Under the pieces are notes generated by a model. That model was not told the origin of the DNA, did no database searches, and was given only the letters and a program-made list of their open reading frames with translations. From an uncultured Bacteroidales bacterium (lineage in GTDB: Bacteria > Bacteroidota > Bacteroidia > Bacteroidales > UBA932), in NCBI GenBank assembly GCA_944326335.1, contig CALVDM010000017.1:1-55872 (forward strand): a stretch of DNA of 55,872 nucleotides. The letters run 5' to 3'. Shown here piece after piece: positions 1 to 55,872 of the stretch (the stretch's first letter is position 1; every line of letters begins with the position of its first letter). A program made the position numbers and the translations under genes.

Positions 1-72
1 GATCCGTTTGGGATTCGAACCCAAGACCCCAACATTAAAAGTGTTGTGCTCTACCAGCTGAGCTAACGAATC
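1..72 (-). tRNA. tRNA-Lys (UUU), 3' end cut by window edge
   Basis: Read on the minus strand this folds as a cloverleaf: a 7-bp acceptor stem (GATTCGT with ACGGATC, including one T-G pair), a D arm with AGCTGGTAGA, an anticodon loop CTTTTAA giving anticodon UUU, and a T loop GGTTCGAATCC. The window starts at the last acceptor base, so the discriminator base and any encoded CCA lie outside. A matching Bacteroidota promoter lies about 60 bp upstream. Confidence 0.96.
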
Positions 73-129
73 TTCCATTCAAACCCTTTTCGGTACCAAA
101 CTTGACCTGTCTTTTCCGATTTGGGATTG

Positions 130-161
130 CAAAGGTATGTGTTTATGCTTAAACTTCCAAA
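130..161 (-). promoter_or_regulatory. Promoter of tRNA-Lys
   Basis: On the minus strand a -7 box TACCTTTG (130-137) follows a -33 box TTTG (158-161) with a 20-bp spacer, the phylum consensus. It drives the tRNA and lies just downstream of the glycosyltransferase stop codon, so the tRNA does not depend on read-through from that operon. Confidence 0.8.
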
Positions 162-201
162 TAATTTTGAAAGAATTTTAGAGAAATTTTCAAACGGCTC
201 C

Positions 202-1284
202 TTAAAGTTCCACGAGCTCCCCGAGTATCATCCTCCTGGCGGACCTGGCCCAGTCAGGGAAGGATGCATCCGCCTTGAAATTTTCGGCGAATGAGAGCAG
301 GGCGGACAAGTCGAAGAAACCGGAAGATATGCCTGCCCCGTTCCTCACGGCATCAAAAGCATTGCACTTCTGCTCGATGTGGGACGGGACCATGAGTATA
401 GGCTTCCCGAGGTACATGGCCTCGCACACGGATTCGAAACCTGCAGTGCTTGCGTACGCCATGCAGCCTGACATCTGCTTCAGAAATTCCCTGTCGTCGA
501 GCAGATAGAAAGTCAGTGTGTCGTCCACCTTCTTCACGGCAGGTTCCGTCCACCTGTCCCAGAAGAAGCGCAGCTCCACCTCCGGATGCACGGAATGCCA
601 TTTCATTATGTCTTCCGAAAAGCCGGCATTCAGCATGTAGCCATGTATGTATTTCCCTCTGGTCGGGACAGTCCCGAGCACGGACTCCCTCAACACCGGT
701 GGCACCACCCTGATGCGCTTCTCCGCGTCATCTTCCATGGCCCTGAAAGACAATGCCAGTTTCTTGCGTGCCCCGATGCTCGTCATGCGGGTGAAGATAG
801 TCAAACCTTCCGTTCCCTGGATTCCCGAGTCACCGAGACGGAAGCCTGAGTGGTTGAACAGGTACTGATGGCCTATGCTGACATTCGGGATGTCAATCTT
901 GAAATTCAGATATGTTATGCCTGTCAGCAATTCATAGAAATTCACGACCACGTCGGCTCCAGATGCCCGGATGGCATCCTTCAGGAACATCACGCTCTTG
1001 AAATACTGCGGGAACTTCTCCACATTGTACACCACGCTTTTCAGCATGTTCACTGTCCTGTTCTCGGCGGAGGGCTGGAAATTCACACTGTCGAACTGCC
1101 TCACCGGAGCTGACACGCCCTTCACGAAAAATTCAGGCAGATGTCTGGCCTGGCTCTTCCCTACAAGCATCCCCACCACCTGATGGCCGTTTTCCTGGAG
1201 CAGTTTCTCCAGAGCCATCGCCTGAGTGAGATGTCCCCGGCCTTCGCCCTGGACAATGAACAGATATTTCAAACCATGACTCAT
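202..1284 (-). CDS. MurG-like GT-B fold glycosyltransferase
   Basis: A 360-residue protein of the UDP-glycosyltransferase/MurG superfamily. The N-terminus has the glycine-rich donor/acceptor loop (VQGEGRGHLTQAMAL, near residues 11-25). The C-terminal half has the nucleotide-sugar binding signature of Glyco_tran_28_C (GFESVCEAMYLGKPILMVP, near residues 280-300). No signal peptide or membrane segment is evident, so it should act on the cytoplasmic face of the membrane. It is the last gene of an operon after a mannose-1-phosphate guanylyltransferase and an LpxH-like phosphatase, 25 bp behind the latter. Such glycosyltransferase/phosphatase pairs recur in Bacteroidales. The context suggests glycolipid or surface-polysaccharide synthesis, but acceptor and sugar cannot be read from the sequence. 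Confidence 0.82.
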   Translation of the reverse strand: MSHGLKYLFIVQGEGRGHLTQAMALEKLLQENGHQVVGMLVGKSQARHLPEFFVKGVSAPVRQFDSVNFQPSAENRTVNMLKSVVYNVEKFPQYFKSVMFLKDAIRASGADVVVNFYELLTGITYLNFKIDIPNVSIGHQYLFNHSGFRLGDSGIQGTEGLTIFTRMTSIGARKKLALSFRAMEDDAEKRIRVVPPVLRESVLGTVPTRGKYIHGYMLNAGFSEDIMKWHSVHPEVELRFFWDRWTEPAVKKVDDTLTFYLLDDREFLKQMSGCMAYASTAGFESVCEAMYLGKPILMVPSHIEQKCNAFDAVRNGAGISSGFFDLSALLSFAENFKADASFPDWARSARRMILGELVEL

Positions 1285-1309
1285 ATCTCAGATTATTTTC
1301 ACCGGCAAA

Positions 1310-2068
1310 TCACAGAAACTCTTCCCTGTATCTCATAATCCTCCAGTTCCCTTCATCATCCTCGAGAAGTGCAGACATGGACTCCACCCAGTCTCCGGAA
1401 TTGAGATACCTTATATCGTCTATCACACGGTCTTCCGGATAATGTATGTGCCCGCAGATGACACCGTCGCACCGCTTGGACCTCGCGAGGTCCGTCAGCA
1501 TGCGCTCGAATCCGGAAATGAACGAGACCGCCTGCTTCACCTTGTGCTTTATGGCCTGTGACAGCGAGAAGTACGGTTTTCCCTGGCGGCTCCTTATCTT
1601 GTTGTATATGCTGTTGAACCTGAGCAGGACCGTGTAGCTGACGTCGCCGAGTTTCGCGAGCCACTCCATCTTCGTGGTCACGCTGTCGAAGACATCCCCA
1701 TGCGTCACAAAGAAGCGATGGCTTCCTGACTCGAGGATGTAGTCCTGCAACACCGATATGTTCCCCAGTTCGAGAGGGACGAGGTTCTCGAGGAAGTCGT
1801 CGTGGTTGCCCCTTAGGTATATCACTTCAGTGTCGTACTCCTCCATCATCTTCATTATGACATTCACGAACCTCGTATAGTCCGGTTTCCAACGTTTGTT
1901 GGAGGACTTCTTGCTGAGCTGCCACCCGTCCACTATGTCTCCGTTGAGAATCAGCCTGTCGCAATACACCTTGTCCAGAAAGTCCGCCGCCTCCTTCACC
2001 TTTGAATGCGCCGCACCGATATGGACATCGGAGATTATCACAGTCCTGTAGTGCTTCCGTTCCTGCAT
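1310..2068 (-). CDS. LpxH-like metallophosphatase (UDP-2,3-diacylglucosamine diphosphatase family)
   Basis: A 252-residue calcineurin-like phosphoesterase. The dimetal motifs are visible in order: SDVHIG near the N-terminus, NGDIVDGW, RGNHDDF, THGDVFD and CGHIHYPE. This pattern and length fit the COG2908 family annotated as UDP-2,3-diacylglucosamine diphosphatase (lipid A pathway). In Bacteroidota many such proteins are not proven LpxH. I start at MQERKH because AGAGG lies six bases upstream and the start falls 2 bp after the upstream stop; an upstream in-frame ATG would overlap that gene by about 50 bp. It is co-transcribed between the GDP-mannose enzyme and the glycosyltransferase, so a dedicated glycolipid phosphatase is also possible. 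Confidence 0.82.
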   Translation of the reverse strand: MQERKHYRTVIISDVHIGAAHSKVKEAADFLDKVYCDRLILNGDIVDGWQLSKKSSNKRWKPDYTRFVNVIMKMMEEYDTEVIYLRGNHDDFLENLVPLELGNISVLQDYILESGSHRFFVTHGDVFDSVTTKMEWLAKLGDVSYTVLLRFNSIYNKIRSRQGKPYFSLSQAIKHKVKQAVSFISGFERMLTDLARSKRCDGVICGHIHYPEDRVIDDIRYLNSGDWVESMSALLEDDEGNWRIMRYREEFL

Positions 2069-2070
2069 GG

Positions 2071-3123
2071 CTACCTCTTTGCGGAAAATTCCTTTATATG
2101 CTGTTCCTCGGACAGGCGGCACACTATCAGGGCCCCGTTCTTCTCGGCCACGATATATCCTTCAAGACCCTCGAGGACGGCGGTCTTGGTGTCCGGAAGA
2201 TGCACGACGCAGTTCCTGCAGTTGAACAGCCTGACATCCGTGCCTACCACTGCATTGGCATCCTTGTCAGTGCCGATATGGGTCTTGACCGAGCCCCAGC
2301 TGCCGAGGTCGCTCCAGCCGAGGTCCGCGGCTATGACATAGATGACGGAAGACTTTTCCATCACAGCATAGTCTATCGAGATTTTTTCGCACTGCGGGAA
2401 GAGCTCCTTCAACACACGCGGCTCGTCTTCAGTGTAGAATGACGGGGCAATCCTGTCCATGATTCCGGCTATTTGCGGCGAATACTGCCTGAACTGTGAG
2501 ATTATGGTCCCTGCCTTCCACACGAAGATGCCGGCATTCCAGTAATAATTCCCCTCACGCAGATATGCCCGGGCCGTGACAAGGTCAGGTTTTTCCTTGA
2601 AAGCCAGCACTTTTGTCACCTTGCCGTATTCAGGATGGGCGGCGCAGACATATCCGTACCCGGTCTCCGGACGGGACGGCACTATCCCGACTGTCACTAT
2701 GGCAGGATTCGCGGCCGAGAACCCGAGTGCCGAGGATATCACCTTGGCGAACTCCTCCGTCTTCAGGACAAGGGCATCCGCCGGTGTCACCACGATGTTG
2801 GCATCGGGATATCTGGAGACTATCTTCCAGCATGAGTATGCTATGCACGGAGCCGTGTTGCGGGGCTCCGGCTCGGCAAGTATGTTGTCTTCCGGCAACC
2901 CTGGCAGCTGCGATTTCACGATGTCCACATACCTGTCGGAGGTGACGACCCAGAAATGCTCCATGCTGCACACCGGAAGGAACCTGTCAACTGTCAGCTG
3001 CAGGAGGGATTTCCCGACACCGAGCACATCAATAAACTGCTTGGGAGTCTCCGGGGTGCTGGCAGGCCACAGGCGGCTGCCGATTCCTCCGGCCATAATA
3101 ACTACATGTGTGTCTTTGTCCAT
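2071..3123 (-). CDS. manC: Mannose-1-phosphate guanylyltransferase
   Basis: A 350-residue nucleotidyltransferase that makes GDP-mannose from mannose-1-phosphate and GTP. The N-terminal signature VVIMAGGIGSRLWPAS is followed by the substrate loop TPKQFIDVLG. Further family motifs are AEPEPRNTAPCIAYSC, VTPADALV, FKEKPD, YYWNAGIFVWK and DLGWSDLGSWGS. It has the single-domain length and lacks the C-terminal phosphomannose isomerase fusion of many proteobacterial homologues. I start at MDKDTHV (3123), since the longer frame adds about 27 residues that lie over the promoter. First gene of the operon leading to the LpxH-like phosphatase and glycosyltransferase; GDP-mannose would feed glycan or glycolipid synthesis. 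Confidence 0.92.
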   Translation of the reverse strand: MDKDTHVVIMAGGIGSRLWPASTPETPKQFIDVLGVGKSLLQLTVDRFLPVCSMEHFWVVTSDRYVDIVKSQLPGLPEDNILAEPEPRNTAPCIAYSCWKIVSRYPDANIVVTPADALVLKTEEFAKVISSALGFSAANPAIVTVGIVPSRPETGYGYVCAAHPEYGKVTKVLAFKEKPDLVTARAYLREGNYYWNAGIFVWKAGTIISQFRQYSPQIAGIMDRIAPSFYTEDEPRVLKELFPQCEKISIDYAVMEKSSVIYVIAADLGWSDLGSWGSVKTHIGTDKDANAVVGTDVRLFNCRNCVVHLPDTKTAVLEGLEGYIVAEKNGALIVCRLSEEQHIKEFSAKR

Positions 3124-3174
3124 AACGTCAAAAATCAGAGGCTGCGCCGGAGACAAGCTCCATGCACAACCTCT

Positions 3175-3204
3175 CAAATATAGGTATTTTTTCCGTTGCC
3201 GCAA
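3175..3204 (-). promoter_or_regulatory. Promoter of the guanylyltransferase operon
   Basis: The minus strand has -7 TATATTTG (3175-3182) and -33 TTG (3202-3204) with a 19-bp spacer. It predicts a leader of about 45 nt before the ATG at 3123 and supports the shorter start of the guanylyltransferase. Confidence 0.75.
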
Positions 3205-3237
3205 CCGGTAATCGGAATATCTGCATCCCTGAAGGAC

Positions 3238-3840
3238 TCAGAAGGAGATTCCGAGCTTGAACCCTGCGTTATTCAGACCGTTTATTCCGAAGGCCTGGCT
3301 GCGGTTGGTGGCATAGCTGTAATATGCCGCAATCTGAAGTCCGAGATTGCTCCTGTTGAACGGATGGAACGTCACACCTACCTCAGGTGAAGCATAGAAC
3401 CCCCACTGCGAGGTATAGAGCCCCGTGGTGGAATACAGCTCGTATTCCCTGGCGTACTGCGCCCCTATTTTGGCCTCCACATACGGCTGGACCTTCTTCC
3501 AGGCGAATCTGTAGCGCAATGTCGCCCCGAACGGCACCTGATATATGGAGTGGTACATGTCAGTGGTCACGGCCGAGCCGCCTCCGACATCGTATGTAGC
3601 CTTCGGGAAATATTCGTTGTTCGTGTTGTAGCTCACGAACAGTCCGGCTGCCACCCGTGGGAGGAAATAATATCCGCCTTCGAGATATGCTCCCCATCCG
3701 CTTGCATTCTTCGCGAAACCGTTTGAGAAAGTCCCGTTGAACTGCCAGCCTGCATCCACATAGAACCGCCTGCCCACCTGGGCGTCCGCCACCGATGCGG
3801 CAAGGACAATCGCCGCCAAAATCAAAAGTATCTTTTTCAT
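3238..3840 (-). CDS. Outer-membrane beta-barrel protein (porin family/PorT-like)
   Basis: A 200-residue exported protein. Residues 1-20 form a signal peptide (MKKILLILAAIVLAASVADA, cut before QVG). The mature part alternates aromatic and small residues as in 8-stranded barrels (YVDAGWQFNG, YLEGGYYFLPRVAAGLFVSY, LRYRFAWKKVQPYVEAKIGAQY) and ends in a hydrophobic strand, GFKLGISF. The terminal phenylalanine is typical of BAM substrates. It is third in an operon behind DUF4136 and DUF4251 proteins with 29- and 26-bp gaps. The exact role is unknown; these small barrels in Bacteroidota are generally annotated outer membrane beta-barrel domain proteins. Confidence 0.8.
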   Translation of the reverse strand: MKKILLILAAIVLAASVADAQVGRRFYVDAGWQFNGTFSNGFAKNASGWGAYLEGGYYFLPRVAAGLFVSYNTNNEYFPKATYDVGGGSAVTTDMYHSIYQVPFGATLRYRFAWKKVQPYVEAKIGAQYAREYELYSTTGLYTSQWGFYASPEVGVTFHPFNRSNLGLQIAAYYSYATNRSQAFGINGLNNAGFKLGISF

Positions 3841-3869
3841 CTTCCTTATCTCCTATTCCATGTAAAACA

Positions 3870-4517
3870 TTACTCGGATGTCCTGTCAAGGTATGAAGAC
3901 TGGGCAAAAGCCTGCCTGATGGCTGTCCTGAATCTTGCAAGGTCGGAACGCGTACTGCCGGTATTGCCGTCTATGACGCTGCTCCACACGACAGGCACCT
4001 TCTCGTCTTCCGTGCCGGGTCCCGTCAAATCCACCATCTCGGCCATGAGGGAGTGGGTCGTGACCTCGTACGTCACAGGATACGGATAATACCATGCGCC
4101 GCCGTAAATTCCCCAGTAGCCTGCCGACCAGTAGCCCGGATATCCGGTCCACCAGTACGGGTCCACATAGTCGACATAATAGTCAGTGTCGGAGAAATAT
4201 GTCAGCTGTATGCCGAGGTCGGCATCGGTATTGTCCCCGTCGTATGGCACATACGTGTAGCCGCAATCCTCCATCATCTGACGGTATTCCGCAATGAGAT
4301 TGTCGGAGAAAGCGTTGGTCAGGGTGTCGCAGTCGTACGAGCTTATCACAAGCAGTCCGTCGGCAATCGAGAAAGTGGTGAATCCGCTGAAATCGACACT
4401 CTCGTCGTGCGATGTATAGACAAGGAATTCCCCGTCCGCATCCACCGTTGAAGGCAGTTTCTGACATGACCATAATGCCGGAACCGCCATTATCGCAAGC
4501 AAAATAAACTTTTTCAT
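3870..4517 (-). CDS. DUF4136 domain lipoprotein
   Basis: A 215-residue lipoprotein. The signal peptide ends in a lipobox (PALWSC, Cys18) followed by Q. The mature protein fits DUF4136: a short strand with DFSGFTTFSI, a helix with LIAEYRQMMEDCGYTYV, then an aromatic-rich loop (YVDYVDPYWWTGYPGYW, continuing with Gly/Tyr/Trp) before a strand containing SLMAEMVDLTG. Family members are periplasmic or outer-membrane lipoproteins of unknown function. It sits mid-operon between a DUF4251 protein and a small barrel, so all three probably serve the same envelope process, though nothing here shows which. Confidence 0.82.
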   Translation of the reverse strand: MKKFILLAIMAVPALWSCQKLPSTVDADGEFLVYTSHDESVDFSGFTTFSIADGLLVISSYDCDTLTNAFSDNLIAEYRQMMEDCGYTYVPYDGDNTDADLGIQLTYFSDTDYYVDYVDPYWWTGYPGYWSAGYWGIYGGAWYYPYPVTYEVTTHSLMAEMVDLTGPGTEDEKVPVVWSSVIDGNTGSTRSDLARFRTAIRQAFAQSSYLDRTSE

Positions 4518-4543
4518 CGTCTTTTGTCTTTAATATCCATCAA

Positions 4544-5140
4544 TCAGAGGCTCGTACCCTCGAACACCCTCGAGAAACCGTACGGGACGAGGTAGCCGTC
4601 TATCCTTATGTCATTTGAATTGAATGTGGGCGAGACTGTCGCCGACACCCTGTTTGTCCCCGGCACAGCCATTATGGACACGTTGGCGTTCACTCCCCTG
4701 CCTGTCACGTTCATGGAGAAATGCATGCGTCCCTTCTTGTCGAAGGTCTTCTCCACGTTCGAGACGTAACCTTCCACGGTGATGCCGCCGACACCGTTGA
4801 ACCCGCTGTGGCTGTAGCTCGGCGAAATCTGTATCACCGCCCGGTTACCGTCCATCGATATGAAATTGGTGGTGGAATTTACCTGGATTCTTGTGCCGTA
4901 CTTGAAGGTGACAGCCTCCGCTTCCAGCACAAACGAGGAGTCATTCATGGCTTTCTGTGCCTGGAGCCATGACAAAGTGTCCAGCAGGGCGTCTTCCTGC
5001 GCATCCTTGCCGTTGAAAGCATTGAACTCCGCCATATCGTTCTTCCATCGCTCAATCCTTTCCTTCAGGGTCTCCTTGTCCTGGGAGAACCCTGTAATAC
5101 AGACTGATGTCATCATCAGCAATAATAAGATTCTCTTCAT
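4544..5140 (-). CDS. DUF4251 domain exported protein
   Basis: A 198-residue protein with a Sec signal peptide (MKRILLLLMMTSVCITGFSQ). A charged helix follows (ETLKERIERWKNDMAEF), then a lipocalin-like stretch of beta strands characteristic of DUF4251: YGTRIQVNSTTNFISMDG, AVIQISPSYSHSGFNGVGG, ITVEGYVSNVEKTFDKKG and a C-terminal IRIDGYLVPY. I use the start at 5140, since the upstream in-frame extension of 50 codons precedes the signal peptide and has no coding character. It heads the operon with DUF4136 and a barrel. I found no clean TAnnTTTG box in the roughly 170 bp upstream. Function unknown. Confidence 0.8.
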   Translation of the reverse strand: MKRILLLLMMTSVCITGFSQDKETLKERIERWKNDMAEFNAFNGKDAQEDALLDTLSWLQAQKAMNDSSFVLEAEAVTFKYGTRIQVNSTTNFISMDGNRAVIQISPSYSHSGFNGVGGITVEGYVSNVEKTFDKKGRMHFSMNVTGRGVNANVSIMAVPGTNRVSATVSPTFNSNDIRIDGYLVPYGFSRVFEGTSL

Positions 5141-5308
5141 GTCCTGTAATTTTATCCGTTTATCCGCCGACACCACGTAAGCGGACGTGTCAGCATTGTC
5201 AAAGTGTGTGCCACATGAGTATAAATCCATAAACACTTGAATCTTGCATGAATCCTGATGATTATGACATGCCGGCAGCGGAGTCCGCACGGAATCTGTC
5301 CCGAATTA

Positions 5309-5340
5309 TTGTGAAAATCCAAAACAGCTTTTTAACTTTG
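5309..5340 (+). promoter_or_regulatory. purC promoter
   Basis: -33 TTG at 5309-5311 and -7 TAACTTTG at 5333-5340, spacer 21 bp, giving a leader of roughly 40 nt to the purC ATG. The rest of the gap (5141-5308) shows no gene and no clear second promoter for the divergent DUF4251 operon. Confidence 0.75.
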
Positions 5341-5385
5341 CCGGCGGTATGTCAGCATACGGCAAACATAAAACCATATATTGAA

Positions 5386-6339
5386 ATGAAAGCAATAACC
5401 GGAACCGATTTCAACTTTCCCGGACAGGCAGGCAAATATGTCGGGAAAGTCCGCGATGTCTATGACATCGACAATGATTACCTCGTGATGATTGTCACCG
5501 ACAGGATATCCGCATTCGACGTGGTGCTGCCGGAAGGCATCCCGTACAAGGGACAGGTGCTCAACCAGATTGCAGCCAAGTTCCTCGACGCCACATCGGA
5601 CATCATACCGAACTGGAAGATAGCTGTCCCGGACCCGATGGTCACAATCGGACACAAATGCGAACCGTTCAAGGTGGAGATGGTCATCAGGGGATATCTT
5701 TCGGGCCACGCGTGGAGAGAGTACAAGGCCGGCAAGAGGACGCTCTGCGGAGTGCAGATGCCGGACGGCATGGTGGAGAACCAGAAGTTCCCGGAGCCGA
5801 TAATCACCCCTACCACCAAGGCTGCAGAAGGCCATGACGAAGACATCTCCAAAGAGGATATCATAGCTTCGGGACTCGTAAGCGGCGAAGATTACGCCCG
5901 ACTCGAGCAGTACACAAGGGCCATATTCCACAGGGGGACGGAGATTGCCGCAAAGATGGGGCTGATTCTCGTGGACACCAAATACGAGTTCGGGAAGAAG
6001 AACGGGAAGATATACCTCATGGACGAGATACACACTCCTGACTCATCGCGTTATTTCTACGCCGACGGATATGAGGAAAGGCTTGCCAGGGGAGAAAGCC
6101 AGAGGCAGCTGTCAAAGGAGTTCGTGCGTGAATGGCTCATGGCCAACGGTTTCCAGGGGAAGGAAGGACAGAAGGTTCCTGAGATGACACCGGAAATCGT
6201 AGGCAGCATCACAGACAGGTACATTGAACTTTACGAACACATCACAGGCGAAAAATTCGTGAAGGGAGATGACTCCCAGGACATCCTCGAGAGAATCCGC
6301 AAGAATGTGACCGACTGTCTTTCCACATTGCAGGACTGA
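5386..6339 (+). CDS. purC: Phosphoribosylaminoimidazole-succinocarboxamide synthase
   Basis: A 317-residue SAICAR synthase, which joins CAIR and aspartate with ATP in purine synthesis. Visible motifs are GKVRDVYD near residue 18, [35 protein letters not shown], the nucleotide-site region [11 protein letters not shown], and [20 protein letters not shown], which is typical of the longer bacteroidal/yeast-like subgroup. The start at MKAITG (5386) follows a clear promoter; the frame upstream spans that promoter and is not coding. It is a single-gene unit ended by a strong hairpin. No other purine gene lies beside it. Confidence 0.96.
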
Positions 6340-6397
6340 ACGGAGGGCCGGAAAATTGACGGTCCTCGGACGGAGTTTTCCTCGTGATCATAATTAA

Positions 6398-6442
6398 TAA
6401 ACAGCACCCCAAAAGTTTTGTCAACTTTTGGGGTGCTGTTTA
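6398..6442. terminator. Bidirectional rho-independent terminator (purC / macroglobulin)
   Basis: A perfect 20-bp inverted repeat (6398-6417 with 6423-6442) and a 5-nt loop, with A/T-rich flanks on both sides that give U-tracts in either direction. It lies between the converging purC and macroglobulin genes and can end both transcripts. Confidence 0.9.
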
Positions 6443-6478
6443 ATTCCGGCCTGCCATCTTCTTTCCCGGAGCCGGGCG

Positions 6479-9400
6479 CTACCGCCCGGAAACGAGCTTC
6501 GGCAGGGCATCCCCGTTCGCACGGTAATGAGGTGCATACATGCACTCCAGGACTGCGGCAGGGCACGAAAACTCTCCGGACTGCGTCACTACAAGCGTCT
6601 CCATAACCCTGGTGTCTTCCTCGGCGAGGACATCCATGTACCAGATGCTCCTGTCGGACTTTACCTCCCTGTATGAATAAGGGGCGAAGAACCGGCCCGT
6701 ACGGAACGGGAATCCGTATATGCCGGAAATCTGGTTCTCCGGTCTCAATGACGGATATCTCGGGGCAGTTAGCCGCACGAAGCTCCTGTTTTCCGCACTC
6801 CACAGGTCGTAGACAGCAAGGACCTTGTCACCCGTCCGGAGTCTCTCCCCTTCTTTGAATTCCCTGTAACCGGCGATTTCAACATCTCCGCCGGCAGCAG
6901 ATGCATCCTCCACGAAATACCTGCACCTGACGGACACGTCATTTCCCGCGGCCTTGATTTCAGGGAACGGTTTCTCATATTTCCGGGTAAGGACAAGCAC
7001 CTTTGCCGAAAGGAGCCCCGCAGAGGCTTCCGAGACAGCGTCGAGTGCAAGCATGAAGGCTGGGTCTTCTCCCCAGTCCTGGGTTTCCTTCTGCACCATA
7101 ATCCACAGCCTTATACCGTCTGCAACAGCAGAAGCCTCCACATCTGAAGCGCAGGCGCCATAGTCGGCAAACAGCCTGCACAACAGTGAATGCGCATAGA
7201 GCTCGCTCTCGAGCAGGCCTCTGAAAGGCAGCACCGCATTAGGGTAGTATTTCCCGCCGGACCTGTGGTCCACTGCATATTCCTTCAGTGAAGTCATGGC
7301 CTTCCGGAGCGAGGTCCGGAGACGGGAGTTGCATTTCACTTTCACGGATGCCAGGTAGCCGGAGTCGCTGGAGCGGAGGAAATTCAGCAGCGTGGCGGCC
7401 CTTCTCGCCTTGTGGAGTATCTGTCCCGGAGCGGGCTCGTCCTTGCCGCGGAGGTAATCCCTGCACTCCTTCGAGAAAGCCTTGAGAGTCTTCCTGTCAG
7501 GCTTTGCCCCGAGAGGTTCCGTGGCATACAGAGACCTTATGTACAGATATTGAGGCATGGTTATGTCCCCGGCCCATACAGAGAGCCTGTCAGCCGAAAA
7601 GTAATATCTGTCAAGGTATGATACCGCCTCCGAAGCAGCCTTCTCGAGAGCCGGGCTATCTGCGACAAGGCCTTTCCGCCCGAGGGTGGAAATGTATTCG
7701 AGCACGACCGCAGTGACCACCGGTGAAGACTTTCCACCCTTGAGCCATGCGAATCCGCCGCCTGCATTCCTGTAGGAAAGCAGTTCTTTCTCAAGTCTGC
7801 CGCACTCCGGGCACAAATCCTCCTCTCCGTCCATAAGATGCGACAGTCGTGAAGCCACATAAGAGCCTGCGACAGAAATCACGTCCGCCGAATGCAACCT
7901 GATGTTTTCAGGGATGGCTTCTTCAAGCATATCCGCTATGGAAATTTCCCTGGATTCAGCACCGTATCCCGACACATTCACAAATTCGTCCCTCAACGCC
8001 CTGTACAGAGAGTCTTCAGACATCCCCGGCAGAAGCAGGGACGAATGTGATTCATACAGAGTCTGTACGGGAGCATGCACCGGGATTGTCACGAAGACTC
8101 CGTCGGATACACCGTCAGACGCGCTGTAAATTATCTTAAGGCCGAGCGTGTCGATTCCGGAAGGCACCTCGATGCTGAATGTCCCGGAAGATGCGGAACC
8201 GGCACCGACAGATGCCGGCCGGCTCATCACCATCGCAGGTGAGACTTCCTCATGGCGGGCACCTTCATAGACATAGACGGCAAGGGTCCCTTCGGAGTCC
8301 TTCTCCGAGACGTTCGACAAAGCCACACTGATGTCGTAGTCATCTCCGGAATACAGGAATGCAGGCTCCACAACGGACACTGACACAGGAAGATACACGA
8401 GCATGTCCTTGCGGAGCACATTGTTCTTCATCGACTTGTCATGTGCAAAAAGCGACACGACATAGGTCGAGAGCTTGTCCCCGGCCGTGAACTCGAAGGA
8501 AATCCGGCCATCTTCATCGGAGCGGAGGAACGGATAGAAAGCCAGGGTCCGGGAAAAGTCCTCCCTTACAGTCACATCACCCGTATCGAGCAAGGTCCCG
8601 GCTACCGCTCCCTTGAGCATCGGTTTGTCCCCGGCATACTCCTCCACTGCCACGGAATTGTCCGGAAGCGGGACCGCAGACGTGAGCCGGAACATACGAG
8701 AGCCGTCCTCTCCATATCCTGCATATATTTCCCTTGAGCTTCCACCACCGGAAATGTACCCGTCGGACGAGAAGCCTCTCACATAAGGAAGCGCGACGTA
8801 AGGAAGCACCCTGCTCCAGATTTCAGGGGCAATCGCCTCGGATGCCTTGTCGAATACAGACACGGCACATTCCACTCCCGGCATGGTCTGAATCCCGTAT
8901 ATGCAGCGGCCGCCCGGGAAAGAACGGTCCGTGAATCTCGTAAATGCCAGAGGAAGTCCATAATCGGAGAACTTTCTCTTGAAATCATGGTTGAATGTGT
9001 ATTCCTGCCCGTTCCTGAAATACGTCACAATCATCCTGACGACATCCGGGTAACTGTCTTCGAACCTGTACGAAAGGAGTTTCAAAGAACCTTCCCCGGA
9101 ACAGATGCCCGGCAGATGCACCATCTCTGAACGGAGGCATTCGCTTCCCGTCCCGAAAAGCTGCACAGAGGCCCATACCGGACCGTCGGATGCGCCGAAC
9201 TGCAGGGAAATGTCCCCGGACGGAATCACCTTGAACAGATTCTCGATGCGGAAATCGAGGAGACGGTCATCCTCCGATGTCTTTACAAGGTAATAGACGC
9301 ATGTCTTCTCATGGCCCTTTACCCTAGCTGCAGCTTCAAGCCTGAAAACACCGGACGGCCAGGATGAAAGGTCTATCCACACCTTGCTGTCAAGGGCTGC

Positions 9401-11776
9401 TTCCCCGGAAGCGACAGTCTGCCCCTTGTATGACAGTTCATACGGTATCCTCACGTCCGCAGGCTGCTTCTCCCCGGCCATGTCAAGTGCAAACGAAAGG
9501 ACAGCGAAATCGCCTTCAAGAGCCTTCAGGCCGTATATGTCGGCGGAATCAGCCTCTGCATCGCGGAGTGCGCCGCGGGCCGGTGTCATGGAAGCCTCGG
9601 CATCGTTTTCCAGATTGACAATGAAGGAGAAGTCATTCACGGCCACTTGACTGGAAAATTCCTGCGTCTCGCCTGTGGCATCCGTAATTCTCAGAGTCAC
9701 GACATGGCTGAGATAACCGGTGCCTTTCCCTGCCACGAAACTGATTCCGAAACTGCCGTCCGGCGCCAGCTCCAGTGTACCTCCGTCCAGACGTTCTCCC
9801 CACAGGCTGGCTGTCCAGCTTGCACGGGCCGCGGCAAGGGACTGTCCTCCGTAGCTCAAGACCTTGCCTCTGAGCGTGACTGTGTCTTCAGCGAACCAGA
9901 TTTCTTCCGCCGGCTCGAAGTCGACAGTGAATGAAGGGAGTATGAACTCGTCGACAAGTACGCTTTCGGACGCGAGGACACGGCCGTCATGGCTCACTTT
10001 GAGAGTGAACCTTCCGTTCGTCCTGTCTTCCGGTATGAGGAACCGACCTGACAGGGAGCCGAAATCATTCACTTGCAAGGTATCGGCCATGACAGTCTTC
10101 CCGGAGGCGTCTGAAAGCTCCACGACAACAGGGTCATCCGAAGTCCAGACCTTGAATGCCGTCCCTGTCCGCTTCCCTGCCCCGTCTGCGGCCTTCTCAT
10201 AAAGCGTCGCCTTGAAATGCAGGGTGTCTCCAGGGTTGAATGCAGCCTTGTCCTTCAGGAGGACGGCTTTCAGCACCGAAGGCATCTCCTGCGGTACAGG
10301 GCTTCCAGGCCAGACATATACCCTGTCTGTCATCCTGAGCAGACCGTCAGGACCGGTATAGCTGCATTGCACGCTGTACCCTGTGTCCTGTTCCGGAAGT
10401 CTCGCCCCGACTGCCGTGAAACCGTCGAACGTCACGTCCGGTATATGCTGCACAAGGGAATCCCTGGAGTATATGTCCACATCCGCCTTCGTAACGGGCT
10501 TCCCGCTCATGAAATCAGCGAGATAGATTGCCAGTCCGCCAGACTGTATCTGCCAGGCCATCGACAAGGTGTATTTTCCCCAGATGAAAGAGGTCCTGAC
10601 ATCGCCGCCGGCGCACGAAATCCTGTATCTTCCGTCATCGACGGCCGGAAGCAGCATCTTCAACGTATCCTCGACATAATAGCTGCGCGCCGCATTCACG
10701 AGCGTTGTCTTCGACACATCCGTACTGTCCAGGGTCTGTATCAGAATATCTGCCTCCCCGAGATTCCGCAACGAGACAAGCAAGGTGTCGGTGTCGGGTA
10801 CTACAACCGCCGATATGTGCCTTGAGTCCATGATTTCCACAAGAGTCCCGGGATAGCTGCACGAGGAAACGAGGTCCGGTTCTCCGCAGGACTTCATCTG
10901 CTTCATGAAGTTTCCGCATTCCTTCTTCAGGGCGATGTATTCTTCCTGGGATGCCCCAGACTTTTCCAGAGAGGCGAACTTCATCTTTATCAGTTCCTGC
11001 CAGGCCAGCAGACGGATGCCCTTGCCCTCATATTTTTCCGCGAAGGATTCCAAGGTCTCCTTCCTGAGTTCCGTGCTGTCCCGATGCATGCATGAAGCCT
11101 CCACGAACTCCACGTATGCGGCCTGCGGATATCTGCCGGAATAGTATTCCTTCAGTGCTTCCGCCGCGACCTGGAATGTGCGGGAAGTGTCTCTGTCCCT
11201 GTATGCGCTGCCGTAGGCGGAAGCCTTCATCAATGCCGAGAGGAGAAGGTACTCGTAATCGTTCCCGATATTCCCGACAATGGCTTCAGGGACACCGGTC
11301 TCCTTCAGGAACCTGTCATTGGCATAGAAGACGCTGTGGACTTTTTCCGTGAGTCCCTTCATCGACACTGTGCCGCTGACGGCCGGTGCTTCCAGGAAGA
11401 ACGGATAGCGGTCGGAGAAATTCCAGGTCACGACCGGGTCGGCATAACCGGTGATTCTCTGCTTCAGGCTGTCGACCACATCACCGTACCGTTTCCAGTC
11501 CCGGCTCCGGACCACACCGGCGTATTTTCCGGCTGCGTCGTAGAAATCCCATGACAGTCTGCGTTTTTCCGCCTTGTCCAATATGTCCGCAAGGATTTTT
11601 TCCTGCGTCACCGGCAAATCTTTCTGTGCGGCTTCACCGTACTTCTTCCACTCGGCCACGAGGACGTGACCGTCAGCGTCCTTCCCGGCATTCCTTGCAA
11701 ACACCGGGACTGCGGAAATCAGGACAATCGCAGCTGCCGACAGATGTCTGGCAATGGCTGAAAATCTTCCGTTCAT
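6479..11776 (-). CDS. Alpha-2-macroglobulin family protein (MG2/A2M domains), thioester motif absent
   Basis: A 1765-residue protein with a Sec signal peptide ending VFA at about residue 27 and no lipobox Cys, so probably periplasmic. An N-terminal helical region precedes the macroglobulin domains. The MG2 signature (KDKAAFNPGDTLHFKATLYE) is near residue 505 and a following MG domain carries the strand VDEFILPSFTVDFEPA. The A2M domain is near 1070-1160 (DFSRTLAFYPFLRSDEDG, FTAGDKLSTYVVSLFAHDKS). The C-terminal thioester/terpenoid-cyclase-like helical region follows, but where CxEQ is expected (near residue 1275) the sequence reads GYGAESREISIADML, with neither Cys nor Gln. It ends with the family tail VLECMYAPHYRAN. 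Related proteins are proposed protease traps; without the thioester this one could only trap non-covalently. It lies 11 bp behind folC, in one operon. Confidence 0.9.
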   Translation of the reverse strand: MNGRFSAIARHLSAAAIVLISAVPVFARNAGKDADGHVLVAEWKKYGEAAQKDLPVTQEKILADILDKAEKRRLSWDFYDAAGKYAGVVRSRDWKRYGDVVDSLKQRITGYADPVVTWNFSDRYPFFLEAPAVSGTVSMKGLTEKVHSVFYANDRFLKETGVPEAIVGNIGNDYEYLLLSALMKASAYGSAYRDRDTSRTFQVAAEALKEYYSGRYPQAAYVEFVEASCMHRDSTELRKETLESFAEKYEGKGIRLLAWQELIKMKFASLEKSGASQEEYIALKKECGNFMKQMKSCGEPDLVSSCSYPGTLVEIMDSRHISAVVVPDTDTLLVSLRNLGEADILIQTLDSTDVSKTTLVNAARSYYVEDTLKMLLPAVDDGRYRISCAGGDVRTSFIWGKYTLSMAWQIQSGGLAIYLADFMSGKPVTKADVDIYSRDSLVQHIPDVTFDGFTAVGARLPEQDTGYSVQCSYTGPDGLLRMTDRVYVWPGSPVPQEMPSVLKAVLLKDKAAFNPGDTLHFKATLYEKAADGAGKRTGTAFKVWTSDDPVVVELSDASGKTVMADTLQVNDFGSLSGRFLIPEDRTNGRFTLKVSHDGRVLASESVLVDEFILPSFTVDFEPAEEIWFAEDTVTLRGKVLSYGGQSLAAARASWTASLWGERLDGGTLELAPDGSFGISFVAGKGTGYLSHVVTLRITDATGETQEFSSQVAVNDFSFIVNLENDAEASMTPARGALRDAEADSADIYGLKALEGDFAVLSFALDMAGEKQPADVRIPYELSYKGQTVASGEAALDSKVWIDLSSWPSGVFRLEAAARVKGHEKTCVYYLVKTSEDDRLLDFRIENLFKVIPSGDISLQFGASDGPVWASVQLFGTGSECLRSEMVHLPGICSGEGSLKLLSYRFEDSYPDVVRMIVTYFRNGQEYTFNHDFKRKFSDYGLPLAFTRFTDRSFPGGRCIYGIQTMPGVECAVSVFDKASEAIAPEIWSRVLPYVALPYVRGFSSDGYISGGGSSREIYAGYGEDGSRMFRLTSAVPLPDNSVAVEEYAGDKPMLKGAVAGTLLDTGDVTVREDFSRTLAFYPFLRSDEDGRISFEFTAGDKLSTYVVSLFAHDKSMKNNVLRKDMLVYLPVSVSVVEPAFLYSGDDYDISVALSNVSEKDSEGTLAVYVYEGARHEEVSPAMVMSRPASVGAGSASSGTFSIEVPSGIDTLGLKIIYSASDGVSDGVFVTIPVHAPVQTLYESHSSLLLPGMSEDSLYRALRDEFVNVSGYGAESREISIADMLEEAIPENIRLHSADVISVAGSYVASRLSHLMDGEEDLCPECGRLEKELLSYRNAGGGFAWLKGGKSSPVVTAVVLEYISTLGRKGLVADSPALEKAASEAVSYLDRYYFSADRLSVWAGDITMPQYLYIRSLYATEPLGAKPDRKTLKAFSKECRDYLRGKDEPAPGQILHKARRAATLLNFLRSSDSGYLASVKVKCNSRLRTSLRKAMTSLKEYAVDHRSGGKYYPNAVLPFRGLLESELYAHSLLCRLFADYGACASDVEASAVADGIRLWIMVQKETQDWGEDPAFMLALDAVSEASAGLLSAKVLVLTRKYEKPFPEIKAAGNDVSVRCRYFVEDASAAGGDVEIAGYREFKEGERLRTGDKVLAVYDLWSAENRSFVRLTAPRYPSLRPENQISGIYGFPFRTGRFFAPYSYREVKSDRSIWYMDVLAEEDTRVMETLVVTQSGEFSCPAAVLECMYAPHYRANGDALPKLVSGR

Positions 11777-11787
11777 AATTTTTCGCT

Positions 11788-13245
11788 TTAAAGTGTGAGT
11801 CTTCTTACGGGGGCGATGGCCTCGGAGACCACGTATGTGCTCCCGCCGACATATATCATCGGCCTTGCAGACCGGTCCTTACGCCGGATTTCCCCGGCCA
11901 TGGCGAAGGCTCTGGCGATGGCCTCGTCCACCGTTCCGCAGGCTTCGGCATGAGGGATTTCCGCATCGGCGGAGGATATGAATGTCAAATATCGTTCCAG
12001 CAACTGTCCCGCAGGAAGGGCCCTCCGGCCGGAGGCATTTGTGAATATGTATGAAGCGTTGACCGGCATAAGCGGGAAAACCGCATCCAGGTCCTTGTCC
12101 GCCACAGCTCCGTACACTATTATCATGTCGGTGCATCTTCCGGAAGCGAGATACTGTTCCAGCTGACGGAAATTGTATCTGAGCCCATGGGCATTGTGGC
12201 CGATGTCGGCTATTACGGGAGGGTCGGAAGAGAGTTTCTCCCACCTCCCGTGGAAATCCATCCGCGATGCAGTGTGCTCCAGGGCATACGCGAGGGTGCC
12301 GGCATCTCCTCCTGCGGCATCATCATACATCCGTTTCAATGCCCCGAAACGTGCGTCGGACTCCGGCAGTGTCCCTATGCAGAGCACGTCGAGGGCGGAG
12401 AGCACAGTCCGGAGATTCTTCTTCTGGTAGCAGCCCTGCAGATCCATGTCCTCGAGCAGGGTGTCTCCGAGATGCCACAGGGCAGGCTCCTTGCTGTCCG
12501 CAAATGTGAGCAGCGACATAATCCTGTCCCTGCCGCCCATGAAGTCCGGCTCCGGAAGGTTGGTGTACAGAACCTTGCGTTCAAACACCGGGACAGTCTC
12601 CGGAGAGGACTCCCCTATTACCACCGGGCACCCTGGTTTTATGATTCCCGCTTTCTCGTATGCAATCTCGGCAAGGGTGTTCCCGAGCATGTCGCAGTGG
12701 TCTAACCCGATGTTGGTGATGATGCTCAGCACAGGGTTTATGATGTTTGTGCTGTCGAGCCGTCCCCCGAGTCCGGTCTCTATCACGGCCACATCCACCT
12801 TCTGCCCGGCGAACCATGAGAAAGCCATCATGGTGGTGATTTCGAAAAAGGAGAGGTCAAGGTGGTCGAAGGTGTCTCTCCAGCGGGAGACGAAATCCCA
12901 GACTTCCTTCCTGCCGATACATCTGACAGGACAGCCCGGGAGCCTTCCGTCAGCTATCCTCATCCGTTCCCTGAAATCAAGGATATGCGGCGAGGTGTAC
13001 AGGCCTGTCCGCAGGCCGGAAGCCGAGAGAACGGAAGCGAGCATGTTGGAGACGGACCCCTTCCCGTTCGTGCCGGCTATATGGATGACCGGATATTGCG
13101 AGTGCGGGTGTCCGGTGAGCTGGTCGAAAAACAGCATGTTGCCGATTCCCGGCTTGTACGCCTGGCTGCCTGCATTCTGGAACGAAGGGAACCGGGCGAA
13201 GAGCCTGTCCAGCATTTCATCATAAGCCGTATCTGAATAATCCAT
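11788..13245 (-). CDS. folC: Bifunctional folylpolyglutamate/dihydrofolate synthase
   Basis: A 485-residue Mur-ligase family enzyme that adds glutamate to dihydropteroate and folates, using ATP. The P-loop HIAGTNGKGSVSNMLAS is near residues 55-70. The omega-loop/metal region GLYTSPHILDFRERMRI, the motif FFEITTMMAFSWFA, and ETGLGGRLDSTNII with TNIGLDHCDMLG follow. The C-terminal domain contains DIGHNAHGL and YGAVADKDLDAVF. At about 485 residues it is longer than E. coli FolC (about 420), as seen in other Bacteroidota. First gene of an operon with the giant macroglobulin-like gene. That pairing has no obvious functional logic and may just be shared transcription. Confidence 0.95.
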   Translation of the reverse strand: MDYSDTAYDEMLDRLFARFPSFQNAGSQAYKPGIGNMLFFDQLTGHPHSQYPVIHIAGTNGKGSVSNMLASVLSASGLRTGLYTSPHILDFRERMRIADGRLPGCPVRCIGRKEVWDFVSRWRDTFDHLDLSFFEITTMMAFSWFAGQKVDVAVIETGLGGRLDSTNIINPVLSIITNIGLDHCDMLGNTLAEIAYEKAGIIKPGCPVVIGESSPETVPVFERKVLYTNLPEPDFMGGRDRIMSLLTFADSKEPALWHLGDTLLEDMDLQGCYQKKNLRTVLSALDVLCIGTLPESDARFGALKRMYDDAAGGDAGTLAYALEHTASRMDFHGRWEKLSSDPPVIADIGHNAHGLRYNFRQLEQYLASGRCTDMIIVYGAVADKDLDAVFPLMPVNASYIFTNASGRRALPAGQLLERYLTFISSADAEIPHAEACGTVDEAIARAFAMAGEIRRKDRSARPMIYVGGSTYVVSEAIAPVRRLTL

Positions 13246-13280
13246 GACAATAAATTTCCTGTTGAATGTCTGACATGCCG

Positions 13281-13288
13281 CAAAAATA
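13281..13288 (-). promoter_or_regulatory. -7 box of the folC operon
   Basis: TATTTTTG on the minus strand matches the TAnnTTTG consensus and lies 36 bp upstream of the folC ATG. No good -33 TTG is found at the usual distance. Confidence 0.6.
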
Positions 13289-13355
13289 CGAAATTTGCCG
13301 TGGCGACGGATAAAAGAATCTTCGGAAAATTTCAGGACAGTTTCCCAATATTTTG

Positions 13356-13363
13356 TAACTTTA
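13356..13363 (+). promoter_or_regulatory. Possible -7 box of the PurL-C-like gene
   Basis: TAACTTTA differs from TAnnTTTG in the last base only and lies 17 bp before the ATG at 13381, so the leader would be very short. No convincing -33 box was found. Confidence 0.4.
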
Positions 13364-13380
13364 CAAAAATTGACCTTCGC

Positions 13381-14550
13381 ATGAAACGTTCAGTATCGGC
13401 ACTGTTCTCCAATTATGTCATCGACGGGACAAGGATGGACTGCACGCCGGCCCAGATGCTCGAGGACTGCATGGCATCCGGGACGACGGCCAATCCCGAC
13501 ACTTCATACGACAGCATCGTGGACGAAATCGTGGACCCTGTCCTGAAAAAGACCTCCTATGACACGTCCGGGATTCCGGACTATATAGAGAAGATAAGGA
13601 CATGCGGGAAAAAGCCAGGTACGGACGTAATCCCGTTTCCCCGCTCATACACTGCAAGGAAAATTGCAGCCGCCCTCCTGTCCGTGCTCTGGAAGAAAGG
13701 GCATTTCACCCTCGAGGATCTGGAGATGGAAGCTGCATGGAAGTGGGACTGCGCCCCGCTGGGAAACATGGCAGCCTTCTTCTTTTCGGTCGAAAAGGCA
13801 AGCAGCTACATGTTCGACCTCGGGATAAGACTGAAGGACTACACCTTCGACAAGGTTTCCGGATATTCCGACGTGGATTTCTCGGTGGGAATGGAGAACA
13901 CGCGGGATGAAGACGCGGAGGACGAGTATGACTTCTTCAACGAAAAGGAGACTGTGGAGATGCGGTACCGCTGGATATCGGACGAGGAAAAATGCGGAGG
14001 GAAACTCGTCAAAGACAAGACTTCGTGGCTCGTGTACATCCCGTTCGACACATGCGACTACAGGCTCGGAGGCTCCATGCTCGAGAAAGTGGCCGGCCAG
14101 AGCGGTGAGACGGCACCGGAAGTGCAGGATCCGGACTACTTCATGGACTGCTTCGAAGTGGTGCGTGAGCTTGTGGAAGACGGGGTCGTGCTGTCCGGAG
14201 CCTCAGTCGGCAGCGGAGGGCTTGCGGCAGCTGCGGCATCCATGTGCTCGGAGGCAGGCATCTGCATAGACATCAGCGGGATAGAGCGTGCGACAGGAGA
14301 AAAGGATGTGATGAAGATACTGTTCTCGGAAGTCCCTGGAGCCCTGCTCCAGATAAGCGATGCGGACTACGACTACATGGATTCCCAGTTCCTGCTGCAG
14401 GACATAGCCTATTTCACGTTGGGGCATCCTGACCGCACGGACGGCTCCTTTTCCGTGATGCACGGCAACAGCCACAGCGTCTCGGACATACTGACATCAC
14501 TCCTTCAGGGGCAGTTCCCGGAAGAGGAAAATCAGGAAGACTGTTTCTAA
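13381..14550 (+). CDS. Orphan protein with a PurL/PurM C-terminal (AIRS_C)-like domain
   Basis: A 389-residue cytoplasmic protein. From about residue 215 the sequence reads like the AIR-synthase C-terminal domain of FGAM synthase: WLVYIPFDTCDYRLGGSML, a helix CFEVVRELVEDG, then GASVGSGGLAAAAASM, IDISG, and LFSEVPGALLQIS, in the same order as PurL. The PurL signature HD(V/I)SDGGL is altered to GASVGSGGL, losing the His-Asp and the DGG aspartate. The first 200 residues (including KKGHFTLEDLEMEAAWKWDC and an acidic patch NTRDEDAEDEYDFF) do not resemble the PurL or PurM ATP-binding domain, and I do not recognise them. I start at MKRSVS because the longer frame overlaps the putative promoter. The gene lies 19 bp before the PhoH gene, so co-transcription is likely. 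Probably a non-catalytic relative; function unknown. Confidence 0.6.
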   Translation: MKRSVSALFSNYVIDGTRMDCTPAQMLEDCMASGTTANPDTSYDSIVDEIVDPVLKKTSYDTSGIPDYIEKIRTCGKKPGTDVIPFPRSYTARKIAAALLSVLWKKGHFTLEDLEMEAAWKWDCAPLGNMAAFFFSVEKASSYMFDLGIRLKDYTFDKVSGYSDVDFSVGMENTRDEDAEDEYDFFNEKETVEMRYRWISDEEKCGGKLVKDKTSWLVYIPFDTCDYRLGGSMLEKVAGQSGETAPEVQDPDYFMDCFEVVRELVEDGVVLSGASVGSGGLAAAAASMCSEAGICIDISGIERATGEKDVMKILFSEVPGALLQISDADYDYMDSQFLLQDIAYFTLGHPDRTDGSFSVMHGNSHSVSDILTSLLQGQFPEEENQEDCF

Positions 14551-14569
14551 CAATCAAAAGCTCTATATC

Positions 14570-15937
14570 ATGGACACGGATTCCGGCAAGAAAGTCAAGA
14601 GACCAAAGATATTCGTGCTCGACACGAACATAATCCTGCACGACTACAGGGCCATCAGGAAATTCCAGGAGAACGACATAGTGATTCCCATGGCCGTGCT
14701 CGAGGAACTGGACAAGTTCAAGAAAGGCAGTGACAACCTCAGTTTCAACGCGAGGGGATTCATGCGCGAACTCGACAAGTTGAGCGGAGACAATCTCTTC
14801 GGCAAGGAAGGGGTCCCGATAGGCAGGCATCTCGGAAAGATAAAGGTGGAGCTGAACCATCCTTTCCCGGAGAACCTCAAGGGATGTTTCCAGGACGACA
14901 CGCAGGACCACAGGATACTCGCCACGGCAATCTGGGTGAAAAGCCAGCATCCTGACAGGTTCGTCGCCCTCGTGACCAAGGACATCAACCTGAGGATGAA
15001 GTCCAAGGCTGTCGGGATGGAGGCACAGGACTATCTGACCGACAAAATCGACGAGTCCAAGGTGGAATACACGAAAAACGAGGTCATTGTCATCGAGAAC
15101 CCGGACTGGAACGCTGTCCAGGGGCTCAATTTCGGACAAGGCGCCATACCGTACAACAGCATCCTGAAGGAAGAGCCGTCCCCTAACCAGCTGTTCAAGT
15201 TCAGATGGGAGAAGTCCGGAAACATGACGACGACATGCGCCCGGTACGACAGGAAGAGCAGGAAGCTCGTGCTTGTGAAATCGAAATACGCATACGGCAT
15301 CTCCCCGAGGAACGACGAGCAGAAATTCGCGCTCGACGCATGCATGAATCCGGACATACAGCTCGTGTCGCTGACAGGCGGGGCGGGCACGGGAAAGACC
15401 CTGCTCGCACTGGCGGCAGCCCTTGAGCAGGAGCGGGACTTCGACCAGATAATACTGTCCAGGCCGACAGTCATTCTCGGGAACCAGGAGATAGGATTCC
15501 TCCCTGGAGACCAGAAAAGCAAGATGAGCCCGTTCATACAGCCTCTTATGGACAATCTCGACGTGATAAGGAACTGCTTCAAGCCAGGGAGCAAACAGGC
15601 GACGAAGATAGATGCCATGCTGAAAGACGAGAAGCTGCTCATATCGCCGCTGGCGTACATAAGGGGCAGGAGTCTCGGGAAGGTGTTCTTCATAGTGGAC
15701 GAGGCACAGAACCTGACCCCTCACGAGATAAAGACCATAATCACAAGGGCCGGAGAGCACACGAAGATAGTATTCACCGGAGACATATTCCAGATAGACC
15801 AGCCATACCTCGACATGTATTCAAACGGGCTGACGCACCTCGGCGAGAAGATGTCCGGGCAGCCTCTGTTCGAGCATGTAAACCTGACGCGCGGGGAAAG
15901 GAGCGAATTGTCCGAAATAGCGAGCAGGCTGTTGTAA
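14570..15937 (+). CDS. PIN domain-PhoH family ATPase (PhoH2/YlaK type)
   Basis: A 455-residue fusion. The N-terminal PIN ribonuclease domain has IFVLDTNIILHDY (first acidic residue), VIPMAVLEELDKFKKG and, after a spacer, VTKDINLRMKSKA. The C-terminal PhoH ATPase carries Walker A TGGAGTGKTLLALAAALE near residue 268, SRPTVILGNQEIGFLPGD, Walker B FFIVDEAQNLTPHEIKTII and the sensor region VFTGDIFQIDQPYLD. PhoH2 proteins are RNA helicase/RNases acting on unwound RNA. All PIN acidic positions I can identify are present, so activity is plausible. It sits directly after the PurL-C-like gene. This is distinct from the short PhoH protein found elsewhere in Bacteroidales. Confidence 0.93.
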   Translation: MDTDSGKKVKRPKIFVLDTNIILHDYRAIRKFQENDIVIPMAVLEELDKFKKGSDNLSFNARGFMRELDKLSGDNLFGKEGVPIGRHLGKIKVELNHPFPENLKGCFQDDTQDHRILATAIWVKSQHPDRFVALVTKDINLRMKSKAVGMEAQDYLTDKIDESKVEYTKNEVIVIENPDWNAVQGLNFGQGAIPYNSILKEEPSPNQLFKFRWEKSGNMTTTCARYDRKSRKLVLVKSKYAYGISPRNDEQKFALDACMNPDIQLVSLTGGAGTGKTLLALAAALEQERDFDQIILSRPTVILGNQEIGFLPGDQKSKMSPFIQPLMDNLDVIRNCFKPGSKQATKIDAMLKDEKLLISPLAYIRGRSLGKVFFIVDEAQNLTPHEIKTIITRAGEHTKIVFTGDIFQIDQPYLDMYSNGLTHLGEKMSGQPLFEHVNLTRGERSELSEIASRLL

Positions 15938-15962
15938 TATAGGAAATTTTGTATTACTTTCG
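15932..15962 (+). promoter_or_regulatory. ppdK promoter
   Basis: -33 TTG (15932-15934, overlapping the phoH stop) and -7 TACTTTCG (15955-15962, one mismatch in TTTG), spacer 20 bp. It predicts an untranslated leader of about 65-70 nt before the ppdK ATG. No defined riboswitch fold is recognised there. Confidence 0.6.
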
Positions 15963-16036
15963 CACTCCAACACTTAACCTTGTGGGCAAGGGTATGTTTC
16001 CACAGAATCATTAATTCTAAAATATCATTTTTTCTT

Positions 16037-18766
16037 ATGGAAGATAACAGGAAAAGAGTCTATCGTTTCGGAGGCAAGACTGCTGAAGGGGACGGTACAA
16101 TGCGGAATTTGCTTGGCGGCAAGGGTGCCAATCTCGCGGAGATGTGCAGACTGGGCATACCGGTACCGGCAGGCTTCACAATCACAACCGAGTGCTGCGC
16201 CGAATATTACCAGCTTGGCGGCGGCTATACTGACGCTCTCCAGGCTGAAGTGAAGGAAGCAATGAGGGCTACGGAGAAGATAATGGGGATGAAGTTCGGA
16301 GACAAGGAGAACCCTCTTCTCGTCAGCTGCCGCTCAGGTGCCCGCAGTTCCATGCCCGGCATGATGGATACCATCCTCAACATCGGACTATGTTCTGAAA
16401 CCATTCCCGGCATGATAAAGAAGACGGGGAATCCTCGTTTCGTCTACGATGCATACAGGCGTCTGATAATGATGTATTCCGACGTGGTCATGGAAAAGGC
16501 GGAAGGCATCGAGCCGGCAGACGGTCAGGGAATACGCCAGCAGCTCGACAGGATGATGGAGGAGCTGAAGTCGGAGAAAGGCTATTCCTCGGACACGGAC
16601 ATAACAGCCGAAGAGCTGGAGGTCCTTTGCGGCAAATTCAAGAAAAAGGTAAAGGAAGTCCTCGGGGTGGAATTTCCTGATTCGGCTGAGGAGCAGCTCT
16701 GGGGAAGCATCGGAGGCGTGTTCAAGTCCTGGAACGGGAAAAGGGCCATCGCATACAGAAAAATAGAGAAGATTCCTGATGACTGGGGTACGGCTGTGAA
16801 CGTACAGTCCATGGTTTTCGGCAACATGGGCAACACGTCTGCCACCGGCGTGGCCTTCTCGAGGAATCCGGCCAACGGAGACAACAAGTTCTACGGGGAA
16901 TGGCTCATAAACGCCCAGGGAGAGGACGTGGTCGCAGGTATCCGCACGCCGAACCCGCTTAACGAGTCCACCAAGAATCCGCACAACGCCAACCTCGAGT
17001 CACTCGAAAAGGCCATGCCTGAAGTCTATAAGGAACTGGACCAGATAAGGCTCCACCTCGAAGAGCACTTCAGGGACATGCAGGACATCGAGTTCACAAT
17101 CCAGGACGGGAAACTCTGGATGCTCCAGTGCCGTATCGGCAAGAGGACGGGACTTGCAGCCCTCAACATGGCCATGGACATGCTCGACGAGGGAATGATA
17201 GATGAAAAGACAGCAGTGATGCGCGTGTCTCCGACACAGCTGGACGAGATTCTGCACCCTATCCTCGATTCTTCCTCAGAGAAGAAGGCGCAGGTGATTG
17301 CCAACGGGCTTCCGGCAAGTCCGGGAGGGGCCGTAGGCAAAGCCGTGTTCACTTCGGAGGCGGCAATGAAGGCCAACGCAGAAGGCATCAAGACCATACT
17401 CATACGTGAAGAGACTTCTCCTGAGGATGTGGAAGGCATGCGTGCAGCTGCCGGAATCCTGACGCAGAGAGGCGGTATGACATCCCATGCCGCACTTGTG
17501 GCACGAGGCTGGGGAAAATGCTGCATCGTAGGATGCGAAACCATGCAGATAGACCTGAAGAAGAAGGTGGCCAGGTTCAAGAGCGGTGTCGAGATACACG
17601 AGGGCGATGTCGTGAGCCTGAACGGTGCCAAAGGCTATGTCTATGCAAGCGAGATAGACACGATGGATGCATCGGAGAACCCTTGCTTCATAAAGTTCAT
17701 GGATATTGTGGACAAATACCGCAAACTCGGGGTCAGGACAAATGCCGACACTCCTGAAGACGCGCAGAGGGCTCTCAGTTTCGGCGCTGAAGGAATCGGA
17801 CTGTTCCGTATCGAGCACATGTTCTACGGGAAGAACTCAGAGACTCCTCTCGCCAAGCTCAGGAAGATGATACTCTCCCGCACAGACGAGGAAAGGAGGG
17901 CCGCCCTTGACGAACTCGAGCCATATATCAAGGCTTCGGTGAAAGGCACCATGAAGGTAATGGACGGCAAGCCTGTGACATTCCGTCTGCTGGATCCGCC
18001 TCTCCATGAATTCGTGCCTCAGACAAGGGACAAGAAGGAGGAGCTCGCCCAGGAACTGGGCATAAGCGAAGGGGAAATCGAACAGAGAGGTGCATCACTC
18101 CACGAAGTCAACCCTATGATGGGACACAGGGGCGTACGTCTCCACATAACCTATCCTATGATTTCCGAGACCCAGTTCAGAGCCATATTCACGGCTGCAG
18201 CCGAGCTTCAGGAAGAAGGTCTGCACCCTATGCCTGAAATAATGATTCCGGTGACCATATCAGAGCGTGAGCTCCGGTTCCAGAAGGCTATCTGTGTCAG
18301 GGTGAAAGCCGAGGTGGAGGCTGCCACAAACCAGCATCTCTCATACAGGTTCGGAACGATGATAGAGATTCCTCGCGCGGCTCTCACTGCAGACAGGATG
18401 GCCAAGACTGCCGAGTTCTTCTCGTTCGGAACAAACGACCTCACCCAGATGACATTCGGGTTCTCGAGAGACGATGTGGGAACTTTCATGGGAGACTATC
18501 TCGGGAACAAAATTCTCGACAGCGACCCGTTCCAGACACTCGACACCAAGGCTGTCGGCAAACTGATAGACTATGCCGTCTCTGCCGGACGCGAGACAAG
18601 GCCTGAACTGAAATGCGGCATCTGCGGAGAACATGGAGGTGACCCTGCATCAGTAGAGTTCTGCTACAAGATCGGGCTGAACTATGTGTCCTGCTCACCG
18701 TTCCGCGTGCCTATCGCACGCCTCGCCGCGGCGCAGGCTGCGATCAAGGAAGATGCCGGGAAATAG
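16037..18766 (+). CDS. ppdK: Pyruvate, phosphate dikinase
   Basis: A 909-residue enzyme interconverting pyruvate + ATP + Pi with PEP + AMP + PPi. Domains in order: the N-terminal nucleotide-binding domain (LLGGKGANLAEMCRLGIPVPAGFTIT, in two parts; SCRSGARSSMPGMMDTILN); the phosphohistidine domain with GGMTSHAALVARGWGKCC, whose His lies near residue 484; and the C-terminal PEP/pyruvate TIM barrel (GAEGIGLFRIEHMF, NPMMGHRGVRLHITYPM, SFGTNDLTQMTFGFSRDD, and CGICGEHGGDP with the catalytic Cys). The start at MEDNRKR matches the family length. It is transcribed alone from its own promoter and ends at a strong hairpin. With pckA in this window it forms a reversible PEP node that conserves energy through PPi. 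Confidence 0.97.
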   Translation: MEDNRKRVYRFGGKTAEGDGTMRNLLGGKGANLAEMCRLGIPVPAGFTITTECCAEYYQLGGGYTDALQAEVKEAMRATEKIMGMKFGDKENPLLVSCRSGARSSMPGMMDTILNIGLCSETIPGMIKKTGNPRFVYDAYRRLIMMYSDVVMEKAEGIEPADGQGIRQQLDRMMEELKSEKGYSSDTDITAEELEVLCGKFKKKVKEVLGVEFPDSAEEQLWGSIGGVFKSWNGKRAIAYRKIEKIPDDWGTAVNVQSMVFGNMGNTSATGVAFSRNPANGDNKFYGEWLINAQGEDVVAGIRTPNPLNESTKNPHNANLESLEKAMPEVYKELDQIRLHLEEHFRDMQDIEFTIQDGKLWMLQCRIGKRTGLAALNMAMDMLDEGMIDEKTAVMRVSPTQLDEILHPILDSSSEKKAQVIANGLPASPGGAVGKAVFTSEAAMKANAEGIKTILIREETSPEDVEGMRAAAGILTQRGGMTSHAALVARGWGKCCIVGCETMQIDLKKKVARFKSGVEIHEGDVVSLNGAKGYVYASEIDTMDASENPCFIKFMDIVDKYRKLGVRTNADTPEDAQRALSFGAEGIGLFRIEHMFYGKNSETPLAKLRKMILSRTDEERRAALDELEPYIKASVKGTMKVMDGKPVTFRLLDPPLHEFVPQTRDKKEELAQELGISEGEIEQRGASLHEVNPMMGHRGVRLHITYPMISETQFRAIFTAAAELQEEGLHPMPEIMIPVTISERELRFQKAICVRVKAEVEAATNQHLSYRFGTMIEIPRAALTADRMAKTAEFFSFGTNDLTQMTFGFSRDDVGTFMGDYLGNKILDSDPFQTLDTKAVGKLIDYAVSAGRETRPELKCGICGEHGGDPASVEFCYKIGLNYVSCSPFRVPIARLAAAQAAIKEDAGK

Positions 18767-18805
18767 TCCTGGATGACATAAAAGGCATTGCAAACCTGCA
18801 TGATG

Positions 18806-18840
18806 AAAAGGGATTTGCCCGTCGGGGCAGATCCCTTTTT
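18806..18840. terminator. Terminator between ppdK and the 5'-nucleotidase gene
   Basis: A 15-bp stem (18806-18820 with 18825-18839, one G-T pair) and a 4-nt loop, with A-rich and T-rich ends on opposite sides. The stem overlaps the stop codon of the minus-strand nucleotidase gene, so it serves both converging transcripts. Confidence 0.85.
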
Positions 18841-20632
18841 ATTGTATGCGGGACTGAACGTAAAGAGGCGTATTGCCGAAAACCAGGTCCATGTCATGTC
18901 CGAGCATAGGACTGGCGAGAGACTCGGGTATGAATTTCCAGCTTCCGAGCACGGATGTGTCCCGGATTTCCGACTCACCCACGGTCCCGCATCTGAGGAA
19001 GAAGTCATAGACGAGCTGCCTGATTTCAGGAAACCTCGCCACCACCCTTTCCTGCAATGCCTCCGCATCTATTCCTGCGCCGTATCTCATCAGCCCGCCT
19101 CCACCGCTGGCCCTGTAGGAAGTCATGGCTACCCGGTATGTGCTGTCAGTGCAGAAAACCCGGCCGGAAGCGAGCGAGGAAATCTCCACCCTCTCCCCTT
19201 CCGGTTTGCGCACATCTACAGTATAATCCAGGCCTGCCGCCGAGTCGAAATTATAGGCCCTGTTCACGAAGGACCATGACCGGCTTCCCGTCCGTGGATC
19301 CGGGCGGTTCTCTATTTTCAGGAGGTGCTCTCCGCTCCTGCCGGACACTGTATTAATCCAGTTTCCGTAGGACATCTCGAGGTAATCCTTTATCTCCTTT
19401 CCTGTCATCTCTACCACGAACAGCTGGTTCTCGAACGGATATATCTTGAAAAGGTCGTTGTAGACAAGCTGCCCCGGAAGAATCTCCCCGTCGTATGTAA
19501 GGGCGGCGGCAAAGGAAATGTCGGCAAGACCGCAGCCAAGACTCACGGTGTGAAGAAAATCTATGTACGGGCACATGCCCTTGTAGGTGTCCCTTGTGAC
19601 AAAAGGCACGGACAGCCGGCCTACAGGCTTGTGCGTAAATGCCTTGACAGCCTCATAGTCCTGACGGAAAAGAGCCTTCATGGCAGTGTCCACATGTTCC
19701 CTGCGCACCGGAACGAGCGTCGCGGAACGGGTCTTTGAAACAATTTTCCCGTTCTTCACGGTCACTGTCAGTTTCCCGAGACCGAGATTGCGGCAATGGC
19801 TTCCGGAATTGACAAGGCAGATACTGTCATTCTGCAGCACGGCCGGAGAATGGTCATGGGCGCAGACCAGGAAATCCACTCCCCGCAAAGTCCGGAAGAG
19901 GGCAAGTCCCTGATTCTCGGACATTCCCGGCTGCCCCGGAGAGCATGTACCGTCTCCCATGCCCGTATGGGCCGCCACTATCACTATGTCCGGATTCTCC
20001 TTCCTGCGTACCCTGTCCACATACTCCTGCACATACGGTACCAGCGACACGAACTCCATGCCGCTCCACAGTTCCGGAGAAAGCCAGTTCCTGATGTTAG
20101 GGTTCGTGAAACCCAGGACAGCTATCTTCATCCCGTGCCTTCTGAGAATGACGTAATCCCGGAAATAAGGCCGGACCGCTCCGCCGGCATGTCCGGTCTC
20201 CACTGCATTCGCGGCAAGAAGCGGACATCCGAGTTCCTTCACGAGACGGTCATACACAGGATGCCCGGCCTCTATGTCATGGTTACCGACAACCACTGCA
20301 TCATACCCCATGTAGCCTGCCATACGTGCATAGACATGTGTGCTGACAGTATCGATAAAATTGTAGTACCAGGAGGCGTTGTCACCCTGGATACAGTCGC
20401 CGGCATCTATCAGAATCACATTTTCACTGCCTGCCGCATGACGGATACTGTCCACCGTCGCAGAAATCGCAAGCAGGGAGCCGGCGGTGCCGTCACCGAC
20501 ATAAAGCGAATCGAAATAGCGGCCGTGCACATCGTTGGTGGTGCAGATGTTGAAAGTGTAGCTGCCGTCGCGGAGCCCGCATGAGACAGCCAGCAGGAGT
20601 GCCGGCAGCAAAGTCAGGTAATGTTTCATCAT
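18839..20632 (-). CDS. 5'-nucleotidase/UshA-like metallophosphatase lipoprotein
   Basis: A 597-residue lipoprotein (lipobox LAVSC, Cys18). The metallophosphatase domain has the motifs CTTNDVHGRY, DAGDCIQGDN, VVVGNHDIEAGH, VAAHTGMGDG and VCAHDHSP in canonical order. The C-terminal 5'-nucleotidase domain (from about residue 340) contains LVYNDLFKIYPFENQL and the substrate-stacking loop region MTSYRASGGGG. It should hydrolyse nucleotides or related phosphoesters in the periplasm or at the cell surface. It overlaps the preceding omega-amidase gene by 4 bp (ATGA), showing translational coupling. The C-terminal about 40 residues (after RDTSVLGSW) extend past the usual domain end and look like a single added strand pair. 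Confidence 0.9.
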   Translation of the reverse strand: MMKHYLTLLPALLLAVSCGLRDGSYTFNICTTNDVHGRYFDSLYVGDGTAGSLLAISATVDSIRHAAGSENVILIDAGDCIQGDNASWYYNFIDTVSTHVYARMAGYMGYDAVVVGNHDIEAGHPVYDRLVKELGCPLLAANAVETGHAGGAVRPYFRDYVILRRHGMKIAVLGFTNPNIRNWLSPELWSGMEFVSLVPYVQEYVDRVRRKENPDIVIVAAHTGMGDGTCSPGQPGMSENQGLALFRTLRGVDFLVCAHDHSPAVLQNDSICLVNSGSHCRNLGLGKLTVTVKNGKIVSKTRSATLVPVRREHVDTAMKALFRQDYEAVKAFTHKPVGRLSVPFVTRDTYKGMCPYIDFLHTVSLGCGLADISFAAALTYDGEILPGQLVYNDLFKIYPFENQLFVVEMTGKEIKDYLEMSYGNWINTVSGRSGEHLLKIENRPDPRTGSRSWSFVNRAYNFDSAAGLDYTVDVRKPEGERVEISSLASGRVFCTDSTYRVAMTSYRASGGGGLMRYGAGIDAEALQERVVARFPEIRQLVYDFFLRCGTVGESEIRDTSVLGSWKFIPESLASPMLGHDMDLVFGNTPLYVQSRIQ

Positions 20633-21456
20633 AATCCGATATTGAATTCGTCAATCCGGTCGAGGACAGGGAAGGCTCTGCGGTATCTGAGCATCTCCTG
20701 CCTTCCGAGGGTGGCCGAGACCACGGGACAACCGTCCACATCGCACGTCCTCCCCTTTTCGCGTCCGCGGTAATTCACAATCATGCAATGTCCGTCGTAA
20801 GCGAGCAGAGGGTCGGAACCGCTGCGGTTGCAGATTGCGGCATAGGAAGCATTCTCCACGGCCCTCGCTTTCAGCAGTATGTCCGCTGCCTTGCTCCTCG
20901 CCACAGGCCAGTTCGCGACATTCAGGTAAAGGTCGTATGGCTCCGTCCGGCTGTTCCTGCACCATAGCGGGAACCGGAGGTCGAAACAGATTCCCGGCAA
21001 TATCTTCCACCCCTTGTAGAGGAACGGGCTGCGTACGGTACCGGCGGAAAGACTCTCTTCCTCCTGTCCGAAATAGAGGTGGCGTTTGTCGTATGTCCGC
21101 ATCCATCCTTCCGGGCTGCAGAAACAGAACCTGTTGAAACGCGGAGCGTCATCTGCGCCCTGCCCGTCGGTCAGGAACACCGACCCTGCTATCGCGCATC
21201 CGAATCTCGCGGAAGCCGAGCTCATCCACGAAAGTATCGGCGAACTGCCGGAAAGTCCGGTCATGGAAGGAGACATGGAGCCTCCGGTGGCAAAAGCCTC
21301 GGGGAGGACCATGATATCCGTTTCAGGGAAGGCATCGAGAACGGCAGGCACGAGAGCGTCGAGCCTCCGGAGGTTTCCACGTATATCCTCCCATACGGGA
21401 TTGAAACCCACGAGTGTCAGTCCGAGAAAGCCGGTGTCTGGAGAAAGGTCATCCAT
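20629..21456 (-). CDS. Nitrilase-family omega-amidase (YafV-like)
   Basis: A 275-residue carbon-nitrogen hydrolase. The catalytic triad is visible: Glu in VLPEAFATGG, Lys in YDKRHLY and Cys in GICFDLRFPLW. The second family glutamate lies in FGQEEE, and NVANWPVARSKAADILLKAR, ENASYAAICNRSG match the omega-amidase branch, which hydrolyses alpha-ketoglutaramate and alpha-ketosuccinamate. Cytoplasmic, no signal peptide. It lies 21 bp behind an outer-membrane protein gene and overlaps the 5'-nucleotidase gene by 4 bp, so it is the middle of a three-gene operon whose members do not form an obvious pathway. Confidence 0.9.
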   Translation of the reverse strand: MDDLSPDTGFLGLTLVGFNPVWEDIRGNLRRLDALVPAVLDAFPETDIMVLPEAFATGGSMSPSMTGLSGSSPILSWMSSASARFGCAIAGSVFLTDGQGADDAPRFNRFCFCSPEGWMRTYDKRHLYFGQEEESLSAGTVRSPFLYKGWKILPGICFDLRFPLWCRNSRTEPYDLYLNVANWPVARSKAADILLKARAVENASYAAICNRSGSDPLLAYDGHCMIVNYRGREKGRTCDVDGCPVVSATLGRQEMLRYRRAFPVLDRIDEFNIGL

Positions 21457-21477
21457 AATGTCAACTGTTTGTCATCG

Positions 21478-22653
21478 TCAATGTGAGGATTGGCTCATGA
21501 GGGACTCGAGGTCGAACAGCAGGGATACTGTCTGCTGCCACCCTCCCCCAGAAGATTTTCCGTTGAAATGGAAGGAAGCGGCAATTCTCAGGTCCAGGAA
21601 AGGAGCTATCCGCGGCTCATAATACACGTCGAGCCTGTCGTAGATTCCGTATCTGCCAGGACCGGATGTGCCGAGCTGCCAGAAAGGGTCGCCGAAATAC
21701 AGGCTGTTGCCGTAACTTGTCCCTGCCGCATCGGTGCTTCCGTAATATGGCATGAGATTGGTGCCGTAGTACAGGCGGTTACGCAAGCCTACATTCCAGT
21801 TCCGGACTTCGAGGAGCAGTTCCCCGCCGCCAGGAAAGACATATCTGCCGACGTTGCGTCTGTCGTTCTGGAAAGACTGAAGCCAGCCGACCGAGATGCC
21901 GAGCCTCTGCATTCCGGCAATCCCGGAAAGGTCTGCACCTATGTAAGGGTTCAGCAGCATGTTGTCAACCACACCCCAGACCTGTCTCGAACTGGCATAA
22001 TGATACAGTGTGCCGGAATACCCGAGGAAAAGCATGCCGCCGGCAAGTCTGGCCTCACCGGATGAGAATATCATGAAACGTTCCCTCGAAGTGTCTCCGA
22101 ACATGCCCATCCAGTCGCATCCGAGTTCATAGAAGGCCGACGGTCTGCGGAATTTCAGGATCAGCCCCTCGATATTCGAGTCGTAGAATTTCAGGGAATC
22201 GGAGAAGAACGCGGTCGAATACCGCCCCTGCATCTCCCCTCTCGGGAAAATCCCTGCGACAAGTGTCATGTCCGTCTTCCCGAGACGCTGGTTCCATCTG
22301 TAGTACAGCTGCATCTCCCTGAACAGGCCGAGATTCTGCAGGGAATCCCCGAAATCCTTCCTTATGTCGATACCGGCCATCAGCCTGTGAGACGAGCCGG
22401 ACGGGGAGATGAACTGCAGACCCACCGACGGAGTAAGCCGCACCCCGAAGATGGTCATGGAATTCGAGAGAGAGGACCGGTCGTACTCCCTGTTGTCGAA
22501 ACGGAAATCCATGTCCAAATCATATGCAAGGCCCAGCCCTGGGATATGCCTATGCGAGGGGGCCGGTCTGTGTCGCCCTTCCGGAACTCCCCTGGCAGGG
22601 AGTCCGGCAAGTAAAAGCGATGCCGCAAGCAGAAACGGAAGGTACCTTTTCAT
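21478..22653 (-). CDS. Outer-membrane beta-barrel protein, unknown function
   Basis: A 391-residue protein with a signal peptide (MKRYLPFLLAASLLLAGLPARG). The rest is dense in amphipathic beta strands with aromatic girdle residues (FREMQLYYRWNQRLGKTDM, GMLFLGYSGTLYHYA, VRNWNVGLRNRLYYGTNL, YGIYDRLDVYYEPRI, LDLRIAASFHF), which points to a porin-like barrel of about 16 strands. I do not recognise a named family. I prefer the MKRYLP start (22653): an in-frame ATG 12 bp upstream would leave a leader of only a few bases behind the -7 box. First gene of the operon with omega-amidase and 5'-nucleotidase; the last of these may act on material brought in or exposed at the envelope. Confidence 0.7.
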   Translation of the reverse strand: MKRYLPFLLAASLLLAGLPARGVPEGRHRPAPSHRHIPGLGLAYDLDMDFRFDNREYDRSSLSNSMTIFGVRLTPSVGLQFISPSGSSHRLMAGIDIRKDFGDSLQNLGLFREMQLYYRWNQRLGKTDMTLVAGIFPRGEMQGRYSTAFFSDSLKFYDSNIEGLILKFRRPSAFYELGCDWMGMFGDTSRERFMIFSSGEARLAGGMLFLGYSGTLYHYASSRQVWGVVDNMLLNPYIGADLSGIAGMQRLGISVGWLQSFQNDRRNVGRYVFPGGGELLLEVRNWNVGLRNRLYYGTNLMPYYGSTDAAGTSYGNSLYFGDPFWQLGTSGPGRYGIYDRLDVYYEPRIAPFLDLRIAASFHFNGKSSGGGWQQTVSLLFDLESLMSQSSH

Positions 22654-22675
22654 CCCATGAGTCATTTCGGATTTC

Positions 22676-22683
22676 CAAAATTA
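22676..22683 (-). promoter_or_regulatory. -7 box of the outer-membrane protein/omega-amidase operon
   Basis: TAATTTTG on the minus strand, 22 bp upstream of the chosen ATG. It mirrors the identical box at 22713-22720 on the plus strand, so two divergent promoters share a 29-bp AT-rich centre. Confidence 0.6.
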
Positions 22684-22712
22684 CAAAATTTCAGGAATTT
22701 TGAATTTATATG

Positions 22713-22720
22713 TAATTTTG
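22713..22720 (+). promoter_or_regulatory. -7 box of the GSCFA gene
   Basis: TAATTTTG on the plus strand, 24 bp before the ATG at 22745. A TTTC at 22689-22692 could be a degenerate -33 box (20-bp spacer). Confidence 0.6.
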
Positions 22721-22744
22721 TAGTCTTGACAAGATGAATGCAAG

Positions 22745-23620
22745 ATGCTGAAACTGCAGACACCGGTGGACATAGCTCCGGGGAAGGTGAAGATATCGGC
22801 CGGGGACAAGGTAATGGTGCTCGGAAGCTGTTTTGCCGAAAACATCGGCAGGAAAATGGCCGAGGCCGGCATGGACGTGTGCTCGAATCCGTTCGGAGTC
22901 CTGTATAATCCGGCATCCATAGCATACGCGGTGGAAAGGATGCGGAGCGGAAAGGAGTTCGGGATGGAAGACTGCCGGATGATGGGAAGCGGAGCCGGGA
23001 TGGTGTGCTCCTTCAGCCACCACACCTCATTCGCGAGACGCACTGCAGAGGAGTTTCTCGAAAATGCCAATGCCGCCCTCGGAAAGGCTTCGTCCTTCTT
23101 CAGGGAATGCGGCAAACTCATCGTGACATTCGGCACAAGCTGGTGCTACCGGCATATCGGGGACGGCAGGATTGTGTCCAACTGCCTGAAGCGCAACGAA
23201 AAGGAGTTCCAGCGGTTCAGGCTCGACCTTGACGGGACCACCGGGCTCATCCGCGAGACAGTGAAGGATGCACCGGGATGCTGCCCGAAACAGACGATAT
23301 TCACGGTGAGCCCGATAAGGCATTTCAGGGACGGGGCGCATGAAAACCAGCTCAGTAAAAGCAACCTGCTTCTCGCCGTGGACAACATCTGCAGGGAAAA
23401 CCCGTCATGCGACTATTTCCCGGCCTACGAAATTGTCCTTGACGAACTCAGGGACTACAGATTCTATGCAGAAGACATGGTGCACCCCTCACAGCAGGCG
23501 GTGGACTATATCTGGGAACGGTTCTGCGAAACCGTGATGTCGGACGCGGACAGGGCCAGGATAAAAGAAAAGGAGAAAGAATCCAGGCAATCGCGCCACA
23601 GGCCTGTCCTGGCAAGATGA
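22745..23620 (+). CDS. GSCFA domain protein
   Basis: A 291-residue protein of the GSCFA family, named after the motif seen here near residue 27 (VLGSCFAENIGRKM). Further family features are SNPFGVLYNPASIA, VTFGTSWCYRH, TVSPIRHFRDGAHENQLSKS and YFPAYEIVLDELRDYRFYAEDMVHPS near the C-terminus. The Ser/Gly, Asn and DxVH pattern resembles SGNH/GDSL esterases, and the family is considered related to them; the substrate is unknown. No signal peptide. The C-terminal tail is basic (KEKEKESRQSRHRP). Single-gene unit with its stop 7 bp from the converging recQ stop. Confidence 0.9.
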   Translation: MLKLQTPVDIAPGKVKISAGDKVMVLGSCFAENIGRKMAEAGMDVCSNPFGVLYNPASIAYAVERMRSGKEFGMEDCRMMGSGAGMVCSFSHHTSFARRTAEEFLENANAALGKASSFFRECGKLIVTFGTSWCYRHIGDGRIVSNCLKRNEKEFQRFRLDLDGTTGLIRETVKDAPGCCPKQTIFTVSPIRHFRDGAHENQLSKSNLLLAVDNICRENPSCDYFPAYEIVLDELRDYRFYAEDMVHPSQQAVDYIWERFCETVMSDADRARIKEKEKESRQSRHRPVLAR

Positions 23621-23627
23621 GCCGATG

Positions 23628-25514
23628 TCATGCCTTGTACGGAGGTACGGTACCGTCATCCACGAGCTTGCGGAGAATGGTCAGATAGTCGGGAGCATAG
23701 CCGGACTCAGGAGCACCGAACACGGAGTCTATATCCTCAAGCGTATAATTCCCCTTCCTTGACGATATGAAGGCGCGGAGAGCCTCACCGGTCTTTTCCC
23801 GGAGACCTCGGTCTGCCTTGCCTGCCCTGCATATGTCACAGTTTCCGCAATCCCGGCTTTCCTCCTGCCCGAAATATCTGAGAAGGAATCGGCTGCGGCA
23901 TTCATCGTCTTCCCTGACATAGGCGACCATCGCCTCCAGACGCACTCTCCATGCATCCTTCAGCTTTGCGAGCCGGTCCGGAGACAGTTTCACGTTGCCC
24001 GGGCGCAGCCTGTCTTCCTTCAGGTAAACGACTGACGAATGTGCGGCAGGGATATATCTGATGATGTGTTCGAGGGAGAGCCTGTACAGGAGCTGCCTGA
24101 GCTCCGGAACCGAGACAGCCGCCCTTGAGGCTGTGTACTCCTCGTCCACTCTCACAGGGAATGAGAAAAGTCCGGTGCAGGTCCTCATCAGCACCTCGAG
24201 CACCCGCTGCATGGCCTTGTCCGGAATCTCGATGTCGTAAAGTTCCTCCCTTGACGGCAGCACCTGCACCCGTGTCGGAATGTCAGTATCCTCGACATAA
24301 GTCCAATGCCCCTCCCGCTCGATATACTTCATGGCGTTGTAGACAGTGGAAGCGTTGAGCCTGAAATGTCTGCAGAACTCCATGATGTCGAACTTGAGTT
24401 CCCTGCCGGCTCCCGTGTCGTATGGTATTCCGAAAAAGACATGCACCTTATGATATATGTCCTCTATGTAGCCGATGTCCGGGAAAGACACCGTCTCTAT
24501 CTGCCTCAGTTTCCGCAGGTCGTTGCCATTCCACAGCAGCACTGCATAGGACGGCTTCCCGTCGCGCCCTGCCCTTCCGGCTTCCTGGAAATAGGCCTCC
24601 GGACAGTCCGGCATCCCGAAGTGCACCACGAAACGCACGTCAGGCTTGTCTATACCCATTCCGAAAGCATTGGTGCAGACCATAACCCTTGTCCTGCCCT
24701 GTTTCCAGTCTTCCTGGACCGATGCCCTCGCGGACTGGGAAAGACCGGCATGGTAGAAGGAAGCCGAAACACCGGAGCTCTTCAGGAAAGACGCAAGTTC
24801 CGGGCATTTCTTCCTGTTCCTCACATAGACGATTCCGGACCCCTTGACGGCATTGCAGATGTTCAGCAGCTGGCCGAGCTTGTCTTCCCTGTTCCGGACT
24901 ATGTATGACAGGTTCGGCCGTTCGAATCCGGACTTGAGCACAAGCCTTCCGCGAAATTCGAGCCTGTCCATGATGTCCTCGGCGACAGCAGGCGTGGCAG
25001 TGGCTGTGAGCGCGACCACGGGGGCGTCGCAAATGCTCCTGATGCCTGCTATCTTCAGATAGTCGGGGCGGAAATCGTACCCCCATTGCGATATGCAATG
25101 AGCCTCGTCCACAACTATATAACTGACATCCATGTCCTTCAGGTATTCCTGGAATGACCTCGTGGAAAGGCGTTCGGGCGACAGGTAAAGGAACTTGAAG
25201 TCCCCGTAGACCGCATTGTTCAGGGCAAGGTCTATCTCACGCCTTGTCATCCCCATGTAGACTGCGAGAGCTTTTATCCCCCTTGCATTCAGGTTCTGGA
25301 CCTGGTCCTTCATCAGGGCGATGAGCGGAGTCACGACGATGGCGATGCCCGGCTTCATGAGTGCCGGGACCTGGAAACATACGGACTTCCCGCCTCCTGT
25401 CGGCAGTATGGCGAGCACATCCCTGCCTTCAAGGGCCGCTTCCACTATGTCCTTCTGCATGTTCCGGAACGAAGTGTAGCCCCAGTATTTCTCCAGCACC
25501 TCTATCGCTTCCAT
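23628..25514 (-). CDS. recQ: ATP-dependent DNA helicase RecQ
   Basis: A 628-residue 3'-5' helicase. Motif 0/[21 protein letters not shown] and [16 protein letters not shown] (Walker A). Motif [21 protein letters not shown] (DEAH with the aromatic-rich loop). Motif [11 protein letters not shown]. Motif [15 protein letters not shown]. The RecQ-Ct zinc site follows as Cys-rich [14 protein letters not shown] with an upstream Cys in [13 protein letters not shown] winged-helix region lies between ([20 protein letters not shown]). Residues 580-628 ([31 protein letters not shown]) are a short helical tail in place of a full HRDC domain. It unwinds forks and recombination intermediates in the cytoplasm. 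Transcribed alone. Confidence 0.95.
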
Positions 25515-25573
25515 AAATTGGCATATTTTGTGCAGGCGACGCGGCGGCCCGTGCCGGGCATCTCCTGCCAGGG

Positions 25574-25581
25574 CAAAATTA
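25574..25581 (-). promoter_or_regulatory. -7 box of recQ
   Basis: TAATTTTG on the minus strand, 60 bp upstream of the recQ ATG. Only a weak TTTTC sits at the -33 position. It is back-to-back with the pckA promoter 20 bp away. Confidence 0.55.
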
Positions 25582-25601
25582 GCAATAATTTGACTTGAAA
25601 A

Positions 25602-25632
25602 TTTGTGCGGTCATAAAAATATTATATTTTTG
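25602..25632 (+). promoter_or_regulatory. pckA promoter
   Basis: -33 TTTG (25602-25605) and -7 TATTTTTG (25625-25632) with a 19-bp spacer, close to the ideal for the phylum. This fits a highly expressed metabolic gene. Leader about 40 nt. Confidence 0.85.
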
Positions 25633-25678
25633 CACGGATATACCGAAATGGATTTGTAAACTTTAATTCTGATACATT

Positions 25679-27286
25679 ATGAGTAAAATTGATTTGACCA
25701 AGTACGGTATCACAGACGTGAAAGAAATTCTTCACAACCCGTCATACGAGGTCCTTTTCGAGGAGGAGACCAAGGAAGGGCTCGAGGGTTATGAGAAAGG
25801 TCAGGTGACAGAACTCGGTGCTGTCAACGTAATGACAGGAATATACACCGGACGTTCCCCTAAGGACAAATTCTTTGTTTACAATGATGCAAGCAAGGAC
25901 ACCGTATGGTGGACTTCAGACGCTTACAAAAACGATAACAAACCTTGCTCGGAGGAAGCATGGGCTGACCTCAAGGCAAAGGCAGTGAAACAGCTTTCAG
26001 GCAAGAGACTTTTCGTGATGGATACTTTCTGCGGAGCAAACCCTGCAACCCGCCTCAAAGTGCGTTTCATCATGGAAGTTGCATGGCAGGCACACTTCGT
26101 GAAGAACATGTTCATCCGCCCTACTGAAGAGGAGCTCGAGAACTACGGCGAGCCGGACTTCGTGTCATTCAACGCTGCAAAGGCAAAGGTTGACAACTAC
26201 AAGGAGCTCGGACTCAACTCCGAGACGGCAACCGTATTCAATCTCAAGACAAACGAGCAGGTAATCCTCAACACCTGGTACGGCGGCGAGATGAAGAAGG
26301 GTATCTTCTCCATCATGAACTACCTCAACCCTCTCAAGGGCATCGCTTCCATGCACTGCTCCGCAAACACCGACAAGGAAGGCAAGAACACAGCCATCTT
26401 CTTCGGCCTTTCAGGAACAGGAAAGACCACCCTTTCCACAGACCCTAAGAGGCTTCTCATCGGCGATGACGAGCACGGCTGGGACGACGAGGGAGTGTTC
26501 AACTATGAAGGCGGATGCTATGCCAAGGTCATCAACCTCGACAAGGAAAGCGAGCCGGACATCTACAATGCAATCAGAAGGGATGCCCTTCTCGAGAACG
26601 TCACTGTAGACGCAAACGGCAAAATCGACTTCGCAGACAAGAGCGTCACCGAGAACACCCGTGTGTCATACCCTATCGACCATATCAAGAACATCGTGAA
26701 GCCGGTTTCCAAGGGTCCTCACGCCAAGCAGGTCATCTTCCTTTCGGCTGATGCATTCGGAGTCCTTCCTCCAGTGTCGATTCTCACACCTGAGCAGACT
26801 CAGTATTATTTCCTCTCAGGATTCACTGCAAAGCTCGCAGGTACAGAGCGCGGAATCACCGAGCCTACTCCGACATTCTCCGCATGCTTCGGTGCTGCAT
26901 TCCTTTCACTCCACCCGACAAAGTACGGTGAGGAACTCGTGAAGAGGATGAACGCAGTAGGTGCAAAGGCATATCTCGTGAACACGGGATGGAACGGTAC
27001 AGGCAAGCGTATCTCTATCCGCGACACCCGTGGAATCATCGACGCTATCCTCGACGGCTCAATCGAGAAGGCTCCTACCAAGAAGATCCCTTACTTCGGA
27101 TTCGAAGTCCCTACAGAACTTCCAGGTGTGGACCCTGCCATCCTCGATCCTCGCGACACATACGCTGACGCAAGCCAGTGGGACGAGAAGGCCAAAGACC
27201 TCGCAGGACGCTTCATCAAGAACTTCGAGAAGTTCACAGGCAACGAGCTCGGCAAGTCTCTCGTAGAGGCTGGTCCAAAGCTCTGA
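25679..27286 (+). CDS. pckA: Phosphoenolpyruvate carboxykinase (ATP)
   Basis: A 535-residue ATP-type PEPCK. Visible motifs: [10 protein letters not shown] near residue 58, [19 protein letters not shown], the P-loop [15 protein letters not shown] (kinase-1a, near 240-255), the metal-binding kinase-2 region [22 protein letters not shown] written in two parts ([21 protein letters not shown]), and [10 protein letters not shown] with NTGWNGTG. In anaerobic Bacteroidota it usually runs from PEP + CO2 + ADP to oxaloacetate + ATP, feeding succinate production. Codon choice is more biased towards CTC, AAG and GCA/GCT than in its neighbours, consistent with high expression. It is transcribed alone and closed by a strong terminator. 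Confidence 0.97.
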
Positions 27287-27314
27287 GATGATTGAGGCGA
27301 CAGCCTTTCAACGA

Positions 27315-27354
27315 CAGGAGCGGCTCCCGGACGGGAACCGCTCCTGATTTTTTT
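27315..27354 (+). terminator. pckA terminator
   Basis: A 14-bp stem with one C-A mismatch (27315-27328 with 27333-27346), GGAC loop, then a run of seven T. It lies 28 bp after the pckA stop codon. Confidence 0.88.
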
Positions 27355-27357
27355 ACT

Positions 27358-27406
27358 GCAGAGCTATCTGACTGAAGGTATCCGGGAGATTTACACCGGA
27401 AAGACA
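27358..27406. repeat. 49-bp direct repeat, copy 1
   Basis: Identical over 49 bp to 27474-27522. It starts three bases after the pckA terminator T-tract. It contains AGGTATCCGG (27376-27385), which is also present inverted at 27454-27463. The 67 bp between the copies hold further TCCGGGA/TTTCCGGA fragments. No coding function is evident. Confidence 0.95.
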
Positions 27407-27473
27407 TCCGGGAAATATCCCAGTTTTATGTAGGATTTCCGAGGGGAAATTTTCCGGATACCTGAAAAGGATA

Positions 27474-27522
27474 GCAGAGCTATCTGACTGAAGGTATCCG
27501 GGAGATTTACACCGGAAAGACA
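27474..27522. repeat. 49-bp direct repeat, copy 2
   Basis: Second perfect copy, ending 9 bp before the stop codon of the barrel gene. The period between copies is 116 bp. The pair fills most of the gap between the converging pckA and barrel genes. Confidence 0.95.
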
Positions 27523-27531
27523 CATAAAACA

Positions 27532-28251
27532 TCAGAATTTTATGCCGATGGAAACATAATACTGCATCCTGTTCAAAGTCCCGGCATCCGCCCAATCTCC
27601 TTTCAGCCTGTTCAGCAGACCATAGTCGAAACCGCCCTTGACGGTGATGAATTTCACGAGGTCAAGACCTATGCCGCCACCCATGAGCACGTCGAAACGG
27701 TTCATCCGAGTCTGAGGAAGGTACTGGTTGAGGGCATCGGCCACTTCATCGGAGAAATTCTCGGTCTTCACCTTGCCTGTGTAGCTGTCATATTTCATGC
27801 TGCCTTCAACACCGACACCCATGAATTCTCCGGTAACGGAGATTTTGTCTGTAGCTGCAAGTCCGACGGACATGGTAGGCCCGGCGAAAATGTACAGGCT
27901 GAGCGCAGGGATTATGTCGAATGTGTACTTGATGTGGACAGGGATGTTGAGCATGTGCTCAGTGGAGGTTCCGGCTATGTTGAATCCGACCTCTTCCCTG
28001 CTCTCCCGGGAATTGAGATAGTAGTATGAAAGTCCGGGCTGTATTGAAAGGCCGGCGAAAAGCCTCATGTCCTTGATGAGGCCGACATAGAATCCGCTCA
28101 TCGGCTGCGACTTCTCGACGCTACCCTCGGTCGGCTTCAACCTCCAGGTGGAATTCAGGTACCCGACTTCTATGCCGTTCTTGGCAGGGAGAGCCGTTGT
28201 GCAAAGGATTCCTGCAGCGATTACTGCGATGGTCTTGATGTAACTTTTCAT
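27532..28251 (-). CDS. Outer-membrane beta-barrel protein (PorT/OmpW-like)
   Basis: A 239-residue protein with a signal peptide (MKSYIKTIAVIAAGILCTTALPA). Strands typical of small barrels follow: IEVGYLNSTWRLKP, GFYVGLIKDMRLFAGLSIQP, LSYYYLNSRE, LNIPVHIKYTFDIIPALSLY, IFAGPTMSVGLA, MGGGIGLDLVKFITVKGGFD, and a C-terminal QYYVSIGIKF ending in Phe. This fits the PorT/outer membrane protein beta-barrel domain group. It diverges from the CDF transporter gene around a 36-bp palindrome, so the two may share control, perhaps by metal. It converges on pckA across the 49-bp repeats. The passenger substrate, if any, is unknown. Confidence 0.8.
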   Translation of the reverse strand: MKSYIKTIAVIAAGILCTTALPAKNGIEVGYLNSTWRLKPTEGSVEKSQPMSGFYVGLIKDMRLFAGLSIQPGLSYYYLNSRESREEVGFNIAGTSTEHMLNIPVHIKYTFDIIPALSLYIFAGPTMSVGLAATDKISVTGEFMGVGVEGSMKYDSYTGKVKTENFSDEVADALNQYLPQTRMNRFDVLMGGGIGLDLVKFITVKGGFDYGLLNRLKGDWADAGTLNRMQYYVSIGIKF

Positions 28252-28294
28252 GATATTTCAGTTTAATGGATATTACGGCATCAAAACGACTTCT

Positions 28295-28330
28295 AAAATA
28301 CTTCATAAAATCGATTTTATAAAGTATTTT
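28295..28330. promoter_or_regulatory. 36-bp palindrome between the barrel and CDF genes (possible operator)
   Basis: The two 18-bp halves are complementary except for one position (C at 28304 against A at 28321), centred on ATCGAT. The right edge overlaps the -7 box of the CDF gene (28325-28332). The left edge gives TATTTTAG on the minus strand (28293-28300), a near -7 box for the barrel gene. A dimeric or tetrameric regulator bound here would control both directions. Confidence 0.65.
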
Positions 28331-28332
28331 TG
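28325..28332 (+). promoter_or_regulatory. -7 box of the CDF transporter gene
   Basis: TATTTTTG, an exact TAnnTTTG match, 39 bp before the ATG at 28372 and embedded in the end of the palindrome. Confidence 0.6.
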
Positions 28333-28371
28333 GGTGAAATTTTTTCATACTGTTCCAAAATCTGCATAGCA

Positions 28372-29307
28372 ATGGAAGATATCGACATACGGACAAGGGA
28401 AAGGGAGATATTCAAGGTGACCATCATAGGAAGCGTCTGCAACCTCCTGCTGCTCGTTTTCAAGTTCACTGCCGGAGTGCTCGGGAGGAGCGCGGCGATG
28501 ATTGCGGACGCTGTGCACTCGCTCTCCGATTTCATCACGGACATCATAGTGATAGTGTTCGTGCGCATCTCCAACAAGCCTCAGGACAAGGACCATGATT
28601 TCGGCCACGGGAAATACGAGACTCTCGCCACGGCGATAATCGGTCTCGTGCTCTTTTTCGTGGGCATCGGCATCCTTTGGAACGGGCTGTCGGCAATCTG
28701 GGGCGTGCTGCACGGGAAACCTCTGGAAGAGCCGGGCATGATTGCCCTGTACGCCGCCATAGCCTCAATTGTCGTGAAGGAGGCATTGTACAGATACACG
28801 GTGATAACCGGCAGGAAACTGGAATCCCAGTCCGTAGTGGCAAATGCATGGCACCACAGGAGCGATGCCTTCTCGTCGATAGGTACGGCAGCAGGAATCG
28901 GAGGGGCGATACTTCTCGGAGACAGCTGGAGAGTCCTGGACCCGATAGCGGCGACGGTGGTGAGCTTCTTCATCATGAAAGTGGCATGCAAACTCGTGAA
29001 GCCATGCATCGACGAACTTATCGAGGCTTCCCTGCCGGACGACACCGAGCAGGCCATAACCGACATCCTGCTCTCCTTTCCGGAAGTGAGCAGCCCTCAC
29101 AATCTCAGGACAAGAAGAATCGGCAACAACTGCGCGATGGACGTGCATGTGAGGATGGACGGGAACATGACCGTGGAGCAGTCGCACGCCGTCACGAGAG
29201 AGATGGAGAAAAAGCTGAAGGGACTGCTGGGAGCCGGGGCCTTCATCAGCATACATGTGGAACCGGTAAAGCCGCAGGAAAACCAGGGATGCGGACACAA
29301 GCGGTAA
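28372..29307 (+). CDS. Cation diffusion facilitator (CDF) family divalent metal transporter
   Basis: A 311-residue inner-membrane antiporter that exports Zn, Fe, Mn or similar ions against protons. Six transmembrane segments are apparent. TM2 carries the metal ligands ADAVHSLSDF and TM5 the partner site NAWHHRSDAFSS. Between TM2 and TM3 lies DHDFGHGKYE, a family signature. The C-terminal cytoplasmic domain (about residues 215-300) has the ferredoxin-like fold sequence SSPHNLRTRRIGNNCAMDVH and ends with ISIHVEP. I begin at MEDIDIR (28372); the upstream in-frame ATG lies within the -7 region. Metal specificity cannot be set from the sequence alone. Followed 87 bp later by an AraC regulator on the same strand. 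Confidence 0.92.
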   Translation: MEDIDIRTREREIFKVTIIGSVCNLLLLVFKFTAGVLGRSAAMIADAVHSLSDFITDIIVIVFVRISNKPQDKDHDFGHGKYETLATAIIGLVLFFVGIGILWNGLSAIWGVLHGKPLEEPGMIALYAAIASIVVKEALYRYTVITGRKLESQSVVANAWHHRSDAFSSIGTAAGIGGAILLGDSWRVLDPIAATVVSFFIMKVACKLVKPCIDELIEASLPDDTEQAITDILLSFPEVSSPHNLRTRRIGNNCAMDVHVRMDGNMTVEQSHAVTREMEKKLKGLLGAGAFISIHVEPVKPQENQGCGHKR

Positions 29308-29394
29308 TTGTGGTAATTCTTTCCGGAAATCAGGTTATTCCATACATCGGGAAATAAGTTTCCTTTGTAATGTAAAAGACCATATTACAGGAAT

Positions 29395-30375
29395 ATGAAG
29401 ACAATGAACCTCACCACGGAATGGGACAAGGTGTTCCCGAAGAGCGACAAGGTCGCCCACAGCAAGGAAGAAAAGATGATACACCTTGATACAGTGGATA
29501 CCTACAACCGGCTTTTCGGACTGGAGACGAAGCACCCTCTCGTCGCCGTGGTCGACCTGTCCGAGGCCACGAAGATCCCGTCTCACCTGGCTCTCAACTA
29601 CGGGATTTATGCACTGTTCCTGAAGCAGGTGAAATGCGGAGACATAAGATACGGACGCCAGATATACGACTATCAGGAAGGGACCATCACGAGCTTCGCG
29701 CCAGGACAGGTCAGCGAGGTGGAACTGCCGAAAGGCACCAGCATAAAGGCGATGGGGCTCCTATTCCACCCGGACCTGATAAAGGGAACATCGCTCGGCA
29801 GGGAGATACGGTCATACTCTTTCTTTTCCTACAATTCAAACGAGGCACTGCACCTGTCCGAAGACGAAAAGGCAATTTTCTCCGAATGTCTGAAAAACAT
29901 AAGGATGGAACTGGACCATCCGATAGACAGGCTCAGCAAGAGACTGATTTCAAGAAACATACAGCTCCTGCTCGACTATTGCATGCGGTTCTATGAGAGG
30001 CAGTTCAACACAAGGGCTTCCGTGAACAGCGACATACTTTCGAAATTCGAGACCCTGCTCGATGAGTATTTCCTCAGCGGACGGCCTGAGGACCAGGGCC
30101 TGCCGACAGTGAGATATTTCGCTGACAAAGTGTTCCTTTCCCCCAACTATTTCGGGGACCTCATAAAGAAAGAGACCGGAAAGACTCCTCAGGAATACAT
30201 CCAGGACAAGCTCATCGACCTCTCAAAGGAAATGATTGCCGGGACCGACGAGACAATCAGCGAGATAGCATACCGGCTCGGCTTCCAGTATTCGCAGCAC
30301 TTCAACAGGCTTTTCAAGAAAAATGTAGGCTGCACGCCTAACGAGTATCGCCGGTCCTGCGCCGGACATAACTAA
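29395..30375 (+). CDS. AraC family transcriptional regulator
   Basis: A 326-residue regulator. Residues 1-200 form a cupin-like sensor part (LALNYGIYALFLKQVKCG, GTITSFAPGQVSEVE, MGLLFHPDLIKGT). The C-terminal AraC domain has both helix-turn-helix units: FADKVFLSPNYFGDLIKKETG, first half VRYFADKVFLSPNYFGDLIK, and second half ISEIAYRLGFQYSQHFNRLF followed by KKNVGCTPNEYRRS. Upstream, TGTAAT (29366-29371) and ATTACA (29384-29389) form an inverted repeat that could be a binding site. The last 15 codons lie in a 46-bp direct repeat whose second copy is 1.39 kb downstream. The present TAA stop comes from the insertion junction; in the other copy the same frame ends in TGA. Targets unknown; the CDF gene is the nearest candidate. 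Confidence 0.9.
   Translation: MKTMNLTTEWDKVFPKSDKVAHSKEEKMIHLDTVDTYNRLFGLETKHPLVAVVDLSEATKIPSHLALNYGIYALFLKQVKCGDIRYGRQIYDYQEGTITSFAPGQVSEVELPKGTSIKAMGLLFHPDLIKGTSLGREIRSYSFFSYNSNEALHLSEDEKAIFSECLKNIRMELDHPIDRLSKRLISRNIQLLLDYCMRFYERQFNTRASVNSDILSKFETLLDEYFLSGRPEDQGLPTVRYFADKVFLSPNYFGDLIKKETGKTPQEYIQDKLIDLSKEMIAGTDETISEIAYRLGFQYSQHFNRLFKKNVGCTPNEYRRSCAGHN
30328..30373. repeat. 46-bp direct repeat, left copy (AraC gene 3' end)
   Basis: A perfect 46-bp match to 31719-31764. This copy encodes the last 15 residues of the AraC regulator. The bases on either side differ between copies (A/C before, A/G after), so the repeat boundaries are exact. Confidence 0.97.
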
Positions 30376-30378
30376 AAA

Positions 30379-30396
30379 AGTGGTATATTTACCACT
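30379..30396. repeat. Short inverted repeat at the left end of the insert
   Basis: AGTGGTA, a TATT loop and TACCACT, a perfect 7-bp stem beginning 3 bp after the AraC stop codon. It lacks a T-run on the plus side, so it may be an operator-like site (it contains TATATTTA, a near -7 box) rather than a terminator. Confidence 0.5.
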
Positions 30397-30473
30397 AATT
30401 AACGTGAATTCGATGAAATGAATGGAATGAATTTAAGAGAATTACCTCTATAGAGGACGAAGTCCGGCGTAAG

Positions 30474-30495
30474 TTCTCCCCTACGCAGGGGAGAA
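30474..30495. repeat. GC-rich inverted repeat in the Fic leader
   Basis: TTCTCCCCT, loop ACGC, AGGGGAGAA: a perfect 9-bp stem. A 12-bp palindrome CCTCTATAGAGG lies just before it (30445-30456). AATTTAAGAG occurs on both sides of this block (near 30430 and 30495). The pattern resembles repetitive extragenic elements. Confidence 0.6.
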
Positions 30496-30541
30496 TTTAA
30501 GAGGGGTGACACGAAAAAGGAAAGGGATTTCGAAGAAATCG

Positions 30542-30600
30542 TAACGTCAGTTCGACGGAATCTCTGATATTGAACAGAATAATTCGTCGAACTGACGTTA
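30542..30600. repeat. 16-bp inverted repeat upstream of the Fic gene
   Basis: TAACGTCAGTTCGACG (30542-30557) is repeated inverted at 30585-30600 with 27 bp between. The outer half TGACGTTA occurs again across the Fic stop codon (31690-31697). It ends 18 bp before the Fic ATG, so it could be an operator or a leader hairpin that limits expression. Confidence 0.7.
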
Positions 30601-30618
30601 TTTAGAGTGTTTTCAGGG

Positions 30619-31692
30619 ATGAAGTATCTGAATGTTCACAAGGCGATAGCTGCCTGGAAAGCCATCCAGCCACTTTCAGAACGAGACAGGGAGCGTCTCG
30701 GCCGCAAGTTTACGGTGGAGTTCAACTTCAACAGCAACCATATTGAGGGCAACACGCTTACCTATGGTCAGACAGAGCTCCTGCTGCTCTTCGGCAAGGT
30801 GATCGGCGAAGCCGATATGAAAGACCTGGAGGAGATGAAAGCCAGCAATATAGGTCTGAAGATGATGCAGGAGCAAGCCGGCATCAAGGATATGCCTCTT
30901 ACCCAGAACTTCATCCGCATGCTTCACAAGACGCTGATCCGCGAAGATTACACAGTCTGCCGTGAACTGCCAGGCGGACAGCAGACCAGCTACGTCATCC
31001 ATGCAGGAAGATACAAGAGCCGCCCCAACAGTGTCATTACACGCTACGGAGACCGTTTCGAGTATGCTGCCCCGGAAGAGACGGCTGCACTTATGACAGA
31101 CCTTGTGGACTGGTACAACAAGGAAGAAACGAAAGGCAAACTTTCACCCGTCGAACTGGCTGCACTCTTCCACTACCGTTACATACGGATTCATCCGTTC
31201 GAGGACGGAAACGGCCGTATCGCGCGTCTGCTCGTCAACTACATCCTCGTCCGACACGGTTACCCGATGATTGTGGTACGCAGCCGTTGTAAGAAGGAAT
31301 ATCTGGAAGCGCTCCACCAGGCCGACCTCGATGCAGGCCCGACGCCAGATGCCGGTGCTCACGCAGACCTGAATCAAATCCGTCCATTCCTGCGGTACTT
31401 TACCACACTGGTGGCTGAAGAAATCTACAACGACGTCCGTTTCCTGACTGAGCCAGACGAGAACGTATGGTGGTATGACGGCCAGCGCATCGAATTCCGT
31501 ACGCCAAACTACGCAAGGATTCTCCGCATCATGCAGTCCCAGTCATCTGTCACCATCGACAGCCTGCGGGAACAGCTGCACATCAACAAGTCCGCAATCC
31601 AGCGGCTGCTCACCAGCCTGAAGGAGAAAGGATACATTGAAGCGCGCGACAGCAACGGAGGATGGCGAGTATTCATCACTCCGTCCGTATGA
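30619..31692 (+). CDS. Fic family protein (putative AMP transferase) with winged-helix C-terminus
   Basis: A 357-residue Fic protein. The catalytic motif HPFEDGNGRIARLL lies near residue 195 with all key residues (HPFx(D/E)GNGRxxR). An N-terminal inhibitory helix motif S-N-H-I-E-G-N (near residue 40) matches the class II (S/T)xxxE(G/N) signature, so the enzyme should be held inactive until the glutamate is displaced. The flap region YKSRPNSVITR precedes the core. The C-terminus (SSVTIDSLREQLHINKSA, IQRLLTSLKEKGYIEAR) is a winged helix that may bind DNA. I take the ATG at 30619; a GTG 12 bp upstream is also in frame. Fic enzymes usually transfer AMP to proteins; target unknown. No antitoxin gene is adjacent. 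Lies in an inserted segment between 46-bp repeats. Confidence 0.92.
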   Translation: MKYLNVHKAIAAWKAIQPLSERDRERLGRKFTVEFNFNSNHIEGNTLTYGQTELLLLFGKVIGEADMKDLEEMKASNIGLKMMQEQAGIKDMPLTQNFIRMLHKTLIREDYTVCRELPGGQQTSYVIHAGRYKSRPNSVITRYGDRFEYAAPEETAALMTDLVDWYNKEETKGKLSPVELAALFHYRYIRIHPFEDGNGRIARLLVNYILVRHGYPMIVVRSRCKKEYLEALHQADLDAGPTPDAGAHADLNQIRPFLRYFTTLVAEEIYNDVRFLTEPDENVWWYDGQRIEFRTPNYARILRIMQSQSSVTIDSLREQLHINKSAIQRLLTSLKEKGYIEARDSNGGWRVFITPSV

Positions 31693-31718
31693 CGTTACTT
31701 CTCTTGTCTCAGATGCAC

Positions 31719-31764
31719 GGCTGCACGCCTAACGAGTATCGCCGGTCCTGCGCCGGACATAACT
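31719..31764. repeat. 46-bp direct repeat, right copy (aminotransferase 3' end)
   Basis: Second perfect copy. On the minus strand it encodes the last 11 residues and the stop of the PatB-like gene. On the plus strand it still carries the AraC frame, ending in TGA at 31764-31766, which looks like the original AraC stop. Confidence 0.97.
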
Positions 31765-32907
31765 GAGGAATCTTCCGAGCCCTTCTTCAAGACGGGACCG
31801 TGGGCAGGCTATGTTCCATCTCATATATCCTTCGCCTTCCCGGCCGTACATGGTACCTGCATTGAGCCATATCCCGGCATCCTTCATGAGAACTTCCTCA
31901 AGGGTTTCCGACGGCATCTGCAGAGCGGAGCAGTCCATCCAAACGAGATAAGTCCCCTGAAGGTCAGCCAGAGGGAATTCCGGGAGATTCCTCTCACAGA
32001 ACTCCCGCATGAAGACATAGTTCGACCTGAGATAGCCCAGGAGCTGCGACAGCCATTCCTCGCCCTCATCATAGGCGGCCATGGTGGCAACAACACCGAA
32101 CGGATTCACGTCGCAGACTTCATTCACATTTATCGCCCTGTCGATTTTCTCCCTTATTTCCGGGCAGGGGACAATTATGTCGGCAATCTGCAGTCCGGCA
32201 ATATTGAATGCCTTGCTCGGTGAGACGCATGTCGCCGAATTCATGGCGAACCTGTCCGACAGAGATGCGAACGGGACATGTCTGTACCCTTCATACACAA
32301 GTTCGCAGTGTATCTCGTCTGCAATCACGAACACATTGTGTCTGAGGCATATCTCCCCTATCCTTTTCAGTTCGTCTGCAGTCCATACCCTGCCTGCAGG
32401 ATTGTGCGGACTGCACAGGATGAACACTTTCACGGCAGGGTCGGCCGCCTTGGACTCGAAATCGGCGAAATCCATCTCGTAGGTGTCCCCCTTGCGCACC
32501 AGAGGTGAGGCAAGGGCTTCGCACCCGTTGTTACGGATGGAAGAGAAGAAACAGTTGTACACAGGTGTCTGGACAAGAACCTTGTCTGACGGGGAAGTCA
32601 TTGCCTTGATGATTGCCGACACTGCAGGGACCACACCGGAAGTGTATATAATCCATTCTTTCCTGATGTCAAAGCCATGACGGCGGCGGAACCAGTCCGT
32701 CACAGACCTGTAATACGCGTCAGGTACCTTGGTGTAGCCGAAAATGCCATGCGACACCCGGCGCGAAAGGGCATCCGTGACAGGGGCGGCAGTGCGGAAA
32801 TCCATATCCGCCACCCAGAGAGGTATGGTATTGTCGTCCGGGCAGCTGTCCCACTTGTAGGAACAGGTGCCGCGTCTCGGGATTATCTCGTCGAAATCGT
32901 ACTTCAT
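31729..32907 (-). CDS. MalY/PatB family PLP-dependent aminotransferase/C-S lyase
   Basis: A 392-residue fold-type I PLP enzyme. The MalY/PatB hallmarks are present: DFDEIIPRRGTCSYKWD at the start, PLWVADMDFRTAAPV, HGIFGYTKVP, CSPHNPAGRVWT, VIADEIHCELVY and the Schiff-base lysine in SPSKAFNIAGLQ; the C-terminus has MRWNIACPRSRLEEGL. Members act as cystathionine beta-lyases or related C-S lyases giving a thiol, pyruvate and ammonia. It lies 17 bp behind the DUF3737 gene and shares its promoter. The last 11 codons lie in the 46-bp repeat left by the Fic insertion, so its end is intact although the neighbouring AraC gene has been moved away. Confidence 0.92.
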   Translation of the reverse strand: MKYDFDEIIPRRGTCSYKWDSCPDDNTIPLWVADMDFRTAAPVTDALSRRVSHGIFGYTKVPDAYYRSVTDWFRRRHGFDIRKEWIIYTSGVVPAVSAIIKAMTSPSDKVLVQTPVYNCFFSSIRNNGCEALASPLVRKGDTYEMDFADFESKAADPAVKVFILCSPHNPAGRVWTADELKRIGEICLRHNVFVIADEIHCELVYEGYRHVPFASLSDRFAMNSATCVSPSKAFNIAGLQIADIIVPCPEIREKIDRAINVNEVCDVNPFGVVATMAAYDEGEEWLSQLLGYLRSNYVFMREFCERNLPEFPLADLQGTYLVWMDCSALQMPSETLEEVLMKDAGIWLNAGTMYGREGEGYMRWNIACPRSRLEEGLGRFLSYVRRRTGDTR

Positions 32908-32924
32908 CTGTGTATTCTGTTATG

Positions 32925-33776
32925 TCAGGCGTTTGCCCGCACCGTAATCCTGCAGTCCGCAGGGGCCTTGATGTTCCCGTCTATGGTGACTGACCCGATC
33001 GAGTCTGCCGTGACATGTCCGGACATCGGATTCTTTATGTTGGTGATGCCTCCGCGGATGTCGGCTTCGAGGGTGCTGTACTCGAATGCCCTGTCGCATG
33101 CCGGGTCGAAGGCGCAGTTCTCGAGTACAAGGTCATGCGCATAGCAGAGCGGCTGTTCCCCGCTTATGTGGCAGTTTACGAGGCGCAGGTTGCGCGAATG
33201 CCAGCCGAGGTACTCCCCGTTGAGCTCGGAGTCGTAGATTGTGACATTCTCCACTTCCCAGAACGCGTCCTTAGTGGTGATTCTGGCATTGCGGACCTCG
33301 ACATTCTTCACATACTGGAAGACGTACTTGCTGTCGCTTTCCAGCCCGTCCACAACGATATTCTCACTGAACATGAACGGATAGGTACCGCCGTGGAGCG
33401 TGAGATTCCTTGCCTTGATATTCCTGCATCTCCAGAAAACCTCGTCAGCATCGTTCATCACGACGTTCTCCAGTTCGATGTCATGCATCTCGCGGAACAT
33501 CTTCGGAGCGTCTATGACCGTGTCCGTCATTTTCAGGTTGTCGGAATACCACAGCGCGGAGCGTCCTCCCACATCGAAATAGCATTTCCTTATGGAAAAG
33601 CCATGGACATGCCAGAAAGGGTAGTTCCCCTCGAAACGGCAGTTCTCTGCCACAATATTGCTGCATTCCTTGATGGCAGACTCGCCTTCTCGGATGATGA
33701 CATTCTCCAGGTACAGGTCGTGCGAAGCGAACAGCGGCCTTTCGCCTCCGAATTCGGCATTATGTATCTCTTTCAT
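32925..33776 (-). CDS. DUF3737 right-handed beta-helix protein
   Basis: A 283-residue protein of the DUF3737 family. It starts IHNAEFGGERPLFASHDLYL and is built of short repeating turns of about 20 residues (for example CSNIVAENCRFEG, GFSIRKCYFDVGG, NIKARNLTLHGGTYPF, NVTIYDSELNGEYLGWHS, DLVLENCAFDPACDRAFEYS), the pattern of a pectate-lyase-like beta-helix. No signal peptide. I start at MKEIH (33776); an ATG two codons upstream is equally possible. Family members are often found beside PatB-like enzymes, as here (17-bp gap, one operon), suggesting a shared but unknown metabolic role. Confidence 0.88.
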   Translation of the reverse strand: MKEIHNAEFGGERPLFASHDLYLENVIIREGESAIKECSNIVAENCRFEGNYPFWHVHGFSIRKCYFDVGGRSALWYSDNLKMTDTVIDAPKMFREMHDIELENVVMNDADEVFWRCRNIKARNLTLHGGTYPFMFSENIVVDGLESDSKYVFQYVKNVEVRNARITTKDAFWEVENVTIYDSELNGEYLGWHSRNLRLVNCHISGEQPLCYAHDLVLENCAFDPACDRAFEYSTLEADIRGGITNIKNPMSGHVTADSIGSVTIDGNIKAPADCRITVRANA

Positions 33777-33795
33777 ACTCATTTGATTTTGGAAG

Positions 33796-33803
33796 CAAAC
33801 ATA
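33796..33803 (-). promoter_or_regulatory. -7 box of the DUF3737-PatB operon
   Basis: TATGTTTG on the minus strand, an exact consensus match 19 bp upstream of the chosen ATG. No clear -33 box. Confidence 0.6.
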
Positions 33804-33865
33804 AGATATAATACCTGAAATGATGTATATGGATTACAGATATTTGTACCGGATTGGCGGAGATG

Positions 33866-34168
33866 TCATTTCCGGCGTGACGGATTCTCGGGGAACCAGC
33901 CTTTCTTCACACGTTTCTCCTGCTCGAACAGCTCGAGTATCGACCAGAATGAAGAGAATGCCACTACCCCGCAAATCGTCGACCATGTGAAACTGTACCG
34001 TCCGAGCAGGACGGAAAGCACGAGAAAGACGATACCCGCAAGAAGGAAAATCCACCAGCATCCCTTCCCGAGATGATATTCCGCCTTGATTACCAGCGGG
34101 TGGAACAGTCCAATTATAAGAAACGTACCGAGACCGATTACAATTCCTCTGAAATCACTGAAATCCAT
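33866..34168 (-). CDS. DUF4491 small membrane protein
   Basis: A 100-residue inner-membrane protein with three hydrophobic segments (FRGIVIGLGTFLIIGLFHPL, CWWIFLLAGIVFLVLSVLL, and FTWSTICGVVAFSSFWSILE). The pattern GLFHPLVIKAEYHLGKGCWW, ending in ELFEQEKRVKKGWFPENP, is characteristic of DUF4491, found in Bacteroidota and some Firmicutes. Function unknown. I use the MDFSDF start at 34168 because the upstream frame runs into the promoter. Transcribed alone between the DUF3737 operon and the cytochrome operon. Confidence 0.85.
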   Translation of the reverse strand: MDFSDFRGIVIGLGTFLIIGLFHPLVIKAEYHLGKGCWWIFLLAGIVFLVLSVLLGRYSFTWSTICGVVAFSSFWSILELFEQEKRVKKGWFPENPSRRK

Positions 34169-34187
34169 AAACACAAAATTCCGGCTG

Positions 34188-34222
34188 CAAATATAAGAAA
34201 CCGTTTTGAGATTTTTCAAAAA
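34188..34222 (-). promoter_or_regulatory. Promoter of the DUF4491 gene
   Basis: -7 TATATTTG (34188-34195) and -33 TTTTTG (34217-34222, core TTTG at 34217-34220) on the minus strand, 21-bp spacer. The predicted leader is short (about 15-20 nt). Confidence 0.8.
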
Positions 34223-34265
34223 TTCTTCCGCCGGTATCAGCGGCAGGTGTCATGCCGACAGTCCG

Positions 34266-36380
34266 TCACGCATAACTGTGGAGTCCGCCGAGAAAATAAT
34301 TCACGCCGAAATATGTGACAATCACGCAAAGGAAGGCCAGGATGCAGAACCAATGGAAAAACTCCGGATTCCCGAAGACCTTCAGAGTCTTCCCGTGCAG
34401 TGCGAAGGAATACACCAGAAGAGTGATAAGTGCCCACACCTCCTTAGGGTCCCATGCCCAATAGCTGCCCCACGACACATTTGCCCACACGGCACCGAGG
34501 AAAGTCCCTGCTGCAAGGAAGAAGACGGCGGGATAGAGGAATACGAGCGACACGTCAGCAGATGTGGAAAGACTCTCGCCGGACACCCTGTGCCTCACGA
34601 GCCCCATGATACTGTTGAGCATGACAAGCCCGAGGAGGGTGTAGGAAATCATCATTGACATGACATGGATGGACAGGAGCGGCGAAGAGAGCACCGGCAT
34701 GAGATAGGCTATGGCCGAATCCGATTCCCCTATCGACGCCACCAGCAGAGCGAAGCCGCCGAGAAGGAATGCGAACGGCAGTATAAGGGGGAACTTCCTC
34801 TGGATGAACGTACCGAGCATCATGGTATGCCAGGCGAGCAACAGCATCACCTCGAATCCGTTGGACATGGGGACATGTGCAGAGACACACCACCTGAGAC
34901 CGAGGATGAAGGTGAGGTAGACGAAGACAAGGGCCGACAGGACAGTCGCGGAAATCCGCCACAGTGAACGCCCGGCTGCCACACCGGGGAACAGCCCGTA
35001 CAATATGAACAGCACGAGACCTGCTGACACGCAGAGCATGGAAACGGGCTTTGGCCGTTCCACCGCGTTGTACAGCCTTTCGGCGGCCGTCCTTGTCTCT
35101 GACGGCAGAAATTCCCCGGCAGTCTTCTCCTGGTATTCCCTTATCTTGCCGAAAACTGCTGCAGCGCTGCCGTAGTCCTGCTTCATGACGGCTTCCCCGG
35201 CCAGGCTCATGACCTTCCGTATGAAAATCCATTGCCCGGAGTCCATGTCCGAAGGAAGCCTGTCCACAGGAGAATACCAGACCGGCCTGCCGTCTTCTCC
35301 GACATAAGGGAATGTCTTAAGTATGGAGGCAGTGCGGACAAGCATAACGAGGTCCTGCTTCTCGCGGGCTTTTTTCCCGGCACGTGACCCCGGATCACCG
35401 GCTTCCTCCAGGGTGGACACCCAGCTGTCGGCATGGAAAATCCATCCTGTAAGGACCTGCTCCGGAGAAAGTCCTCCGTACGAGCGTCTGCCGTAGAGCT
35501 TCATCGTGAAATCTCTGGCGAATGTCTGCATCGGGCAGACCCTGCCATTGTAATAGACATACATCCGGCCGTATGCGGCAGCTGTCTCCTCAGGAAGATG
35601 TCCCGGAAGCTCTGCAGAGACTGATGCCGCAGATGCCGTGGCGGAGACGAGCCCGGCAGGCAACGCCATAAGGACAGCTGCAGCACCGGTCTTCGACAGC
35701 CTTGACAGGGCTTTGCGGAATCCGGTCCCTTTCTGGAAAAAGAAACCGGCAAGCGACAGCATAAGAAGCGAGTAACCGGCATAAGTCACAGGAAGGCCGG
35801 CAGGGTCGAGGCTTACAGACAGCGTGGAACCTTCAGCATCCTCATCGTAGCCCGACTGGTAGAACCGGTAGCCCCTGTATTTGCCGACCCTGTTCATTGA
35901 GACCTGCAGTTCCCCTGAATGTCCTCCGTCCACTATCTCCAAAGTGCTGACATAATCCGTAGGGGAAAAGGTGCCCGGATAATAGACCACCTCGAAATCC
36001 TTGAGGCTTACAGAGAACGGCAGCGGATGGACCTCCATGTCCTCAGAGAGGTATTCTGTTGCAGCATCCTCCCCCGTCCTGAGATGCATGGCACCCTGCC
36101 TGCCGCCGAGATGCGTGAGCAAGGCTCCTGCCAGTATAAGGACGAAAGCCAGATGTATCCCGGATACCGCGACGGACAGTCGGCGTGCGGAAATGAGATA
36201 AAGTACGGCCCCGGAAACCGCCGCAACGGCCCACATGGCGATAAACAGCGGTGAATGATAGCCCCATTCCATTGCGACAGCGGTCCCGGAGACCTTCTCC
36301 AGGACCGTCGACACCGCCATATAGACAATCAGCAAAGCTATCGTCCCGAAAGACAGGTATCTGCAGATTTTATGTACCAT
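34266..36380 (-). CDS. CcsBA-type cytochrome c synthase (ResB-CcsA fusion)
   Basis: A 704-residue membrane protein. The N-terminal ResB/CcsB-like part has several transmembrane segments (ALLIVYMAVSTVLEKVSGTA, LAFVLILAGALLTHLGG) and a periplasmic region with YRGYRFYQSGYDEDAEGS, a ResB signature. The C-terminal CcsA part contains the tryptophan-rich WWD haem-handling motif WGSYWAWDPKEVWALITLL and external histidines (LAWHTMMLGT, LSIHVMSMMISYTLLG, FALHGKTLKV). It carries haem across the membrane and attaches it to CxxCH proteins. The MVHKIC start at 36380 lies 4 bp from the di-heme gene's stop, so translation is probably coupled. The obvious client is that di-heme protein. No NrfA/NrfH genes, its common partners in Bacteroides, are nearby. 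Confidence 0.92.
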   Translation of the reverse strand: MVHKICRYLSFGTIALLIVYMAVSTVLEKVSGTAVAMEWGYHSPLFIAMWAVAAVSGAVLYLISARRLSVAVSGIHLAFVLILAGALLTHLGGRQGAMHLRTGEDAATEYLSEDMEVHPLPFSVSLKDFEVVYYPGTFSPTDYVSTLEIVDGGHSGELQVSMNRVGKYRGYRFYQSGYDEDAEGSTLSVSLDPAGLPVTYAGYSLLMLSLAGFFFQKGTGFRKALSRLSKTGAAAVLMALPAGLVSATASAASVSAELPGHLPEETAAAYGRMYVYYNGRVCPMQTFARDFTMKLYGRRSYGGLSPEQVLTGWIFHADSWVSTLEEAGDPGSRAGKKAREKQDLVMLVRTASILKTFPYVGEDGRPVWYSPVDRLPSDMDSGQWIFIRKVMSLAGEAVMKQDYGSAAAVFGKIREYQEKTAGEFLPSETRTAAERLYNAVERPKPVSMLCVSAGLVLFILYGLFPGVAAGRSLWRISATVLSALVFVYLTFILGLRWCVSAHVPMSNGFEVMLLLAWHTMMLGTFIQRKFPLILPFAFLLGGFALLVASIGESDSAIAYLMPVLSSPLLSIHVMSMMISYTLLGLVMLNSIMGLVRHRVSGESLSTSADVSLVFLYPAVFFLAAGTFLGAVWANVSWGSYWAWDPKEVWALITLLVYSFALHGKTLKVFGNPEFFHWFCILAFLCVIVTYFGVNYFLGGLHSYA

Positions 36381-36384
36381 AACT

Positions 36385-38025
36385 TCAGATGGCATTGATG
36401 AATGCTACAACTGCATCCCTCTCCTCTGATGACAGTTCACGGAAGGCCTCAACCGAGGCGCGGGCATCGCTTTCAGCTGCACCATGCCACATGATAGCCT
36501 CGATGACATTCCTTGCCCTGCAGTCATGGAGCCTGTCCTGATGTCCTGAACATACGAGAGACAGCCCCCGCCCCCAGAGAGGGGTGGTGCGGCACCAGTC
36601 TCCCCTTATGTCGTTCTTCATGTAGAGCCGGTGCTGCATCATATCGCTGTACGGCCATATCGTCTGTTCCGGATAGCGGGGAAGCTCATTGCCCTTGAAG
36701 AAGCGGTTAGGGTCGTTGTAGTTGTCAGGACCGGTCTTCCATGAAGGTCTGTGACAGGTCGCGCAGCCTATCTCGCGGAAAATCTCTCGTCCCGTCTGTA
36801 TCTGCGGGTCGGAAAGATTCCTCGCGGCAGGCACTGCAAGACCTCTGTGCCATATCATGAGGTCCGTGTATTCCTCGTCCGACATCTCCACAGGAAGCTC
36901 CTGGCTCATGAGGAAATTGAAGATGTCCTTCCCGACATCTCCGGTATTCCATCTGTCCCTGTATTCAGGGAAATATGTGTCGATGAAATGATAGAAACCG
37001 TCCCGGACATCAGGGTCCTGCGAAGCCGTGGTGGCGTAGGCCGCAGTCATATAGTGGTATCTGCGGTCTGAACGGGTCACGTTCGTGATGTTCCATATCG
37101 CATTGGCCCCAGGCCCGTCCTGCAGGGCTCCGCGGCTGAGCGCGTATGTGAAACGGTACGGATGCTTCTCTCCATTGCCCTGTACTGTGTTGGAATATTG
37201 CTTGCCCCACTCTCCGTCCTTGAAGAAAGCATCGTTCACGAGGTCCCTGCCGGTCTCCTTCTCAATCTTCTCGAGCCTTGCATACTGGACTTTCAGGGAG
37301 TCGTCCGGGATAGCATCGAGGAGGCCTGAACCGTAGATTCCTATCGTGGATTCAAGACGTATCCCCACCTCATCAGCAGTCAGGGTCACGGTCTGGCCGT
37401 TCCTTGAGGCCTGTATGGGGACATAGTACGCATCCTCCGGTATCACCACCTCGGGATATATGAGGTCGTATGTCTCGCCGTCAGGGAAGCGGTTGCCCCA
37501 TTCATCCTGATACCGGAGCCAGTTTATCTGTATCTTCTCCTCGTCGAGCGGAGCCTTGAAAGGCTCGATGGCCCTGGTCTGCGGCATTCCGGTGAGGGAA
37601 GTCAGGTATGCGTCTGTCTGCTTGTCATACAGCACGAGAAGATATCCGTTACCCATCTCATCGTACCTGTATGATTCAGTCCTCTTTCCATGCCCGTAGC
37701 CAGGATGGCACATCAGGCAGGATGTCCTGAGATAGAGAGGCCCGAGTCCGTCGAACGGCTCCGATGTCGGTCCGTAATTGTGTTCGAATATCATCTCCCC
37801 ATGCTTGAACTGCCGGACCATGCCGGCATTCTCCACTGCAGGGGTCGGGTCCTCGAAAGCGGATGCAGAGACATTGAATGTCGTCCCGAGCCTGCCTCCG
37901 GCGTATGTCTCGGTTTCCACCCAGTCCGGCACGGGCTGCTGCCCTGTTTCAGGCGATGCCGGGTCGTCTGTGCAGGCGGCCGCCGACAAGACGGCCGCTG
38001 CAATCAACATCATTCCCCTTTTCAT
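36385..38025 (-). CDS. Di-heme oxidoreductase family lipoprotein (DUF1111/thiol oxidoreductase-like)
   Basis: A 546-residue lipoprotein (lipobox AAAC, followed by TDDPAS). Two haem-binding CxxCH motifs are visible: TSCLMCHPGYGHG near residue 105 and IGCATCHRPSWK near residue 425. Family landmarks include GLGPLYLRTSC, GIYGSGLLDAIPDD and the C-terminal LWGRGLSLVCSGHQDRLHD, then CRARNVIEAIMWHG, where most relatives have HDGRAR in place of HDCRAR. It should sit in the periplasm or outer membrane and pass electrons. In Proteobacteria DUF1111 proteins occur with imelysins in iron-regulated operons. Here it is 7 bp behind an imelysin gene and 4 bp ahead of the cytochrome c synthase, a self-contained set. 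Confidence 0.9.
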   Translation of the reverse strand: MKRGMMLIAAAVLSAAACTDDPASPETGQQPVPDWVETETYAGGRLGTTFNVSASAFEDPTPAVENAGMVRQFKHGEMIFEHNYGPTSEPFDGLGPLYLRTSCLMCHPGYGHGKRTESYRYDEMGNGYLLVLYDKQTDAYLTSLTGMPQTRAIEPFKAPLDEEKIQINWLRYQDEWGNRFPDGETYDLIYPEVVIPEDAYYVPIQASRNGQTVTLTADEVGIRLESTIGIYGSGLLDAIPDDSLKVQYARLEKIEKETGRDLVNDAFFKDGEWGKQYSNTVQGNGEKHPYRFTYALSRGALQDGPGANAIWNITNVTRSDRRYHYMTAAYATTASQDPDVRDGFYHFIDTYFPEYRDRWNTGDVGKDIFNFLMSQELPVEMSDEEYTDLMIWHRGLAVPAARNLSDPQIQTGREIFREIGCATCHRPSWKTGPDNYNDPNRFFKGNELPRYPEQTIWPYSDMMQHRLYMKNDIRGDWCRTTPLWGRGLSLVCSGHQDRLHDCRARNVIEAIMWHGAAESDARASVEAFRELSSEERDAVVAFINAI

Positions 38026-38032
38026 GTCAAAA

Positions 38033-39211
38033 TCACTCTGCCAAAGCGTTGACCGCAAGCGAAAGACACATGTCCAGCTCTTCGATGGCCTCGATTGCGG
38101 CAGCGCAATTCTCATTATTGTGGTTATCTATGAAAGGCTCCGGGATGGCCTTTATCTTGGCTATGGAATTGTCGATGGCGGCTGACACCCGGCTTTCGAT
38201 GTCAGGAGCCGCCTCCTTGAAATATGCGCTGAGGGAGTTTGTGGAATCATAGTCACCCTCGACACCGCCGTTCCAGACATTGCGGATGCTTATCATGTTG
38301 TCCTCGAAATCCACTATCGACTTGTGGCTGTACGGAGACTCTACATAGTTCGGGTCGTTTCCTGAATATACCATGCCTATTTTCTGGGAAGCCACCTCGT
38401 CGGCAATGGTGTTGCAACCTTCTATTATCCATTGCATGGCCACAGTGGCATTGCGGCAGGAACTTCCCGCATTGCCGGCATTCAGGAGATTCTCGCCATA
38501 GTATGCACCTCCCGTTATGGTCAGGGGCAATTCGAGTTCGTCGTTGACCTTGGCATAGCGTTCAGGATTGTGGGACTCCCCGGCCCAGGCGAGTTCCATC
38601 TGCCAGCACTTGTTCCTGAGGTCCCCGGCCACTGCAACTGCGTATGTAAGGTAGTCCGCGCAGCTCACTCCGTTGTCATTGCCGCTGAACCATGATGCCT
38701 GGCGCGGACTGCCGTCCCAGAAAAGCACATACTCGATTCCATGGAAGCCGAGAAGTGTTGTGCCGAGTTTCTCCCCGGCATACACGTCGCCATCCTCTGC
38801 GGCAAGCCCCGCTATCTGGGCCTTGTTTGTAAGGGCCTCCCTCAAGCCTGTGAGGTCGAGCGGCCAGGTGTCGATATGCGGGTCGATGCCGAAGTCCGTG
38901 GCCGCACCCCAGAGGAAAGCCTCCGACTTCTCCCACCATGCACGCGCCGTGAGGAAGGTTGCGCAGGCCTTGCTGATGTTCTCGTCCGTGACATCGGCCT
39001 TGAGAGCCGAAAGGTCTTCGACAAGCTGTTCCGTATAATCCGAAAGATAAGTGTATGTCGGAATCACGGTATGATTCACGAAGCGGTCGGCTATGGCCAT
39101 GAACCGGTCGTCCCTGACCGAGAGGTCGTCGAGGGTGTCGCCACCCTTGTCACATGATGTCATGCAGGCTATTGCCAGCATAGACAGAAGGATAAGTCTT
39201 GTCTTTTTCAT
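38033..39211 (-). CDS. Imelysin family lipoprotein (peptidase M75-like, EfeO-related)
   Basis: A 392-residue lipoprotein (lipobox MTSC, then DKGGDT). The imelysin fold signature is present: FLTARAWWEKSEAFLWGAAT, GIDPHIDTWPLD, and the GxHxxE metal motif in LLGFHGIEYVLFWDG. A second helical repeat follows (YLTYAVAVAGDLRNKCWQMEL; CNTIADEVASQKIGMVY). Despite the peptidase name, these proteins are considered periplasmic metal-binding proteins linked to iron uptake. It is the second gene of an operon behind a porin and before a di-heme oxidoreductase, which suggests metal capture followed by oxidation or reduction. Confidence 0.9.
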   Translation of the reverse strand: MKKTRLILLSMLAIACMTSCDKGGDTLDDLSVRDDRFMAIADRFVNHTVIPTYTYLSDYTEQLVEDLSALKADVTDENISKACATFLTARAWWEKSEAFLWGAATDFGIDPHIDTWPLDLTGLREALTNKAQIAGLAAEDGDVYAGEKLGTTLLGFHGIEYVLFWDGSPRQASWFSGNDNGVSCADYLTYAVAVAGDLRNKCWQMELAWAGESHNPERYAKVNDELELPLTITGGAYYGENLLNAGNAGSSCRNATVAMQWIIEGCNTIADEVASQKIGMVYSGNDPNYVESPYSHKSIVDFEDNMISIRNVWNGGVEGDYDSTNSLSAYFKEAAPDIESRVSAAIDNSIAKIKAIPEPFIDNHNNENCAAAIEAIEELDMCLSLAVNALAE

Positions 39212-39221
39212 TTCAATATGG

Positions 39222-40511
39222 TCAATTGATAAAATATGCTGCCCAGACTATCCCGAGAGATACGGAAGGCTCGGGATTATAAGGTGATTTCAGGAATCTG
39301 TGCGAATACTCCGCCTTTATGCCTATCTCAGGGAGAGGATAGTAGTTGACACCCGCTGCGAACCGATGCTTGTCAGTCCAGTCGTTCGGGGTTGTCCCTG
39401 ACGCAGGTATGTATGAATCATAATACTCATACCTCGCGAACACGTAGAATTTCTGTTCCTTTTCCCTCAGTCTGTCCGAAAGGGAGAAGAAATCATAGCC
39501 GGCTTCAATCCCGGCGGCCATGGCTGCCCTGCCCACGAGGGAATTGGCATAAGGCGAGGATGTAGTGTGGTTCTGTGTGGAATTGCGTCTGTTTATGTAA
39601 TCGATGTCGGTGAGATGGCCATAGTCGAAATTGCCTCTCAGGATGAAGTTGTGGTCGTTGTACTCGAAATCGAAGGCTCCTATCATCACAGTGCCGTTAA
39701 CACCGGCATATTGCTCTGAAGTGTTGGTGGTGATGTCGTTGTGGAAGCTGTTGCCGATATAGCCGCTCAGCCCGAGCCTCAGTCCGTCCACGGAACGGTT
39801 GTCCACCCGGAAGGCTCCAGCCACCTGCGAGGCAGGCTTGAACTCGTACGGGGAGGCCGAACCGTCGTGTACCCAGCCTTCGGTGGAAAAGAGAGTCGAG
39901 TTCAGACCGGCCACCATCATGACCTCGTATCTCCAGTCACCAGCCAGGCCCCAGACGCTGATGCCGGTCTCGTGCCAGGTACACGGGATTATGGTATTCT
40001 CCCCTTCCGGCCTGTAGACAGTAAAGTATTCAGTGGGAAGATGGCGGCTGTTGGTGAGGCCTACCGGCACGACGATGTGTCCCGCCCGGACGTTCAGTTG
40101 CGGGAAGAAGGACTTCTCTATCCAGAACTGCTCCAGGGCGACTTCTCCGCCGCGTTCGATTTCCTTCTCGAATTCCCCGGCCTCTCCGTTCTCCCTCTCC
40201 ACGGCTGCCTCGATCCCGCCATGCTCGAACTCTATCTCCATGCCGAGATTCCATCCCTTCCCGAAGTCATAACCGAGCATCAGCACGGCGTGGGGAAGGT
40301 CGAAGCGTCCGTGTCCCTTGCTGTCCCTGTAGGTGGCCGGGGAAGAATATATGCCGAAATTGTCGCTGTACATGTTGTAGCTCATGACGGCCTCTCCGTA
40401 CCCTCCGACGGTGAGGCGGTCCCTGAATCCCTTTCCCGTTCCGGCAGATGCCTGGAAATCAACGGACAGGAATAAAAAAGCGATTGCCGCTGCAATGGTT
40501 CTGGTCTTCAT
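39222..40511 (-). CDS. Porin-like outer-membrane barrel protein
   Basis: A 429-residue protein with a signal peptide (MKTRTIAAAIAFLFLSVDFQ, then ASAGTG). It shows long porin-type strands: LTVGGYGEAVMSYNMYSDNF, PHAVLMLGYDFGKGWNLGME, LEQFWIEKSFFPQLNVRAGH, RYEVMMVAGLNSTLFS, DFEYNDHNFILRGNFDYG, KFYVFARYEYYDSYIPASG, IGIKAEYSHRFLKSPYNPEP. The pattern resembles OprO/OprP-like porins. Start at 40511 chosen because the longer frame crosses the promoter. A charged loop is rich in Glu (VERENGEAGEFEKEIERGGE), possibly a cation-attracting or surface loop. First gene of the imelysin/di-heme/CcsBA operon, probably the entry pore for its substrate. Confidence 0.82.
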   Translation of the reverse strand: MKTRTIAAAIAFLFLSVDFQASAGTGKGFRDRLTVGGYGEAVMSYNMYSDNFGIYSSPATYRDSKGHGRFDLPHAVLMLGYDFGKGWNLGMEIEFEHGGIEAAVERENGEAGEFEKEIERGGEVALEQFWIEKSFFPQLNVRAGHIVVPVGLTNSRHLPTEYFTVYRPEGENTIIPCTWHETGISVWGLAGDWRYEVMMVAGLNSTLFSTEGWVHDGSASPYEFKPASQVAGAFRVDNRSVDGLRLGLSGYIGNSFHNDITTNTSEQYAGVNGTVMIGAFDFEYNDHNFILRGNFDYGHLTDIDYINRRNSTQNHTTSSPYANSLVGRAAMAAGIEAGYDFFSLSDRLREKEQKFYVFARYEYYDSYIPASGTTPNDWTDKHRFAAGVNYYPLPEIGIKAEYSHRFLKSPYNPEPSVSLGIVWAAYFIN

Positions 40512-40535
40512 CTTCTGCGTTTCATTTTCGAACTG

Positions 40536-40566
40536 CAAAAGTAGGGTGGACCTCACTGCGCGGCAA
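40536..40566 (-). promoter_or_regulatory. Promoter of the porin-imelysin-di-heme-CcsBA operon
   Basis: -7 TACTTTTG (40536-40543) and -33 TTG (40564-40566) on the minus strand, 20-bp spacer. An inverted repeat AATCAC-N8-GTGATT (40565-40584) overlaps the -33 box and is a candidate operator. No other promoter is visible within the four-gene run, where gaps are only 4-10 bp. Confidence 0.75.
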
Positions 40567-40717
40567 TCACAAGTAATCGTGATTTTAGGGGATTCAGATA
40601 GACATTTCTTTGGATGGTCCGGGGCAGCATGCCGGACTGTTCTTCGGACTGATGTTCGGTCTCGGCGGCATCGGTTCAGCTTTCTCCCCGACATACGCCC
40701 GGCAAAAGGTTAAGGTA

Positions 40718-41545
40718 TCACTTTCCGAGTTTCCCGTACTCTTCGTCGGACACCGGCTCGAGCCATTCATTGGAAGTGTCCTTGCCGGGAATCGAGAAAG
40801 CGAGGTGCGCGAACCAGCTGTCTGCGGCAGCACCGTGCCAGTGCTTCACATTCGCAGGGATATGGATGACATCTCCGGGAAGCATCTGCACAGCCGGCTT
40901 GCCTTCTTCCTGATACCAGCCCTTCCCGGCCACGCACACGAGCATCTGCCCGCCTCCCTCTGAAGCGCGGTGGATATGCCAGTTGTTGCGGCAGCCCGGC
41001 TCGAATGTAACGTTTGAGAATGGAATCTGCTCGGTGGATATCGGGGCAAGATAGCTGTTGCCTGTGAAATACTTGGCGTAAGCGGTGTTCGGCTCCCCTA
41101 TCGGGAAAATCATCTCGTTCTGGAAGGCAGCCTTGCCGCCGTCGCCGGCATTGTCTTCCGCCCAGACATCCTTAGCAAGGCGGAATGCTCCCCATGCGTT
41201 AGGCCATCCTGCATAGAAGGCTATGTGAGTGAGCATCTCCGAGATTTCAGTACGTGTCACCCCGTTGCTTCTGGCGAACTGGAGGTGGTGCGAAAGGGAG
41301 GAATCAACGATACCCTTCCCTACCAGGGTCGCTATCGTGACCATGCTGCGGTCATGGGGACTGAGGCCCGGACGGTTCCAGACTTCCCCGAAAAGTATGT
41401 CGTCATTAAGTTCCGCAAACTCCGGCGCAAATTCGCCGAGCTGCACACGACCTGCGGTCTGTGTTATTTTTTCCTGTGCCATGGATATTTGTACATTAGA
41501 CATCGAAATTGTCAAAACCAGCAATGCAAGTGCAAAGTTCTTCAT
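40718..41545 (-). CDS. Exported carboxymuconolactone decarboxylase-cupin fusion protein
   Basis: A 275-residue protein with a signal peptide (MKNFALALLVLTISMSNVQI, ending near SMA-QEK). Residues about 35-130 form a CMD domain (HDRSMVTIATLVGKGI, HHLQFARSNGVTRTEISEML, HIAFYAGWPNAWGAFRLAKD); it is the gamma-CMD type, without the CxxC of AhpD. A cupin domain follows with metal ligands WHIHRASEGGGQMLVCVAG and the second motif PGDVIHIPANVKHWHGAA. Export is unusual for a decarboxylase-like fold but occurs in Bacteroidota homologues. It is 19 bp behind a TonB receptor gene with a shared promoter. The reaction is unknown. Confidence 0.88.
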   Translation of the reverse strand: MKNFALALLVLTISMSNVQISMAQEKITQTAGRVQLGEFAPEFAELNDDILFGEVWNRPGLSPHDRSMVTIATLVGKGIVDSSLSHHLQFARSNGVTRTEISEMLTHIAFYAGWPNAWGAFRLAKDVWAEDNAGDGGKAAFQNEMIFPIGEPNTAYAKYFTGNSYLAPISTEQIPFSNVTFEPGCRNNWHIHRASEGGGQMLVCVAGKGWYQEEGKPAVQMLPGDVIHIPANVKHWHGAAADSWFAHLAFSIPGKDTSNEWLEPVSDEEYGKLGK

Positions 41546-41564
41546 AATCGTCCGTTTTTTAATG

Positions 41565-43511
41565 TCATATATTGATGGATAGTCCTCCCGTGAACGTGGC
41601 CTTGGGCATAGGGTATCCGGCAAGGATTACGTAACGCTGCGCCAGGAGATTTTCACCCTTGACATAGACGGAAAGCCAGTCCAGCACCCTGAATGTACAC
41701 TGCACGTCCCACAGCACGAAATTCTCCGTGGTCCCCGCGGTGAGGTCGGTATAGAGGCCATTGACATACTGCACCCCGGTAGAAGCGTTCCAGCGGCCGC
41801 GGGTGAAATCCAGACCGGCATAAAGCTTGTGCTGCGGAGATGCAAGTACCGGATTCTCCATGTGGAGCCAGCTGTAATTCCCGTACACCATCCATGACCG
41901 GTTGAAGCGGTAGGACAGGTCTGCCTCGACGCCCCAGTTCTCTATCTTTCCTGAATTCTGGTTCAGCATGCCGCTGCCGGACGGATTCGGGAGCCTCATT
42001 ATCAGATTGTCCCCGTTTATGTAGAAAACACTCACCCCGTAATGCAGCCTGCCGTTCAGGAGTGTCTGGTTGGCGGACAGCTCATAGCTCCACAGACGTT
42101 CCGGCTGCAGGTCGGGATTCTGCGGCGGGAACATGTACATCTCCCGTATGGTAGGATTGCGGAAACCCTTGCTTGCCATGGCCTTCAGCTCTGCATTCCC
42201 CGGCAGGTGGAATGCGAGTCCCGCCTGCGGAATCACCTCCGTGCCTGTCGCCTGATGATAGTCCACGCGCACACCTGCATCGAGTGTAAGCCAGCTGCCG
42301 AAATCCTGGCGGAAATCCACATAGCCGGCAATCTCGTCCAATGCCTTGTCGGCAAGCATCTCCACACTCGAGTCGAGGACATGCTCATTCCAGGACTCGC
42401 CCCCGAAGTGGAACCAGTCGAAACCGAGGGTCAGGCGGTTGCCCTTGAAAAGCCTCGCACTCTGGTACAGCGACACCCCGTACATCCGGTCCTCCGAATT
42501 GAACCTGTAGTCGAGAGGAGTGCCTCCGGGCCGGTAGCCGTCGTTAATCCAGTGGTCGCCCCAGCTGCAGAAGAAGCTCACAGAGCCGGAAGTCCTGTCA
42601 TATTCATTCTCCACAGCTACGGCCGCCATTCCGCGGGTTATCCTCTGGTCATTGTCGATATACGGTTCATCGACAGATCCGGGGTTCGAAGAGTTGAAAT
42701 GTGTCAGATTCAAGTCGCCCCACACCTTCCAGTTGCGCGTGAAATCGTATCCCAGCTTCAGATATCCGCCATACTGCTCGAAACCCATGTCCTCGCGATG
42801 CCCGTCAGTGCGGTTGTAGGAGGCCGTCACGACACTGCTGAAACGCCCTCTGCGCACCCTGTTCGTGACCTCGCTCAGAAAAGTCCCGTATGACCCTGCC
42901 CCGAGGTTCACGCCCGTGCTTGCACCGTCCTCGTCCATCTTCCTTGTGACGATGTTGACAACTCCGCCCATGGCATTGCTTCCATAGAGTACGGAAGCCG
43001 GTCCGCGCAGGACTTCCACCCGCTCCACGAGCATGGTCTGGTAGGCGTCAGCGATAGGATGCCCCATCAGTCCCATGTACTGCGGATGGCCGTCGACAAG
43101 GACAAGCACGCCGGTGGTCTGAAGGCCGGACTGTACCGGTCCGCCTATCCCACGCACCGACATCTGTCCTGCCGCACCGTCAGAGACTCCGTAGCCGAGA
43201 AGCCCCCTCGATGTGGAGAAGAAGCCGGGCACCCTGGTATTCAGCACAGGGAGGACCGAGGAAGCGTGGCTGCTCTCGACAGTTCCCCTGTCCACAACCG
43301 ATATGGTCATCGGGAGATGTCTTATGTCGGTTTCGTTGCGTGTACCAGTGACGACGACATGCGATATCGTATCCTTTCTCTCGAGCACGGCCGTCTCCGA
43401 GGCATATCCGGAAGCTTCTCCGGCTGAAGGAGTCTCTTCGGGAGCTTCCGCGGCAGCGGACAAAGCCCCGATGAAAGAGACAATTGTAGCAATGACGTAT
43501 ATCTTACCCAT
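41565..43511 (-). CDS. TonB-dependent receptor (BtuB/FepA-like)
   Basis: A 648-residue outer-membrane receptor. After the signal peptide a TonB-box-like segment (DTISHVVVTGTRNE) leads into the plug: PMTISVVDRGTVE, GQMSVRGIGG, VLVLVDGHPQY, VERVEVLRGPASVLYGSNAM and GGVVNIVTRK. The 22-strand barrel follows and ends in FTGGLSINI. It lacks the N-terminal carboxypeptidase-like domain of SusC proteins and no SusD is present, so it probably imports a metal chelate, cobalamin or similar small ligand. I start at MGKIYV (43511); an ATG three codons upstream would leave almost no leader behind the -7 box. The CMD-cupin gene follows in the same operon. Confidence 0.92.
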   Translation of the reverse strand: MGKIYVIATIVSFIGALSAAAEAPEETPSAGEASGYASETAVLERKDTISHVVVTGTRNETDIRHLPMTISVVDRGTVESSHASSVLPVLNTRVPGFFSTSRGLLGYGVSDGAAGQMSVRGIGGPVQSGLQTTGVLVLVDGHPQYMGLMGHPIADAYQTMLVERVEVLRGPASVLYGSNAMGGVVNIVTRKMDEDGASTGVNLGAGSYGTFLSEVTNRVRRGRFSSVVTASYNRTDGHREDMGFEQYGGYLKLGYDFTRNWKVWGDLNLTHFNSSNPGSVDEPYIDNDQRITRGMAAVAVENEYDRTSGSVSFFCSWGDHWINDGYRPGGTPLDYRFNSEDRMYGVSLYQSARLFKGNRLTLGFDWFHFGGESWNEHVLDSSVEMLADKALDEIAGYVDFRQDFGSWLTLDAGVRVDYHQATGTEVIPQAGLAFHLPGNAELKAMASKGFRNPTIREMYMFPPQNPDLQPERLWSYELSANQTLLNGRLHYGVSVFYINGDNLIMRLPNPSGSGMLNQNSGKIENWGVEADLSYRFNRSWMVYGNYSWLHMENPVLASPQHKLYAGLDFTRGRWNASTGVQYVNGLYTDLTAGTTENFVLWDVQCTFRVLDWLSVYVKGENLLAQRYVILAGYPMPKATFTGGLSINI

Positions 43512-43532
43512 ATATTCCATCAAATCACGGCA

Positions 43533-43540
43533 CAAAGATA
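43533..43540 (-). promoter_or_regulatory. -7 box of the TonB receptor operon
   Basis: TATCTTTG on the minus strand, an exact consensus match 21 bp upstream of the chosen ATG. No TTG at the -33 position. No Fur-like or B12-riboswitch-like structure is visible in the short leader. Confidence 0.6.
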
Positions 43541-43612
43541 GCATGCCGGGACATTGTCGGCAGTACACAGATTACTGCTTGATTTATATATTTTACAGAT
43601 TGCTGCAGAATG

Positions 43613-44755
43613 TCACTTCACGGTGACGAGCTCATACCGGCGGCTTCCGAGCCCTATCTTCTCCGCATGGGCGAGACAGGTACGGTATTCAGTGTCCGGA
43701 TTCGTATTCTCGAAATGGTCGTGACAGTCATGGAAGTCCGGGCGCGCCATCCGGTCAGTCAGCTGGCTTCCGGGAAGAGGGACTTGCCTGAGGCAGGCGT
43801 CCACGCAGGCCTGGTCGAGGGCAAGCGGGTCGGAAGAAGCGAACATGCCCACATCCGGTATTATCGGGGTGTCGTTCCCCGAGTGGCAGTCGCATGTCGG
43901 GGACACGTCGCAGATAAGGGAGATGTGGAAACCGGGCCTCCCGTCCACAACGGCCTTCGCATACTCTGCCATGCGGCAGTTCAGTTCCTTTACAGCGGCA
44001 TTCTGGGCGAAGTCTATAGCATCGAAGTTGCATGCCCCTATGCAGCGGCCGCAGCCGACACAGTTCTCCTGGTCCACGGTCATCTTCCTGCGCTCGCTGT
44101 CGAACACCAGGCCGTTGTTGGCACACTCGCGCATGCATCTCCTGCATCCGCGGCAGGCGGATTCGTCTATCACCGGCTTTCCGTTGCAATGCTGCTCCTT
44201 CTTTCCGGCCCTCGAACCGCAGCCCATGCCTATGTTCTTTATGGCTCCGCCGAATCCGGTCATCTCATGCCCCTTGAAGTGAGTGAGGGAAATGAACACG
44301 TCGGCATCCATTATCGCCCGGCCTATCCTGGCTTCCCTGACATATTCGCCGCCTGCGACAGGCACCCCTATGTCGTCAGTCCCCTTCAGGCCGTCCCCGA
44401 TTATCACCGGACAACCGGCACTGAGAGGTGTGAAACCGTTCTCCCAGGCACAGTAAAGATGCTCGAGGGCATTCTTTCTGCTTCCGGGATAGAGAGTGTT
44501 GCAGTCTGTAAGGAACGGTTTCCCGCCGTATTCCTTCACGACATCTGCCACCGCCTTGGCATAGTTCGGCCTCAGGAAAGTCATGTTTCCAAGCTCCCCG
44601 AAATGCATCTTTATGGCCACGAATTTCCCGTCGAGGTCCAGAGATGAGATTCCGGCGGCCTTGACCAGCCTTTTCAGTTTTGCAGCAGGCCCTTCATCCG
44701 GTCTGCATCTGAAGTCGGTACAGTAAACCTTCGGAACATTGTGTGAATCATTCAT
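43613..44755 (-). CDS. DUF362 domain protein with 2[4Fe-4S] ferredoxin domain
   Basis: A 380-residue cytoplasmic protein. The N-terminal DUF362 domain has VAIKMHFGELGNMTFLRPNY, FLTDCNTLYPGSRKNALEH, ISLTHFKGHEMTGFGGAIKN and a conserved IGMGCGSRAGKKEQH. Two four-cysteine clusters follow near residues 193-240: CRGCRRCMREC and CVGCGRCIGAC, each binding one [4Fe-4S]. The DUF362 part closes the protein (FHISLICDVSPTCDCHSGND, ASSDPLALDQACVDAC). The family is common in anaerobes and its reaction is not established. Its ATG lies inside the last codons of the upstream phosphoesterase gene (8-bp overlap), so translation is coupled. Confidence 0.92.
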   Translation of the reverse strand: MNDSHNVPKVYCTDFRCRPDEGPAAKLKRLVKAAGISSLDLDGKFVAIKMHFGELGNMTFLRPNYAKAVADVVKEYGGKPFLTDCNTLYPGSRKNALEHLYCAWENGFTPLSAGCPVIIGDGLKGTDDIGVPVAGGEYVREARIGRAIMDADVFISLTHFKGHEMTGFGGAIKNIGMGCGSRAGKKEQHCNGKPVIDESACRGCRRCMRECANNGLVFDSERRKMTVDQENCVGCGRCIGACNFDAIDFAQNAAVKELNCRMAEYAKAVVDGRPGFHISLICDVSPTCDCHSGNDTPIIPDVGMFASSDPLALDQACVDACLRQVPLPGSQLTDRMARPDFHDCHDHFENTNPDTEYRTCLAHAEKIGLGSRRYELVTVK

Positions 44756-45743
44756 GATATACCTCCTTGTTATTGTTTACACATCGCAACGTGATGAGAG
44801 TTATCTCGGGCGGCACACCTATCCTGGCAGGGAACATGGTCTCCCCGAGTCCGTCGTTCACATACAGATACTGGCCTCCGTCCCTGTAGAGACCGCTGTT
44901 CTCCCTGAACACGAGGCGGCTCGGCTCAAGGCCGAATATCCTGAGCTGGGAATTGTGTGTATGTCCGGACAGGGTGAGGTCTATGTCGGTATGGCCAGCC
45001 ACACCTGCCTTCCAGAATGTAGGGTCGTGGGACAGAAGTATCTTGAATCCGTCACCGGCGCCTTCCAAGGCCTTTCCAAGGTCTCCGTGCGTGTCGAACT
45101 GAGGCATCGCGGAAATATTGCCCACACCTGCCACAGTGATTGAGTCGCGGCCTCTGGTTATCCTGACAAAGGCGTCATCGAGCAGGTTCCAGCCCATCTG
45201 CCGCTCCATGCTCCGCACCCGCTCCACGGCCGCCTCCATCTCCGCCTCGGAATCCCAGTCGTTGTACGGGCAATAGTCATGGTTGCCCATCACTGAGACC
45301 ACCCCGTCCTTTGCATCGAGCCGCGAAAGGATGGGTATGAACGGGTCTATCTCGGACGGGGAGTTTGTCACGAGGTCTCCGGAAAATGCCACAAGGTCAG
45401 GCTTCAGGGAACCGATTCTCCCGACTACTGATGAAAGAGCCTTGACACGATGTCTGTATGAACGCAGGTGCATGTCGGATATGTGGACTATCCTGTAGCC
45501 GTCGAAGGAAGCCGGGATGCGCTCCGTATTTATCACCACCTCGTTCACAATCACCCTGTTCCTTCCGACAAGCCACCCGTACAGGACAGTCGCCGGAGGG
45601 ATTACGAGAAGCCACAACCCCTTTACGAATACCGTGCTGAACGGTATCCCGCACAGTGCGGCGATTCCGGCGGCGACGGAGATGAGAAGGATGAATACGA
45701 GGCTGACTGCTGCCAGCGATACGAGGACGAATACCAGTTCCAT
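44748..45743 (-). CDS. Membrane-anchored metallophosphoesterase (YkuE/YaeI-like)
   Basis: A 331-residue protein. Two or three transmembrane segments occupy residues 1-70 (LVFVLVSLAAVSLVFILLIS, VFVKGLWLLVIPPATVLYGW). The phosphoesterase domain has IVHISDMHLRSYR, VAFSGDLVTNSPSE, SVMGNHDYCPYND, ILLSHDPTFW and LTLSGHTHNSQLRIFG in canonical order. It ends with a typical VNDGLGETMFPARIGVPPEI. Relatives hydrolyse UDP-diacylglucosamine or other phosphoesters at the membrane. I start at MELVFV (45743). It heads a two-gene operon with the DUF362 ferredoxin protein; no shared pathway is evident. Confidence 0.9.
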   Translation of the reverse strand: MELVFVLVSLAAVSLVFILLISVAAGIAALCGIPFSTVFVKGLWLLVIPPATVLYGWLVGRNRVIVNEVVINTERIPASFDGYRIVHISDMHLRSYRHRVKALSSVVGRIGSLKPDLVAFSGDLVTNSPSEIDPFIPILSRLDAKDGVVSVMGNHDYCPYNDWDSEAEMEAAVERVRSMERQMGWNLLDDAFVRITRGRDSITVAGVGNISAMPQFDTHGDLGKALEGAGDGFKILLSHDPTFWKAGVAGHTDIDLTLSGHTHNSQLRIFGLEPSRLVFRENSGLYRDGGQYLYVNDGLGETMFPARIGVPPEITLITLRCVNNNKEVYHE

Positions 45744-45779
45744 AATCTGATGTTGAAAGACATCCGGGATTTGCAGCTG

Positions 45780-45787
45780 CAAATGTA
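45780..45787 (-). promoter_or_regulatory. -7 box of the phosphoesterase-DUF362 operon
   Basis: TACATTTG on the minus strand, 36 bp upstream of the ATG at 45743. The -33 position has only T-rich sequence. Confidence 0.55.
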
Positions 45788-45843
45788 TAAAAATTCCACG
45801 CTAAAATACTTCCGCAAATTCCGGAATAGTGTCCGAAATATTA

Positions 45844-45851
45844 TATATTTG
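45844..45851 (+). promoter_or_regulatory. -7 box of the fimbrillin-like gene
   Basis: TATATTTG on the plus strand, 23 bp before the ATG at 45875. No clear -33 box. Confidence 0.55.
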
Positions 45852-45874
45852 GGAATAACTTCAAATACATACTT

Positions 45875-46861
45875 ATGAAAAAGTACATATCAGGCCTTGC
45901 GGCCCCGGCTATAGCAGCATTATTCCTGCTCATGACAGCTGCCGGATGCAAAGATGTGCTCATTGTCGAGCATTGGTACCCGTATTGCCCTGAAAACGGA
46001 GACAGCCAGCAGGACGGCTCCGGAAACCAGGGAGGCAGCGGTACGGGGAGCAATCTCGTGAGTTTCCACGCTTCAGTGGAAAGTCTCAACCTCTCCACAA
46101 AATCCATGTCTCCGATATCAGAGGACACGAAACTGACCATATACGCATTCCACGGCTCAATGAGCGACGCCACCACGTCATCGGCTGTGGCAAGAGGGAC
46201 GTACACCGCACAGAAGACCGGCTCACTCACCGGAGACAGCGGATACAGGATGCTGCTGACAAACGGCAACTTCGACTTCTACGCCGTATCCACGAACACT
46301 TCCGACATGCCTCCTGTATTCTCCAACGGCATCTCCCCTGCTCTAGTTAACGGGGTTGACTATCTCTGGTGGAATATCGACAACTACGATGTCATGGGTT
46401 CTCAGGTGACAGTGCCGATTGTCCTCTGACATGCGGCCACGCAGGTGTCCTTCGAAATAGACAACGGTGACGGAATGTATGTGACGGAAATCGTTTCAGC
46501 CACCATAACGGTGCCGGAACCCGGGGCGAAGATGGACCTTTCGACAGGGGTCATCCCTCCGGCCACAGAATATGCTGAAGCCCCGGCTTCCATGGGAATC
46601 AACGGGATGAAACTGCAATACACAATGCTGCCGCTGAAGACGGACCAGCCGATGCAGCTTGAACTGCATCTCTATGCCAATGCGGAGCCGGACATCAAGA
46701 CATACAAAGTGGAGGTACCGGTGCCTGACGGAGAACTGGCCGCAGGGAACTCATACAGATTCAAAGCCGTGATAGAAGGAAGCGATGTATCCTTCCCTGC
46801 CGTGAATGTCACGGACTGGGTGGATGTGGACGAGACCGGCAACCCGCTCTATCCTCATTAG
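45875..46861 (+). pseudogene. Fimbrillin-like lipoprotein interrupted by an in-frame TGA
   Basis: Two open segments (45875-46429 and 46430-46861) lie in the same frame, separated only by TGA at codon 185 (46427-46429). Read through, they give a 327-residue lipoprotein (lipobox TAAGC, Cys25) with features of the Bacteroidota fimbrillin/Mfa-like families: LVSFHASVESLNLSTKSMSP, TIYAFHGSM, YRMLLTNGNFDFYAVST, VDYLWWNIDNYDVMG, then HAATQVSFEI directly after the TGA, matching the usual HAlaxVxF motif, and a C-terminal VNVTDWVDVDETGNPLYPH. No frameshift is needed: a single base change (for example from TCA or AGA) explains the stop. Most likely a nonsense mutation or a sequencing error. The promoter and start look intact, so a truncated 184-residue lipoprotein may still be made. 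Confidence 0.75.
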
Positions 46862-46907
46862 ACCGGGCCGGACGACGGTGAATGCACGGGATAATGGAAC
46901 AACCCTG

Positions 46908-46939
46908 TTGAAAAGTTTCAAAACTGTTTCTTAAATTTG
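46908..46939 (+). promoter_or_regulatory. Promoter of the GT2-trkA operon
   Basis: -33 TTG (46908-46910) and -7 TAAATTTG (46932-46939), spacer 21 bp, 17 bp before the ATG at 46957. Confidence 0.75.
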
Positions 46940-46956
46940 CATCCCAAACATCTGAG

Positions 46957-48072
46957 ATGAAGACTGCCGTAGCGATACTGAACTGGAACGGAAAGGGACT
47001 GATGGAGAAGTTCCTGCCTCCGCTGCTGGAATCCGTCGGCCCCGGAACCGAGGTGATTGTGGCGGACAACGCTTCTTCTGACGGTTCCGTGGAGATGCTG
47101 AAAGATAAGTTCCCCGAGGTCAGGGTCATGGTCTTCAGCAGGAACTGGGGATTCGCGGAAGGCTACAACAGGACTCTCCTGCAGCTCGATGCGGAATATT
47201 TCGTGCTTCTGAACTCCGACATCGAAGTCCCCGGGCATTGGCTCGAGCCGCTTGTGGAATGGATGGACTCCCACCCGGAGTGCGGGATATGCGCTCCGAA
47301 ACTTCTCTCATACAAGGACAGGAACATGTTCGAGTATGCAGGGGCCGCCGGAGGCTACATCGACAAGTACGGCTACCCGTACTGCCGCGGACGCGTGCTG
47401 AAACGGATTGAAGAGGACAGGGGTCAGTACGACACTCCGGAAAACGTGTTCTGGGTGAGCGGAGCCTGCCTGATGATACGGTCCGGGCTGTACCGGAAGA
47501 GCGGAGGGCTTGATGCCAGGTTCTTTGCGCACATGGAGGAGATTGACCTGTGCTGGAGAGTGCAGCTTGCAGGATACAAGGTGACTGTCGTGCCGGAATC
47601 CCATGTGTATCATGTCGGCGGCGGCAGCCTTCCGAACGGCTCGCCAAAGAAACTGTACCTGAACTACAGGAACAATCTCCTGATGCTCCGGAAGAACCTT
47701 GCAAAGACCATAGCCCTGAAACTGAAACGGGAAGGGCTCGGGACACGGGAGAGTGCGGCAAAAGGCATCTCGGCGGCAAAGAGGACAATTCTCGCGAGGA
47801 TGATCCTCGACGGGATGTCGGCAGCTGTCTATCTCGCGACATTCAGGTGGTCCTGTTTCAAGGCTGTCGTGAAGGCTCACAAGGATTTCAGGAAGACCAG
47901 GGACAGGGTGACGGAAGCCGATGTCTCAATGTATCTGAAGCAATACGGGGAAAAGGGGGAGATTACCGGGATGTCAGACATCTGGATTATCCCGCATGGC
48001 CTGTTCTGCCGTGGCAAAGAGGTTAAAGAAATAAGGAATCGACATGAAGATAATAATAGCAGGAGCCGGTGA
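46957..48072 (+). CDS. Glycosyltransferase family 2 protein (rhamnosyltransferase-like)
   Basis: A 371-residue GT-A enzyme. The N-terminal VAILNWNGKGLMEKFLPPLL, VIVADNASSDGSVEML, FSRNWGFAEGYNRTL and FVLLNSDIEVPGHWLEPLV show the nucleotide-sugar site with the DxD-like SDIEV. The acceptor region has VSGACLMIRSGLYRKSGG, FFAHMEEIDLCWRVQLAGYK (ED motif) and VVPESHVYHVGGGS. The C-terminal about 130 residues contain a likely membrane-associated helix (LDGMSAAVYLATFRWSCFKA). It acts at the cytoplasmic membrane in glycan assembly; donor and acceptor unknown. Its 3' end overlaps trkA by 29 bp. Confidence 0.92.
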   Translation: MKTAVAILNWNGKGLMEKFLPPLLESVGPGTEVIVADNASSDGSVEMLKDKFPEVRVMVFSRNWGFAEGYNRTLLQLDAEYFVLLNSDIEVPGHWLEPLVEWMDSHPECGICAPKLLSYKDRNMFEYAGAAGGYIDKYGYPYCRGRVLKRIEEDRGQYDTPENVFWVSGACLMIRSGLYRKSGGLDARFFAHMEEIDLCWRVQLAGYKVTVVPESHVYHVGGGSLPNGSPKKLYLNYRNNLLMLRKNLAKTIALKLKREGLGTRESAAKGISAAKRTILARMILDGMSAAVYLATFRWSCFKAVVKAHKDFRKTRDRVTEADVSMYLKQYGEKGEITGMSDIWIIPHGLFCRGKEVKEIRNRHEDNNSRSR

Positions 48073-49402
48073 CGTAGGTTCGCATCTGGCAAAGATGCTG
48101 AGCAGCAATTCGAACAGCATCACGGTCATAGACTGGAAGAAGGACAGGCTGATGATGTTGTCGGAATACAGCGACATAATAACGGTGGAAGGCAATCCGT
48201 CATCCATAGAGGTGCTGAAGGAAGCGGGGGTGGAAGATGCCGACCTTTTCATTTCCGTGTGCCCTGACGAGGCCCAGGAGGTGAATATCGTAAGCGCAAT
48301 ACTTGCGAAGAAGCTGGGAGCCCGGAAAGTGACTTCGAGGATTGACAACGAAGAATATCTGTCTTATGAGAACAAGCTGCTGTTCACGCAGATGGGGATA
48401 GACCTCATGTTCTACCCGGAGAAAATCGCGGCAAACGAGATAATGGAGCTGCTGAAAAGGACCGCATCGGCTGAGTCGATAGATTTCGCGAGAGGAAAGC
48501 TGCAGATGGCGGTGTTCAAACTGGAGGAGGACTCCCCCGTGATAGATATGAAAGTGGGGGAATTCGCCAGTGTGCTGCCTTCCGAGACTCTGACTTTCAG
48601 GGTCGTGGCCATCTCGAGGAACAATGAGACCATCATACCGAAGGTGGACACGAAATTCAAGTACCATGACCTCGTGTTCATCATCGCCAAGAGGGAAGGC
48701 ATGCCGGAGCTCATGAAATTCATCGGGAAAAGCAACATAGAGGTCAACAAGCTGATGATTCTCGGAGGCGGTCCTATCGGCGAGATGGTGGCCCAGCAGA
48801 TGAGCAGGCAGCTGGACAGCATCAAGATAATCGAGATGAAGAAGGAGAGGTGCATAGAGCTGTCCGAGACCCTGCCGGACAATGTGATTGTGGTGAACGG
48901 GGACGGAAGAGATTCCGACACCCTGGCGGAAGAATCCGTGAAGGACTACGACGCCTTCGTGGCGGTCACGAGCAGCACCGAGACAAACATACTGACATGT
49001 GCCGCCGCAAAGAAGCTTGGTGTAGGCAGGACGATTGCGGAAGTGGAGAATCTCGAATACATCAAGCTGGCAGAAGGGATGGGAGTGGACGCCGTCATCA
49101 ACAAGAAACTCATAACAGCCGGAAGGATTTTCAAGTTCACACTGAGCGACAAGGTGCATTTCGTGAAATACATGAGCGGCACCAATGCTGAAATCCTCGA
49201 ATTTGTGGTGGCTCCGGACAGCTGGATAACGAAAGGCAAGCTGAAAGACCTCAGCTTCCCGCAGAACGCCATCATCGGCGGTATCATAAGGGGGAATGAA
49301 TCCTTCATAGCAGTCGGGGACTCCGAGATAGAGGCCTACGACAGGGTGGCGGTGTTCGCTCTGCCGGAAGTCGTCAAGGACGTGGACAAATTCTTCAGGT
49401 AA
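48044..49402 (+). CDS. trkA: Trk potassium uptake regulatory protein TrkA
   Basis: A 452-residue cytoplasmic protein made of two RCK units. Each has a Rossmann NAD site: MKIIIAGAGDVGSHLAKMLS at the start and LMILGGGPIGEMVAQQM near residue 245. Each is followed by an RCK_C part (PVIDMKVGEFASVLPSETLT; SWITKGKLKDLSFPQNAIIG). It binds nucleotides and gates the TrkH membrane channel. No trkH gene is in the window, so the channel must be encoded elsewhere. Overlaps the glycosyltransferase gene by 29 bp and precedes the ABC-F gene by 13 bp. Confidence 0.95.
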   Translation: MKIIIAGAGDVGSHLAKMLSSNSNSITVIDWKKDRLMMLSEYSDIITVEGNPSSIEVLKEAGVEDADLFISVCPDEAQEVNIVSAILAKKLGARKVTSRIDNEEYLSYENKLLFTQMGIDLMFYPEKIAANEIMELLKRTASAESIDFARGKLQMAVFKLEEDSPVIDMKVGEFASVLPSETLTFRVVAISRNNETIIPKVDTKFKYHDLVFIIAKREGMPELMKFIGKSNIEVNKLMILGGGPIGEMVAQQMSRQLDSIKIIEMKKERCIELSETLPDNVIVVNGDGRDSDTLAEESVKDYDAFVAVTSSTETNILTCAAAKKLGVGRTIAEVENLEYIKLAEGMGVDAVINKKLITAGRIFKFTLSDKVHFVKYMSGTNAEILEFVVAPDSWITKGKLKDLSFPQNAIIGGIIRGNESFIAVGDSEIEAYDRVAVFALPEVVKDVDKFFR

Positions 49403-49415
49403 CAATTTTCAGCAC

Positions 49416-51266
49416 ATGCCAAGCTATCTGCAGATAGAGGACATCTCGAAATCATATGGGCCGAAAGTCCTTTTTGAAGGTATAGGCTTCAACATAAACG
49501 AGGGCGACAAGATGGCCCTCATAGCCCCGAACGGGACAGGCAAGACCTCCCTGCTGAGAATACTGGCAGGAAAGGACAGGTCCGATTCGGGCGGAAAAAT
49601 CACATTCCTGAAGAATATCAGAATAGCATTCCTCGAACAGGACTACAGCTTCGACCCGGAGAAAGGCATACTGGAGCAGATAATGGACCACAGTTCCGGA
49701 TTCCTGTCCGACCTCGGGGAGGAGGAAGTGTGGCAATACGAGCTGAGGGTGAAACAGTTCCTCACGAATTTCAAGCTCCCGGACTTCTCGAAGAAGATGA
49801 AGGAACTTTCCGGCGGTGAGGTGAAGCGCGTGGCCATAACGGAGATGCTTTCTTCGGAAGCAGATTTCCTGATAATGGACGAACCCACCAACCACCTCGA
49901 CATAGATGCCATAGAATTCCTCGAGAACTGGCTTTCGCGTGCGAGATGCACCCTTCTGATGGTGACCCACGACAGATATTTCCTCGACAATGTCTGCAAC
50001 ACCATAATGGAGCTGGACCACGGGAAACTCTACATCTACAAGGGGGACTACCGGAATTATCTGGAAAAGAGGTCGGAACGGATAGAGAACTACAACGCCG
50101 AGACCGACAAGGTGAGGAACATCCTCCGCAGGGAGCTGGAATGGATGCGAAGCACCCCGCAGGCAAGGACCGGGAAAGCCAAATACAGGATAGACGCATT
50201 CCACGACCTCAAGGACAGGGCTTCAAGGGTATATACGGAGAAAACCGTGTCCCTCCGGGAAGTCAAGGGTTCGGCAAGGCTCGGCACCAAAATCATAAAC
50301 TGCAAGGATGTATCATTCCACTACGGCGACAAATGCTATCTCGACCACTTCACCTACAATTTCCAGAGATACGAGAGGATAGGCATAGTGGGGCGGAACG
50401 GGGCCGGAAAAAGCACGTTCATAAACCTGATGACAGGAGATTATACCCCGGAGATGGTGTGCACCGATGAAAAGGAATATGCCTCGAGGCCTGCAGGCGA
50501 CACGAGAGGGTTGCTTACCGGCTCCATAGAGCGTGGCGAATCACTGAAGATAGGTTACTACAGGCAGACCGGCATCGGATTCAATCCTGAAGACACGGTG
50601 CTGGACGTGGTGAACGACACCTGGCTTCTCGGGAAATTCCTCTTCACGCACGACATGCTGAACAGCAGGATAGAAAAGTTGAGCGGCGGGGAAAAACGCC
50701 GGCTGTACCTGCTGACGATACTGAAGGAGAAACCGAACCTTCTGATACTCGACGAACCCACTAACGACCTTGACATTGTGACGCTGAACATCCTGGAAGA
50801 ATACCTGATGGAATTCCAGGGCACACTCATTACCGTCTCGCACGACAGGCATTTCCTCGACAGGCTTGCGGACCATCTTTTCGTGTTCTGCGGAGACGGT
50901 GTCATAAAGGATTTCACAGGCAGCTACAGTGAATACAGGGCGTTCATAAAGGATTATGAAGCATCCCGGAAAGCGGCGGCACAGGCTGCCGCATCCGGAG
51001 GCGCGGCGAAAAATCCAGGACGCGACGTGGACAGCAGCAAGCCGAAAGACAAACCAGCAAAACTGACCTACAAGGAGAAGAAAGAACTTGAACAGCTCGA
51101 GAAGGACCTGGAAAGCCTTGCAGCCGAAAAAGCAGGACTCGAGGAAAGCATAAGCAGCGGGAATCTGCCATACGGGCAGCTCCAGAAAGCGTCCGAGCGT
51201 ATCGGGGAGATAATCGCCATCACGGAAGAAAAGGAGATGCGCTGGTTAGAACTGTCCTGCATCTGA
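49416..51266 (+). CDS. ABC-F family ATPase (Uup-like)
   Basis: A 616-residue soluble protein with two ABC domains and no membrane segments. Domain 1: Walker A APNGTGKTSLL, signature KELSGGEVKRVAI, Walker B FLIMDEPTNHLD. Domain 2: Walker A GRNGAGKSTFI near residue 328, signature EKLSGGEKRRLYL, Walker B LLILDEPTNDLD. The linker between them (LRRELEWMRSTPQARTGKAK) is the P-site tRNA interaction motif region. The C-terminus has an Uup-type coiled coil (YKEKKELEQLEKDLESLAAE). ABC-F proteins act on ribosomes or, for Uup, on DNA/ribosome stress. The last 21 bp overlap the converging radical SAM gene. Confidence 0.94.
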   Translation: MPSYLQIEDISKSYGPKVLFEGIGFNINEGDKMALIAPNGTGKTSLLRILAGKDRSDSGGKITFLKNIRIAFLEQDYSFDPEKGILEQIMDHSSGFLSDLGEEEVWQYELRVKQFLTNFKLPDFSKKMKELSGGEVKRVAITEMLSSEADFLIMDEPTNHLDIDAIEFLENWLSRARCTLLMVTHDRYFLDNVCNTIMELDHGKLYIYKGDYRNYLEKRSERIENYNAETDKVRNILRRELEWMRSTPQARTGKAKYRIDAFHDLKDRASRVYTEKTVSLREVKGSARLGTKIINCKDVSFHYGDKCYLDHFTYNFQRYERIGIVGRNGAGKSTFINLMTGDYTPEMVCTDEKEYASRPAGDTRGLLTGSIERGESLKIGYYRQTGIGFNPEDTVLDVVNDTWLLGKFLFTHDMLNSRIEKLSGGEKRRLYLLTILKEKPNLLILDEPTNDLDIVTLNILEEYLMEFQGTLITVSHDRHFLDRLADHLFVFCGDGVIKDFTGSYSEYRAFIKDYEASRKAAAQAAASGGAAKNPGRDVDSSKPKDKPAKLTYKEKKELEQLEKDLESLAAEKAGLEESISSGNLPYGQLQKASERIGEIIAITEEKEMRWLELSCI

Positions 51267-52535
51267 CCTCGCCCAGGCCATGACGCCGGCAGGAGCCTTC
51301 TTCATGAACAGCAGTTCCTTCATCTTCTCCATGTAGCGTGCCGAATGCGAGAAGAACAGGTAGTATCCCTCGCACAAAGCATTCAACCCCGTCTCGCCGG
51401 ATTCCGTCCTGTTGAAACGATGCTTCGGGCATTCGCCGTGACACGCGAAGAAATACTTGCAGCTCATACACTTGTACGGCAGGCCGTTGCGCTTGTCTAT
51501 CCCGAATTTCGCCTGAGAGGCAGAACTCATCATCTCCCTGAGAGACGTTTCCGCTATGTTGCCGATCAGGTATTCCGGATATACGAAATGGTCGCATGGA
51601 TACAGGTCCCCGTTATGCTCGAGCACGGAATTTCCCCCGCAGGTCTCGGCATAGGAACACGTCCCCGGCTGCGCTCCGCACCAGTTGGCAAGGGTGGAGT
51701 CGAACAGGTTCACGAAACAGCTGCCGACATCGTTCCTCACCCAATAGTCGAAAATCTCACACATGAACTTCCCGAACTCCCTCGAGTTCACTGACCACGG
51801 GGCTATGACCGCACCCTCTGTGTCCGGTGCGACTATGTAAGGCCTTGCACCCTTCATCGGTTTCCCCGAGGCGGACAGAGGATATTTCACATGCTCCACG
51901 ACAGGCATGAACTGCATGAAGCGGGTCCCGAGCCCTTTCAGGAACAGATAGGTTTCAAGCCCGCGGCCCTGACTGGCCTTGTTCACAGTGCTCATGGTAT
52001 TGTATTCCACACGGTGCCTGTACATCATCTCTATGGCACGCATCACCTTGTCGAACGTAGGGGCTCCCGCCTTGTCCTTCCGGTACTTGTTGTGGATGTC
52101 CTCGGGGCCGTCTATCGATATGCCGACGAGGAAGCCGTTGTCCCTGAAGAAATCGGCGAAATCCGGGGTCATAAGGGTGCCGTTGGTCTGTACCGTATTC
52201 CGCACCGTCTTCCCGCCGCAGTATTTCCGTTCCAGAGCCACAGCCTTCCTGAAAAAGTCGAGTCCGAGGACAAGAGGCTCTCCGCCATGCCAGTTGAACG
52301 TGACTTCAGGCACATCATTGGCCTCCAGGTATTCCCTGACGCACAGTTCAAGCATGTCGTATGTCATCACCGGCTCCTTTCCTCCGTATATCCCGGCCTT
52401 GTCGAGATAGTAGCAGTAGTGGCAGTCAAGGTTGCAGAGGGAGCCGGCCGGCTTGAGCATTATGTTGAACTGCATGGGACCAGACAGTCTCACTGCATCC
52501 GAGAATGTGATGGTGTCCTTGTGGGAATTTGCCAT
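51246..52535 (-). CDS. Anaerobic sulfatase maturase-type radical SAM enzyme (anSME)
   Basis: A 429-residue radical SAM-SPASM protein. The first cluster is CNLDCHYCYYLDKAG near residue 34. WHGGEPLVLGLDFF, VQTNGTLM and GISIDGPEDIHNKYRKD are typical of anSME. The SPASM region has Cys-rich WCGAQPGTCSYAETCGGNS, GDLYPCDHFVYPEYLIGN, YKCMSCKYFFACHGECPKHR, ligating two auxiliary [4Fe-4S] clusters. Such enzymes convert a Cys or Ser of sulfatases to formylglycine. No sulfatase gene is in the window, so clients are encoded elsewhere, or the enzyme modifies another protein. Converges on the ABC-F gene with a 21-bp overlap. Confidence 0.93.
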   Translation of the reverse strand: MANSHKDTITFSDAVRLSGPMQFNIMLKPAGSLCNLDCHYCYYLDKAGIYGGKEPVMTYDMLELCVREYLEANDVPEVTFNWHGGEPLVLGLDFFRKAVALERKYCGGKTVRNTVQTNGTLMTPDFADFFRDNGFLVGISIDGPEDIHNKYRKDKAGAPTFDKVMRAIEMMYRHRVEYNTMSTVNKASQGRGLETYLFLKGLGTRFMQFMPVVEHVKYPLSASGKPMKGARPYIVAPDTEGAVIAPWSVNSREFGKFMCEIFDYWVRNDVGSCFVNLFDSTLANWCGAQPGTCSYAETCGGNSVLEHNGDLYPCDHFVYPEYLIGNIAETSLREMMSSASQAKFGIDKRNGLPYKCMSCKYFFACHGECPKHRFNRTESGETGLNALCEGYYLFFSHSARYMEKMKELLFMKKAPAGVMAWARSDAGQF

Positions 52536-52556
52536 ATTGTCATCGTTTACGGGACG

Positions 52557-52587
52557 TAAATATAGAATTTTTATGACATTTTGTCAA
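52557..52587 (-). promoter_or_regulatory. Promoter of the anSME gene
   Basis: -7 TATATTTA (52557-52564, one mismatch) and -33 TTG (52585-52587) on the minus strand, 20-bp spacer, 22 bp before the ATG. Confidence 0.6.
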
Positions 52588-52663
52588 CCAGTACGGCTCA
52601 GGCACCGATATTGCGGCTGACTGCCCTTTGTTGAAATGATTCAATACTTAAAATTCAGATATT

Positions 52664-53143
52664 ATGATTTCAGAAACTTTACAGAAAGCAATCAACGACC
52701 AGATTACAGCTGAATTGTGGTCGTCCAACCTCTATCTCCAGATGTCATTCTACATGTCGAAGGACGGTTGGGACGGTGCAGCCCACTGGCTTGCAAAGCA
52801 GGCCGAGGAAGAAAGGGAGCACGCCCTCGACATGGCTGCCTACGTCATAAAGAGGGGCGGAGAGGCAAAAGTGTCGATGATAGACGTAGTCCCTGAAGGC
52901 TGGGGCAGCTATGCTGAAGTGTTCGACAATGTCTACAAGCATGAATGCCATGTATCCGAACTTATCGACAAGCTTGTGGATGTGGCTTCGGCTGAAAGGG
53001 ACAAGGCCACACAGGATTTCCTCTGGGGATATGTACGTGAGCAGGTGGAGGAAGAGGCTACCGCTGCCGGCATAGTGGAGAAAATCAGGAAGGCAGGCGA
53101 TGCCGGTCTGTTCTATGTAGATGCAGAACTCGGTAAAAGATAG
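52664..53143 (+). CDS. ftnA: Ferritin
   Basis: A 159-residue bacterial ferritin that stores iron in a 24-mer and oxidises Fe(II). Ferroxidase ligands are visible: Glu17 in ITAELWSSNLYLQM, then EEEREHALDM (Glu50/His53 equivalents), and helix C/D residues HECHVSELIDKL and REQVEEEATA. No Met haem-ligand signature of bacterioferritin is obvious. Standard length. Transcribed alone and followed by a terminator. Its neighbours, an oxygen-sensitive radical SAM enzyme and a ferredoxin, are both iron-sulfur proteins. Confidence 0.95.
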   Translation: MISETLQKAINDQITAELWSSNLYLQMSFYMSKDGWDGAAHWLAKQAEEEREHALDMAAYVIKRGGEAKVSMIDVVPEGWGSYAEVFDNVYKHECHVSELIDKLVDVASAERDKATQDFLWGYVREQVEEEATAAGIVEKIRKAGDAGLFYVDAELGKR

Positions 53144-53173
53144 CCCGTACGGCAATCAGGACTGAAAACGTTT

Positions 53174-53217
53174 AGAGGGTGACCCAAAAGAGATTTTGAG
53201 TCACCCTCTTTCATTTT
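53174..53217 (+). terminator. Ferritin terminator
   Basis: A perfect 10-bp outer stem (53174-53183 with 53200-53209) continuing into an AAAA/TTTT inner stem, then a T-rich tail with ATTTTT. It lies 31 bp after the ferritin stop and can also end the converging ferredoxin transcript. Confidence 0.85.
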
Positions 53218-53255
53218 TCCGCCCCGCCTGAAGCAGTCAAAGGACAATCAGTCAC

Positions 53256-53426
53256 TTATTCTGCCGGCGAGATTGCACCCATAGGGCAAGCATCTGCGCA
53301 AGTTCCGCAATCGATGCAGACAGCAGGATCTATCTTGTAGATGTCACCCTCGCTGATAGCGCCTGAAGGGCACTCCGAGATACATGTGCCGCATGCTACG
53401 CAATCTTCTGAAATTTTGTAAGCCAT
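53256..53426 (-). CDS. 2[4Fe-4S] ferredoxin, 56 residues
   Basis: A small clostridial-type ferredoxin, easily missed because of its length. It starts MAYKISEDCVACGTCISECP and its second cluster half reads CIDCGTCADACPMGAISPAE. The eight cysteines fall in two CxxCxxCxxxC(P) motifs, so each half gives three ligands to one cluster and one to the other. It carries low-potential electrons in the cytoplasm, for enzymes such as pyruvate:ferredoxin oxidoreductase. Single-gene unit with its own strong promoter. Codon use (TGC, GCA, ATC) fits a well-expressed gene. Confidence 0.95.
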   Translation of the reverse strand: MAYKISEDCVACGTCISECPSGAISEGDIYKIDPAVCIDCGTCADACPMGAISPAE

Positions 53427-53468
53427 AATTTATTCCTTTTAAATTGTTGAAGTCACAATTACAGTCCA

Positions 53469-53500
53469 CAAATTTATCTGAATATTTTTAAATTTGCAAA
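53469..53500 (-). promoter_or_regulatory. Ferredoxin promoter
   Basis: -7 TAAATTTG (53469-53476) and -33 TTTG (53497-53500) on the minus strand with a 20-bp spacer, an ideal consensus promoter. It overlaps the divergent promoter of the DUF1573 gene. Confidence 0.8.
53489..53496 (+). promoter_or_regulatory. -7 box of the DUF1573 gene
   Basis: TAAATTTG on the plus strand, identical and inverted relative to the ferredoxin -7 box, 12 bp away from it. The start codon follows after 14 bp. The two polymerases could not bind at the same time. Confidence 0.6.
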
Positions 53501-53510
53501 AAATTAGAAG

Positions 53511-54692
53511 ATGAGATACAGTTTCAGGATATGCGCAGCCCTTGCGGCATGCATGACCATGATTTCATGCAGATGCGAAGGGGCCGGCACGCAGCACAGG
53601 ATACCGGAAACGGCTGATGCAGCCGGAGATGCGCCCCTTGTCGGGAACGTGGAGCAGGCGGATGCACCACGTGGGGAGAACGTAGACGATATTGTGGAAT
53701 TTGACAGGACAATCCACAATTTCGGAGACGTGATGCTCGGCGACGGCCCTCTCAGCTGCACGTTCACCATGAAGAACATAAGCGAGAAGCCTGTCGTGAT
53801 ATACAATGTCGTGACCTCATGCGGATGTACGGACGTGAAATGGACAAGGGAACCGATAATGCCGGGAAAGACCGGGACAATATCTTCCACATATACGAAT
53901 GACGAAGGCCCGTACCCGTTCGACAAGACTCTCACAGCCTATATATCAGGCATCGGCAAGCCTGTGATACTGCGTCTCAGGGGCATAGCCCACGAGAAGC
54001 AGCTGAGCCTCGAGGAACTTTATCCTGCCCGGATTCTGCAGACAGGCATGAAAGACCTCGGGCTGAAATGCGGAAATCTCGAGCAGGGAGGCCAGAGAAG
54101 CGACGAGACGAACATTGCGAACCTCTCCTCAAGCCCTGTGGAAGTGACATTCAGCAATGTCTCCCGCGGCCTGAGCCTCAGTGTCACACCCAACCCCATC
54201 CCGGCAAGAAGCGTCGCCCGCCTCCAGTTCACCGTGTCGGCGCAGAAAGACATCTGGGGAAAGAACCTCTACCATGCCACTCCGGTCATAGACGGAAAAT
54301 CCTCAGGGCAGGAACTTTCCGTATATGCATTCACGAAAGACAGTTTCAGCGGCATGACGGCAGCTCAGAGAGCCGAAGGGGCGAGGCCGATATTCTCGAA
54401 CAACACCTGCTCGTCAGGGAAAATCCGCAAAGGCGACACCGTCACGGGGGAATTTACGTTCAGCAATGTAGGGAAAGCCGACTTCCTGATACACAAGGCC
54501 GATGTGGACTGGCCGGGAGCTTCCGCCATATTGCCCGCGAGCGTGAAGTCCGGCTGCAAGGGCACAGTGAAAATAACCGTGGACACATCCGGCATGCCTG
54601 AAGGGGAAATGATTGTCATGGCCACACTGACAACCAACTCGCCTTCCCGGCCTGTGGTGAATCTCTATATCACCGGAACCATCGTGGAATGA
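53511..54692 (+). CDS. DUF1573 domain lipoprotein
   Basis: A 393-residue lipoprotein (lipobox MISC, then RCEG). Residues about 60-150 form a DUF1573 Ig-like domain: IVEFDRTIHNFGDVMLGDG, FTMKNISEKPVVIYNVVTSC, GCTDVKW and IMPGKTGTISSTYTNDE. A second related domain lies at the C-terminus (GEFTFSNVGKADFLIHKADV, LPASVKSGCKGTVKITVD, TLTTNSPSRPVVNLYITG). A proline-poor, charged linker follows the lipid anchor. DUF1573 proteins are secreted or surface lipoproteins of unknown function. It lies 28 bp before the 10TM exporter-like gene, so the two may form an operon. Confidence 0.88.
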   Translation: MRYSFRICAALAACMTMISCRCEGAGTQHRIPETADAAGDAPLVGNVEQADAPRGENVDDIVEFDRTIHNFGDVMLGDGPLSCTFTMKNISEKPVVIYNVVTSCGCTDVKWTREPIMPGKTGTISSTYTNDEGPYPFDKTLTAYISGIGKPVILRLRGIAHEKQLSLEELYPARILQTGMKDLGLKCGNLEQGGQRSDETNIANLSSSPVEVTFSNVSRGLSLSVTPNPIPARSVARLQFTVSAQKDIWGKNLYHATPVIDGKSSGQELSVYAFTKDSFSGMTAAQRAEGARPIFSNNTCSSGKIRKGDTVTGEFTFSNVGKADFLIHKADVDWPGASAILPASVKSGCKGTVKITVDTSGMPEGEMIVMATLTTNSPSRPVVNLYITGTIVE

Positions 54693-54720
54693 CACGCTCC
54701 GGCAAAACCTGGTTTTAGCT

Positions 54721-55779
54721 ATGCTCATAGACGTACTTCGGAATTCTATCCTGATAACCGGACTTGTCACAGTGATGATGATGCTCATCGAGTCCCTGAA
54801 CATAGAGTCGGGCGGCTCGTTCTTCAACGGGCTCAAGCGCACAAGGACTGGTCAGGTCATATTTTCCGCACTTCTCGGTTCAATCCCGGGATGCGTCGGA
54901 GGTTTCGCTTCGGTGTCCCTTTACACGCACAGGATGATAAGTTTCGGAGCTCTTATAGCCATGATGATTGCATCTTCCGGAGACGAGGCCTTCATGATAG
55001 TGGCAATGGTCCCCGGCAAGGCCATCATGATATTCGCAATCCTGTTCGCCATAGCTGTGGTGAGCGGGATAGCCACCGATTTCGTGTGCGACAGGCTCAG
55101 CGTGAAAACGCACGGCATCGGGGCCGGCCTCATTGAAGACACCCACTGCAAGCAGGATTTCGAGATCCACGAGCATGCCGGCAAGAGCCGGCGTCTGACC
55201 TGGAAAAGGGCCGTCATGTTCGCAGGTGTCCTCGTGTTCATCACAGCCCTCGCATCCGGCATCCTCGACCATGAGCATGCACCTGCCGCAGACGCATCGC
55301 CCGGCAGTATAGACCTTCTCGACGAGAAATGGATGCAGTATCTTTTCGCCGGGCTCAGCATCATAGTCCTGGCGTTCCTGGCGTTCGCTTCCGACCACTA
55401 CGTGGAGAGACATCTCTGGGACCACATTGTACGGAAGCACCTTCCCACCATCTTCGCATGGACATTCGGAGTGCTGCTGCTTGTGGCGGCAGGCATGAAA
55501 TACGTGGACATCAGCGGATGGATAAGCGGGAACACGGCACTTATGATACTGCTCGCCGCCGCGATAGGGATAATACCCGAATCCGGACCGCATCTCGTGT
55601 TCGTCACGCTATATGCAAGTGGGATAGTTCCCCTTCCGGTGCTGCTGGCGAGTTCCATATCACAGGACGGGCATTCATCGCTTCCGCTGCTGGCAGAAAG
55701 CAAAAAGAGCTTCGCCGCAGCGAAGCTCATAAACTTCGCCGTAGCTCTGGTCACGGGCTACATAACGCTCCTGATTTGA
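54721..55779 (+). CDS. Putative 10TM heavy-metal exporter (ArsP_2 family, 'putative manganese transporter')
   Basis: A 352-residue inner-membrane protein with about ten transmembrane segments in two halves. Each half has a repeated pattern: LLGSIPGCVGGFASVSLYTH and MMIASSGDEAFMIVAMVPGK in the first, AAAIGIIPESGPHLVFVTLY and ASSISQDGHSSLPLLAESKK in the second. This G-S-x-P and S-x-D-(E/H) repeat is a mark of the family. A histidine- and acid-rich cytoplasmic loop sits between (EDTHCKQDFEIHEHAGKS), possibly metal-binding. The transported ion is not proven for the family. It follows the DUF1573 lipoprotein gene. Confidence 0.85.
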   Translation: MLIDVLRNSILITGLVTVMMMLIESLNIESGGSFFNGLKRTRTGQVIFSALLGSIPGCVGGFASVSLYTHRMISFGALIAMMIASSGDEAFMIVAMVPGKAIMIFAILFAIAVVSGIATDFVCDRLSVKTHGIGAGLIEDTHCKQDFEIHEHAGKSRRLTWKRAVMFAGVLVFITALASGILDHEHAPAADASPGSIDLLDEKWMQYLFAGLSIIVLAFLAFASDHYVERHLWDHIVRKHLPTIFAWTFGVLLLVAAGMKYVDISGWISGNTALMILLAAAIGIIPESGPHLVFVTLYASGIVPLPVLLASSISQDGHSSLPLLAESKKSFAAAKLINFAVALVTGYITLLI

Positions 55780-55872
55780 CACATTATTCATTAATATCAA
55801 TAGTTCGTTAAAAATCAGCCGAGCCTAAGCGGCTCTGGCAGTAAATAAAATGAGTTCCTTGAAAATTTTGTC
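55780..55872. other. 3' edge of window, no confirmed gene
   Basis: AT-rich intergenic DNA with a weak 5-bp hairpin (GAGCC 55821-55825, GGCTC 55831-55835). An ATG at 55850 opens a frame (MSSLKIL) that runs off the window and could be the start of the next gene. Seven codons are too few to judge. Confidence 0.3.

What the first reader, a model, noticed from the sequence alone, without database searches (positions are those of the whole stretch)
30328..31764. Fic gene inserted between two convergent genes, with a 46-bp duplication that rebuilds both 3' ends
A perfect 46-bp direct repeat flanks a 1345-bp segment whose only gene is a Fic AMP-transferase-like protein. The left copy completes the AraC regulator. 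The right copy completes the PatB-like aminotransferase on the opposite strand, and still carries the old AraC frame ending in TGA. So before insertion the two genes overlapped tail to tail by about 38 bp inside this very sequence. The duplication is far longer than usual IS target duplications, resembles an att core at a gene end, yet no recombinase is encoded. The Fic gene also has different arginine codon use. This could be a minimal non-autonomous cargo element that targets gene ends.
Basis: partly seen in the sequence, partly recalled or inferred. Interest (0 to 1): 0.75.

Follow-up and report, generated by a model that had tools for sequence, protein, structure and literature searches.

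The report
Fic gene inserted by target duplication
A lone Fic gene has been inserted between two tail-to-tail bacterial genes with a 46-base copy of the landing site, so that both neighbours stay whole; some relatives of this gene sit at other places with the same kind of variable-length duplication, a mode of gene movement described before for restriction-modification genes.

Summary
A perfect 46-bp direct repeat (30328-30373, 31719-31764) brackets 1345 bp whose only sense gene is an autoinhibited-type Fic AMP-transferase. The predicted ancestor exists: in a congener (G178) araC and patB stand tail to tail without Fic, overlapping by exactly 38 bp, araC ending in TGA; four more congeners are empty too.

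A fixed att core is not supported. The "240-bp leader" is mostly a dispersed MITE-like repeat; only about 26 bp is the gene's own promoter/operator.

Of 74 other Fic-family loci (72 distinct), 10 are tightly bracketed by direct repeats, against 0 of 126 other ORFs in the same loci and 0 of 36 patB loci. On reading, five of the ten are convincing (32, 45, 56, 171, 199 bp; unlike each other; copying gene ends, a terminator or a promoter region) and five are doubtful. One (G688) has a single-copy empty site in a relative. I saw no shared insert ends.

This is insertion with long, variable target duplication, known for restriction-modification genes, here carrying a solitary Fic gene. The machinery is unknown.

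The parts
29395..30375 (+). AraC-family regulator (326 aa), 3' end completed by the left repeat copy plus AA
   Evidence: ORF; Pfam HTH_18 E 3e-21; relatives with the same araC-patB pair
30328..30373 (+). left copy of the 46-bp target duplication
   Evidence: the repeat finder, 100% identity
30374..31718 (+). inserted segment, 1345 bp
   Evidence: between the repeat copies; absent in G178, G114, G347, G261, G041
30374..30399 (+). the Fic gene's own promoter/operator region: AAAAAA + palindrome GTGGTATATTTACCAC (30380-30395)
   Evidence: the same kind of palindrome lies within 60 bp of the start in 13 of 13 close relatives compared; promoter/operator role inferred
30400..30600 (+). dispersed MITE/REP-like repeat lying between the palindrome and the Fic ORF; imperfect terminal inverted repeats TAACGTGAATTCGATGAA / TTCGTCGAACTGACGTTA
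   Evidence: the leader gives 31 BLAST pieces in the own genome, its own included, beside unrelated genes; not present between palindrome and start in the 13 close Fic relatives; terminal repeats compared by eye
30619..31692 (+). Fic protein, 357 aa, motif HPFEDGNGR, inhibitory-type motif SNHIEG, C-terminal winged helix
   Evidence: Pfam Fic E 1.7e-20 and MarR_2 5.4e-7; PDB 3cuc E 2.8e-101; motifs; PADLOC SoFic E 4e-33 over residues 27-355 and PDC-S04 E 2e-33
31693..31718 (+). 26-bp tail of the insert; no resemblance seen to other insert ends
   Evidence: compared by eye
31719..31764 (+). right copy of the 46-bp target duplication; still holds the old araC end (TGA at 31764-31766)
31729..32907 (-). 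PatB/MalY-like aminotransferase (392 aa), 3' end inside the right repeat copy
   Evidence: ORF; Pfam Aminotran_1_2 E 1.4e-38; 38-bp overlap with araC in G178

Best explanation
A solitary Fic gene with its own palindromic promoter region and no mobility gene was inserted into the 38-bp overlap of two convergent genes, and 46 bp of the target were duplicated, so both neighbours kept intact 3' ends. This is insertion with long and variable target duplication, the mode described for restriction-modification genes. Shown: the duplication; empty sites with a single copy at two loci; further Fic loci with host-derived repeats of other lengths and sequences; no conserved insert ends seen by eye. Inferred: the segment entered at a target opened by two offset breaks (46 nt apart here, 32-199 elsewhere), or by a template switch, with repair synthesis copying the stretch between. 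Selection then keeps insertions in which the copied stretch covers what both neighbours need. A dispersed MITE-like repeat now separates the palindrome from the ORF; whether it came before or after the insertion is not known. The Fic enzyme is probably an autoinhibited AMP-transferase that represses its own promoter; a SoFic-like phage-defence or selfish role is inferred from family resemblance only.
For: Exact repeat with both gene ends. Empty sites: G178 single copy, araC stop TGA, 38-bp overlap; G114, G347, G261, G041 convergent pair, no Fic, no duplication (five pairs among the 30 loci fetched from 400 congeners). In the printed part no other genome has a match spanning araC, Fic and patB. 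Fic relatives at 83-90% aa identity lie at other places. Tight bracketing (>=30 bp, >=85%, both copies within 450 bp): 10 of 74 Fic loci, window not counted, against 0 of 126 other 200-500 aa ORFs of the same loci (two-sided p 3.2e-5) and 0 of 36 patB loci; 74 holds 2 redundant pairs, none bracketed, and 36 holds 2. Convincing five: L144 199 bp with the last 83 nt of the upstream gene, L177 171 bp with the last 159 nt of a RidA gene, L168 56 bp with the last 55 nt of an FtsX/MacB permease gene, L215 45 bp with stop codon and terminator, L214 32 bp just upstream of ispD; 5 of 74 against 0 of 162, one-sided p 0.003. Second empty site: G816, one copy contiguous with both sides. No further copy of the L177 repeat was listed in its genome (40 of 89 candidates scored).
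Against: 64 of 74 Fic loci show no such repeat, so most insertions are old, of another kind, or without duplication. Five of the ten bracketed loci are doubtful: L217 is a dispersed promoter motif, L230 resembles one, L130 holds a hairpin and L148 operator-like palindromes that may be dispersed, L132 is 31 bp at 87%. L073 has long repeats at 81% that look repetitive and were not resolved. The strict five were chosen after looking. Genome-wide copy number was not tested for the L144 and L168 repeats and only partly for the others. In G816 the single copy is about 89% over 27 bp and the bases just left of it align poorly. The molecular route was not tested.
Confidence: 0.75

Rival explanations
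1. Site-specific integration by a recombinase acting in trans, the 46 bp being an att core at a gene end.
For: The repeat restores gene ends, as att cores do; the insert has no recombinase of its own; one Fic relative (L107) lies just after an ORF whose end reads like a tyrosine recombinase (by eye).
Against: Convincing repeats at other Fic loci have other sequences and lengths (32-199 bp) and derive from each host site; no shared ends seen; close Fic relatives show no shared core.
Confidence: 0.08
2. A short tandem duplication of the 46 bp existed first and the Fic segment later entered exactly at its junction, or the whole was built in one event by replication template switching.
For: A template switch that steps back 46 nt gives the same product; G477 holds three copies of one 45-bp terminator around a YhcG gene and a Fic gene.
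Against: For the two-step form, entry exactly at a tandem junction is improbable when repeated at unlinked loci, and the empty relatives seen hold one copy, not two. Template switching in one event is not excluded and is close to the best explanation.
Confidence: 0.12
3. A classical non-autonomous transposon, with the MITE-like leader as its mobile end.
For: The leader holds a dispersed repeat with imperfect terminal inverted repeats; 31 BLAST pieces in the genome, its own included.
Against: The dispersed repeat is on one side only and occurs alone elsewhere; it is absent between palindrome and start in 13 close Fic relatives; 46 bp exceeds usual transposase duplications (recalled) and lengths vary between loci.
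Confidence: 0.03
4. Assembly artefact or chimera.
For: The genome is a 61-contig draft, 89.67% complete; some contigs end inside the dispersed repeat.
Against: Both genes are complete with matching ends, the ancestral state exists in a relative, and the pattern recurs in other assemblies.
Confidence: 0.02

Closest known systems
Insertion with long and variable target duplication of restriction-modification genes (Nobusato et al. 2000; Furuta et al. 2010)
   Same: Gene unit not linked to a mobile element, inserted with a long direct duplication of host target of variable length. [quoted passage not shown] PMC1643837 describes the pattern for Helicobacter pylori RM genes; PMC3031569 speaks of 'long and variable target duplications'.
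   Different: Cargo is a single Fic gene (and once a YhcG nuclease gene), in Bacteroidales, with repeats of 32-199 bp. The two primary papers were not read: one search found Furuta 2010 not held; Nobusato 2000 was seen only as a citation.
Fic protein of PDB 3cuc (gene name BT2513 of Bacteroides thetaiotaomicron is recalled)
   Same: Closest solved structure, E 2.8e-101 over residues 4-266
   Different: Our C-terminal winged helix lies outside the matched stretch
SoFic anti-phage protein
   Same: PADLOC SoFic match over residues 27-355, E 4e-33; Sofic is reported as a toxic AMPylator in phage defence (PMC12249575, abstract read)
   Different: 33.9 bits against a cut-off of 550 in NCBIfam; the paper's antitoxin gene lies downstream, whereas here only 26 bp of insert follow Fic; defence untested
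Integron gene cassettes
   Same: Single-gene units apparently added in series at one site in G477 (YhcG, then Fic, each followed by a copy of the same terminator)
   Different: No shared cassette ends seen; repeats are host sequence; no search for an integron integrase was made

Membership tests
Insertion with long target duplication | direct repeat much longer than usual transposase duplications flanks the inserted gene | tested here: met
   46 bp, 100%
Insertion with long target duplication | related genome has one copy of the target and no insert | tested here: met
   G178, 38-bp overlap; G816 for a second locus
Insertion with long target duplication | repeat length varies between insertions | tested here: met
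   32, 45, 46, 56, 171, 199 bp
Insertion with long target duplication | insert not linked to mobility genes, no fixed ends | tested here: met
   only Fic in sense in this insert; ends compared by eye
Insertion with long target duplication | cargo is a restriction-modification system, as in the described cases | tested here: not met
   cargo is Fic; hence 'new variant', not a plain member
Integrase att-type island | constant core shared by related elements | tested here: not met
   repeats differ between loci; close relatives mostly have none
Integrase att-type island | integrase gene in cis or trans | not tested
   none in the insert; the genome was not searched for one
Class II Fic (class name and inhibitory consensus recalled) | HPFx[D/E]GN[G/K]R motif and N-terminal (S/T)xxxE(G/N) motif | tested here: met
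   HPFEDGNGR, SNHIEG
SoFic defence protein | curated NCBIfam cut-off | tested here: not met
   33.9 against 550 bits
SoFic defence protein | protection against phage | not testable with these tools
   needs an infection assay

The most novel reading that the evidence does not exclude
Solitary conflict-type genes of Bacteroidales (Fic, YhcG nuclease and probably others) spread as promoter-plus-gene units by a common, still unidentified recombination route that duplicates about 30-200 bp of the landing site. That lets a bare gene enter essential or overlapping loci without damage and lets such genes stack one after another at the same terminator, as seems to have happened in G477.
Probability: 0.35. 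Interest if true: 0.8.

Novelty: new variant of a known kind. Interest (0 to 1): 0.58.

Why it matters
Many defence and toxin-like genes appear in genomes one at a time with no visible mobile element, and how they get there is open. A cargo that recurs with variable target duplications and, in two cases, matched empty sites gives concrete events from which to work out the machinery. It also warns that a long repeat at a gene end is not proof of an att site.

Tried and rejected
Considered and rejected: att core (repeats differ between loci); MITE-borne transposon (repeat on one side only). Repeats at L127, L228 and L180 are copies of the Fic operator palindrome and give no support. L217 was first taken as a target duplication and dropped: its 68-bp repeat is a dispersed promoter motif. 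L230 became ambiguous. L179 (54 bp at 81%, copying the 5' end of a YitT gene) falls below the 85% cut-off and is not counted. L073 (378 bp at 81%, exact stretches of 52 and 36 bp) was not resolved. L163's 178-bp repeat pair lies upstream of, not around, its Fic gene. For L215 no clean empty site was found: G671 and G798 share the YhcG gene but not the terminator or right flank within the fetched loci; in G671 pieces of the right flank match about 7-8 kb away on the same contig. For L230 the relatives searched gave no empty site. No structure was predicted; 3cuc was judged close enough.

Counting: 102 candidate loci; those with incomplete Fic or under 450 bp of flank were dropped, leaving 74; L109 was left out as the same locus as L130, and the window was not counted. 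Redundancy at 95% over 1500 bp: L101/L102 and L149/L220 among the 74; L118/L316 and L122/L124 among the 36 patB loci. The 126 control ORFs are mechanical ORFs. YhcG: 30 loci asked for, 24 eligible, 3 bracketed, one of them the known G477 locus.

Literature: 'long target duplication' 17 and 19 papers (passages of PMC1643837, PMC4978471, PMC3031569, PMC2654758 and PMC3874152 read, the PMC2654758 one being only its reference list; the rest seen as listings). Fic with target duplication and direct repeat: one paper, on Proteus resistance genes, seen as a listing. Fic with horizontal transfer, Bacteroidetes and insertion site: none. A search on variable or long target site duplication with toxin-antitoxin gave 92 papers by two of four terms; in the 10 listed neither duplication phrase occurs. 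The library holds open-licence papers only, so absence there is weak.

Full report
The window carries a perfect 46-bp direct repeat at 30328-30373 and 31719-31764. The left copy plus AA ends the AraC-family gene (AAC TAA, 30375). The right copy holds the last 36 bases of the PatB-like gene on the minus strand (stop at 31729) and still reads the old araC end, AAC TGA, at 31764-31766. The only sense gene in the 1345-bp insert is Fic. In about 440 kb of this genome (455,872 bases as counted, with overlaps) three direct-repeat pairs meet a loose definition, and this is the only perfect one; the others are a 35-bp pair at 86% and a 114-bp dispersed element.

The predicted ancestor exists. In 400 congeneric genomes several carry the araC-patB pair; five pairs were among the 30 loci fetched. 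G114 overlaps by 4 bp; G347, G261 and G041 have the convergent pair with gaps of 1-15 bp. None has Fic or a duplication there. So the insert is a derived state of the window lineage, recent enough that the copies are identical while the araC proteins of these relatives are 76-81% identical.

The leader is composite. Thirteen close Fic relatives (83-90% aa identity; two of them, L101 and L102, are the same locus in two species) share a leader with the palindrome GTGGTAT(A/C)TTTACCAC just before the start (13 of 13). In the window the insert begins at the A-run of this leader (30374), so sequence upstream of it was left behind. Bases 30400-30600 belong to a dispersed MITE/REP-like repeat; the leader gives 31 BLAST pieces in the genome, its own included, beside unrelated genes. 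The Bacteroidetes -7 promoter consensus that I see in the palindrome (TA..TTT) is recalled.

The protein is a Fic-domain AMP-transferase with HPFEDGNGR, an N-terminal SNHIEG inhibitory-type motif (consensus recalled) and a C-terminal winged helix. Its closest solved structure is 3cuc. It matches the PADLOC SoFic model over residues 27-355, and PDC-S04 about as well, but all its NCBIfam matches are below cut-off, SoFic included; the best is 'mobile mystery protein B', 50 of 124.4 bits. Sofic is reported as a toxic AMPylator in phage defence (PMC12249575, abstract). A defence or selfish role here is inference.

Recurrence. I scanned Fic-family loci, mostly Bacteroidales by record title or kinship with a few labelled Fibrobacter or Clostridium, for direct repeats around the gene. 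With fixed criteria (>=30 bp, >=85%, both copies within 450 bp of the ORF), 10 of 74 complete Fic loci are bracketed, the window not counted, against 0 of 126 other 200-500 aa ORFs in the same loci (two-sided p 3.2e-5) and 0 of 36 patB loci. Two redundant pairs are in each of the 74 and the 36; none is bracketed. I then read the ten. Five are convincing: L144, 199 bp at 99%, carrying the last 83 nt of the upstream ORF (no Pfam match); L177, 171 bp at 98.8%, carrying the last 159 nt of a RidA gene; L168, 56 bp at 89%, carrying the last 55 nt of an FtsX/MacB permease gene; L215, 45 bp at 97.8%, the stop codon and terminator of the gene upstream; L214, 32 bp at 100%, just upstream of ispD. Five are not: L217 is a dispersed promoter motif, L230 resembles one, and L130, L148 and L132 are ambiguous. 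Strict count: 5 of 74 against 0 of 162, one-sided p 0.003; this subset was chosen after inspection. L127, L228 and L180 show that Fic operators can themselves mimic repeats.

A second empty site. A relative of G688, G816, has a single copy of the 32-bp site contiguous with the right flank and with a poorly conserved left side, and no Fic (89% over 27 bp). No further copy of the L177 repeat was listed in its genome, with 40 of 89 candidates scored. In G477 one terminator occurs three times: after an upstream gene, after a YhcG/DUF1016 nuclease gene (PF06250 E 2e-49) and after Fic, which fits two serial insertions. YhcG loci elsewhere: 3 of 24 bracketed including this one; the other two were not checked for dispersal.

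Mechanism. The convincing repeats differ in sequence and length and derive from each site; I saw no shared insert ends. That argues against an att core and against a transposase with a fixed duplication. It matches insertion with long and variable target duplication, stated in PMC3874152 (passage) for some RM systems and described in PMC1643837 and PMC3031569 (passages). The primary papers (Nobusato 2000; Furuta 2010) were not read. The molecular route is inferred: offset breaks with fill-in, or template switching. The apparent preference for gene ends, a terminator and a promoter region can be selection: in an overlap of 38 bp only a duplication of at least about that length leaves both genes intact.

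Verdict. Observation confirmed, interpretation partly right. This is a new variant of a known kind: the cargo is a single Fic gene in Bacteroidales, the pattern recurs at a minority of Fic loci, and the enzymology is unknown.

Noticed in passing
30400-30600; L021, L022, L024, L029 and others: A dispersed MITE/REP-like repeat family with imperfect terminal inverted repeats and mosaic versions, often just upstream of genes; several contigs begin or end inside it.
   Followed up: partly
L215 92-136, 1326-1370, 2570-2614: Three copies of one stop-plus-terminator sequence in G477: after an upstream gene, after a YhcG nuclease gene and after Fic, as if two solitary genes had entered the same site in turn.
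   Followed up: partly
L148 3769-3911 and 5087-5229; L180 5140-6264: Fic genes next to AAA-ATPase (ATPase_2) genes; in L148 both are preceded by the same 144-bp leader with GGTGGTA..TACCACC palindromes.
   Followed up: partly
L291 (113 bp) and L300 (39 bp): Two further YhcG loci bracketed by direct repeats at 94% and 87%; dispersal not checked.
   Followed up: no
L023 2172-2285 and 3817-3930: A 114-bp repeat pair 1.6 kb apart in the own genome, GC-rich and dispersed; what lies between the copies was not examined.
   Followed up: no
window 27358-27406 and 27474-27522: An exact 49-bp direct repeat, start-to-start 116 bp, seen in the repeat scan.
   Followed up: no
L107 upstream of Fic: An ORF ending like a tyrosine recombinase (read by eye) stops just before the Fic leader in G265, near a contig end.
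   Followed up: no
L073 around Fic: Long imperfect direct repeats (378 bp at 81%, exact stretches of 52 and 36 bp) on both sides of a Fic gene in G044; dispersed or target-derived not decided.
   Followed up: no
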